This document shows, piece after piece, positions 1 through 35,118 of a stretch of DNA of 35,118 nt; the stretch's first letter is position 1, and each line of letters opens with the position of its first letter. The translations under genes were made by a program, and so were the position numbers. This DNA is from a virus, in IMG/VR virus record IMGVR_UViG_3300038738_000005, positions 1 to 35,118 of that record. One strand, 5' to 3'. The notes under the pieces were generated by a model that saw only the letters and a list, made by a program, of their open reading frames with translations, did no database searches and was not told the DNA's origin.

Positions 1-99
1 AAGCCATAATAACCGTCAACAAATGGTGGGGTTACAAGTTATAGATTTAGTACCAGGGCAATTTATAGCTGGAAGATTTAAAAGCTCAAATGAATTAAA
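1..99. repeat. Terminal direct repeat, left copy
   Basis: These 99 bases are identical to positions 35020-35118. The DnaD-like reading frame continues in phase across the join, so the contig is a circle (35,019 bp unique). A repeat of exactly 99 bp looks like an assembler overlap rather than a biological terminal repeat. Confidence 0.95.
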
Positions 100-613
100 A
101 ATGAATCCTAGTACTTTTTATAAATATTTAAAAACACTTGAAAAACTACAAATGATTAAGCTAAATAGTAACAACAAAATGACAATTATAAGTGTTGAAA
201 ATTGGGATAAGTACCAGACAGAAGAAAATAAATCGTGTCAACAAAATAACAACAACATAGCAACAGCGTATCAACAACGTGTCACAACCAAGAATAATAA
301 GAATAATAAGAATATATATAATGAGCAAGCTGAGCAGGTTTATAGCTTGTATCCAAATAAAAAGGGCAAGGCAATAGCCATGAAGAAGATACCTGACTTA
401 ATAAAACAGTATGGGTATGAGAAAATAGAAAGTTGTGTTAAAAGGTATGCTGCAGAAGTGGCAGGGAAGGACCAGAAATATATAAAGCACGCCAGCACAT
501 TTTTCACTAGTGGATATATGGACTATTTGGAAGAAGAAAAGCCAAAGCAAAAAGAGAAGTCAAACATTGATCCACTTACTGGGGAAGTATTGGACTACTG
601 GAAGTATTGCTAA
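1..613 (+). CDS. DnaD-like phage replication protein (3' part; gene starts at 34925)
   Basis: This is the C-terminal part of a 235-residue protein whose start codon lies at 34925 near the other end of the contig. The open frame passes through the junction; counting from position 23 in the circle adds 39 residues upstream of the first internal start. The N-terminal half reads like the winged-helix domain of phage replication-initiator proteins (MGWIKVHRKLLENPVFEN at the true start). A low-complexity Asn/Gln linker follows, then a C-terminal helical segment (YPNKKGKAIAMKKI to FFTSGYMDYL) typical of DnaD-like phage proteins. It probably loads or recruits the helicase at the phage origin, and the primase-helicase gene follows 15 bp downstream. 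The family call is from recognition of sequence style, not a search. Confidence 0.75.
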   Translation, partial: SHNNRQQMVGLQVIDLVPGQFIAGRFKSSNELKMNPSTFYKYLKTLEKLQMIKLNSNNKMTIISVENWDKYQTEENKSCQQNNNNIATAYQQRVTTKNNKNNKNIYNEQAEQVYSLYPNKKGKAIAMKKIPDLIKQYGYEKIESCVKRYAAEVAGKDQKYIKHASTFFTSGYMDYLEEEKPKQKEKSNIDPLTGEVLDYWKYC

Positions 614-628
614 GGAGGGGAAAGCAGA

Positions 629-2455
629 ATGGACTTTAGGCAAGCAGTAGAAGAATTAAAGCGAACGATTTCAGCAGATTCAGTAAAAAGCAAAATCGAA
701 ATGGATTTAGGATTGGTAAAGATTAAAAGTAAATATGTCTGTTTTCTCCACAATGACGATACGAGCAATCCTAATATGAGTTTTGACAATGATAAAAAGC
801 GTTTTCATTGCTTTAGGTGTGACCAAAACTATGATATTTTTAATCACTATATGAGCCACTACAATTTGGGATTTGTAGATGCAGTTAAAAAAATTAATAA
901 TGATTTTAATTTAAACGTAAAGTTTGAAGATGTCAAGTCTCAAAAAAAAGTGGAAGTTAAAAAACATAATGAGCCAAAAGATACAGTGCTTGAATATATC
1001 CATAAAAGGAAGATCACAGATATTACTATAAACTATGTTGGCTTAAAAAGTGATGGCAAGAATGTAGTCTTTGAGTACAAGGACCAATATGGAAACCATA
1101 TTGCTAACAAATATAGACCAGCTAAAAAACTGTCCAAAGGCGAAAATAAAAACTGGTGGGATGGAGAGGGTAAAAATTCTAACGCCCTATACAATATGGA
1201 TAAGGCTGACATTACAAAGCCACTGGTGATATGTGAAGGCGAATTTGATTGCTTAAGTCTTATTGAAAGTGGCTGTAAAAATGCAGTGAGTGTTCCGGCA
1301 GGGGCTAGGAGTTATAGTTGGATTGAACAGAATTATGATTGGCTTATGCAATTTCCAGAAATAATTATATGGTTTGACAGTGATAATGCAGGAAAAGAAG
1401 GCGTTAATGTAGTAGCTAATCGGCTTGATAATTGCACTAAGGTAGTATATTCCACTAAGGCGAAAGACATAAACGAGGTTTTATATAAGTTTGGTAAAGA
1501 GGAAGTTCTAAACGAATTAAATAATGCTAAATCACTAGACGTTGATGGTGTACTTACTGTATCGGAGATAGAGGACTTTAATGTATATGATGCTGAAAAG
1601 ATCAAAACTGGTATAAGTCTTATTGATAAGTACTGTTTGGGATTTGTTATGGGTAGCTTAGTAATACTTACAGGGTACAATGGTAGCGGTAAAAGTACCA
1701 TCTTGAATCAGATGTGTATAGCAGAAAGTTTAAGCCAAGGTTACAAGGTATTTGCATTTAGTGGAGAGTTGACGCCAAGTAATTTTAAATATTGGTTATA
1801 CAATACCATAGCTGACAACTGCGACATTGAAGAAAAGCAGACAAAGTTTTTTGAGACATACTATAAACTTAAACCTATGGCAGTTGATAATATATCAAAT
1901 TGGATTGGAGACAAGCTATATCTTTATAACAAAATGGACTATTCGGAAGATGAAATACTTAAGACTATGAAAATGCTAGCAAAGCGTAAAGGAGTAAGAG
2001 TTTTTATAATAGACAACCTTATGAAGGTTGAGTTAGAAGATACACATCATAATGAGTTAATAGCTCAAAGGAAATTTGTTAACAAGTTAAAAATGTTCGC
2101 ACTAAAATACAACGCATTAGTTTACTTAGTCGCGCATCCTAGAAAGCCACAAACATCTCAAAATGAGATAACAAAATTTGATGTGTCCGGAAGTGCTGAT
2201 ATTACAAATTTAGCTGATTATGTACTTGCAATTTCTAGGGTAAGTGAAAAGCAAAAAGCTGAGAATCCAGAAGAAAAAGATGCAGCATTGTACTTATTAA
2301 AAGATAGGCCAACAGGAACCCCAGAAAAGAAAGCATCTTTGTATTTTAGCAAAAAACGCAGAAGATTTTATATACATGAAGATGAACTGAGCAAGCAATA
2401 TGGGTACTTGTCAAGCGGAGAACAAGAGATTTTAGATGATATGTTCCCATTTTAA
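629..2455 (+). CDS. Fused DNA primase-helicase (CHC2 zinc finger, Toprim, DnaB-like)
   Basis: This 608-residue protein combines primase and replicative helicase in one chain, as in T7 gp4-type proteins. A zinc-binding module uses Cys38, His41, Cys61 and Cys64. A Toprim core follows, with the acidic motif EGE at 203-205 and DSD at 250-252 (WFDSDNAGKEG). The C-terminal half is a RecA/DnaB-type ATPase with Walker A GYNGSGKST (349-357) and a Walker B-like strand VFIIDN near residue 460. Its job is to unwind the phage DNA fork and make RNA primers. The start has an excellent ribosome site (AAGGAGGGG). It sits directly after the DnaD-like gene, as expected for an initiator/helicase replication module. 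Confidence 0.92.
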   Translation: MDFRQAVEELKRTISADSVKSKIEMDLGLVKIKSKYVCFLHNDDTSNPNMSFDNDKKRFHCFRCDQNYDIFNHYMSHYNLGFVDAVKKINNDFNLNVKFEDVKSQKKVEVKKHNEPKDTVLEYIHKRKITDITINYVGLKSDGKNVVFEYKDQYGNHIANKYRPAKKLSKGENKNWWDGEGKNSNALYNMDKADITKPLVICEGEFDCLSLIESGCKNAVSVPAGARSYSWIEQNYDWLMQFPEIIIWFDSDNAGKEGVNVVANRLDNCTKVVYSTKAKDINEVLYKFGKEEVLNELNNAKSLDVDGVLTVSEIEDFNVYDAEKIKTGISLIDKYCLGFVMGSLVILTGYNGSGKSTILNQMCIAESLSQGYKVFAFSGELTPSNFKYWLYNTIADNCDIEEKQTKFFETYYKLKPMAVDNISNWIGDKLYLYNKMDYSEDEILKTMKMLAKRKGVRVFIIDNLMKVELEDTHHNELIAQRKFVNKLKMFALKYNALVYLVAHPRKPQTSQNEITKFDVSGSADITNLADYVLAISRVSEKQKAENPEEKDAALYLLKDRPTGTPEKKASLYFSKKRRRFYIHEDELSKQYGYLSSGEQEILDDMFPF

Positions 2456-2467
2456 AAGGAGGGGGGA

Positions 2468-2695
2468 ATGGAATATAAGAAAAGCAAAATGAGTGAACAA
2501 GAATATGACACATTGTGTCAAGATTATAGAATTGCATGTATTGCACTAGATAAGCTAGAACCATTGTCTGATTTGTGGTGCTATTATATGCAACAGAAAT
2601 GTGATATAGAATTTTATTTTTACTTAATAGATGAAGGCGACATTATTGTAGGTGATGAAGATGTACAAAACAAAAATATCAAAACCAGTAGATGA
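2468..2695 (+). CDS. Small hypothetical early protein (75 aa)
   Basis: I do not recognise this 75-residue protein. It is acidic, rich in Tyr and Asp/Glu, and has no clear motif beyond three scattered cysteines (one just before the central LDKLEP segment). It has a very strong ribosome site (AAGGAGGGGGGA) immediately before the ATG and begins 12 bp after the primase-helicase stop, so it belongs to the early operon. Its last 35 bases overlap the start of the next gene in another frame. Confidence 0.65.
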   Translation: MEYKKSKMSEQEYDTLCQDYRIACIALDKLEPLSDLWCYYMQQKCDIEFYFYLIDEGDIIVGDEDVQNKNIKTSR

Positions 2696-2954
2696 TCCAT
2701 TATTTGTAGTAGTCAACTATGAACACAATCTTAAGGAAGGCTATGAAACAACAATGAATACAATCATACTTAACGGAACAGATGCAACAGAGGTAATTGA
2801 GATACTTAAAAAAACTAAGGATAGGAGCATAAAATATTGGTACTTCTTAGTAATGGAAGATTGGCGTAGCAGAATAAACTTGATGCATTTTTTACAAGAG
2901 AACGGATTTAAATATATGATTGGAAAAATTTTGGATGATAAAGAGGGGGAATGA
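2661..2954 (+). CDS. Small hypothetical early protein (97 aa)
   Basis: This protein of about 97 residues has no family I can name. Predicted content is mixed alpha/beta, with a central segment ILNGTDATEVIEILKKTKD and a Trp/Tyr patch (KYWYFLVMEDW). I chose ATG 2661 because AGGTG at 2650-2654 is then at a normal distance; a GTG at 2652 and an ATG at 2655 are in the same frame but too close to that site. It overlaps the end of the preceding gene and ends 3 bp before the next. Confidence 0.6.
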   Translation: MYKTKISKPVDDPLFVVVNYEHNLKEGYETTMNTIILNGTDATEVIEILKKTKDRSIKYWYFLVMEDWRSRINLMHFLQENGFKYMIGKILDDKEGE

Positions 2955-2957
2955 TGT

Positions 2958-3221
2958 ATGGAAGTATATACATGCATACAAGTATCGAAAGATTGCATTA
3001 ATTATGATAGCTATGGAGAAATTTGTGTAAGGTGTAATGCTTGTGGGAGATTTGATAAATCAACTCAAAATGAATGTGCTTTGAAGTTATATAAAAGAAT
3101 GTTGAAAGAGCAATACGATTTTAATAACTGGGTTGAAGGCTTTGAAGAAGTACAAAAGAAAAATATTAAAAGCAATATAGAGTTTTTAAAAAATAAAATA
3201 TCGGAATTGGAAATACTTTAA
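2958..3221 (+). CDS. Small cysteine-rich early protein (87 aa)
   Basis: This 87-residue protein has a cysteine cluster in its first half (CIQVSKDC, then CVRCNACG with CxxCxxC spacing, plus a further Cys), which suggests metal binding. A charged helical C-terminal tail follows (VQKKNIKSNIEFLKNKI). It is one of the small early-operon genes and has a good upstream ribosome site (GAGGGGGAATG). The function is unknown. Similar small Cys-rich proteins are common in clostridial phages, but I cannot assign a family. Confidence 0.65.
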   Translation: MEVYTCIQVSKDCINYDSYGEICVRCNACGRFDKSTQNECALKLYKRMLKEQYDFNNWVEGFEEVQKKNIKSNIEFLKNKISELEIL

Positions 3222-3237
3222 AAGAGGAGGAAGATTA

Positions 3238-3396
3238 ATGGAAGAAATTAAGAGGGCATTAATTGGCATAACAGATGTGATTATAAAGGATAAAAAAAAC
3301 AAATTGAGTGTAGAAAGGGACAGATTGACAGCTGCTGCCACAATACATGTAAGAGCCTACAACAGCTTAAATGTAAGCAGGTATTTGAGGATATAG
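3238..3396 (+). CDS. Small early gene, 52 aa in frame, with a possible -1 frame extension to 3455
   Basis: The ATG has a strong ribosome site (AGAGGAGGAAG). Read without shifting, the product is 52 residues, beginning MEEIKRALIGITDVIIKDKK and ending at TAG 3394-3396. The -1 frame stays open much further. It encodes a plausible helical tail (VFEDIAMLENIIMELATQK) and ends at TGA 3453-3455, overlapping the next start codon as ATGA, the coupling seen elsewhere in this phage. A canonical heptamer A AAA AAC lies in frame at 3294-3300. Either ribosomes shift there, or a one-base change has broken the gene further downstream. The function is unknown. Confidence 0.5.
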   Translation: MEEIKRALIGITDVIIKDKKNKLSVERDRLTAAATIHVRAYNSLNVSRYLRI

Positions 3397-3451
3397 CTAT
3401 GCTTGAAAATATTATTATGGAATTAGCAACACAGAAGGGGGGTGATAGTGA

Positions 3452-3691
3452 ATGACAAAACAGAAAATTATTAATGCTATATCCATAATCAGGAGCAATT
3501 ATCCACCGCATGGATATTCTGAGTTTAGAGAGGCGCTGGATTTGGCTATAGAGGCACTAAAAAGACAAACACCAATAAGACCTATTTCTAGTGATGGCAT
3601 ATTTTCGCTTTGTCCGTCATGCAGACAGGCGTTTATTGATAGCAAATTGAATTATTGTGGCAAATGCGGGCAAAGACTAAGTTGGGAGTGA
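3452..3691 (+). CDS. Small zinc-ribbon protein (79 aa)
   Basis: This 79-residue protein has an N-terminal helical part (INAISIIRSNYPPHGYSEF, then EALDLAIEALK) and a C-terminal zinc ribbon made of CPSC and CGKCG. Small proteins of this layout are common in early regions of clostridial phages. Nucleic-acid or protein binding is the usual guess, but no specific role is known to me. A strong GGGGGG-type ribosome site precedes the ATG. The stop is followed within a few bases by the next gene. Confidence 0.7.
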   Translation: MTKQKIINAISIIRSNYPPHGYSEFREALDLAIEALKRQTPIRPISSDGIFSLCPSCRQAFIDSKLNYCGKCGQRLSWE

Positions 3692-3778
3692 TTAGGAATG
3701 AAATGGAATAACTACACATGTACCATAAAAACACAAATAAATGCCATAAAAAAAGTAAAGAAAAGGGAGAGCACCAAT

Positions 3779-4189
3779 ATGGGATGCAACAGGGTTTGGA
3801 CAAGCAAGGAAGAACAGTACTTAAGGGATAATTTTGTAATGGGAATGAGTACGAAAGAATTTGCTAAAAAACATGCGAAAAAATTGAATAAGACAACTAA
3901 TCAGATAGTAAATAAAATCGGTGAAATGGGCTTAAATAAAAGCTATTTTACGAGCGAGCTTTATAAGGAGTTAGATGCAGAGAATTATATAAATAGAGTT
4001 GAACAGATGAAAAATAATATTAAAATTGGCAGCAAGGTAAGAGTACAAGAAAAAATAGATATAAGCACCTTAAAAATAGACAGAATGAGAGCGGCAAATG
4101 TAGCAGAAATATACAAACATCATGTATTGGTTGACTTCGGAAAATACAAATCCTCTTACAGATGGGATGAATTGGAGGCGATACTTTGA
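3779..4189 (+). CDS. SANT/Myb-like helix-turn-helix phage protein (136 aa)
   Basis: The N-terminal region (VWTSKEEQYLRDNF followed by STKEFAKKHAKKLNKTTNQI) resembles a Myb/SANT-like tri-helical DNA-binding fold. The C-terminal half is basic and ends in a beta-rich segment (KHHVLVDFGKYKSSYRW). I chose ATG 3779 because it has AGGGAGAG eight bases upstream; an in-frame ATG at 3698 would add 27 low-complexity residues and has a possible GGGAG site. It precedes the sigma-like activator and overlaps its start by 4 bases, so the two are translationally coupled. A regulatory role in the early-late transition is an inference. Confidence 0.6.
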   Translation: MGCNRVWTSKEEQYLRDNFVMGMSTKEFAKKHAKKLNKTTNQIVNKIGEMGLNKSYFTSELYKELDAENYINRVEQMKNNIKIGSKVRVQEKIDISTLKIDRMRAANVAEIYKHHVLVDFGKYKSSYRWDELEAIL

Positions 4190-4629
4190 ATCGTTGTAGT
4201 GTTAAGGATAAGCTGAATCAGTATAGGTACATAGACGCAGAAGCAAAACAACTGAAAGAACAAATTGAGGAATTAAGGGAAAGGATTACATCTGTTCAAA
4301 GCCCTAGGCTTGACGCAATCCCTTGCAATACAAATAATACCGACAATATGCAAAAACTGATAGAAAAGCTAGTGGACCTTGAGGAAATATATAAACAAAA
4401 ATTATTAAGCCTTGCGGAAGAACAAAAAGCAATCGAGGAAATTATAAACGGTTTTGATAAAGAAAGTAGGATAATGTTAAGAAAAAGATATATTGAAGGG
4501 AAGAAATGGGAGACAATATGTGTTGAAATGCACTCAGGATGGGATAGAACACATAGGATGCACCATAGATGCTTAGAAAAACTTAAGAAAAAAAATAAAA
4601 ATCGTACAAAATCGTACACTAATAAATGA
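4186..4629 (+). CDS. Phage transcriptional activator, sigma-70 region-4-like (DUF1492/ArpU type)
   Basis: This 147-residue protein starts at TTG, preceded by GGAGG. The N-terminal two thirds form a long coiled coil (LKEQIEELRERI and EEIYKQKLLSLAEEQKAIEEI). The C-terminus is a sigma region-4-like helix-turn-helix (MLRKRYIEGKKWETICVEM, then HRMHHRCLEKLKK). Proteins of this kind sit at the end of the early operon of many Firmicute phages and activate the late promoter. Here the tandem repeats and extended -10 promoter lie inside and just after the gene's 3' end, which fits direct activation of the adjacent late unit. Regulation of that promoter by this protein is inferred from position. Confidence 0.75.
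   Translation: MNRCSVKDKLNQYRYIDAEAKQLKEQIEELRERITSVQSPRLDAIPCNTNNTDNMQKLIEKLVDLEEIYKQKLLSLAEEQKAIEEIINGFDKESRIMLRKRYIEGKKWETICVEMHSGWDRTHRMHHRCLEKLKKKNKNRTKSYTNK
4601..4620 (+). repeat. Tandem 10-bp repeat, probable activator site
   Basis: Two direct copies of an ATCGTACA-based unit lie head to tail at 4601-4610 and 4611-4620, exactly one helical turn apart. They overlap the -35 position of the promoter whose -10 is at 4630-4635, and they lie in the last codons of the sigma-like gene. This is the arrangement expected for an activator-binding site. Confidence 0.6.
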
Positions 4630-4642
4630 TATAATGTAGTTG
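4607..4642 (+). promoter_or_regulatory. Probable late promoter with extended -10
   Basis: A perfect extended -10 (TGA followed by TATAAT) lies at 4627-4635. There is no consensus -35; the tandem GTACA repeats occupy that position, which fits an activator-dependent promoter. The expected start is near 4642, exactly where the folded RNA begins. The same 22-base block (3 mismatches) recurs at 8086-8107. Confidence 0.65.
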
Positions 4643-4797
4643 TAGAATTAAGCCAAGCATACCAGTATAAGTCCTTAACTCTATAAGAAATCAATAGGTT
4701 AAGGCAGAGTATGCTAATTACAGCAGATGGTATCTTAACTGTTTTATTATAACCCCCTCGCAAAGAGCACTCATAATTATGGGTGCTTTTTTTGTGT
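4642..4797 (+). ncRNA. Structured leader or small RNA between late promoter and terminator
   Basis: About 155 nt between the promoter and a strong terminator holds no gene but folds well. The outer helix pairs 4641-4649 with 4716-4722 (one bulged G). It continues into AGCATAC 4656-4662 with GTATGCT 4709-4715, contiguous on the 3' side. An inner helix pairs CCTTAAC 4673-4679 with GTTAAGG 4698-4704 and extends by CTAT/ATAG. A small hairpin near 4722-4741 follows. It could be a stand-alone sRNA, an attenuator, or an RNA antiterminator like the put sites of phage HK022. I do not recognise a named family. Confidence 0.5.
4766..4794 (+). terminator. Intrinsic terminator
   Basis: A 9-bp stem (AGCACTCAT with ATGGGTGCT, one G-U pair) and a 4-nt loop are followed by a run of seven T. 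It lies between the structured RNA and the next gene, so transcription into the late genes must read through it or start again downstream. Confidence 0.85.
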
Positions 4798-4819
4798 TGT
4801 GAAGAAATGAGGCTGATGT

Positions 4820-5074
4820 ATGGATATAAAGTTTAGCATTATAAAAAAACATGGCAGTTACATAGTACGCAGAACAGATGGGGAATATAACCAACATGCT
4901 CACATTAATAAGTACAGTACATGTAAATTATTAATAAAACTTATCCATACAAATAAATTGCCAACAAGTGAGTACTTGCAAGGCTCATGTAGGAGACTTC
5001 TAACAGATGAAGAATATGCAAGATTAAAGTCAAAGAAAAAACAGAAATATGTGAATAAAGGAGGGTGCTTATGA
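4820..5074 (+). CDS. Conserved-type small phage protein (84 aa)
   Basis: This basic 84-residue protein opens with a short beta-like segment (KFSIIKKHGSYIVRR) followed by a helical part (STCKLLIKLIHTNKLPTSEY, then RRLLTDEEYARLKSKK). The pattern recalls small proteins near the packaging genes of clostridial phages, but I know no function for them. GAGG is 8 bases before the ATG. It follows the terminator at 4766 and overlaps the next start by 4 bases, so it is coupled to the tandem-motif protein downstream. Confidence 0.65.
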   Translation: MDIKFSIIKKHGSYIVRRTDGEYNQHAHINKYSTCKLLIKLIHTNKLPTSEYLQGSCRRLLTDEEYARLKSKKKQKYVNKGGCL

Positions 5075-5250
5075 GTTATGCACCACGCTCTGGACGTATA
5101 ATCGGAGAAAACGGACAAGTTTATAATTTAGTAGATATGCTAGGTGGCGGAGAGCCGATATCAAATAAAACGTACAATATAAGTCAATATGCTCCTCAGG
5201 GTAGCATGATAATCGGAGAGGATGGCAAGGTATGTAGTCTTATAATATGA
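5071..5250 (+). CDS. Small two-repeat structural-type protein (59 aa)
   Basis: This 59-residue protein consists of two copies of one motif: YAPRSGRIIGENGQVYNLVD near the start and YAPQGSMIIGEDGKVCSLI at the end, joined by a Gly-rich and polar linker. Short YAP-x-GxIIGE-G-V-L repeats of this type occur in capsid-associated and fibre proteins of gut Firmicute phages, so a decoration or adhesion role is possible. I chose ATG 5071 with AGGAGG just upstream; a GTG at 5065 is in frame but overlaps the ribosome site. It precedes the HNH and terminase genes. Confidence 0.65.
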   Translation: MSYAPRSGRIIGENGQVYNLVDMLGGGEPISNKTYNISQYAPQGSMIIGEDGKVCSLII

Positions 5251-5374
5251 TAAGTGCAAGCATCAACTAATTAAATCATCTAAAACAAGTGACGGAATAA
5301 TGTGTAAGTGTGGTGGTAGTATGATGCCTGTTAAGTATATAGACCACAAACCAAAGGATGATATACATGCTTAA
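5247..5374 (+). pseudogene. Frameshifted zinc-ribbon gene remnant
   Basis: One frame reads KCKHQLIKSSKTSDGIMCKC and then GGSMMPVKYIDHKPKDDIHA before TAA at 5372-5374. Its Cys pattern and YIDHKPKDD ending look like a complete small zinc-ribbon protein. There is no usable start in this frame. The ATG at 5247 is one base out of phase, in ATGATAAGTGC, as if one A were lost from an AAA run. The stop overlaps the HNH start, as in an intact operon. It is either a recent one-base deletion, a base-calling error, or a shifted start; only an internal ATG at 5300 would give a 24-residue product. Confidence 0.5.
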
Positions 5375-5738
5375 GAGTTGTAAATACTGTATGAGAATAC
5401 ATGATAGTAAGTATGATTGCGGCAAAAAGCCTAAGAGGCAGAAAGTGGCTAATGATAAGAATAAATTCAGATGGTCTAGAAAATGGAGAGAGAAAAGAAA
5501 TAGTATTGTAGAAAGAGATTTGAGTTTGTGCTTAGTATGCAGGAGTAAAGGTAAATACAATTATAATAACCTAGAAGTACATCACATCATACCACTAGAA
5601 GAAGATTACAACAAGAGACTAGATGATTATAACTTAATAACATTATGTAGCGATTGTCACGAACAGGCAGAAAGAGGAGAAATAAGCAAGGAAAGTTTGT
5701 ACAAGTTATTGCAATCAGCCTATGGGTATGAGTATTGA
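5367..5738 (+). CDS. HNH endonuclease, packaging-associated
   Basis: This 123-residue HNH nuclease has CKYC near the start, CLVC in the middle, and the core motif EVHHIIPLEED ... NLITLCSDCHE, giving the ββα-metal fold with zinc-binding Cys pairs. In HK97-like cos phages an HNH protein encoded next to the terminase genes is needed for cos cleavage and packaging, and this gene sits immediately before the C-rich cos-like region and small terminase. I chose ATG 5367 (AAAGGATG eight bases upstream) over the in-frame ATG at 5358. It overlaps the zinc-ribbon remnant by 8 bases. Confidence 0.88.
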   Translation: MLKSCKYCMRIHDSKYDCGKKPKRQKVANDKNKFRWSRKWREKRNSIVERDLSLCLVCRSKGKYNYNNLEVHHIIPLEEDYNKRLDDYNLITLCSDCHEQAERGEISKESLYKLLQSAYGYEY

Positions 5739-5744
5739 ATTATC

Positions 5745-5820
5745 ACATATCCCCCCCCCGGCATGTCAGGGTGAGAAAAATCACACGCTGTGGATACCAC
5801 CTGCGCCCCTCGAAAAATAA
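5745..5820. other. Probable cos (packaging) region
   Basis: This short GC-rich block in an AT-rich genome starts with a run of nine C (5751-5759) and holds GGCATGTCAGGGTGAG and CCACCTGCGCCCCTCG. It lies between the HNH and small terminase genes, the usual cos position in Firmicute HK97-like phages. The exact cut site cannot be read from sequence alone. Confidence 0.55.
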
Positions 5821-5858
5821 AATATTCCCAGATCAGCTTTTGAAAGGAGGTTCAAGTA

Positions 5859-6392
5859 ATGCCAACACCACCAAAACCATTTACAGTTTTAAAATCAGAA
5901 AAAAAGTCACATAGAACTAAAGCAGAATTAAAAATGAGAGAAGAGGGAGAAAAGGCTCTTGCTACTGGTGTGGCATTAAAAGAGCGTCCCGAAGTAAAAA
6001 GTAATCCAGTAGCGCATAAGGAATTTTTAAGACTAAATAAGTTATTAAAAGCTATAGGGAAAAATGATGCAATATATGAAGCTGTAATAAATAGATATTG
6101 TTTATTGCAAGGCGAATGTGCTGATTACGAAAATACCATAATGAATTTAAAACAGGATCTTGAAGAGTTAAAAGAAAATAGACACAGCATGGATGGTGTC
6201 GAATACTATAAACTAAAAAACGATATTGAAAAATTAATAGATAGCAAAGATAGACAATTGCAAACTAAGCGAAAAATGCTTTTTGATATAGAAAGGGACA
6301 ATTGTTTAACGATTGCCGCAGCACTTAGGAGCATACCTAAAAAAGCGGAAAAGAATGAAAATCCGTTATTAAAGGCGTTGAATGGATCATGA
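5859..6392 (+). CDS. terS: Terminase small subunit (P27/Terminase_4 type)
   Basis: This 177-residue protein recognises the packaging site and recruits the large subunit. The N-terminus is basic and Pro-rich (MPTPPKPFTVLKSEKKSHRTK). A helical bundle (KEFLRLNKLLKAIGKNDAIYEAVINRY) and a coiled coil with Cys residues follow, in keeping with the phage P27 small terminase family, as do the length and position. AAAGGAGG precedes the ATG. It lies right after the cos-like region and its stop overlaps the large-subunit start (ATGA), so the two are coupled. Confidence 0.85.
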   Translation: MPTPPKPFTVLKSEKKSHRTKAELKMREEGEKALATGVALKERPEVKSNPVAHKEFLRLNKLLKAIGKNDAIYEAVINRYCLLQGECADYENTIMNLKQDLEELKENRHSMDGVEYYKLKNDIEKLIDSKDRQLQTKRKMLFDIERDNCLTIAAALRSIPKKAEKNENPLLKALNGS

Positions 6393-8080
6393 TTAAAGAT
6401 AGTAGGGCCTACAAATATGCTCTTTGGTGTATAGAAGAAGGTAATCGGAAAGTACCAAAATACGTTAAAAAGCAAGCTAAATCATGGATTGATATAGTAG
6501 ACGGTAAGGATGAAGAGGCTTTTGCTGATGAAAAAGCCTTTGATAAGATAAATAAACTATTAAAATTAATGGTTCATCCAGATTTAAAATGTCCAATGAA
6601 TGAAGGCTTGGAAGATTATGCTTGGTTGCTTATTGTAGCTGTACTATGCACTAAGCTAAAAAATGATGAAAATAAAGATATAAGATACTATATAACTGCT
6701 GTATTGGAGATATGTCGTAAAAACTTTAAGACATTTAATTCAGCGGTTATTTTTATTTTACTAATGCTAACAGATCCTCAGTTCAGCAGATTTTTCTCTG
6801 TTGCTCCAGACTTAAAACTATCTAAAGAGTTGCAGATAGCTATAAAGAAGATTATAAAATCAAGTCCATTGTTAGCAGAAGATGATGTATTTAAACTTCT
6901 TAGAAGTGAAATCAGATGTTTACTTACAGATAGTGAATATATCCCGCTTGCTTATAGTGAAGATAGAATGGATGGTAAGATGGCCAATGCATTTTTAGCA
7001 GATGAAGCCGGGGCAATGGACAGCTATCCTATTGAAGCCATGAGGTCCTCACAAATAACATTGCATAATAAACTAGGGATTATAATTAGTACTCAATACC
7101 CTAACGATAATAACGCAATGATTGATGAAATTGATATATCTAAGAAGGTACTAGATGGATTACTAGATGATAAAAGACGATTTTCACTACTTTATGAGCC
7201 TGATGATGATTTATTAGTAAATGATCAATGGATGACTAATGACTTAGTGATATATCAATCCAATCCTGTAGCAGTTTCGCATGAATATGTGTTTAATGCA
7301 ATAAAAGACATGCGAACAATGGCTATTCTTTACGAGAATAAACGAGAGAATTATCTTTGTAAGCATAACAACATTAAATACAAAGGCTTAGGAGTTGAAG
7401 GGTATATTCCTATTGACAAGGTTAGAGAGTGCAAGATTAAAGAAAATTTAGGTTTTTGGAAAGGTAAACGTGTTTGGGTAGGGCTTGACTTATCACAAAC
7501 TGATGACAATACTGCGGTTGCTATGGTATGTGAACATGAAGGCAAGATATATGCAAAAGTTTGGGGATTTATACCTAAAGAAAAGAAATTACTTAAGAGT
7601 AAGAAAGAACAAGTTGATTATGATAAATTAATTAGACAAGGTGTATGTTTTGAATGTGGAGATGAAGTTATTGATTATAGCTTTATAGAAGATTTTATAT
7701 TAAAACTAGAAGAAAAGTATGGAGTTGAGATACAACAAATAGGATATGACAGATACAATGCTATTTCTACAGTACAAAAACTTGAAGCTTCTGGATATGA
7801 ATGTGTTGAGATTAAACAACATTCAAGTGTACTGCATATGCCTACTAAGCTATTAAAAGAATGTATTTTAAGTAAACAGTTTTGCTATGATGAAAATTTA
7901 ATGCTTGAAATAAATTTCCAAAATGCAAGATGTAAATACGATACTAATCTAAATCTTTATGTAGCTAAAAAATCATCTGTAGGAAAAGTTGACATGGTAG
8001 TAGCTTTAATAAACGCTACATACTTATTAGAGCAAGAATTATTATATGGAGTGGGCGATTTTGCAGTACAAGTCATCTAA
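6389..8080 (+). CDS. terL: Terminase large subunit (Terminase_1 type)
   Basis: This 563-residue packaging motor has an N-terminal ATPase and a C-terminal RNase H-like nuclease. The Walker A position is the divergent CRKNFKTF (109-116), where most relatives have RKNGK; Walker B with catalytic Glu is FLADEAG (Asp205, Glu206). Nuclease acidic residues are likely Asp367 (VGLDLSQTDD), Asp454 (IGYDRYNA) and Asp535 (GKVDMVVAL). Length and order fit the HK97-type family. After its stop come a promoter, a folded leader and a homing endonuclease gene, so portal expression downstream is separated by an inserted unit. Confidence 0.92.
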   Translation: MIKDSRAYKYALWCIEEGNRKVPKYVKKQAKSWIDIVDGKDEEAFADEKAFDKINKLLKLMVHPDLKCPMNEGLEDYAWLLIVAVLCTKLKNDENKDIRYYITAVLEICRKNFKTFNSAVIFILLMLTDPQFSRFFSVAPDLKLSKELQIAIKKIIKSSPLLAEDDVFKLLRSEIRCLLTDSEYIPLAYSEDRMDGKMANAFLADEAGAMDSYPIEAMRSSQITLHNKLGIIISTQYPNDNNAMIDEIDISKKVLDGLLDDKRRFSLLYEPDDDLLVNDQWMTNDLVIYQSNPVAVSHEYVFNAIKDMRTMAILYENKRENYLCKHNNIKYKGLGVEGYIPIDKVRECKIKENLGFWKGKRVWVGLDLSQTDDNTAVAMVCEHEGKIYAKVWGFIPKEKKLLKSKKEQVDYDKLIRQGVCFECGDEVIDYSFIEDFILKLEEKYGVEIQQIGYDRYNAISTVQKLEASGYECVEIKQHSSVLHMPTKLLKECILSKQFCYDENLMLEINFQNARCKYDTNLNLYVAKKSSVGKVDMVVALINATYLLEQELLYGVGDFAVQVI

Positions 8081-8101
8081 AAATATGATATAATATAGGT
8101 G
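8061..8101 (+). promoter_or_regulatory. Second phage-type extended -10 promoter
   Basis: TGA-TATAAT lies at 8086-8094, starting 5 bases after the terminase stop, with GTACA at 8066-8070 upstream. From the TG through the first transcribed bases it matches the promoter at 4627-4648 (22 positions, 3 differences). The likely start near 8101 coincides with the first base of a folded leader. Confidence 0.5.
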
Positions 8102-8153
8102 TAGGATAGCCCGACGGGGCGACAAGCATAGTTTCCTGGCTATGTTTCCTACA
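8100..8153 (+). ncRNA. Three-way-junction RNA leader upstream of homing endonuclease
   Basis: The segment closes with TGTAGGA 8100-8106 pairing perfectly with TCCTACA 8147-8153. Inside are GCCC/GGGC 8109-8120 with loop GACG, and CATAG/CTATG 8127-8144 extended by two pairs. The result is a clean three-helix junction that starts at the predicted transcription start. It could control the endonuclease mRNA or act as an antitermination element. No named family is recognised. Confidence 0.5.
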
Positions 8154-8194
8154 TTAAAATAATCAGGACAAGCACTACAGGAGGTGTATTTATT

Positions 8195-8947
8195 ATGTTA
8201 TCATCAAGTGATATGGGGATATATGCGATAATAAACAAAGTAAGTGGAAGATACTACATTGGTAGCACTATCCATCTAAAAAGAAGAATAATAGAACATA
8301 AAAGTAAACTGAGAAATGGCAGACATCATAATTTCAAACTACAAGGTGCATATGACAAATATGGAGAAAGTAATTTTTCTTTTGAAGTACTAGAATATGT
8401 AAAATCAGATAATAAGTTGATGGAACGAGAACAATATTGGCTAGACAAAACCAAGGCATGTAAGGTCGGCTATAATTTAAGTTCTGTTGCTACTGGATGG
8501 GGATTGTACGGAGAAGATAATCCAATGTATGGAGTCTCTCCTAGAGAAAGAATGGATGACGAAACTTATAAGAGATGGCTAAAAGCTAGACAAGGGCAAA
8601 ATGCTCCTAAACCAATGCTGGGGAAGAAACACAAGAAGGAATCAATAAAAAAGATGGTTGAGAATAGAAAGTGGTACAAGCATAGCGAATCATGGAAGAA
8701 AAATCACAGCTTAAAAATGACTGGTCATAAAGTAAGCGAGAAACAAAAAGAAAAAATGGCGAAGTTTTGGAATGAAAACATGCACCCAAACAGTAAGAAG
8801 GTAATATGTGTAGACACTGGAGTTATATATAACACAATAACTGATGCCGCTAATGAATTAGGGGTTACAAAACAAGCTATATCCAATGCAATACGAGGCA
8901 AAAGCAAAACTTGCAAGGGGTACAAATGGTCTTATCATGAAGATTAA
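8195..8947 (+). CDS. GIY-YIG homing endonuclease with NUMOD DNA-binding modules (copy 1)
   Basis: This 250-residue free-standing homing endonuclease has the catalytic GIY at 8-10 and YIG at 21-23, with a downstream Arg-rich helix (LKRRIIEHK) and the Glu-containing helix (LMEREQYWLD). After it come NUMOD3-like motifs (GEDNPMYGVS) and a C-terminal NUMOD1/helix-turn-helix module (TITDAANELGVTKQAISNAI, then GYKWS) for site recognition. It has its own promoter, folded leader, ribosome site (AGGAGG) and terminator, so it is a self-contained mobile unit between the terminase and portal genes. No intron is needed to explain the flanks; both neighbours look intact. Confidence 0.9.
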   Translation: MLSSSDMGIYAIINKVSGRYYIGSTIHLKRRIIEHKSKLRNGRHHNFKLQGAYDKYGESNFSFEVLEYVKSDNKLMEREQYWLDKTKACKVGYNLSSVATGWGLYGEDNPMYGVSPRERMDDETYKRWLKARQGQNAPKPMLGKKHKKESIKKMVENRKWYKHSESWKKNHSLKMTGHKVSEKQKEKMAKFWNENMHPNSKKVICVDTGVIYNTITDAANELGVTKQAISNAIRGKSKTCKGYKWSYHED

Positions 8948-8952
8948 AAACT

Positions 8953-8978
8953 AGCATCTCTATTGAGGTGCTTTTATT
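8953..8978 (+). terminator. Intrinsic terminator after homing endonuclease
   Basis: AGCATCTC pairs with GAGGTGCT across a TATT loop (one T-G pair), followed by TTTATTAT. A 17-base block here (8966-8982) recurs exactly at 15575-15591, in the terminator after the HIRAN gene. Confidence 0.75.
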
Positions 8979-9016
8979 ATGCTCAAAAACTTTATCTATA
9001 GAAAGGTGGTGATAAT

Positions 9017-10249
9017 TTGAAGTGGCCATGGAAAAAAGAAGAAAGATCAGAACAGGTAGGGCAAGTACAAGCAGAGGATGTATTACTTAAAGCATTGTTG
9101 TGTGGAACAGAAATAACAAAAGAAAAAGCATTAAACATACCTAGTGTTAAAAGTTGTATTAATTTTATAGCTGATACAGTAGCAATGCTACCTATTAAGC
9201 TTTATAGAGAGGATGGAGAGCAAACAGAAGAAGTTATAGGAGATAACAGAATTAAATTGCTTAATGATGATACTGGAGACACATTAGATGCAGTACAGTT
9301 TTGGAAAGCAATAATAACAGATTATTTTCTTGGGAAAGGCGGGTATATCTACATTAATAAGCGACTTAATAATGTAGTGAGTCTCCATTATGTAGATGAA
9401 TCACATGTATCAACAATAAAGAATACAGACCCTATTTTTAAAGATTATAGAATTTTTGTTGATGGTAAAACTTATATGCCATACGAATTTATAAAAATCC
9501 TGAGAAACACAAAAGATGGGGCAGAAGGGACAAGCATTATACAAGAACACAAATTGATGCTAAGCGTTGCTTATAATTCTTTGGTGTTTGAAGAAAACCT
9601 TGTTAAAAAAGGTGGAAACAAGAAAGGATTTTTAAAATCTGAAAATAAACTTGACCAAAATGTTATTGATGGACTAAAACAAGCTTGGAGAAATCTGTAT
9701 AGCAATAATAGTGACAATGTTGTAGTGCTTAATAAGGGGTTAGACTTCAAAGAGGCAAGCAATACAAGTGTTGAAATGCAGTTAAACGAGAATAAAGAAA
9801 CGAACTCGGTAGAGATATGTAAATTATTTAATATTCCTGAGAACATTATAAAAGGTACAGCCAGCAAACAAGAATATGCAAATGCTTTTAAAATGGGAGT
9901 TATGCCGGTATTAAGAGCAATTGAATGTGCCTTAAATAGAGAACTTTTGCTTGAATCGGAGAAGAGTTCTTTTTATTTTGCCTTTGATACAAAAGAAATG
10001 CTTAAAGGAGATATAAAGGAAAGATTTGAAGCTTACAAGACAGCTATAGATGCAAATTTTATGGGTATTGATGAAGTTAGATATATGGAAGATTTACCAG
10101 CACTAGGCATTAATTGGATTAAGTTAGGCTTGGATTCTGTTTTATATAACCCAAAAACAGGAGAAATATATACTCCTAACACTAACCAAACGCAAAATAT
10201 GGAGGATTTGAAAGGTGGTGAGAACAATGCAAGTGGAAATCAGAGCTGA
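9017..10249 (+). CDS. Portal protein (HK97 type)
   Basis: This 410-residue protein forms the twelve-subunit ring through which DNA enters and leaves the capsid. Recognisable features are the early VKSCINFIADTVAMLPIKLY segment, the GKGGYIYINK strand, and the C-terminal CKLFNIPENIIKG plus helical MGVMPVLRAIECALN region typical of the Phage_portal family. The start is TTG, with AAAGGTGG upstream. The C-terminal tail is polar (NASGNQS). It is followed, with 23 bases of overlap, by the maturation protease and then the capsid gene, the standard HK97 order. Confidence 0.9.
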   Translation: MKWPWKKEERSEQVGQVQAEDVLLKALLCGTEITKEKALNIPSVKSCINFIADTVAMLPIKLYREDGEQTEEVIGDNRIKLLNDDTGDTLDAVQFWKAIITDYFLGKGGYIYINKRLNNVVSLHYVDESHVSTIKNTDPIFKDYRIFVDGKTYMPYEFIKILRNTKDGAEGTSIIQEHKLMLSVAYNSLVFEENLVKKGGNKKGFLKSENKLDQNVIDGLKQAWRNLYSNNSDNVVVLNKGLDFKEASNTSVEMQLNENKETNSVEICKLFNIPENIIKGTASKQEYANAFKMGVMPVLRAIECALNRELLLESEKSSFYFAFDTKEMLKGDIKERFEAYKTAIDANFMGIDEVRYMEDLPALGINWIKLGLDSVLYNPKTGEIYTPNTNQTQNMEDLKGGENNASGNQS

Positions 10250-10820
10250 TGGGTTGCACATAGCCGGATATGTAAATGTGCCGGGAAGAGAAAGCAGACC
10301 AGTAGTTACACCAAGAGGTAAGGTTATAGAAGTCATTGAACAACGGGCATTTCAAAGAGCACTACAAAAAGTAGACAACATTGACTTGATGGTAGATCAC
10401 GAAAGAAAGATTGCTTCTACAAAAGAAGGCACTTTAAAAGTCTGGGAAGATGAAATAGGGCTTAGAGCAGAGGCAGTGGTAACAGACAAGGAGGTGGTAG
10501 AAGGTGCGAAGAAAGGTAAATTAAAAGGCTGGAGCTTTAACATGATGAAGGTAGTTGATGAAATAGAAGAAAGAACAGGCAAACTACCGCTTAGACGTGT
10601 TAAAGATTTTGTAATGACAGAAATTACTCTAGCACTTAGAAAAATGCCTGTTTATTCTGCCACATCTATTGAAATCAGGGCAGATGAAGCAGAAGAAGTT
10701 GAAGTAAGAACATCTGAATGTGAAGTGAATGTAAGAGATTTGACAGAAAAACAACAGAAAACTGTTGATTACACAGAATTTGAGAACAAAATCAATAATT
10801 TAAGAAAAGGAGAGATGTAA
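10227..10820 (+). CDS. Prohead maturation protease (HK97/U35 type)
   Basis: This serine protease of about 197 residues cleaves scaffold segments during capsid maturation. The catalytic His is in VDHER (His58) and the Ser in GWSF (Ser103), with the usual IAGYVNVPG opening. I chose ATG 10227 because AAAGGTGG lies nine bases upstream; a GTG at 10215 in frame is inside that ribosome site. The gene overlaps the portal 3' end and finishes one base before the capsid start. The C-terminal Glu-rich tail (DEAEEVEVRTSE) is non-catalytic. Confidence 0.9.
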   Translation: MQVEIRADGLHIAGYVNVPGRESRPVVTPRGKVIEVIEQRAFQRALQKVDNIDLMVDHERKIASTKEGTLKVWEDEIGLRAEAVVTDKEVVEGAKKGKLKGWSFNMMKVVDEIEERTGKLPLRRVKDFVMTEITLALRKMPVYSATSIEIRADEAEEVEVRTSECEVNVRDLTEKQQKTVDYTEFENKINNLRKGEM

Positions 10821-10821
10821 A

Positions 10822-11958
10822 ATGAAGTTAAAGGCTTTAATAGAAAAAAGAAATCAAAAAGTAGAAGAGATGCAGGCATTAGTTGATAAGGCAAAAGAAG
10901 AACAAAGGGCAATGACAGAAGAAGAAATGACGAAATTTAATGAACTGGAAAAAGAAATTAATAACCTTGATACGACTATTGAGGCAGAAAAAAGAGCTAA
11001 TAATTACACAATAACTAACAATAACAATAACGATAAATATACAGAAGAAAGAGCAGAGGCAGAAGAAAGAGCATTTGAAAACTATATAAGAGGAATTGTA
11101 GAGCAAAGAGCAGATGTTAATTTGACCGTTGGTGATAATGGAGCAGTAATTCCATCATCAATAGCAAATAAAATCATAAAGAAAATTTATGATATTTCGC
11201 CAATTTATCAGTTGGCAACACGCTACAATGTAGGAGGAACATTAAATATCCCTTACTATGATGAAAGTACACAGTCTATTACAATGTCTTATGCAACTGA
11301 ATTTACAGATTTAGAATCAACTTCTGGTAAGTTTGCAAGTATTGAATTAAAAGGATTCTTAGCAGGAGCATTAACTAAGGTTTCTAAGTCTTTAATTAAC
11401 AATTCTCAGTTTAACATCGTTGATTTTGTTGTTAATGCTATGGCAGAATCTATTGCTAAATGGATTGAGAAAGAGCTGCTTAATGGTACAGCTAACAAAA
11501 TTGATGGACTTAGCACTGTAACGCAAACAGTTACCGCAGCAAGTTCAACTGCCATTACAGCTGACGAATTAATTGATTTACAAGAAACCATCCCAGATGT
11601 TTATCAAAACAATGCAATTTGGATAATGAACAAAGCTACAAGAACTGCAATTAGAAAGCTTAAAGACAATGATGGAAACTATATCTTAAACAAAGATGCT
11701 ACCTCAAGATGGGGATACACTTTGTTTGGTAAAGATGTATATACATCCGACAATATGCCTGAAATTGGTGCTGGTAAAACAGCTATTTACTATGGAGATA
11801 TGAGCGGATTAGCAGTTAAGTTGTCTGAGGAAATGAATATTGAAGTGCTTAGAGAGAAATTTGCAACACAGCACGCTGTAGGAGTTGTTGCTTGGGTTGA
11901 GCTTGACTCTAAGGTAGAGAATGCACAGAAGATTGCAAAGCTGGTTATGAAGGCTTAA
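10822..11958 (+). CDS. Major capsid protein (HK97 fold)
   Basis: This 378-residue protein contains an N-terminal coiled-coil delta domain (about residues 1-60, Lys/Glu rich, ending in an Asn run). This domain serves as scaffold and is normally removed by the protease just upstream, probably before residue 100 (near VEQRADVNLT). The mature part shows the HK97-like sequence GDNGAVIPSSIANKIIKKI ... ALTKVSKSLINNS ... IWIMNKATRTAI ... FGKDVYTSDNMP. It is in the standard place after portal and protease. The ATG lies shortly after AAAGGAGAG. Confidence 0.93.
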   Translation: MKLKALIEKRNQKVEEMQALVDKAKEEQRAMTEEEMTKFNELEKEINNLDTTIEAEKRANNYTITNNNNNDKYTEERAEAEERAFENYIRGIVEQRADVNLTVGDNGAVIPSSIANKIIKKIYDISPIYQLATRYNVGGTLNIPYYDESTQSITMSYATEFTDLESTSGKFASIELKGFLAGALTKVSKSLINNSQFNIVDFVVNAMAESIAKWIEKELLNGTANKIDGLSTVTQTVTAASSTAITADELIDLQETIPDVYQNNAIWIMNKATRTAIRKLKDNDGNYILNKDATSRWGYTLFGKDVYTSDNMPEIGAGKTAIYYGDMSGLAVKLSEEMNIEVLREKFATQHAVGVVAWVELDSKVENAQKIAKLVMKA

Positions 11959-11971
11959 TAGGGGTGATTAT

Positions 11972-12157
11972 ATGTTAGTACGAGCAAAAGTAAGCTTTTC
12001 TGGTGCTTTTTCTATGTATAAGGGTGAGGTTAAGGAGTGCAGTAATGATACTGTGCTCCAAGACCTTTTACAAGCAGGTTACGTAGAAGAAGTACAGCAA
12101 GAAAAGACCACGAAAGGTGGTAAGAAAAATGAAAGTAAGCGAGATACAAGTAAGTGA
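11972..12157 (+). CDS. Small head-associated protein (61 aa)
   Basis: This 61-residue protein begins MLVRAKVSFSGAFSMYKGEV and ends in a Lys/Ser-rich basic tail. The middle segment DLLQAGYVEEV resembles the short proteins that often sit between the capsid and head-tail connector genes of HK97-like phages. They carry a small beta-fold, sometimes with a C-terminal charged tail. The exact role is unknown. GGGGTGAT provides the ribosome site. Its end overlaps the connector gene by 29 bases. Confidence 0.7.
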   Translation: MLVRAKVSFSGAFSMYKGEVKECSNDTVLQDLLQAGYVEEVQQEKTTKGGKKNESKRDTSK

Positions 12158-12416
12158 TATTACAAACTATTTAAGGCTTGAAGAAGGCGAGTACACAGAG
12201 ACAGAGATTAATAATTTATTAGAAGTAGCAAAGAAATTCATTAAGTCTTACACTGGCTTGACAGATGAACAAATTGACGAACATAAGGACTTCTACATAG
12301 TTGTAATGGTGCTATGTCAGGATATGTATGATAATAGGTCCATGTATGTTGACAAAAACAATTTAAATAAAGTGGTTGAAACAATACTTGGTATGCATTC
12401 AGTAAACTTATTATAG
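12129..12416 (+). CDS. Head-tail connector (gp6-like)
   Basis: This all-helical protein of about 95 residues contains VSDITNYLRLEEGEYTETEI followed by ICYxGL-like AKKFIKSYTGLTDEQID and VVMVLCQDMYDNR. This is the pattern of HK97 gp6-type adaptors that bind the portal ring and extend the DNA channel. I chose ATG 12129 with AAAGGTGG upstream; the in-frame GTG at 12117 is part of that site. It ends 8 bases before the head-closure gene. Confidence 0.82.
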   Translation: MKVSEIQVSDITNYLRLEEGEYTETEINNLLEVAKKFIKSYTGLTDEQIDEHKDFYIVVMVLCQDMYDNRSMYVDKNNLNKVVETILGMHSVNLL

Positions 12417-12424
12417 GTGAGGAT

Positions 12425-12745
12425 ATGAATCCAGGGAAATTAAATAAAAAAATAATAATATACAAGTGCAAACAAGAACAAGATGATTATGGAGAATTGA
12501 CAGACGAAAAAGAGATTGTCCATGAATGTAAAGCAAGTGTAAAAAACAAAAGTGGAACAGAGCAGTTTAAGTCTGTAACGCCATTTGCAAAGGTGGTAAC
12601 AAGCTTCTTAATCAGATATACCAAGAAAAACATTGACAATACTATGAAGATTGAATTTAAAGGTGAAGAATACAATATCATCTATGTAGACAATTATAAT
12701 TTTAGTAATGAATATATAGAAATCACAGCCGAGAAGGTGATGTGA
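12425..12745 (+). CDS. Head closure / head-tail adaptor (SPP1 gp16-like)
   Basis: This mostly beta-stranded 106-residue protein opens with the typical MNPGKLNKKIIIYK and carries DDYGELTDE, then FLIRYTKKNIDNTMKI and YNIIYVDN. The pattern matches phage head-tail joining proteins (SPP1 gp16 / HK97 family) that close the connector before tail attachment. The stop overlaps the ATG of the next gene (TGATG). Its position between connector and tail-completion genes supports the call. Confidence 0.82.
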   Translation: MNPGKLNKKIIIYKCKQEQDDYGELTDEKEIVHECKASVKNKSGTEQFKSVTPFAKVVTSFLIRYTKKNIDNTMKIEFKGEEYNIIYVDNYNFSNEYIEITAEKVM

Positions 12746-13233
12746 TGGCAAACATATTTTTTCGAGTAGAAGGAATGAAAGAACTGCAAAAAAGCCTAAA
12801 AAAACTCGGGAAAGTACCGCAAAAGCATGTAACTTCAACATCTAAAAAGGCTATGAATATTGTATTACGACAAGCTAAAAAAGATGCACCTGAGGAAACT
12901 GGAGCATTAAAACAGGGTATGATATTACATAGTGAAAAAAGCCGGTACAAAGCTAAAAAAGTGTATCAAGTAATCTTTGACCCGAGTATGAATGATGTGT
13001 TTCAAAAGCCAGTGCAGAATGTTGGTGAATCAGGTAGCCCAAACGCAAAGAACCCTGCTTATTATCCAATGTCTCAGGAGTATGGATTTTTTGCGAGGGA
13101 TGGTAGGTATATCCCAGGCTACAGATTTATACATGATAGCTTTCAATCAAATGTGCCACAAATTGAAAAAACAATCGTATCAGAAATGAAGAAAAAAATA
13201 GACGCTGAAATAGTGAAAGCGGGGTTGAGTTAA
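12745..13233 (+). CDS. Tail completion protein (HK97 gp10-like)
   Basis: This 162-residue protein starts with a polar helix (MKELQKSLKKLGK). It has the hallmark AKKDAPEETGALKQGM motif of the HK97-gp10 family, then beta strands (YQVIFDPS), YPMSQEYGF and PGYRFIHDSF. The family completes the head-proximal end of the tail. I chose ATG 12745, coupled to the preceding stop; a GTG at 12742 is one codon upstream. It ends one base before the next small gene. Confidence 0.85.
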   Translation: MANIFFRVEGMKELQKSLKKLGKVPQKHVTSTSKKAMNIVLRQAKKDAPEETGALKQGMILHSEKSRYKAKKVYQVIFDPSMNDVFQKPVQNVGESGSPNAKNPAYYPMSQEYGFFARDGRYIPGYRFIHDSFQSNVPQIEKTIVSEMKKKIDAEIVKAGLS

Positions 13234-13234
13234 T

Positions 13235-13417
13235 ATGGATAAAGAAACAGCAAAAAGGATAATTTGCCAATTCATTGACAATTCAGATGGAGTTGATAAT
13301 TTCAATATTAGTAATGACTATGAGGAAATTGACAGATCCACATTAGATGAAGTAAATATAATCAGAATTCCAACAGGCAAAGCAACAGTTTATCTTACTG
13401 TTTATAAGAAGGAGTAG
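13235..13417 (+). CDS. Small hypothetical tail-region protein (60 aa)
   Basis: This acidic 60-residue protein (MDKETAKRIICQFIDNSDGV, ending TVYLTVYKKE) shows an N-terminal helix followed by probable beta strands. I do not recognise it. It is tightly packed between the tail-completion and tail-terminator genes and shares their strand, so it is likely expressed with the late operon. The ribosome site is weak (GGGGTTGAG) and coupling to the upstream stop is likely. Confidence 0.6.
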   Translation: MDKETAKRIICQFIDNSDGVDNFNISNDYEEIDRSTLDEVNIIRIPTGKATVYLTVYKKE

Positions 13418-13421
13418 CTCT

Positions 13422-13799
13422 ATGGAAAAGGCACTTAGAGAAGCATTAATAGAATCTATCCCAGAACTGGCAAACAATATATACCCCACAAACGCCCCTG
13501 AAACATCAACAAAACCTTACTTGGTGTACACAAGAAATGGAACGCAGAAAACCAAAACACTTGAAGGGTTTACAGGCAATCAAACATTAAGATTTATATT
13601 TTCGATAATGGCAACTAAATACAGTGATATGAAGTCCTTGGCTAATAAAGTCGAAGATTTTTTGATGTCGTTGCCCGGCACGAGTATTGGCACAGAAGGC
13701 ATATACATACAAGATTTGAACATTAACAACGTGACAGAACAGTACGAACATGAGTTAAAAGTCAATCGTGGAATTATTGATTTTACAATTTATTTTTAA
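13422..13799 (+). CDS. Tail terminator protein
   Basis: This 125-residue protein is in the expected slot for the tail terminator, the ring that caps the growing tail tube. Features are the N-terminal helix EKALREALIESIPELANNIY, KPYLVYTRNG, the paired strands TLRFIFSIMATKYSDMK, and a C-terminal beta strand (NRGIIDFTIYF). This matches the layout of HK97 gp11/DUF3168-like terminators. AAGGAGTAG precedes the ATG, and the major tail gene follows. Confidence 0.72.
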   Translation: MEKALREALIESIPELANNIYPTNAPETSTKPYLVYTRNGTQKTKTLEGFTGNQTLRFIFSIMATKYSDMKSLANKVEDFLMSLPGTSIGTEGIYIQDLNINNVTEQYEHELKVNRGIIDFTIYF

Positions 13800-13822
13800 T
13801 TTAGAAAGGAGAATGATAGAAC

Positions 13823-14239
13823 ATGGCAGGAGCAACAAGAGCATTAGGAACTAAGCTTAAAAAAGGTGAACAAACTATAGGGGGATTAACTTCTATAGGT
13901 GGAATTGAAATTACAGCTGACACAATGGATGTAACTACGCTAGATTCTGACGGTGGTTATAGAGAGTTTATAGGTTCGTTTAAAGATGGGGGAGAAGTTG
14001 CTATCGAAGGATTCTTTGAACCAGATACTACAAGCGGTCAAGTAGCATTGCAAGATTCTTTAGATGCAGGTACTCCAGAAGATTACAAAATTACATTCCC
14101 TACAACTCCTGTTGCTGAATGGAGTTTTAAGGGTGTAGTAACTGGATTTAAGGTTGGAGATGTAGATGTTGATGGAACAATAGGTTTTGGAGCAACAATC
14201 AAGGTTTCAGGGAAACCAGTATTGACTATTACGCCTTAG
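13823..14239 (+). CDS. Major tail protein
   Basis: This 138-residue tail-tube subunit begins MAGATRALGTKLKKGEQTIG and has the beta-rich pattern IGGIEITADTMDVTTLDSDG, GGEVAIEGFF, WSFKGVVTGF and a Gly/Asp-rich C-terminus typical of phage tail tube proteins. It has a strong ribosome site (AGAAAGGAGA) and is followed at once by an intrinsic terminator, so it can be the last gene of an abundant transcript, as expected for the most-needed tail component. Confidence 0.88.
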   Translation: MAGATRALGTKLKKGEQTIGGLTSIGGIEITADTMDVTTLDSDGGYREFIGSFKDGGEVAIEGFFEPDTTSGQVALQDSLDAGTPEDYKITFPTTPVAEWSFKGVVTGFKVGDVDVDGTIGFGATIKVSGKPVLTITP

Positions 14240-14268
14240 GCTAAGTTAATTCTTAGCCTTTTTATTTT
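14238..14268 (+). terminator. Intrinsic terminator after major tail gene
   Basis: AGGCTAAG and CTTAGCCT form a perfect 8-bp stem with a 6-nt loop, followed by TTTTTATTTTTA. It overlaps the last bases of the major tail gene. Tail chaperone genes downstream need partial read-through or another promoter. Confidence 0.88.
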
Positions 14269-14287
14269 TATATTAGGAGTGAATAAA

Positions 14288-14455
14288 ATGGCTAATTTAG
14301 AAGTAAAAGTTAGAATAAGTGATTTAGACTTATGGACAGATTTAATAGATTATTTAAAAGATGTTATTTTGCATGACAAAAGAATGCCAGGAGATTTGGC
14401 GAACGAAATGCAAGATAAAATAGGAAGTATTATAGAGGAGGCAAGAAAAAGATGA
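14288..14455 (+). CDS. Small hypothetical protein before tail chaperones (55 aa)
   Basis: This open frame gives 55 residues (MANLEVKVRISDLDLWTDLI, then a charged helix ending IIEEARKR). It starts after TTAGGAGTG and its stop overlaps the next start as ATGA. I do not recognise a family. The pattern of a short beta strand followed by helices resembles small chaperone-like phage proteins. Tight coupling to the gpG-like gene makes a role in tail assembly plausible. Confidence 0.65.
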   Translation: MANLEVKVRISDLDLWTDLIDYLKDVILHDKRMPGDLANEMQDKIGSIIEEARKR

Positions 14456-14754
14456 GTTATACACCAATTGAATTGGATAAGGTTAGAAACTTTAGATATG
14501 GAATGAGGGCTATAAGCTTAATTGAAAAGAAATTTAAGAAACCTGTAAGTAAAATAGATATGGATAGTTTAACTATGGAGGAAACAGCAACTATTATTTG
14601 GGCAGGTTTGCAACATGAGGATAGAGACTTAACACCAGATAAGGTTATGGATCTAATAGATGAACATTCAAACTTACCTACTGTTATGAAAGCCATGAAT
14701 GAAGCTTTTCAAGGAGCATTTGGAGTAGGAGAAATTGAAGAAAAAAACGAGTAG
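14452..14754 (+). CDS. Tail assembly chaperone (gpG-like)
   Basis: This 100-residue helical protein occupies the lambda gpG position between the tail tube and tape measure genes. It contains NFRYGMRAISLIEKKF and MEETATIIWAGLQHED, the latter being typical of Firmicute tail chaperones. It coats the tape measure protein before tube assembly. Near its end the heptamer A AAA AAC lies in frame, three codons before TAG. The -1 frame continues for 111 residues, giving the gpGT-type fusion of about 210 residues. Confidence 0.85.
   Translation: MSYTPIELDKVRNFRYGMRAISLIEKKFKKPVSKIDMDSLTMEETATIIWAGLQHEDRDLTPDKVMDLIDEHSNLPTVMKAMNEAFQGAFGVGEIEEKNE
14742..14748 (+). other. Programmed -1 ribosomal frameshift site
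   Basis: The heptamer AAAAAAC is positioned as A AAA AAC relative to the upstream frame, with TAG only two codons later. After a one-base slip the frame CGA GTA GAA GGT stays open to 15083. Frameshifting at this place between tail tube and tape measure genes is widely conserved in long-tailed phages. Confidence 0.85.
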
Positions 14755-15083
14755 AAGGTAGCGAGGGAGAAGAATTTTCTATAGTAGGGGCTATGGAACT
14801 TGCTACCTTAATTGGCATAAGTATATCTGAATTTTGGGACATTACTCCCTTTGAACTAAATTTATTAGCAAAAGGTTATGCTAAGCGAAAAGAAGCAGAG
14901 CAGAAAGAAAGCATTTATCAAGCATATTTAATCAGTAGATGGGTATGGCAGAAGAAAATTGACATAGAAAAAATATTAGAATTTAAAAAAGAGAAAAAGA
15001 AGATGACAGATGAAGAAATGTTAGAACAAGTAAAAGTGTTAAATAGAATGCTTGGTGGAAGTGTGAATACTTGTAATAATTAG
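14748..15083 (+). CDS. Tail assembly chaperone extension (gpT-like, by -1 frameshift)
   Basis: This is the C-terminal domain reached by the -1 slip at 14742-14748. It has no good ribosome site of its own; an internal ATG at 14793 lacks one. It contains LIGISISEFWDITPFELNLL and GYAKRKEAEQKESIYQAYLI, a common signature of the second chaperone frame in Firmicute siphophages (a Phe-Trp-Asp motif, then a long helix carrying a Trp-Trp pair). The fusion protein binds the tape measure and recruits tail tube subunits. It is followed by a 7-bp hairpin (15084-15107) and the HIRAN gene. Confidence 0.8.
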   Translation, partial: RVEGSEGEEFSIVGAMELATLIGISISEFWDITPFELNLLAKGYAKRKEAEQKESIYQAYLISRWVWQKKIDIEKILEFKKEKKKMTDEEMLEQVKVLNRMLGGSVNTCNN

Positions 15084-15121
15084 CTATATCTTGTAAAATA
15101 TAGCTGAAAGGGGGTATTCAC

Positions 15122-15547
15122 TTGAAAGTAATATTATTTATTTTATTTCTACCTATCACCTTACCTTATTACATTATAAAAAAGCTGATAGAACTATTTA
15201 GGAGAAAGAATATAGAACTGCCAGACGATATTAGACAGTTTAGAATATATGTAGCAGGAGCACAGTATAAAAATGATGATGGAAGTGATAGACAGCAGTA
15301 TATTAAAAAGTGTAAACCTGGAGAGGAATTATTACTTGTTCCAGCACCCAGTAAATATGACGAATATGGGATTCAAATTTACAGGAAAACTGGAGAATGT
15401 ATAGGCTGGGTACCAGCAAAATACTCTTATGAGTTTACAACTGAAATAGAACGAGGTGTCAACATTAGAGCATTTTTCCATAGCAGGATAAAACCAAATA
15501 AAGAATATGATTTTTATGGTGGTAGAGTAACAATCATAAAGTATTAA
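15122..15547 (+). CDS. Membrane-anchored HIRAN-domain protein
   Basis: This 141-residue protein starts at TTG after GAAAGGGGG. Residues 3-20 form one hydrophobic segment (ILFILFLPITLPYYIIKKL), so it is probably membrane bound. From about residue 40 it resembles a HIRAN domain: FRIYVAGAQY, then CKPGEELLLVPAPSKYDEYG, IQIYRKTGE and IGWVPAKYS. HIRAN domains in helicases and stand-alone proteins bind DNA ends or 3' termini. A HIRAN protein is not part of tail assembly, so this is an accessory insertion between the chaperone and tape measure genes. Two terminators follow it. Confidence 0.7.
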   Translation: MKVILFILFLPITLPYYIIKKLIELFRRKNIELPDDIRQFRIYVAGAQYKNDDGSDRQQYIKKCKPGEELLLVPAPSKYDEYGIQIYRKTGECIGWVPAKYSYEFTTEIERGVNIRAFFHSRIKPNKEYDFYGGRVTIIKY

Positions 15548-15554
15548 TTAATTT

Positions 15555-15587
15555 AAAGCACTTACTGATAATGTAGGTGCTTTTATT
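15555..15587 (+). terminator. Intrinsic terminator after HIRAN gene
   Basis: AAAGCACTTAC pairs with GTAGGTGCTTT (11 bp with one G-U) around a 7-nt loop, then TTTATTATG. The sequence AGGTGCTTTTATTATGC is shared exactly with the terminator after the first homing endonuclease. Confidence 0.8.
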
Positions 15588-15610
15588 ATGCCTAAAAGGC
15601 AGGTGAGAAT

Positions 15611-15637
15611 ATGGCAAAGAGTAAGCCTACTACTTAG
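15611..15637 (+). other. Vestigial tape-measure start (MAKS), truncated
   Basis: After AGGTGAGAAT there is ATG GCA AAG AGT, encoding Met-Ala-Lys-Ser, which soon ends at TAG (15635-15637). The interrupted tape measure frame at 16994 also begins Met-Ala-Lys-Ser with different codons. The simplest reading is that this was the original tape-measure start before the cassette behind it was inserted. Confidence 0.35.
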
Positions 15638-15646
15638 CAGGCTTTT
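15623..15646 (+). terminator. Second hairpin-terminator facing the accessory cassette
   Basis: AAGCCT pairs with AGGCTT across a 10-nt loop and is followed by TTTCG. It overlaps the 3' end of the reverse-strand ribbon-helix-helix gene and would stop rightward transcripts before they run antisense through that gene. Confidence 0.5.
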
Positions 15647-15791
15647 CGTACTCTTTCAAAACTAATTCTATACCCCTATCTAGTAGTTTAGACATTGGTA
15701 TCATGGTTTTTTCTGATAATTGCTTTAATTTTTCAAATAATTCTTTATCTACTGCATTACCTATTCTCACTCTGTTTTTTAAGTCAGTCAT
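15630..15791 (-). CDS. Ribbon-helix-helix (Arc/CopG-type) regulator, reverse strand
   Basis: This 53-residue protein starts at 15791 with a near-perfect ribosome site (AGGAGGTG seven bases ahead). The beta strand NRVRIGNAVD, then KELFEKLKQLSEKTM and the helix IPMSKLLDRGIELVLKEYE, match the RHH fold of Arc, CopG and antitoxin-type repressors (IPMSKLLDRGIE is the usual turn and second helix). It is the only reverse-strand gene in the late region and has its own consensus promoter pointing away from the next gene. It probably represses both divergent promoters by binding the direct repeats between them. Confidence 0.82.
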   Translation of the reverse strand: MTDLKNRVRIGNAVDKELFEKLKQLSEKTMIPMSKLLDRGIELVLKEYEKPAK

Positions 15792-15814
15792 AGCAACACC
15801 TCCTAATTTATTAT

Positions 15815-15866
15815 ATTATACTACTTATTAAATATACTTGCAACTTATAGCAACTTATAGTATAAT
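15815..15866. promoter_or_regulatory. Divergent promoters sharing one palindromic -35 hexamer
   Basis: TTGCAA at 15838-15843 is its own reverse complement. Rightward, 17 bases later, is TATAAT (15861-15866). Leftward, 17 bases later on the other strand, is TATAAT (15820-15815). Both promoters therefore have consensus -10 boxes and ideal spacing from the same -35. Transcription can probably fire only one way at a time. Confidence 0.8.
15840..15859 (+). repeat. Tandem direct repeat, candidate RHH operator
   Basis: GCAACTTATA occurs twice head to tail at 15840-15849 and 15850-15859, one helical turn apart. It lies in the spacer of the rightward promoter and touches the shared -35. Ribbon-helix-helix dimers often bind adjacent short repeats with this spacing. 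Confidence 0.55.
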
Positions 15867-15886
15867 ATAATAAAGGAGATGATAGT

Positions 15887-16105
15887 ATGAAGATAAAACA
15901 AATTATACAAGCACCACCAAAATTAATGATTCTTTGTAATGATTTTGATGAAGATGGTTCTATGGTGGGTAGTATACAACATGTTATTGCATACGCATTG
16001 ATGGATAATGGCGAAGTACTACCATTGATTGAAGGTGAGAAGGGTAATTTAGAACCTATTAACAAAAAATTGTTCATAAGAACTTGGTTTGAGGGTGAAG
16101 AATAG
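15887..16105 (+). CDS. Small acidic cassette protein (72 aa)
   Basis: This 72-residue protein is driven by the rightward promoter, with AAAGGAGATG ahead of its ATG. It begins MKIKQIIQAPPKLMILCNDF and continues with an acidic patch (DEDG), a central hydrophobic stretch (HVIAYALM) and an acidic C-terminus (FEGEE). I do not recognise the family. Its stop overlaps the start of the GIY-YIG endonuclease by one base (TAGTG), so the two are cotranslated. It could be an inhibitor, accessory or partner of the endonuclease or regulator, but that is a guess. Confidence 0.7.
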   Translation: MKIKQIIQAPPKLMILCNDFDEDGSMVGSIQHVIAYALMDNGEVLPLIEGEKGNLEPINKKLFIRTWFEGEE

Positions 16106-16953
16106 TGGAATATAGCAAAGAATTAATTGAAAATAAAATGATAGTATATTCAATAGAAAACAAAATAAATGGCAAAAAATATATAGGAATAACAACAAAC
16201 TCATTTGCTGAAAGATACCCACATGGTATAAAAAATCATCATAACCCACATTTACGAAAATCTATAGCAAAATATGGAGAAGAAAATTTTGAAGTAGTTG
16301 TATTAGAGAAAAATGTAAAAGATATGAAAACTCTTTGTGAGTTAGAAATGAAGTATATAGAAAAGTATGATACTTGCAATAAAGAAAAAGGTTATAATAA
16401 GTCTCTAGGTGGTTTAGGGGTAAGGCAAATAGAAAGAAGTCCAGAGCATTGTAGGAATCTTAGCAAAGCTAAAAAAGGGATAAATCCATTGAAAAACTAT
16501 ACACCTGAGCAAATGGCAAGAAGAAACGCAAAATTAAGTAGAGCTTTAAGAGGGAAAAACAATCCTAGATACGGAATGACTAAAGATAAGCTTAAACCTG
16601 AAACAATAGAAAAATTGAGACAAGCTGCATTAGGTAAAAATAACCCTATGTACGGTAAGAATATTAAAGATTATATGACAGAAGAAGCTTATGAAGAATG
16701 GAAGTTGAAAGTTGCTAGGCATGGTAGGATGAATGGAAGGGCCAGAAAAACTATAGTTGTTTATAAAGGTCAAGAATATGTATTTGATTATTGTAGACAA
16801 GCTATTAATTATTTCAAAGAGTTTAAAGGTGAACCCATAACTGTAAATTGGATATATAGAGGAATTAATCCTAACTATCAAGATAGGTTTCAGTTCTTTG
16901 GATATGAAGAAGATTATAAAAAATACAAGGAAAATAAAGCACTAGCTATTTAA
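16105..16953 (+). CDS. GIY-YIG homing endonuclease with NUMOD3 repeats (copy 2)
   Basis: This 282-residue endonuclease starts at GTG, coupled to the previous stop, with GAGGGTG upstream. The first catalytic strand is divergent (IVYSIENK, in place of GIY) and the second is KYIGITTN. The conserved Glu is in the helix LCELEMKYIEKYD. NUMOD3-like units follow (LRGKNNPRYGM and LGKNNPMYGK), then a C-terminal region ending NYQDRFQFFGYEE. It lies directly before the tape measure gene, which carries a stop codon near its start. It shares its fold with copy 1, but the two differ outside the core. Confidence 0.88.
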   Translation: MEYSKELIENKMIVYSIENKINGKKYIGITTNSFAERYPHGIKNHHNPHLRKSIAKYGEENFEVVVLEKNVKDMKTLCELEMKYIEKYDTCNKEKGYNKSLGGLGVRQIERSPEHCRNLSKAKKGINPLKNYTPEQMARRNAKLSRALRGKNNPRYGMTKDKLKPETIEKLRQAALGKNNPMYGKNIKDYMTEEAYEEWKLKVARHGRMNGRARKTIVVYKGQEYVFDYCRQAINYFKEFKGEPITVNWIYRGINPNYQDRFQFFGYEEDYKKYKENKALAI

Positions 16954-16970
16954 AATAGCTGGTGTTTTTA
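16939..16970 (+). terminator. Intrinsic terminator at the end of the second endonuclease
   Basis: A stem of about 12 bp (GCACTAGCTATTT with AAATAGCTGGTGT) contains a single T-G pair and is followed by TTTTTATTTTA. It overlaps the last codons of the endonuclease gene. Tape measure transcription must read through or begin elsewhere. Confidence 0.8.
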
Positions 16971-16993
16971 TTTTAAGGAGGTGGTGCTGTACT

Positions 16994-17059
16994 ATGGCCA
17001 AATCAAATTTCATAGTACGGTGACGTGGCGGTGCAGATTTCTCTGGAATCCAGAGAGCA
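16994..17059 (+). other. Interrupted 5' end of the tape measure gene (in-frame TGA)
   Basis: ATG 16994 has AAGGAGGTGG 10 to 19 bases upstream and encodes MAKSNFIVR, then TGA at 17021-17023, then RGGADFSGIQRA directly in frame with the long tape measure frame. RGGADFS-like sequence is typical of this protein's N-terminus in Firmicute phages. A six-base insertion (CGGTGA) or a CGA-to-TGA change would explain it. The next base after TGA is C, a context associated with leaky stops. Confidence 0.7.
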
Positions 17060-19942
17060 ATGCAGAAAACCCAAAAACAAATGAATACTTTTCAAACAAC
17101 TATAAATAAAAACATGGGTATAGTAGGCAAAAGTATAAAATTAGCACTTGGGTATGTATCGGTGAAAGCTATTACTGGGTTTGTAAAAGCTACTACTGCT
17201 ATAGCAAGTGATTTAACAGAGGTACAAAACGTTGTTGATGTAACCTTTGGAAGCATGGCTAAAGATATAAATGATTTTGCAAAAATATCTATAGAACAGT
17301 TTGGACTTAGTGAATTATCTGCAAAGAAGTTCTCATCCACCATGGGCGCAATGCTTAAATCTTCCGGAATAGCAGGAGAAGCAGTAAGAGATATGTCTAT
17401 AGATTTAACAAAACTATCAGCTGATATGGCTAGTTTCTATAACTTAGACAATGAAGAAGCCTTTAGAAAAATTATGAGTGGTATGTCAGGCATGACTCAA
17501 CCTTTGAAAGAACTAGGAATCAATATGAACATTGCTAACCTAGAAGCTTTTGCACTATCGCAAGGTATCAGAAAAACATGGCAACAGATGTCACAAGCTG
17601 AACAGACCATGATTAGATACCAATACTTGCTAAGCGTTACAGGAGATGCTCAGGGCGATTTTGCTAGGAATAGCCAAACATGGGCAAACCAGACTAGAAT
17701 ACTTGCACAGCAATTTGAAGGTTTAAAAGCTACAATCGGACAAGGTTTTATTAATGTGTTGTTGCCTGTGATAAAAGCGTTAAACACATTAATTAAATAC
17801 ATTCAGATTGCTGCAGAATATTTTAAAGCATTTACAGCCATGATATTTGGAAAGGCTTCAGTAGGCGGTAAAGGTGCCAATATTGGTGGAATACTAAATG
17901 ATGTAGGAGCAGGAGCAGGAGGAATAGGAGAAACAGCAGATGCCCTTGAAGATGTTGAGGAAGGCTTAGACGGAGTTGGCGGAGCAGGAAAGAAGGCAAG
18001 CAAAAACTTAAAAGGAGTTTTAGCCGACTTTGACGAAGTGCATACGCTAGCGAATAAAACCGCAGACACTGGCGGTGGTGCAGGTGGCATTGGTGGTGTA
18101 GGTGCTGTAGACTTTGGAGAATTAGCCACTGGAGAAATTGACTTTACACCAAACATGGAAAAGCTGGAGAAATTTCAGCAAGCGTGGAAAAAAACAAAAC
18201 AGCTACTTAACGAAGGTTTTAATGTAGGATTTGCAAGTGCTAACTTAGACTCACTAAGAGCGGCTATTGACAAATTAAAAGAGTCATTTAATAACCTTTT
18301 TAGCGACGGACAAATAGCAGAGGCTTTTAACAACATGATAGGTAAATGGGTACAAAGTCTTGGACAGATTGTAGGAGCTATAGCATCTATTGCTACTACT
18401 ATTGCTACAAATTTAATAGGCGGAATTGCTGAATATATTGAAACAAATAAACAATTTATTAAAGACAGGATTTTAAGTATTTTTAATTTAAGTGGCGAAA
18501 TTGCAGAAAAAATTGCAAACATATTTACTGATTTGGCTGATATATTTAGTGTATTTGCAGGAGAGACTGCTCAGAAAGTCACATCAAACATAATAGGAAT
18601 ATTTACTAATGCATTTTTAGGACTAACAGAGCTTGTTATGAGGGTTATTAATAGTATTTTAGGTGTAATCGAAAAGGTTATTAATGACAATAAAGAAAAG
18701 ATTAAAACAGCAATTGAAAATACGCTTAAGCCAATAGAAAAGGTAACTCAAACCATAGAAGATTTTATTGTAAATACTTTTGAAAAGATTTTTGAAGTTT
18801 ATGATAAATATATTCAGCCAGCATTTGATAATATTGCCGAAGGCTTAAGTAAATTAGTAGGCACAATTTTGGATGCTTATAATAATTATATAGCACCAGT
18901 TCTTAGTGAATGGGCTGAGAAATTTGATAAGTTATTCAAAGAACACATACAACCAATGGTTAATAGTGCTATTGAGTTCTTTGGCAAATTGGCTTTGGCG
19001 ATTAGTGAGTTATTCAATAATGTAATCGTGCCTGTTGCACAGGAAGTAATTGAAAGGATAGGACCGGCAGTAAAGGTTATCCTTCAATCAATAGGTGATG
19101 TAGTAGAGGTAGTGCTTAAAATAATTGTGAATGCAATAAAAATGGTGTTTGATAGTCTTAGTGGATTGATAGAATTTTTAACAGCTGTATTCAAAGGTGA
19201 TTGGGAAAGTGCCTGGAAGTCAATTCAAGCAAGTTATGAAAACTTTAAAGAATCAGCAGGTAAAATCTCAGGAGCAATTAAAGATTTTTTCAGCAATTTA
19301 GCAGATCACGTAGGTGGATTCTTTAAAGAAAGGTTTAGTCAGGCTGTAGAAGAAAGCAGGGCTAAGTTTGCTTCCTTTAAAGAAAATATATTAACCCAAA
19401 TAACTGGTATAAAAACTAAATTTACAGAAATTGCATCATATCTCAGTGGTGCGTTTAAATCAGCTTGGACAAATACATGGGATGCTATTGGCAGGAAGGT
19501 GAATGATATAAGCACGAGCATAAAGAACGGAGTAAGAAATGCTATCAATGGCATAATAGATCATATTAATGGGCTTATCGGTAAACTCAATAGATTAAGC
19601 TTTAAAATCCCGGATTTTTTAGGCGGTGGAACAGTAGGATTTAGTATTCCAACAATTCCTAAACTTGCAAAAGGCGGCATTATAGATAGACCTACAACAG
19701 CACTGATAGGAGAAGCAGGGCCAGAAATGGTGGTGCCTTTGGAAAATACATCTTTTGTAGACAAGCTTGCAAGTGCATTAGGAAATGCTGTAATGAGTGC
19801 TATGCAAGTGTCTATGACTACAGGTAGTAGTGGCGGACAAATTGGAAATCCAATACTTGAAATTGATGGAGTTCAATTTGGCAGAATAATATATCCGCAC
19901 ATAGAAAGAGAACGCCAAAGATTGGGGGTTGACCTAGCATGA
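17060..19942 (+). CDS. Tail tape measure protein
   Basis: The uninterrupted frame gives 960 residues; with the upstream part (from 16994) it would be 982 codons around a TGA. It sets tail length and guides DNA entry. The N-terminal region is helical (QKTQKQMNTFQTTINKNMGI). A conserved phage tape-measure block follows (QNVVDVTFGSMAKDINDFAK, LSELSAKKFSSTMGAMLKS and DNEEAFRKIMSGMSGM). Then come hydrophobic Gly-rich stretches, and the C-terminal tail includes LAKGGIIDRPTTALIGEAGP. Its stop overlaps the distal tail gene by 4 bases. The open start ATG 17060 lacks a good ribosome site, so production may depend on reading the TGA. Confidence 0.9.
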   Translation: MQKTQKQMNTFQTTINKNMGIVGKSIKLALGYVSVKAITGFVKATTAIASDLTEVQNVVDVTFGSMAKDINDFAKISIEQFGLSELSAKKFSSTMGAMLKSSGIAGEAVRDMSIDLTKLSADMASFYNLDNEEAFRKIMSGMSGMTQPLKELGINMNIANLEAFALSQGIRKTWQQMSQAEQTMIRYQYLLSVTGDAQGDFARNSQTWANQTRILAQQFEGLKATIGQGFINVLLPVIKALNTLIKYIQIAAEYFKAFTAMIFGKASVGGKGANIGGILNDVGAGAGGIGETADALEDVEEGLDGVGGAGKKASKNLKGVLADFDEVHTLANKTADTGGGAGGIGGVGAVDFGELATGEIDFTPNMEKLEKFQQAWKKTKQLLNEGFNVGFASANLDSLRAAIDKLKESFNNLFSDGQIAEAFNNMIGKWVQSLGQIVGAIASIATTIATNLIGGIAEYIETNKQFIKDRILSIFNLSGEIAEKIANIFTDLADIFSVFAGETAQKVTSNIIGIFTNAFLGLTELVMRVINSILGVIEKVINDNKEKIKTAIENTLKPIEKVTQTIEDFIVNTFEKIFEVYDKYIQPAFDNIAEGLSKLVGTILDAYNNYIAPVLSEWAEKFDKLFKEHIQPMVNSAIEFFGKLALAISELFNNVIVPVAQEVIERIGPAVKVILQSIGDVVEVVLKIIVNAIKMVFDSLSGLIEFLTAVFKGDWESAWKSIQASYENFKESAGKISGAIKDFFSNLADHVGGFFKERFSQAVEESRAKFASFKENILTQITGIKTKFTEIASYLSGAFKSAWTNTWDAIGRKVNDISTSIKNGVRNAINGIIDHINGLIGKLNRLSFKIPDFLGGGTVGFSIPTIPKLAKGGIIDRPTTALIGEAGPEMVVPLENTSFVDKLASALGNAVMSAMQVSMTTGSSGGQIGNPILEIDGVQFGRIIYPHIERERQRLGVDLA

Positions 19943-20280
19943 TAAGTATTAGTGGAACAACAGTAAAAACTCCTAATGAATTTACTCCTAGTCGTATGGA
20001 TATTGTAGAGGCAGAGAGAAATAGTAAGGGAACAATGACAATAGAGCATATAGCAACTAAGTGGAAATTAACATTAAAGTGGAATTATCTCACACAAGAA
20101 GAAATGAGTAGTATTATAAGTGCTATCAATCCTATCACGTTCAGCGTTTCTTTTCCTGCTCCTACAGGGGGTACAGTAAGTGGCACTTTTTATAAAGGCG
20201 ATATAAACACGCCAATGCTAAGTTATACAAATGGCGTAGCTAAGTGGAAAGACTTTAGCATCAACTTAATTGAGGTGTAG
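19939..20280 (+). CDS. Distal tail protein (Dit-like)
   Basis: This 113-residue beta-rich protein starts as ATG overlapping the tape measure stop (ATGATAAG). It contains SISGTTVKTPNEFTPSRMDI, a central RNSKGTMTIEHIATKWKL, and FSVSFPAPTGGTVSG. Small Dit-type proteins form the hexameric hub between the tail tube and tip, and this one sits right after the tape measure, as in Firmicute siphophages. At 113 residues it lacks the larger C-terminal domain of classical Dit. Confidence 0.72.
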   Translation: MISISGTTVKTPNEFTPSRMDIVEAERNSKGTMTIEHIATKWKLTLKWNYLTQEEMSSIISAINPITFSVSFPAPTGGTVSGTFYKGDINTPMLSYTNGVAKWKDFSINLIEV

Positions 20281-20284
20281 GCCT

Positions 20285-21571
20285 ATGCTGAATTATACAG
20301 GAAATTTTAATACAGAAATCAAAAATACTCTAGGCAGACGAGTGGATATAGAGATTAAATTTATCAAGAATGATACAGAATACACACTTACAAGCGATGA
20401 TTTACAAGAGTTTAGCTATCAAGCACAGACAGAAAAGGAGCTTGGTGGAGTAGAGAAGAAGGTAGCGAACATACGTTTTATGAATAATGAGAATACTTCA
20501 CTACTACAAAAAGGGGATGGAATAACGATTTATTTTCTTACATCCCCTACATCCAAGTGTAAATTTTGTAAGCTTTATATTAAAGAGCGAAAAACAGACA
20601 CAAAAGGCTTAATAATCAGTGTAGAAGCAGTTGACCTTATAACTTATCTAAATGACAAGGATTTACCTATTATCCCATTACAGAAAGACATATTTTTAAG
20701 TCAGTACATGCAATCACTATTTAATGCTATAGGAGTAAATCATTCAATTTCAGGGGCGATCACTAACCCTAAGTTGAGGTTTGCTTATCTTAAGAGTGCT
20801 AAAATTTTATCTACCCTTACAGAAATGGCAGTGGCATCTAATAGTATCATTAGGCATAAGGTGACTAAAGACAAGAGATTTGTGACGATACCCGTTCAAA
20901 TTCCTACCTTTTTTAATGAGGTAAAAACAACCTATGATGATATTATAAATATCAAGCCATTTAAGGCAAGTGAGCCAGTAGATGAGTTGACTTTTAATGA
21001 TCTATTAAAGGACATAAGCATAACAGATAGTGATAACAACACTTATGACCAAGTGCTGATACCAATATTTTATCCTAATGACCGACAATACAACAAATTA
21101 GGCAGTCTTGCAAGCACAATCCCCGGTGGAGTTAGTAATTACAGTATTGGCAATATTAGCTTTAAAAATCTAAGCATCCCACAACTGGTTCACTTTGACA
21201 ATGAAGTGCGCATCTATGATTTTGACTTTTCAGGAGACAAGTGCAACATTAAAGTAAATAACCCGAATTTGTTTGCTATAGACTGCAACATTGATATTTT
21301 TGGCTCAGATTTAAGTACGCTTACAGTTGTACAAAATAGCAGCGACGAGAGAGTTAAAATTATTAATAATCAATACATTCAAAGCCCAGCAGTTTATGAT
21401 AAACAGATTTATTACAGTAAGGACATTGACATTAAGTATAGAGGGAATCCTCTTTATGAGGTAGGCGACACTGTAATTGTAGATGGAAATACTGTGCTTA
21501 TAAGGGAACACTCCTTAACATACAACGGTGCTTTATCAGGCTCAATTAAGGGGGTGGTTGTTAATGAGTAG
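20285..21571 (+). CDS. Tail hub / tail-associated protein
   Basis: This 428-residue beta-rich protein is in the usual Tal/hub position. Features are YTGNFNTEIKNTLGRRVDIE at the start, a mid region with FCKLYIKERKTDTKGLIISV, and a C-terminal YEVGDTVIVDGNTVLIREH strand pair typical of baseplate hub proteins. I chose ATG 20285 with GAGGTG eight bases ahead; an upstream start at 20270 lies inside the Dit gene. It overlaps the tail tip gene by 8 bases. No protease motif was seen. Confidence 0.72.
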   Translation: MLNYTGNFNTEIKNTLGRRVDIEIKFIKNDTEYTLTSDDLQEFSYQAQTEKELGGVEKKVANIRFMNNENTSLLQKGDGITIYFLTSPTSKCKFCKLYIKERKTDTKGLIISVEAVDLITYLNDKDLPIIPLQKDIFLSQYMQSLFNAIGVNHSISGAITNPKLRFAYLKSAKILSTLTEMAVASNSIIRHKVTKDKRFVTIPVQIPTFFNEVKTTYDDIINIKPFKASEPVDELTFNDLLKDISITDSDNNTYDQVLIPIFYPNDRQYNKLGSLASTIPGGVSNYSIGNISFKNLSIPQLVHFDNEVRIYDFDFSGDKCNIKVNNPNLFAIDCNIDIFGSDLSTLTVVQNSSDERVKIINNQYIQSPAVYDKQIYYSKDIDIKYRGNPLYEVGDTVIVDGNTVLIREHSLTYNGALSGSIKGVVVNE

Positions 21572-23066
21572 AATAATTACAAATGGTGCAGGCACAAGCC
21601 TTGATGGATGGATAGCCTACAATACATCTATAGTAGATAGTTGCTTTAATATCCAAAACGGGCACATAAAACAGGTAGTAGGAATAAGCAGAGAGAAGCA
21701 ATACAGGCAGTATAAGCTTGCTTACAACTGCGTAGAATTAAGAGATAGACACAGTTATTTTTTGCTTACTACTACAAAACCCCCTTTAAAAAAAGACGCT
21801 TACTTTGTGCCAATTTTGTTTGATGGAGAACAAGTGCTTATCTTTGATGTAGACGAAAGTATTACAGATTTGACCTTTGAAGTTGTAGGAGACCTTAAAA
21901 TTAAGGATATTGATTTGCGAACGAATGAAGGAATAAGCGAAAATACAAAACAAGAAATTGGCATGTGGCAAGAAGTAACAGACGGACTAGGCAACATATT
22001 AGCATCTAAGCTTGTAGGAGCATTAGACAGTTCTGTGGCTAATATTATTAATGCCAATAACACTATGATAATTGAGGATGGTCTTTTTATAAGAAACGCA
22101 TCTACAGATGAAGCTTCTACATGGGCAATGCAGATTACTTCTGCTGGGTGGATGATTGCAGATGGAAAGAATCCTGATGGCACTTGGAATTGGAGGACTG
22201 CAGCAACAGGGAAAGGGTTAGTAGCAGATGCAATTACAACTGGCAAGCTATCTGCAATAGATCTTGAATCTGTAAACATTTTGGCATCTACAATCTTAGG
22301 TGCATTAATTCAAGGTGGGAGAATCGAAATTGGAGATAATGCATCCAAGACCTTTATTGTAATTGATGGAAATGAAAAATCTTTTGGAATAAAAATGAAA
22401 AACACCAATAATGAACTAAAAAGCATTATTGACCTGTGGGGAGATACTGGCGATGGTGGAAATCTTGTAATCTATAGCAATTCAGAGAATGCTGATGGCA
22501 GTTTTAAAAAAGCATTTCAAGTAAGTGCATACACAGAAACTAATGACAATGGGTGCATTATACACACATATGGAGATGTCGAATGGTATGCGAATCTGAA
22601 AAGAATTTTATTTAATTCCGTTGATAAATTTGAGTTTTTTGGGCCAACACATATTGACACAGGCGGAGATATTTCTGGGAACAACATATATGCTAGTGGA
22701 GACTTAGGCTGTGGGGGCACAAAAACAGCTATAGTTCAGACTAAACATTATGGGAAAAGAAAACTATACTGTGAAGAAGCTGACAAGTTGTATTTTAGTA
22801 CAAAAGGCATAGCCGAAACAGCGATTGAAGGCAATGAATGCAAGTATATTCTAAGGCTTGATGATATATTCTTTGAGACAATCGAGCCTAATAGCGTATA
22901 CCCTTACATTATCAATACAACACCATACGCAGATGCAAGAGTGTGGGTGAGCAGTGTATATGATAAATACATTATTTTTAAAAGTGACAAGCCAACAAGA
23001 TTTGCGTACAGTTTGCAAGCGATAAGAAAAGGATATGCAAACACTTACTTAGAGGAGGTGGAATAA
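21564..23066 (+). CDS. Tail tip / tail fibre protein
   Basis: This 500-residue protein starts MSRIITNGAGTSLDGWIAYN with GGGGGTGG upstream. A middle region rich in beta helix-like repeats (SVNILASTILGALIQGGRIE, with Asn/Gly turns) resembles the phage tail endopeptidase or fibre C-terminal repeats that trimerise. The C-terminal part contains FSTKGIAETAIEGNECKYIL and a Tyr-rich end. It probably contacts the host surface. Its stop overlaps the SGNH-fibre start by one base (TAATGG). Confidence 0.7.
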   Translation: MSRIITNGAGTSLDGWIAYNTSIVDSCFNIQNGHIKQVVGISREKQYRQYKLAYNCVELRDRHSYFLLTTTKPPLKKDAYFVPILFDGEQVLIFDVDESITDLTFEVVGDLKIKDIDLRTNEGISENTKQEIGMWQEVTDGLGNILASKLVGALDSSVANIINANNTMIIEDGLFIRNASTDEASTWAMQITSAGWMIADGKNPDGTWNWRTAATGKGLVADAITTGKLSAIDLESVNILASTILGALIQGGRIEIGDNASKTFIVIDGNEKSFGIKMKNTNNELKSIIDLWGDTGDGGNLVIYSNSENADGSFKKAFQVSAYTETNDNGCIIHTYGDVEWYANLKRILFNSVDKFEFFGPTHIDTGGDISGNNIYASGDLGCGGTKTAIVQTKHYGKRKLYCEEADKLYFSTKGIAETAIEGNECKYILRLDDIFFETIEPNSVYPYIINTTPYADARVWVSSVYDKYIIFKSDKPTRFAYSLQAIRKGYANTYLEEVE

Positions 23067-24577
23067 TGGCTTACCAAAAGAAACACTGGATAGATGAAGA
23101 AAGCGAATTAACAGCAGAGGACTTAAATAAATATGAGCAAACACTTGAAGGGCATGATAATAAAATTACAGAGCATACAACTAAATTAGCTCAACATGAA
23201 AATACATTTGCAGAGCATCAAAATATTTTAACGCAATATGAAGCTGCTATTACAGAACAAGAGAATAAATTAAGTGAACATATAGAAGATAATGCTACTC
23301 ATAATAAATACATAGAAGGAGTAGAATATCTCTCATACTACCATGAAAAATTAAGAACTAATCAACCTGTAAAGTTAGTATTTAGTGGTGATAGTACAAC
23401 ATATGGTGCAGGACTAACAGATACAAATTATACTATTAGCAATTTAGCTAAGCAGTATTTAAACAAATGTGGATACCCGCGAGTGACAAGTATAAATGCT
23501 GGTCATAATAATATGAATGTTCAAGTATGGATTAATCAATACTTAAATGAAGATTTGGATCAAAATCCTGACCTATATGTTATTCGTTGGGGGTTTAATC
23601 ACGACGGGACTGTAAATTTAGAACAAAGAGTTGCTAACTTTGAAAGAGATTTGAGGATTGGATTAGATAGAATTAGAGCAAATAGAACTGCAGATCAACT
23701 TTCGTTGATTTTGATGATGCCAAATAGTGGTAATGATACAACATATCATAGGGATAAGGAATGGTTTGATGCTATTTATCCAGTAGTTAAGAAAGCGGCT
23801 AGAGATTACCAATGTTGTTTTGTGGACACATACCACTACTTGTATGATAGTACAAATGTTACTTGGCAAGATACACCGATGGGGGATGGGGTAACACATA
23901 TTCATCCACTTGAAAGAGGAAACGTTTGGATTATTAGTTTGCTATCAGAAACACTAATTCCAGTATTTTTAAGACATTACGGCATAACTAATGTATTAAG
24001 CAGTGATTACACAACTACTGCAACAACTCCACCATCTTATTATAAAAACGGATTATCTATTCACCGAACAGATTTAAGTTTTCCTTATAATGGTAATGTT
24101 TATACCATAAAAAGTGCAGATGGGCTTGTAACACAAATCAACACAAGTTATCAAGCTGTAGACGCTAATAAAATAGCGTTTCGACAAGGCTTAGCATTAG
24201 TTGGGGTTCCTGGAGGCATAGGGGATAATGCCTGGGGAGGTTGGATAAGAGCAAGGGATACAACAGAGTATATTCCACTTGAGCTACGAAGTGGTTGGGA
24301 GAACAACAGCGCAGACGATATGCCGTTGCAATATTTCATTGATGCTAGCAATACTGTTCACATAAAAGGCATGATAAAAGGTGGAGATACTTCCTTGTAT
24401 TCTACGCTTTTTACTATGCCAGTTGGAGCAAGACCAGCGAAAAACTTTTACAATATAGTGCTTACAGCTGGTGGCATTGGTACGATAATTGTGCAGCCAT
24501 ATGGGCCAGTTAAAGTAATATCAGTTCCGAACAATGGATGGGTGGCAATAGACATAAGTTATAAGGCAGAGCAATAA
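23066..24577 (+). CDS. Tail fibre with SGNH/GDSL hydrolase domain
   Basis: This 503-residue protein begins with the fibre-type MAYQKKHWIDEESELTAEDL module and a coiled coil of repeated HxxK/E units (about residues 20-80). A SGNH hydrolase domain follows: GDS with nucleophile Ser110 (VFSGDSTTYG), Asn178 in IRWGFNHDG, and the His-containing DGVTHIHP (274-281). It likely removes acetyl or similar groups from cell-wall polysaccharide at adsorption. The C-terminal third (from about 330) is beta-rich and ends VAIDISYKAEQ. It follows the tail tip gene. Confidence 0.85.
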   Translation: MAYQKKHWIDEESELTAEDLNKYEQTLEGHDNKITEHTTKLAQHENTFAEHQNILTQYEAAITEQENKLSEHIEDNATHNKYIEGVEYLSYYHEKLRTNQPVKLVFSGDSTTYGAGLTDTNYTISNLAKQYLNKCGYPRVTSINAGHNNMNVQVWINQYLNEDLDQNPDLYVIRWGFNHDGTVNLEQRVANFERDLRIGLDRIRANRTADQLSLILMMPNSGNDTTYHRDKEWFDAIYPVVKKAARDYQCCFVDTYHYLYDSTNVTWQDTPMGDGVTHIHPLERGNVWIISLLSETLIPVFLRHYGITNVLSSDYTTTATTPPSYYKNGLSIHRTDLSFPYNGNVYTIKSADGLVTQINTSYQAVDANKIAFRQGLALVGVPGGIGDNAWGGWIRARDTTEYIPLELRSGWENNSADDMPLQYFIDASNTVHIKGMIKGGDTSLYSTLFTMPVGARPAKNFYNIVLTAGGIGTIIVQPYGPVKVISVPNNGWVAIDISYKAEQ

Positions 24578-24600
24578 GCACCATACAGGTGCTATTTTTG
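24577..24600 (+). terminator. Intrinsic terminator after tail fibre
   Basis: AGCACC pairs with GGTGCT around a 5-nt loop, followed by ATTTTTG. It has the same AGCAC/GTGCT stem as the terminators at 4766 and 15555, which suggests a recurring terminator type in this phage. Confidence 0.75.
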
Positions 24601-24620
24601 TGCAAAAAGGAGTGGTGTAA

Positions 24621-24866
24621 ATGCAAATAAATGCAACTACAATTACTGTAATCGTTGGCATCTGTAGTATAGCGGCTTTTTTCTTGGGACAGTATGCAGG
24701 CGTAAAGAAAAACGGATACGAGCAAGGCAAGAGAGATGCGAAAATAGATGAGCTTGCGAATAAACTTGATGAATTAGTCCGAGAATTTAAGGAATTAAAC
24801 ATGGGCGCCCTTGTGCAAAGGGTGGTGGCTCTTGAAAAAGCAGTATTCAATAAAAAAGGCGAATAG
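24621..24866 (+). CDS. Small membrane protein, lysis module (81 aa)
   Basis: This 81-residue protein has one N-terminal transmembrane segment (TITVIVGICSIAAFFLGQYA) and a charged helical cytosolic tail (KIDELANKLDELVREFKELN). Proteins with this layout precede holins in Firmicute phages and resemble the XhlA-type lysis accessory proteins. The ribosome site is AAAAGGAG before the ATG. It is the first of three small membrane proteins upstream of the endolysin. Confidence 0.65.
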   Translation: MQINATTITVIVGICSIAAFFLGQYAGVKKNGYEQGKRDAKIDELANKLDELVREFKELNMGALVQRVVALEKAVFNKKGE

Positions 24867-24877
24867 GTCGTGATAAT

Positions 24878-25165
24878 ATGCCTGATAAAGTGAAATTATA
24901 TGAAAAGCAGCAGAAGAAAAAACATAAGAAGAAAAAAGAATACTCCAAGGTAGTGGTGGCTATAGTGCTTTTATTTTGTACTGTAGTCACTATTTTTGCA
25001 ATGACTTTAATGTGGATTACTAAGGATACAAGTGCATTGGCTTATCTTATACCGTCAGTGTTTGCAGAAACTGGAGCTGTAATTTCATTTTATCTCAAAA
25101 AGTCTGAAAAAGAAAACATAAGTAAATACGGGAATCAAGAAAGGAATGGTGTAGATGGAATATAA
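24878..25165 (+). CDS. Small two-helix membrane protein, lysis module (95 aa)
   Basis: This 95-residue protein has a strongly basic N-terminus (QQKKKHKKKKEYSK). Two hydrophobic segments follow (VVVAIVLLFCTVVTIFAMTL and ALAYLIPSVFAETGAVISFY), then a charged C-terminus. This is holin-like topology. It sits between the XhlA-like and LLH holin-like genes and overlaps the next start. I do not recognise a family, but the position supports a lysis-related role. Confidence 0.6.
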   Translation: MPDKVKLYEKQQKKKHKKKKEYSKVVVAIVLLFCTVVTIFAMTLMWITKDTSALAYLIPSVFAETGAVISFYLKKSEKENISKYGNQERNGVDGI

Positions 25166-25439
25166 TTTTTATTTGTATCTTATAATCATAGTAACCTTAG
25201 GAATCAGTTTATTTCTTGTGCCATGGCTAAAAGGTAAAGGCTTATGGGCGGTCACATTGTTTGCAGTAAACATAGCAGAACAACTGTTCGATTATACTTA
25301 TGCCGGAAAAGATAAATTTGCATGGGTAGACGACATTTTAAAGCAAATAGCGCCAAAACTTACCGACTTAGAAAGAGAAATGATAATTGAGGAATTGGTA
25401 GATAGAATGAATGAAATCCTTAAAGATAAGGAGGAATAA
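25155..25439 (+). CDS. Phage holin (LLH type)
   Basis: This 94-residue protein begins with a hydrophobic segment (YLYLIIIVTLGISLFLVPWL) and ends with an amphipathic Glu/Lys-rich helix, including PKLTDLEREMIIEELVDRMN. This is the pattern of the LLH holin family of Firmicute phages. Holins form lesions in the cytoplasmic membrane and give the endolysin access to the wall. It lies directly before the endolysin gene, with AAAGGAATGG ahead of ATG 25155. Confidence 0.75.
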   Translation: MEYNFYLYLIIIVTLGISLFLVPWLKGKGLWAVTLFAVNIAEQLFDYTYAGKDKFAWVDDILKQIAPKLTDLEREMIIEELVDRMNEILKDKEE

Positions 25440-25442
25440 GTT

Positions 25443-26123
25443 ATGTCAAATGTTACCTCTACAATAAGAGATATTAGTCGCCTAAAGCCTGCGGCAAAAA
25501 AGGCTTGCGAAATGTTTATGGCTGAATGTAAAAGGCAAGGTGTAGACATATTTATTACAGAGACACTTAGGACAAAAGAAAGACAAGAATACTTATATGC
25601 ACAAGGCAGGACCAGACCAGGACAGATTGTTACATGGACTCTTAATTCTAGACATATGACAGGATTGGCATGGGATATAGCTTGTAATGGAAAAAATCTA
25701 TATGATGCTAATACACTTAAAAAAGCTGGAGAAATTGCTAAAAAATTAAAAATAACCTGGGGTGGAGACTGGAGTCCTCCAGATACCCCACATTTCGAAG
25801 TCAAGGAAAACTGGGCACCGCCTGTGGCAGATGACCAACAGTTAGAACAATCAGTACATAAGATAGCACTTTACGGGGTCCTAATCAATGAGGCAGCATG
25901 GAATCGCCTAGATCGTATTAATGTCAATTATGGGCAGGCGTTGATTGAGAAAATTTGTCGCACCCTTTATGGCACAACTAACTACTTTGACGCGGTAGAC
26001 GCTTTATATTCTCATGGAATTATCAGTAACTATGAATTGTGGCGTAATAGAAATTACACTGCTTGCAATATTCGTGACTTACTTGTAAAAGTTGCATCTA
26101 AAATTGATTTGTTAGGAAAATAG
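25443..26123 (+). CDS. Endolysin, M15 peptidase (L-alanyl-D-glutamate peptidase type)
   Basis: This 226-residue enzyme has an N-terminal M15 metallopeptidase with zinc ligands His71 and Asp78 (SRHMTGLAWD) and His117 (PPDTPHFE). The early FITETLRTKERQEYLYAQGR motif is typical of the VanY/Ply500-type family. It cuts cross-linking or stem peptides of the host cell wall. The C-terminal 90 residues, beginning DQQLEQSVHK, lack a recognised binding motif and may form a wall-binding domain. AAGGAGG precedes the ATG. The gene ends beside a terminator facing converging reverse-strand genes. Confidence 0.88.
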   Translation: MSNVTSTIRDISRLKPAAKKACEMFMAECKRQGVDIFITETLRTKERQEYLYAQGRTRPGQIVTWTLNSRHMTGLAWDIACNGKNLYDANTLKKAGEIAKKLKITWGGDWSPPDTPHFEVKENWAPPVADDQQLEQSVHKIALYGVLINEAAWNRLDRINVNYGQALIEKICRTLYGTTNYFDAVDALYSHGIISNYELWRNRNYTACNIRDLLVKVASKIDLLGK

Positions 26124-26126
26124 TAA

Positions 26127-26157
26127 AGGTAGGGTTTATTGCCCTACCTCTTTATTC
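26127..26157. terminator. Terminator between lysis and reverse-strand genes
   Basis: AGGTAGGG and CCCTACCT form a perfect 8-bp stem with a 7-nt loop, followed by CTTTATTC. It sits at the convergence point of the rightward lysis genes and the leftward gene at 26152-26580. A weaker A-rich flank on the other side could make it bidirectional. Confidence 0.75.
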
Positions 26158-26580
26158 TTCATTTACCAGATTGTCGATAATTTCTCCTACACTTATACCT
26201 TGCTCGCTCGCCATACGCTTAAGCTTCTCATATGTTGTCATTTTAATGTATATGTTTAAAGTTCTTTTACTTTCATCCTCAACGATTTCCCCAAAAATTT
26301 CCTCATATTCGTCTCCGTCTAAATGTTCCTCTGCCCATTTTTGTGCCTGTGCGTAGGTTAAAGGCATTATCTTTTCGCCACTAGTCCACCCATTACTGCC
26401 AGATGGTTCAGCGTATCGGCTCATTGGTCCGCCTTCCCCATACAGGAAAAATTCTCCTGTTTTCTTCTGGTACAAAACTTCGTGTGTGTATTCAAAAGAT
26501 CCATATTTATTATTATCCCAACTTCCCATTTTTTTAGCTGTTTTGGTATCATATACCTTATTATTTATTATTTTTTTCAT
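26152..26580 (-). CDS. Two-domain protein with C-terminal ribbon-helix-helix motif
   Basis: This 142-residue reverse-strand protein has an N-terminal part (VYDTKTAKKMGSWDNNKYGS) with a conserved-looking Tyr/Glu segment (FEYTHEVLYQKKTGEFFLYG). The middle reads GGPMSRYAEPSGSNGW and LTYAQAQKWAEEHLDGDEYE. The C-terminal RHH-like part (LNIYIKMTTYEKLKRMASEQ followed by ISVGEIIDNLVNEE) probably dimerises and binds DNA. Proteins of this two-part type recur on mobile elements of Clostridia. I know no proven function. It is the second gene after the promoter at 26938-26966 and may control it. An AAAGGGG site precedes the ATG. Confidence 0.75.
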   Translation of the reverse strand: MKKIINNKVYDTKTAKKMGSWDNNKYGSFEYTHEVLYQKKTGEFFLYGEGGPMSRYAEPSGSNGWTSGEKIMPLTYAQAQKWAEEHLDGDEYEEIFGEIVEDESKRTLNIYIKMTTYEKLKRMASEQGISVGEIIDNLVNEE

Positions 26581-26645
26581 ATTAACATCCCCTTTACATT
26601 TATTATATTAGCCAGTTTTAAGGTACTGGCTAGACCTTTAGTAAT

Positions 26646-26882
26646 TTACGCTTCCCATGCATTTACAATTTTGCCATCTTGTATTTTAATACAGATTATT
26701 GGTGCATCAGAGTGATTTATATATGCTTGGTAGTCTATGTTAGTGTTGCTTTTATCTTCACTAACTATTACTTCTGTTTCGCCTTCAAATTCGTAATCTT
26801 CAAACGCACATATAACATCATTTTCAAAATCCTCTGTTACTTCCATGCCTACTAGGTTTTTAATAACTTCTGCTATTGTCAT
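26646..26882 (-). CDS. Small, very acidic protein (78 aa)
   Basis: This 78-residue reverse-strand protein is the first gene behind a strong promoter. It is extremely acidic: about a quarter of residues are Asp or Glu, there are few Lys and no Arg. Its sequence reads TIAEVIKNLVGMEVTEDFEN, then DYEFEGETEVIVSEDKSNTN. I chose the start at 26882 because AAAGGAG lies nine bases ahead; an upstream Met is too close to that site. Small acidic proteins in this position (between lysis genes and integrase) include DNA-mimic inhibitors and anti-defence proteins, but that role is not proven here. Confidence 0.7.
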   Translation of the reverse strand: MTIAEVIKNLVGMEVTEDFENDVICAFEDYEFEGETEVIVSEDKSNTNIDYQAYINHSDAPIICIKIQDGKIVNAWEA

Positions 26883-26929
26883 AATCTCCATCTCCTTTAT
26901 TTTTATTTTTTATTTGCTATCCCCTGTTG

Positions 26930-26988
26930 TTAATTAAAGTATAGCATAGAGTTTATATAAAGTCAATACGTTTTTTGACTTTAATTAA
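26930..26988 (-). promoter_or_regulatory. Reverse-strand promoter bracketed by an 11-bp inverted repeat
   Basis: On the reverse strand TTGACT (26966-26961) lies 17 bp before TATACT (26943-26938), a near-ideal promoter for the acidic and RHH genes. A perfect inverted repeat, TTAATTAAAGT at 26930-26940 and ACTTTAATTAA at 26978-26988, brackets it. A second pair, AAAGTCAA/TTGACTTT, lies at 26959-26982. These look like repressor sites, possibly for the RHH protein. Confidence 0.75.
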
Positions 26989-27049
26989 ACTAAATAATAC
27001 ACAAAGTTTGAGTAAAGACATTGTATAATATGTACAAAGTATTTTAAAT

Positions 27050-27078
27050 TTGCATTATGGTATTTATTTTTGTATAAT
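27050..27078 (+). promoter_or_regulatory. Promoter of the lipoprotein gene
   Basis: TTGCAT at 27050-27055 and TATAAT at 27073-27078 are separated by 17 bp, giving a near-consensus sigma-A promoter 31 bases before the lipoprotein start. It gives the lipoprotein its own transcription, suitable for expression in the lysogen. Confidence 0.75.
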
Positions 27079-27109
27079 TAAGTAAAATATAAAAAGAGGG
27101 GGTACTGAT

Positions 27110-27640
27110 ATGAGCAAGAAAATTATTATTGTGCTTATAGCGAGTTTATTATTATCAGGGTGCTCTTATACATCTGCGACAACTAATCAGGGTACAGAAA
27201 AAGTAGTGGATACTACAGAACAGGCAACAACTAATGTGGCAACAGAGGCAGCACAAGAAACAGAAAGCAAATCTGTAGAAGATGGATTGCTTGGTGGTGG
27301 CAAGTATAAGGTAGAATTAAAAGAGGCAAGAAAAACAAGATCTAAGTATGAAAATGCTGACGTATTAGAAGTAACATATGTATTTACAAACAATTCTGAT
27401 GAGGCAGCAAGTGCTGATATGGCACTATACTTCAAAGCATACCAGGATGGCATAGAAATGGACCCTGTTTTTGATGTTGAATTAACTGGAGAAAATCACA
27501 GTAAGAACATTAAGCCTGGAGTTAGTTTGGAATGCAAAGCCTTATTCAAATTAACATCAAACAGTGATGTAGAAGTGGAAGTTGTAGAAGCATTTAGCTT
27601 TAGCAATAATAAAGTAGTAAAAGTTTATACATTAGAATAA
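27110..27640 (+). CDS. Secreted lipoprotein with DUF5067-like domain
   Basis: This 176-residue protein opens with a signal peptide (MSKKIIIVLIASLLLSGCSY) and a clear lipobox LLSGC, so it should be lipid-anchored on the cell surface. A Thr/Glu-rich linker follows. From about residue 60 (GLLGGGKYKVELKEARKTRS) there is a beta-sandwich domain (VLEVTYVFTNNSD, YFKAYQDGIEMDP) resembling DUF5067. It has its own consensus promoter and terminator beside the lysogeny genes, the pattern of a lysogenic-conversion gene. Superinfection exclusion or surface modification is a reasonable guess; phage lipoproteins such as Ltp do this. Confidence 0.8.
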   Translation: MSKKIIIVLIASLLLSGCSYTSATTNQGTEKVVDTTEQATTNVATEAAQETESKSVEDGLLGGGKYKVELKEARKTRSKYENADVLEVTYVFTNNSDEAASADMALYFKAYQDGIEMDPVFDVELTGENHSKNIKPGVSLECKALFKLTSNSDVEVEVVEAFSFSNNKVVKVYTLE

Positions 27641-27644
27641 AAAT

Positions 27645-27680
27645 AAAGCCTTAAGATACAATATCTTAGGGCTTTTTTAT
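27645..27680 (+). terminator. Intrinsic terminator after lipoprotein gene
   Basis: AAGCCTTAAGATA pairs with TATCTTAGGGCTT (one T-G) around a 3-nt loop and is followed by TTTTTATTT. It isolates the lipoprotein as a single-gene unit. Confidence 0.88.
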
Positions 27681-27760
27681 TTCGCAAATGTCGCGTATGA
27701 GAAAGTAAAACTCAAAAATATTTTTACTATGTAGTCAAAAGACCGCGACAAATAGAACAT

Positions 27761-28042
27761 ATGGATTTAACTGCAAGAACTATATTGTGGATCAAAAATA
27801 AAGGATATGAAGTGCTTAATTTTAAAAGAGAAGTGCAGTTGGATAAAGTAAAACCGGATGCAGTTATTGGCATAAAACAAGGACAGAATTATGGTATACT
27901 CATGGTAGAGATAGATAGATTTAATAATTCATTATCAAAAAAATCCCTATGTATGAACACATATATCATATATAAGGAAAGAATTTTTTTAACTCATTTA
28001 AGATATTATATGTCTGCAATAAAGATGTTAGAAGTTATATAG
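27761..28042 (+). pseudogene. 5'-truncated gene with PDA...VEID motif (replication-relaxation-like)
   Basis: The frame gives 93 residues from ATG 27761 (MDLTARTILWIKNKGYEVLN) and contains KVKPDAVIGI and GILMVEIDRF. This pattern resembles the C-terminal part of replication-relaxation proteins or a PD-(D/E)xK-like fold. There is no ribosome site. Protein-like sequence in the same frame continues upstream (VVKRPRQIEH) to a stop at 27698 with no start codon. The gene therefore looks like a remnant that lost its 5' half. It lies beside attP, where recombination scars are common. Confidence 0.5.
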
Positions 28043-28076
28043 TGCAAGTGATTTGTATAAAACCACAAAATTTATT

Positions 28077-28097
28077 TTGACAGCTACGCGACAGCTA
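28077..28097 (+). repeat. attP left arm repeats (candidate integrase arm sites)
   Basis: TTGACAGCTA at 28077-28086 and GCGACAGCTA at 28088-28097 are direct repeats 11 bp apart. The same motif pair, also 11 bp apart and in the same orientation, occurs at 28261-28281. The two pairs flank the tRNA core, as integrase arm-type sites do. Confidence 0.7.
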
Positions 28098-28188
28098 CCA
28101 TCTTATAATATAGTAGACATATAAGAATTAAAAACAGTGTATTTTCAAGGATTTTATAACTTAATATAACCATAAATAACACAAAAAT

Positions 28189-28234
28189 CAGACTCTTAAT
28201 CTGAGGGTCCTGGGTTCGAGTCCCAGATGACTCA
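28189..28234 (+). other. attP: attP core: 3' half of tRNA-Lys(CTT)
   Basis: The 46 bases hold the anticodon arm (CAGA-CTCTTAA-TCTG, anticodon CTT), a variable loop, the T arm (CTGGG-TTCGAGT-CCCAG) and the acceptor 3' strand ATGACTC with discriminator A. No 5' half is present, so it is not a functional tRNA. It is the core that would restore the host tRNA-Lys gene on integration. It lies next to the integrase 3' end. Confidence 0.92.
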
Positions 28235-28260
28235 TGGGTTTGCGAGCATGGAGGTCAAAT

Positions 28261-28281
28261 TTGACAGCTATTTGACAGCTA
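28261..28281 (+). repeat. attP right arm repeats (candidate integrase arm sites)
   Basis: TTGACAGCTA occurs at 28261-28270 and again at 28272-28281, an 11-bp period matching the left-arm pair. It lies between the tRNA-derived core and the integrase stop codon. Confidence 0.7.
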
Positions 28282-28294
28282 CGCAAGCAAAAAA

Positions 28295-29506
28295 TTAAAA
28301 CAGGTTTGCAAATAGGTCGTCTTGCACTTGTGCGGCGGCCTTTTTGCTTTGTTCCTGCACATGTACATATATGTTGTAAGTCATTTGAATAGTTGAATGA
28401 CCTATCCATGCTTGTACAGTTTTTACATCAACGCCGTTTTCTATCATTCGTGTAGCGAATGTATGTCTTAGGGCGTGGAATCCTACCTTTTGTATTCCAG
28501 CACGCACACAAGTCTGATAATGTGCTCTTTGTACATTTCTAGCATTTAACAGAGACCCGATTTCTGAACAAAATACATACCCCTGTTTATTAAACTCAGA
28601 ACGCCCATATTTTAATGATAATTCCGCTTGCTTAGTTTTATATTCCTGCAATATTTTCGCTAAAATTTTGCTCATTGGAACTGTTCTGATGCCATGTTTA
28701 GTCTTAGGTGGTTGCTTAATTGTCGCCCATTTTGTTTCTCCATTCTCATGTATTCTTGTTTCCTTAATGCTTGTATCAACTTTTATTTGCATATTTTTAA
28801 AGTCAATCTTATCCCATGTAAGAGCAAGTAGTTCGCCCATACGCATACCTGTAAATAAAGCTGTAAGAAGTAATGGACGATAGCTTGTCTGCTCAGTTGC
28901 GTGAATGTATGCCTTCTGTTCTTCTAATTTTAAGATTTCTATCTGTTTCTGTTCTTTTTCAGAGCGTGGAAGATTTATTCCTTGCATTGGATTTTTTATT
29001 ATTAAATCATTCTTTACTGCTCCTTCAAAAAAGGCATTTAGCAGTAAGTATATCTTTTTGATGTAGCTTCTTGATAGATTACTCTTACTATTTATATATG
29101 GTTGTAAGTGATAAGCCTTAATATCCTTTAATTTCATTTTTGCTATATCATGGTTAAAAATATGATTTCTGCATATTGTATCGTAGCTGTCAAAGGTTGT
29201 AGGTCTTATAGTGTTTTTAATAAAATCATTTAAATATCTGTTACCCCACTGTTCCAGGGTAATTGTATCATCTCTTACATATCCACCATTAATCACAATA
29301 TCGTTCTGTAGGGCTAGTAATTTTCTTCTTAATTCCTCTCGGTCCTTATCATACAAGTGTTTTCTTATTTGTTTTCCATCTGGTCCATATCCTATAGTAA
29401 CAGCTGCACACCAGCGGCCATCTTTTCGCAAGTATATAGATCCGTCACCGTTAGCTGCACGTTTTCCTCTTTTCTTTTCTTTTTGTTCATCTGTTTTTTT
29501 ATGCAT
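28295..29506 (-). CDS. int: Tyrosine recombinase (integrase)
   Basis: This 403-residue integrase reads leftward, with AAAGGAGGATT before its ATG at 29506. The N-terminal arm-binding part (residues 1-70) contains GDGSIYLRKDGRWCAAVTIG. The core-binding domain is at about 80-185. The catalytic domain has Arg222 (TGMRMGELLALTW), Lys270, His344 and Arg347 (HALRHTF), His370 (IGHSTIQ) and nucleophile Tyr380 (YNIYVHV). It recombines attP with the host tRNA-Lys gene. The attP core lies about 60 bp beyond its stop, the normal arrangement. Confidence 0.95.
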   Translation of the reverse strand: MHKKTDEQKEKKRGKRAANGDGSIYLRKDGRWCAAVTIGYGPDGKQIRKHLYDKDREELRRKLLALQNDIVINGGYVRDDTITLEQWGNRYLNDFIKNTIRPTTFDSYDTICRNHIFNHDIAKMKLKDIKAYHLQPYINSKSNLSRSYIKKIYLLLNAFFEGAVKNDLIIKNPMQGINLPRSEKEQKQIEILKLEEQKAYIHATEQTSYRPLLLTALFTGMRMGELLALTWDKIDFKNMQIKVDTSIKETRIHENGETKWATIKQPPKTKHGIRTVPMSKILAKILQEYKTKQAELSLKYGRSEFNKQGYVFCSEIGSLLNARNVQRAHYQTCVRAGIQKVGFHALRHTFATRMIENGVDVKTVQAWIGHSTIQMTYNIYVHVQEQSKKAAAQVQDDLFANLF

Positions 29507-29532
29507 ACTAATCCTCCTTTGTAATTGGTAGC

Positions 29533-29787
29533 TTAATCATCTAAATGATTCATGCACTCTATATAATTAATATTCTTATTGTCAAAATCATTATTTTCTA
29601 AATGTCTCAATTCGTGAAGGAATCCTTTTAATTGCTTTTCGTATGTCAAGCGGGAATTAAGATAAAGGGTGTAGCTGCCATCTGGGGTTTGCACCAAATT
29701 GGAAGCTACACTGCAAGGCATGTCAACATAATATATATAAACTTCATATTTTAGCTTTTGTATATAGCTTTTAATTCCTATATCCAT
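29533..29787 (-). CDS. ImmA/IrrE-type metallopeptidase-like protein
   Basis: This protein of about 84 residues has the zinc motif HELRH (58-62, in GFLHELRHLEN), preceded by SYTLYLNSRLTYEKQ, as in ImmA/IrrE peptidases. It is shorter than typical ImmA and may be a compact form. ImmA proteins cleave phage repressors during induction, and this gene lies directly downstream of the CI-like repressor in the same operon. I chose the start at 29787, with AAGGTG upstream; an upstream Met (29817) overlaps the repressor gene. Confidence 0.8.
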   Translation of the reverse strand: MDIGIKSYIQKLKYEVYIYYVDMPCSVASNLVQTPDGSYTLYLNSRLTYEKQLKGFLHELRHLENNDFDNKNINYIECMNHLDD

Positions 29788-29800
29788 AGCAACACCTTCT

Positions 29801-30208
29801 TTATTTTTCTTCTGCATCAGATTTAAATCGTTTCACCATCTCATACACAAGCTGCATATCTTCTTTTTTAATTTTTCTTGTAGCATCAAATAACATTTTT
29901 AAATCAGGATCGCTTGCTATCATTTGTGCATATTTTGCTGTTTCCTCGTCTAAATAATAAGTTTGCTTATTATCATTTACTGAATCATAATAAGTTATAT
30001 CTTCTATTAAGTCTGATTTTCTTATGCCTAGATAATCAGCCAACATCTGCACTTTGTCCATGCGTGGCATTTTTATTCCATTCACCCAACTCGATACTGT
30101 TGAGGAGCTTAAACCAAGGTCATTCATAAGATCAATCTGTTTTTTATCTTTAAGTGCCATATATCTTCTTAAATTTCTTGCGAATATTTTGCGTTCATTT
30201 TCAGACAT
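29801..30208 (-). CDS. CI-like XRE-family repressor
   Basis: This 135-residue protein has an N-terminal Cro/CI helix-turn-helix (RRYMALKDKKQIDLMNDLGL, SSSTVSSWVNG, KMPRMDKVQMLADYLG). The C-terminal segment (ETAKYAQMIASDPDLKMLFD, then IKKEDMQLVYEMVKRF) is a dimerisation helix common in Firmicute phage repressors. It should hold the lytic promoter silent in the lysogen. I chose ATG 30208 because AAAGGAGGT precedes it. It is divergent from the Cro-like gene, and the operators between them share the palindrome CTCACTTTAAGTGAG. Confidence 0.85.
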   Translation of the reverse strand: MSENERKIFARNLRRYMALKDKKQIDLMNDLGLSSSTVSSWVNGIKMPRMDKVQMLADYLGIRKSDLIEDITYYDSVNDNKQTYYLDEETAKYAQMIASDPDLKMLFDATRKIKKEDMQLVYEMVKRFKSDAEEK

Positions 30209-30232
30209 TGTTGTACCTCCTTTTTTTCTTTT

Positions 30233-30320
30233 ATTATACACCAAAAGTGAGTTTTTGTACAATATTTTTTACAAAAATTTCTCTTTTAGTGTTGACATCT
30301 CACTTTAAGTGAGATAATAT
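30233..30320. promoter_or_regulatory. Lysis-lysogeny switch: divergent promoters and operators
   Basis: Rightward: TTGACA at 30292-30297 and TAATAT at 30315-30320, spacing 17. The whole spacer (30298-30314) is the perfect palindrome TCTCACTTTAAGTGAGA. Leftward: TATAAT at 30238-30233 on the reverse strand, with an upstream TTGTAC. Imperfect copies of the operator lie at 30240-30251 and 30278-30294, the latter over the rightward -35. The spacer palindrome would directly block polymerase when repressor is bound. Confidence 0.85.
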
Positions 30321-30363
30321 ATAAGAGGGTAATATATTAATATATGCGAAAGGAGAAGATTTA

Positions 30364-30600
30364 ATGCAAGAAAAATTACAAATAAGTTTAGTGGCAGCAA
30401 GAGTTAATGCAAGGCTAACACAAAAAGACGTGGCAAAAAAGTTACATATAAACAAAAAAACAATAGTAAGCTGGGAAAAAGGGAGAACTGCACCAAGATG
30501 TGACCAGCTAAAAAAACTGTGCGACCTTTATAAAATCCCGATTGACTGTATTTTTGTGCCTTATAATCTCACTAAAAGTGAGAAATTTAAGGAGGGATGA
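30364..30600 (+). CDS. Cro-like HTH protein
   Basis: This 78-residue XRE-family protein (SLVAARVNARLTQKDVAKKL, HINKKTIVSWEKGRTAPRCD, LKKLCDLYKIPIDCIFV) is the first gene of the rightward early operon. Its size and lack of a C-terminal domain fit a Cro-like antagonist of the CI repressor. GAAAGGAGAAG precedes the ATG. Its last codons contain another operator palindrome (30567-30583), so the gene body itself carries a regulatory site. The excisionase-like gene follows within 2 bases. Confidence 0.85.
   Translation: MQEKLQISLVAARVNARLTQKDVAKKLHINKKTIVSWEKGRTAPRCDQLKKLCDLYKIPIDCIFVPYNLTKSEKFKEG
30567..30583. promoter_or_regulatory. Intragenic operator palindrome
   Basis: TCTCACTAAAAGTGAGA is a 17-base palindrome (central A) that differs from the 30298-30314 operator only in the central bases. 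It lies within the last codons of the Cro-like gene and probably acts as a further binding site or roadblock for repressor. Confidence 0.65.
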
Positions 30601-30601
30601 T

Positions 30602-30811
30602 ATGAATTATGAAATTGTTGAGAAAGACGAAATTGAATGCATGTCTCCTTGCGATGTGATGAAGGCCTTAAGCATATCCAGGGCTGAGGCATACAAGTTG
30701 TTTAAGACTAAAGGGTTTCCAGCGTTTCGTTTAGGAGAAAAAAATCTCAGGGTTACAAAAAAAGATTTTAAAGAATGGCTGGACAAACAGAAGGGAGAGA
30801 AAAATTTATGA
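30602..30811 (+). CDS. Excisionase-like helix-turn-helix protein
   Basis: This 69-residue protein has a winged-helix motif (SPCDVMKALSISRAEAYKLF, GFPAFRLGEKNLRVTKKDF, KEWLDKQ) of the MerR/HTH_17 type found in excisionases. The ATG 30602 is preceded by AAGGAGG. Excisionase assists integrase in removing the prophage, and the gene is in the early rightward operon, as in many phages. The stop overlaps the next start by 4 bases. Confidence 0.75.
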   Translation: MNYEIVEKDEIECMSPCDVMKALSISRAEAYKLFKTKGFPAFRLGEKNLRVTKKDFKEWLDKQKGEKNL

Positions 30812-30963
30812 ATGAAATAATAAAAGAACTTCAAGAAATCAAAAAAGAACTCCAAGATATTCGCAGTATCTTAGAGCCTAAAAAAGAAAAAATAGATTTC
30901 ATTGATGAGACTATATTATATAAGATGAACAATACAATTTTTAGTTTGAATAGCATTATATAA
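30808..30963 (+). CDS. Small coiled-coil early protein (51 aa)
   Basis: This 51-residue, highly charged protein (MNEIIKELQEIKKELQDIRS, then ILEPKKEKIDFIDETILYKM) is mostly one amphipathic helix. Its start overlaps the excisionase stop (ATGA). It has no recognised family. It is probably a small protein-interaction factor expressed with the early operon. Confidence 0.55.
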   Translation: MNEIIKELQEIKKELQDIRSILEPKKEKIDFIDETILYKMNNTIFSLNSII

Positions 30964-31033
30964 CATAAGTTACACCCCTTTTCTATGTAATATTACCATA
31001 GAACAGGAATGAATAAAACAAAGGAGGAATTTG

Positions 31034-31786
31034 ATGAACCACTTAATCAATATCCAAAATAAAGATGGACAACTTGTAGTAAGCAGTAGACAAGTAGCAG
31101 AACACTTTGATAAGCAGCATAAAGATGTGCTTGAAAGTATTAGGAGCATACAAGGACAAATAAGTACAGCGGAATTTTCCGCCCTATTCATTTTGAGTTC
31201 TTATAAAGCTGCAAACGGAAAGAACAACCCGGAATACTTACTAACACGTGATGGCTTTACTTTACTCGCTATGGGGTTCACCGGACCAAAAGCTTTAGAG
31301 TGGAAGCTAAAATACATAGAAGCATTTAACAAGATGGAGCAGCTTAAAAATAATTTGCTAGTGACAACTAACCTGAGCCCAGAATTACAAGTCCTCATAA
31401 ACTTAGAACTTAAGCAAAAAGAATTAGAAACAGCAGTATCAGAAACTCAAAAAGAAATACAAAACATGAGGGATATAATCAAGTTAGATACTACTTCATG
31501 GAGAAAAGATACATCAGATCTTATTAACAAGATGGCTTTAAAACTTGGAGGATTTGAATACATCAAAACCATTCGAGAAGAAAGCTACAAGTTATTAAAT
31601 GACAGAATGGGAGTTGCTCTAGAAATCAGACTTACTAATAAACGCAGAAGAATGGCAGACGAAGGAATCTCTAAGTCGAGAAGGGACAAGCTTAACTATT
31701 TAGATATTATAGCAGAAGATAAAAAGCTGGTTGAAGGATATGTAGCAATTATTAAAGAAATGGCAATTAAATATGGCGTGGCGTAG
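31034..31786 (+). CDS. rha: Rha-type phage regulatory protein (antirepressor-like)
   Basis: This 250-residue protein has an N-terminal Rha domain (VVSSRQVAEHFDKQHKDVLE, EFSALFILSSYKAANGKNNP, YLLTRDGFTLLAMGFTG). The C-terminal helical domain resembles ORF6C (TSDLINKMALKLGGFEYIKT, IREESYKLLNDRMGVALEI, RRRMADEGISKSRRDKLNYL). Such proteins modulate repressor and early transcription. The start ATG 31034 has AAAGGAGG ahead; the TTG one codon earlier is an alternative. It begins about 70 bp after the preceding small gene. Confidence 0.9.
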   Translation: MNHLINIQNKDGQLVVSSRQVAEHFDKQHKDVLESIRSIQGQISTAEFSALFILSSYKAANGKNNPEYLLTRDGFTLLAMGFTGPKALEWKLKYIEAFNKMEQLKNNLLVTTNLSPELQVLINLELKQKELETAVSETQKEIQNMRDIIKLDTTSWRKDTSDLINKMALKLGGFEYIKTIREESYKLLNDRMGVALEIRLTNKRRRMADEGISKSRRDKLNYLDIIAEDKKLVEGYVAIIKEMAIKYGVA

Positions 31787-31797
31787 GAGGGGATGAA

Positions 31798-31995
31798 ATG
31801 AAAAAACTACTAATAATGATAACAACCTTTTTTGTAACGCCTCCAATTATAGTAAGTGCATATCAACAGCGAGGATATTTTGCGGTTGGTGGGGAATGGC
31901 TTGTGCCAGTGCTGGTATCACTTGTAGTATACGGGTTAGCGCCTAACATAAAGCAACTATGGCAGGCATGCTTTGAGGAGAGTGAGAACAGATGA
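31798..31995 (+). CDS. Small membrane protein (65 aa)
   Basis: This 65-residue protein has an N-terminal hydrophobic segment (LLIMITTFFVTPPIIVSAYQ) and a second one (LVPVLVSLVVYGLAPNI), giving two probable membrane helices. AGGAGGGG precedes the ATG, and the stop overlaps the next start. The function is unknown. Small membrane proteins in early operons of phages sometimes affect host physiology or exclude other phages. Confidence 0.6.
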   Translation: MKKLLIMITTFFVTPPIIVSAYQQRGYFAVGGEWLVPVLVSLVVYGLAPNIKQLWQACFEESENR

Positions 31996-32171
31996 ATTAC
32001 TACATGGCAGTCACGCCAGACGAATATGAGCTACCACTTGCGATAGAAGAAAATCACGCAGAATTGGCAAGAAGATTTAATATGCGCCCAAACAACTTAC
32101 TAGAGTACATAGCAAAACAGAGAACTAGTCGTAAACATAAATGCAAATTTATAAGAGTTAATGGGTATTGA
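31992..32171 (+). CDS. Small hypothetical early protein (59 aa)
   Basis: This 59-residue basic protein (MNYYMAVTPDEYELPLAIEE, then NHAELARRFNMRPNNLLEYI, ending KCKFIRVNGY) may have an HTH-like centre (ELARRFNMRPNNL). A GAGGAGAG ribosome site lies upstream and it overlaps the previous stop by 4 bases. The YYMAVTPDEYELPL style and the C-terminal basic strand resemble small phage regulatory proteins, but no family can be named. Confidence 0.65.
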   Translation: MNYYMAVTPDEYELPLAIEENHAELARRFNMRPNNLLEYIAKQRTSRKHKCKFIRVNGY

Positions 32172-32174
32172 ATT

Positions 32175-32423
32175 ATGGATTTAAGGCATTTAGCAAATTT
32201 ACCAGCCAGTAAGCCTTTGGAAGAAATGACAAGAGAGGAACTTATTGATTATTGCAAGGGGAAAGACGCGCTAAACATGGCTCTTGTAGGGGCGGTAGAA
32301 ATAGCCAATAGAGACTTAGAAGTTTATAAAGAGAAATACGAAAAATTAAAAAAGCTTCTAACCAAGATTTCCAGATATATAGAGCTGCGCTCAAACAAAT
32401 TGAACACCTGGAAAATCAATTAG
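32175..32423 (+). CDS. Small early protein with possible -1 frame C-terminus (82 aa; 88 aa if shifted)
   Basis: The unshifted product is 82 residues: MDLRHLANLPASKPLEEMTR, a helix EELIDYCKGKDALNMALVGA, then ISRYIELRSNKLNTWKIN. The heptamer A AAA AAG (32348-32354) lies in frame at KLKK. The -1 frame beyond it reads ASNQDFQIYRAALKQIEHLE to TAA 32440, a more natural helical ending than the zero frame. Either ribosomal slipping or a one-base change is possible. A long helix fits both. No function is known. Confidence 0.55.
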   Translation: MDLRHLANLPASKPLEEMTREELIDYCKGKDALNMALVGAVEIANRDLEVYKEKYEKLKKLLTKISRYIELRSNKLNTWKIN

Positions 32424-32473
32424 AAGCACTAAATAAATAACCACTTAAATTATAGCATAGGGGGGGATGAACT

Positions 32474-32641
32474 ATGCAACAAACAGAAATGAAGAACCCT
32501 TGCAGATATTGTGCTGATAAGAAATATTGGTGCAGGGGTACATGTATAAAAAAGATGGCTTATAAAGCAGCTAGGAGGGAATTAGGGCATGACAATAGAA
32601 ATAATCAAGGAGGAGGAACAAGATGGAGAATAATCTTTTAA
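32474..32641 (+). CDS. Small Cys-rich protein (55 aa)
   Basis: This open frame of 55 residues starts after GGGGGGGATGAA and encodes MQQTEMKNPCRYCADKKYWC and RGTCIKKMAY, with CxxC and CxxxC pairs that could bind zinc. Its 3' end overlaps the start of the next gene by 19 bases. It is too short to identify a family, but the ribosome site and Cys pattern make it probably real. Confidence 0.55.
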   Translation: MQQTEMKNPCRYCADKKYWCRGTCIKKMAYKAARRELGHDNRNNQGGGTRWRIIF

Positions 32642-33153
32642 CTTTGGACAACCTTGTAGAAGAAATTAAAGAAAAGCAAGAGGAAAAGGCGAGATTAGAA
32701 GAATTGTATAAGGCGAAATTGGAACAGCTAAAAGCCAATTATGACATGCAAATAGAAAAGATAGACAATGCAATTAACTATTTTAAGGAGCAAATAAGAG
32801 TGCAGTTTGAAACACAGCCTTACAAAGAAACTATATCAAAGAAAAAACTTTCGTTGTTGAGTGGGACTATTGAAATTAAAAAAAGCTACAAAAAGTTTAA
32901 CAAATTAGATGAAAATATCTTATTTGATTGGTGCAAAGAGAATGCACCAGAGTACATAGATGAAGAAGTAATAGAAAAGCTTAGATGGGGAAAATTGAAA
33001 AATGACTTATTAATAACAAAAGACTATCATGTTGTAAACAAAGAAACTGGAGAGATTGTTGATCTAAACGAAATGGGGTTAGAACTTATAGAAGTACCAG
33101 AAAAAGTAGTTGTTAAATTTAATGATAAAGAAGATAAAGAGGAGGATGTATAA
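32623..33153 (+). CDS. Gam-like / Gp157-like nuclease-inhibitor type protein
   Basis: This 176-residue protein begins with a long coiled coil (LTLDNLVEEIKEKQEEKARL) and continues with KIDNAINYFKEQIRVQFETQ, SLLSGTIEIKKSYKKFNKLD, FDWCKENAPEYIDEEVIEKL and a beta-rich C-terminus (HVVNKETGEIVDLNEM). This matches phage host-nuclease-inhibitor (Gam/Gp157-like) proteins. Such proteins protect DNA ends from host RecBCD/AddAB-type nucleases and go with recombination genes. AAGGAGGAGG precedes the ATG. It is followed directly by an ATPase and an ERCC4 nuclease. Confidence 0.72.
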   Translation: MENNLLTLDNLVEEIKEKQEEKARLEELYKAKLEQLKANYDMQIEKIDNAINYFKEQIRVQFETQPYKETISKKKLSLLSGTIEIKKSYKKFNKLDENILFDWCKENAPEYIDEEVIEKLRWGKLKNDLLITKDYHVVNKETGEIVDLNEMGLELIEVPEKVVVKFNDKEDKEEDV

Positions 33154-33765
33154 ATGGGCATTCCAGTGCTTGTAATAGGTGCAAGTGGATCAGGGAAATC
33201 CACGAGTATGCGAAATTTTGACGAAGGAGAAGTCGGAATATTTAATGTAGCCAGTAAGCCGCTACCTTTTAAAAAGAAGTTGCCTAAAGTTGACGGAGCA
33301 ACCTACAGCAAAATTATTAATGGCTTATCTAAGCCAAAGTTAAAACGATATGTAATAGATGATAGCCAGTACTTGATGGCATTCGCCATGTTTGATAGGG
33401 CGAAGGAAATTGGATATAACAAGTTTACGGATATAGCACTGGATTTCAGAAACTTAATTGATTTTGTTATTAATAAAACGCCCGCAGATGTGATTGTGTA
33501 TTTTTTGCACCATACAGAAGTTACAGAAGATGGAAGAACAAAAGCAAAAACAAGTGGGAAGATGTTAGACTCTCAACTGGTCCTAGAAGGCTTATTCTCG
33601 ATTGTGCTTTTAGCGACTACAGATGGAATTAATTATAAGTTTATCACTCAATCTGACGGATATACAACAGCTAAAAGTCCAATAGAAATGTTTGAGCGCG
33701 AAATCAACAACGATCTGAAATTTGTTGACACCCGAATAAGGGAATATTGGGGCTTGGAGGGATAA
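33154..33765 (+). CDS. Recombination ATPase (Sak4-like, AAA_24/RecA fold)
   Basis: This 203-residue protein has an N-terminal Walker A loop (LVIGASGSGKSTSMRNF, GASGSGKST) and a likely Walker B segment KRYVIDDSQY. The C-terminal half has FLHHTEVTEDGRTKAKTSGK and LLATTDGINYKFITQ. Small RecA-like proteins of the Sak4/AAA_24 group are single-strand annealing or recombination ATPases in phages. It lies between the Gam-like and ERCC4 genes and starts one base after the previous stop. The ribosome site AGGAGG is inside that gene. Confidence 0.82.
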   Translation: MGIPVLVIGASGSGKSTSMRNFDEGEVGIFNVASKPLPFKKKLPKVDGATYSKIINGLSKPKLKRYVIDDSQYLMAFAMFDRAKEIGYNKFTDIALDFRNLIDFVINKTPADVIVYFLHHTEVTEDGRTKAKTSGKMLDSQLVLEGLFSIVLLATTDGINYKFITQSDGYTTAKSPIEMFEREINNDLKFVDTRIREYWGLEG

Positions 33766-33766
33766 C

Positions 33767-34291
33767 TTGTATAAGTATACGGAAAAAGAGATTAACGAAA
33801 TAGTTGCAAATGCAACGATAATTGTTGATAGCCGAGAAAAAGAAAATAAACATATTACAAAATATTTTACAGACAAGAATGTTAATTGGGCTGTTGAAAA
33901 GCTTGATTATGGCGATTACAGTATGAGAATTAACTTGTCTGAAGATAACCGCCCTTTTTACTTGACGGACCATATTTCTATTGAAAGAAAAGCAAGCTTA
34001 AATGAATTAAGTGGCAACCTTACACACAACAGAGATAGATTTACAGCTGAATTTGAAAGGGCAAAAGGCAAGATGTACCTGCTAATTGAAAATGCCAACT
34101 ATGAGGATATTGAAAAAGGCTTATATACAACGAAGTTTAACAAACAGGCATTTAGGGCGAGTTTAGACGCATTTGAGCAACGATACAACATTAATATACA
34201 TTATCAAAAAGACGCAAGTGTAAGTGGGTATTGGATTTATCGAACACTTACAAGCTATTTAAAAGAATTGCTTAAGCAAGGCAAAATTTAA
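33767..34291 (+). CDS. ERCC4-domain nuclease
   Basis: This 174-residue protein starts at TTG, with GGAGG in the preceding gene. The nuclease signature reads IIVDSREKENKHI, then EKLDYGDYSM, TDHISIERKASLNELSG and FNKQAFRASLDAF. It fits the ERCC4/XPF nuclease fold (DSRE and ERK motifs). Such proteins cut branched DNA in recombination or repair. Together with the Gam-like protein, ATPase and SSB-like protein it forms a phage recombination cassette. Confidence 0.8.
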   Translation: MYKYTEKEINEIVANATIIVDSREKENKHITKYFTDKNVNWAVEKLDYGDYSMRINLSEDNRPFYLTDHISIERKASLNELSGNLTHNRDRFTAEFERAKGKMYLLIENANYEDIEKGLYTTKFNKQAFRASLDAFEQRYNINIHYQKDASVSGYWIYRTLTSYLKELLKQGKI

Positions 34292-34317
34292 AAAATAAAC
34301 AAAGGAGAGATTTAACA

Positions 34318-34878
34318 ATGCAAAAACCAAAAGATTATGATAATGTACAAATTTATGATTATGAACCATTAAAACTTGGTGGACATGTTTGTAAGATTTT
34401 AAAAGTTGAAGAAACTAAGTCCAGCACAGGCAAAGACATGGTAAAAGTATATTTAGATATAGCAGAAGGCGAACAGAAAGATTATTTTAAAAAGAAATTT
34501 GAAAACGATACACGCAAAGATAAAAAGTGGGGATGTGTTGTAAATGTAGTTGTACAAAACAAAGAAGGTAATACATCTACACCATTTAAAAGATTTATAA
34601 CTTCTGTAGAAAGAAGTAATGGAGGTTTTACTGTAAAATGGGGAGAAGACTTTGAACCACAATTCAAAGGGAAAATAGTTGGAGGAGTGTTTGGCAGAGA
34701 GGAATATTTAAACGATAATAAAGAGAGCCGTTTTGTCATTAAGTGCCGATACTTTACAACTGTGGACAGGGCCAAAAAAGGGATTAAACCTCCCAAGGAT
34801 TATCTTTTACAGAAAAAGTCGACATTCCCAGGATATGAACCAACACAGGAAGATGAATCAGATGATTTGCCATTCTGA
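34318..34878 (+). CDS. DUF669-like single-stranded-DNA-binding protein
   Basis: This 186-residue protein begins MQKPKDYDNVQIYDYEPLKL and has beta-rich KILKVEETKSSTGKDMVKVY and GKIVGGVFGREEYL segments, matching phage DUF669 proteins. It ends in an acidic tip (QEDESDDLPF), like the C-terminal partner-binding tail of bacterial SSB (DDIPF). It likely coats single-stranded DNA for replication and recombination. AAAGGAGAG precedes the ATG. It is followed by a short hairpin and then the DnaD-like replication gene. Confidence 0.8.
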   Translation: MQKPKDYDNVQIYDYEPLKLGGHVCKILKVEETKSSTGKDMVKVYLDIAEGEQKDYFKKKFENDTRKDKKWGCVVNVVVQNKEGNTSTPFKRFITSVERSNGGFTVKWGEDFEPQFKGKIVGGVFGREEYLNDNKESRFVIKCRYFTTVDRAKKGIKPPKDYLLQKKSTFPGYEPTQEDESDDLPF

Positions 34879-34879
34879 T

Positions 34880-34904
34880 AAGGGGAAGTAATTCCCCTTC
34901 TTTA
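34880..34904 (+). terminator. Weak intrinsic terminator after DUF669 gene
   Basis: AAGGGGAA pairs with TTCCCCTT across a GTAA loop (8 bp), followed by CTTTATAAA, a poor T-run. It may attenuate rather than stop transcription before the replication gene. Confidence 0.55.
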
Positions 34905-34924
34905 TAAAAGGTGGTGAGTAATTT

Positions 34925-35118
34925 ATGGGATGGATAAAAGTACATAGAAAATTATTAGAAAACCCAGTATTTGAAAACTCTGACCTATTAAAAGTTTGGA
35001 TATGGTGTTTATTAAAAGCAAGCCATAATAACCGTCAACAAATGGTGGGGTTACAAGTTATAGATTTAGTACCAGGGCAATTTATAGCTGGAAGATTTAA
35101 AAGCTCAAATGAATTAAA
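34925..35118 (+). CDS. DnaD-like phage replication protein (5' part; continues at 1-613)
   Basis: ATG 34925 (AAAGGTGG upstream) starts the frame MGWIKVHRKLLENPVFENSD, LLKVWIWCLLKASHNNRQQM, and then runs through the 99-bp overlap into the gene described at 1-613. The full product is 235 residues. The N-terminal WIKVHRKLLENPVFEN, then LKVWIWCLLKASH, is the usual start of phage winged-helix replication proteins. It follows the recombination cassette directly. Confidence 0.85.
   Translation, partial: MGWIKVHRKLLENPVFENSDLLKVWIWCLLKASHNNRQQMVGLQVIDLVPGQFIAGRFKSSNEL
35020..35118. repeat. Terminal direct repeat, right copy
   Basis: These bases are identical to 1-99 and mark the circular join. See the left copy for interpretation. 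Confidence 0.95.

Follow-up and report, generated by a model that had tools for sequence, protein, structure and literature searches.

The locus described here raises the question of how a tape-measure protein (TMP) can be produced from a gene whose reading frame is closed by a stop codon almost at its beginning. In the window, i.e. the whole 35,118-nucleotide stretch of viral DNA that was analysed (IMG/VR record IMGVR_UViG_3300038738_000005), the frame opened by ATG 16994 meets TGA at codon 10 (17021–17023), and the region reads MAKSNFIVR-TGA-RGGADFSGIQ. Past the stop, the TMP continues without a change of frame (RGGADFS), and no ordinary start is met before ATG 17060. The relatives read MARSNFIVRGGADFS at this place and are free of stops. 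The TMP 5' mini-frame (16994–17023, plus strand) consists of ATG GCC AAA TCA AAT TTC ATA GTA CGG TGA (MAKSNFIVR-stop). The micro-interruption CGG-TGA-CGT (17018–17026, plus strand), which adds six bases compared with the relatives, would be made up of a supposed take-off codon, a stop and a landing codon, and it is followed in frame by the 971 codons of the TMP remainder (17027–19942, plus strand; phrog_1535, E = 9.5e-142). From the sequences compared here, we consider it fairly likely that the locus is a self-regulated mobile homing endonuclease gene (HEG) cassette, whose own version of the opening codons of the target gene is micro-interrupted and recoded.

The genes before the TMP are arranged as follows. 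A HIRAN-domain gene with an N-terminal membrane segment (15122–15547) occupies a variable slot between the tail chaperones and the TMP, and relatives have other small membrane or DUF4352 proteins in this slot. Then comes a TMP leader with a hairpin and a ribosome site, together with the start ATG GCA AAG AGT (15611–15622), which we regard as the abandoned original (15555–15622, plus strand); ATGGCAAAGAGT at 15611 gives MAKSKPTT and then a stop, and the left edge of the cassette lies at about 15622/15623. The cassette itself includes an RHH (Arc-like) regulator of 53 aa on the minus strand (15630–15791; PF12651, E = 2.3e-19; phrog_3180), divergent promoters (15815–15866) with two copies of the repeat CAACTTATAG (15841–15860, likely the operator), a 72-aa acidic protein that is accessory and not core (15887–16105, plus strand), and a GIY-YIG homing endonuclease of 282 aa with NUMOD3 repeats (16105–16953, plus strand; PF01541, PF07460, phrog_314). 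The TAG of the 72-aa ORF overlaps the GTG start of the GIY-YIG/NUMOD3 ORF at 16105. At the right end there is a second TMP leader (16936–16984, plus strand), with a terminator-like stem/hairpin and the ribosome site AAGGAGGTGG, which aligns with the TMP leader of L001 and L002. It is followed by an RNA hairpin around the TMP start codon (16986–17021, plus strand), in which 16986–16997 pairs with 17010–17021 and leaves a loop of 12 nt. In the alignment of the HEG family, Y26, G28, R37, E81 and N98 are invariant. The gene thus has the conserved catalytic residues and the NUMOD DNA-binding modules of a free-standing GIY-YIG homing endonuclease, and the locus shows a site in a conserved gene, empty sites in relatives and co-converted flanks, as expected of such genes. 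No family or phage match was obtained for the 72-aa protein, of which only a 13-codon tail was seen elsewhere, in L007. A group I intron was ruled out as the source of the interruption, since no Rfam match to a group I intron core was found in the window. A DNA search of the phage collection with positions 14000–18000 of the window gave a sole match, which was short and lay inside another homing endonuclease gene, and a search of 207 Clostridia genomes with the HEG alignment found nothing.

An earlier note on this DNA had listed the reverse-strand RHH gene, the divergent promoters, the 72-aa ORF and the GIY-YIG ORF, all of which are present, and had described a MAKS start at 15611 that soon stops and is repeated with other codons at ATG 16994, which is also correct. 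Its proposal that the cassette was inserted at the first TMP codons and brought a replacement leader and start is supported by matches to the left copy in two relatives. The TMP leader of the HEG-less L213, AGCACTTAC..GTAGGTGCTTTTTT..AGGGAGGTGAAAATATGGCAAAAAGT (L213 1449–1519), closely matches the left copy of the window (15555–15622), and therefore it is the left copy that represents the abandoned original start. In L006, the left copy is even better than that of the window, AAAGGAGGTGGATATATGGCTAAGAGT|AAGCCC, and is joined to the same cassette end AAGCCYACTA. The two matches together indicate that the cassette entered at codons 4–5, bringing its own leader and start. Empty sites were found as well: L001, L002 and L213 run directly from the chaperone/accessory genes into the TMP, which in the empty-site relatives begins with MAKS or MARS, and L001 is 93.5% identical to the window over 16931–22500. 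Other parts of that proposal have to be modified. The supposed terminator after the HEG (16936–16974) does have a stem, but it is homologous to the TMP leader hairpin of HEG-less relatives. Whether the three genes travel together was a point to be checked, and this applies to the RHH gene and the HEG in 5/6 full-HEG lineages (they occur together in the window, L003, L004/L005, L006 and L089, with RHH scraps in L187), but not to the 72-aa gene, which is part of the unit solely in the window. Finally, the replacement start is indeed supplied by the cassette, but it is not an open one, and it is broken by TGA in every cassette found.

The self-regulation of the cassette is suggested by its promoters. 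The RHH and HEG promoters have one common palindromic –35 box, TTGCAA (15838–15843), and the spacers to TATAAT are 17 bp on the right side in 5/5 loci and exactly or nearly so on the left side. A change of the RHH recognition strand (RVRIG or RIRIG versus RTPIS) goes along with a change of the spacer sequence, and the sequence types of the shared promoter are CTTATAGCAACTTATAG versus CTACAAGTAGTTAATGG. From the shared geometry and the joint change, we infer an RHH operator over the promoter of the RHH gene itself. The RHH protein probably represses both its own and the HEG promoter via the shared –35 region.

The break is not peculiar to the window. All close relatives of the HEG lie directly before a TMP, and every such TMP is broken. 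The breaks fall into classes A (CGG TGA CGT, +6 bases; window, L003, L178), B (CGG TGAATAA CGT, +10; L089), C (CGC TGAAAAC CGT, +10; L006), D (CGG TGAT CGG, +7; L187) and E (GCC T GAC, +1; L004/L209, L005/L221, L007, L215, L216, L230), and each insert of 1, 6, 7 or 10 bases brings an immediate TGA. Pattern scans independent of the HEG added L178, L187, L215, L216 and L230, and among viral contigs it points to a broken TMP only where this HEG or its scraps are present. NFIVR followed by TGA occurred in 0/391 Clostridia genomes, and a wider scan for the class E pattern gave no further TMPs. All 12 broken-TMP records are metagenomic contigs, and as they stem from different assemblies, the recurrence of the breaks rules out an assembly error. 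Genome-wide recoding of UGA was ruled out as well, since 5/14 main genes of the window end in TGA and most breaks shift the frame. In Paenibacillus phage PG1 (L307 40–110), the TMP start MAVVKT-stop overlaps a second ATG (TAATG), with no HEG nearby. It was not counted as a further case, given the lack of an HEG and another split later in the TMP, which may come from sequencing errors.

The HEG, the leader, the start-codon hairpin and the stop insert of 1–10 bases co-occur, and in one near-isogenic pair they were swapped as a block. The TMP is broken in 7/7 loci with a complete HEG and in 4/4 with HEG scraps, whereas it is intact in 19/19 HEG-less loci with the chaperone–TMP junction in view. 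Eleven TMP loci were counted as having the HEG or scraps; L230 starts too near the TMP for the presence of the HEG to be judged. The association of HEG and break (Fisher p = 2e-8, and 2e-6 with near-duplicates merged) should be taken as only indicative in both calculations because of the relatedness of the loci. The block evidence comes from L089, a single contig, which matches L213 at 96.3% identity in the chaperones and at 97.7% in 3.9 kb of the TMP and beyond, and differs from it between these parts. The identity resumes at L089 3638, the first base past the landing codon, so the HEG, leader, hairpin and break were swapped as one block. By comparing the C-terminal type of the HEG with the insert class, only a loose match was found. 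In the class E phages, the region ahead of the cassette contains a reverse-strand ORF of some 165 aa (L215 3137–3634, minus strand, and the same region of L221).

The break is retained after loss of the HEG in L178, L187 and L215. In L187 and L215 the HEG was deleted and the break kept, and in L178 only the last 28 codons of the HEG remain, the rest having given way to an IscB/IS200 element with HEARO RNA. That element (L178 6227–8149), which occupies the place of most of the GIY-YIG cassette upstream of the broken TMP, carries HEARO/omega RNA, an IscB gene and an IS200 TnpA. Such persistence bears on the idea that endonuclease cutting destroyed the TMP and left the breaks as scars, and that the contigs belong to defective phages. 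It is true that the inserts of classes A–D all follow the CG of codon 9, a single fixed position, and show a 2-base repeat, which might result if a 2-base stagger were repaired imprecisely. On the other hand, broken starts outlast the HEG, mosaic pairs show continued recombination of the lineages, and among the 12 records, which come from different assemblies, there are at least five types of insert, all followed by a long frame and accompanied by a hairpin that co-varies. We therefore regard scars of this kind as highly improbable.

The frame after the break is open for 781–971 codons in most loci; in L187 it is 158 codons long because a second HEG interrupts the gene, and L230 has an additional frame error. 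If nothing were recoded, the first nine codons could be a leader peptide, and the TMP could restart later or at an unusual start, with loss of about 20 N-terminal residues. ATG 17060 of the window and equivalent ATGs 8–11 codons past the break in L003, L178, L221, L215 and L216 would suit a restart, as would the GTG codons that class E has in the TMP frame just before the stop. A precedent may be found in Corndog, Firecracker and YungJamal, in which an HEG-like HNH gene lies between the tail chaperone and tmp genes (PMC4351075). Peptides of Corndog-type TMPs were found upstream of any start codon, and the authors suggested an ACG start or bypass (PMC4351075). These phages support the notion that the TMP tolerates unusual starts behind endonuclease genes. 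Unlike in the window, the Corndog-type nuclease is HNH, and the ACG of Firecracker stands directly behind the HNH stop, without a MAKS-like mini-frame. However, there is no ATG, GTG or TTG for 29 codons past the break in L089, 46 in L006, 29 in L187 and 40 in L007, GGADFS is intact in all loci, and a restart does not explain why matched Arg codons flank the gap. A restart without recoding thus seems unlikely.

These Arg codons are among the reasons for which bypassing is considered. In classes A–D, an Arg codon CGN flanks the gap on both sides, and the gaps differ in length and sequence (TGA, TGAATAA, TGAAAAC, TGAT), so one hop would yield exactly R-GGADFS. A stop directly after the take-off codon and a matching landing codon (CGG/CGC..CGT/CGG) are found in classes A–D; class E has the stop without the matching landing codon. 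CGG is a rare codon in the window phage (3/4044 codons). We hypothesize that the HEG cuts the intact, conserved TMP 5' end in co-infecting phages, and that the cassette is copied in during repair along with the altered 5' end, which would be poorly cut by the HEG. In classes A–D, peptidyl-tRNA-Arg would leave CGG or CGC at the UGA and re-pair with the CGN codon that follows at a distance of 6, 7 or 10 bases, and the product would be MAKSNFIVR-GGADFS (MSKS in L006, MRTKS in L187). For class E, the break would be passed by a +1 shift at GCC-UGA-C. The micro-insert would thus alter the HEG target and be tolerated as ribosomes hop or shift past it. A low efficiency of recoding could be tolerated because the TMP is needed in few copies. 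Several features speak against this mechanism: a CCG anticodon moving from CGG to CGT would find only two of three bases matched, the gaps are too short for an A-site stem-loop, nine codons are too short for a nascent peptide of the T4 gene 60 type, and GCC re-pairs poorly in the +1 frame of class E.

Recoding could also occur without hopping, by read-through of UGA in class A, which is in frame, or by an ordinary +1 shift in classes C, D and E. A +1 shift at the UGA would lead into the TMP frame in classes C and D, and class E looks like the RF2 site, with UGA-C and an upstream purine-rich, ribosome-site-like stretch. In L089, however, UGA in frame 0 is accompanied by UAA in the TMP (+1) frame directly before the landing CGT, so neither read-through nor a single +1 shift suffices and a hop is needed. 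The retained Arg codons on both sides are again unexplained, and this way of passing the break is judged quite unlikely.

A hairpin around the start codon accompanies the breaks. In all broken TMPs, a stem of 9–13 bp is formed by the 5' UTR next to the start and the last codons ahead of the break; the start codon sits in the stem and the 3' arm ends near the stop (in the window, at the stop codon). Intact TMPs have no such hairpin, and the mean energy is –11.5 kcal/mol in broken versus –4.3 kcal/mol in 20 intact loci. The stem sequences vary between the classes and yet co-vary, with two-sided changes at 5/11 pairs among the 7 distinct sequences that share one register; the L221 hairpin is in another register. 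The covariation score was reached by 0/500 shuffles, and sliding the partner destroys it, leaving a sharp peak at the true register. The z-scores of single-sequence folds are modest except in L187 and L015. By re-forming behind the ribosome, the hairpin may push it forward, as is thought for the 5' stem-loop of T4 gene 60. Since the start codon lies within it, the hairpin might simply limit initiation; a rival role would be the silencing of the TMP on transcripts from the strong HEG promoter.

To our knowledge, T4 gene 60 is nearly the sole phage translational bypass tied to a homing endonuclease. Its insert is thought to protect from cleavage by the adjacent mobA endonuclease (PMC5009743, PMC3014915, PMC11194080), and its 5' stem-loop folds behind the ribosome (PMC11194080). 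As in gene 60/mobA, an HEG lies beside a gene with an insert absent from HEG-less relatives, a stop stands just past the take-off codon, and a matching landing codon and an upstream stem-loop are present. In contrast, the nuclease is GIY-YIG here and HNH in T4, the gaps are 1–7 bases and not 50, the break lies 9–13 codons in, the gap stem-loop and the KKYK nascent-peptide signal of T4 are absent, the hairpin encloses the start codon, and one target has several alternative breaks. The TMP cassette is therefore not counted as a member of the gene 60/mobA system, as it is without the gap stem-loop and the long nascent peptide and has a nuclease of another family. Class A resembles the synthetic E. 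coli stop-hops (Weiss 1987, as cited in PMC5009743), in which a stop lies between codons for the same amino acid and nine bases give one residue, but it is a natural sequence; no natural in-frame stop-hop was known to the 2016 review (PMC5009743). Class E is similar to the +1 frameshift of RF2 (prfB) in its NNN-UGA-C and upstream purine-rich stretch (AGGAGGU, AGGGGU), and differs in its P-site GCC instead of the slippery CUU of RF2, and in belonging to an HEG-linked phage structural gene. The byp elements of Magnusiomyces mitochondria are likewise many short inserts that are skipped in translation; unlike the TMP cassette they are mitochondrial, and the account in PMC5009743 describes no linked HEG.

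A second case came from blindly scanning 160 loci, with 179 HEG ends, for a ribosome site, a mini-frame, a stop and a long resuming frame without a start. Only the TMP cassettes and L015 were flagged, and a relaxed scan added only weak or false matches, of which L112–L114 were rejected as ordinary overlapping genes. In L015 (4010–5885), a single contig, a different GIY-YIG gene overlaps the start of a cyanophage-type gene. The break reads ATGCTAAAG...CATATGGAGCAT CTT TA|GAA GAT, where two extra bases create UAG, and the frame resumes as EDLIFNEGVDGTR with no start for 26 codons. The rejoined protein is matched by 316 phage records, and C48C1, the sole matching record that was opened, is uninterrupted and without the hairpin (–6.0 kcal/mol). 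The 3' arm of the L015 start-codon hairpin runs into the CUU before the UAG (z –2.5, 3/200 shuffles as good). Judged by its sequence, L015 is an independent case of the same design, with another HEG and an unrelated gene.

Taken with the TMP cassettes, L015 suggests, with about an even chance, that phage HEGs have repeatedly been paired with a stop-bearing micro-insert, as an immunity mark, and a start-codon hairpin enabling a hop or shift, in at least two unrelated targets (the TMP and the cyanophage-type gene of L015), and that CGG-TGA-CGT of class A would be the first natural stop-hop. There are at least five differently built breaks in the TMP and one in an unrelated gene, each by a GIY-YIG endonuclease and with a start-codon hairpin. 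If these breaks are recoded, bypassing would be a recurrent means by which selfish endonucleases tag their own allele and shield it, and late-start annotations of phage genes behind endonuclease genes would need re-reading. It would, if true, add a new case in which a selfish gene and a translation trick go together, and the inserts of 1–10 added bases are small enough for base-by-base dissection in reporters.

Other GIY-YIG genes were also observed in these phages. The one that lies inside the TMP coding region of L187 (3680–4720) is of a different kind and has intron-like flanks, with no Rfam match at the gathering score. The window has a second, distant GIY-YIG endonuclease at 8195–8947, between the terminase and portal genes.
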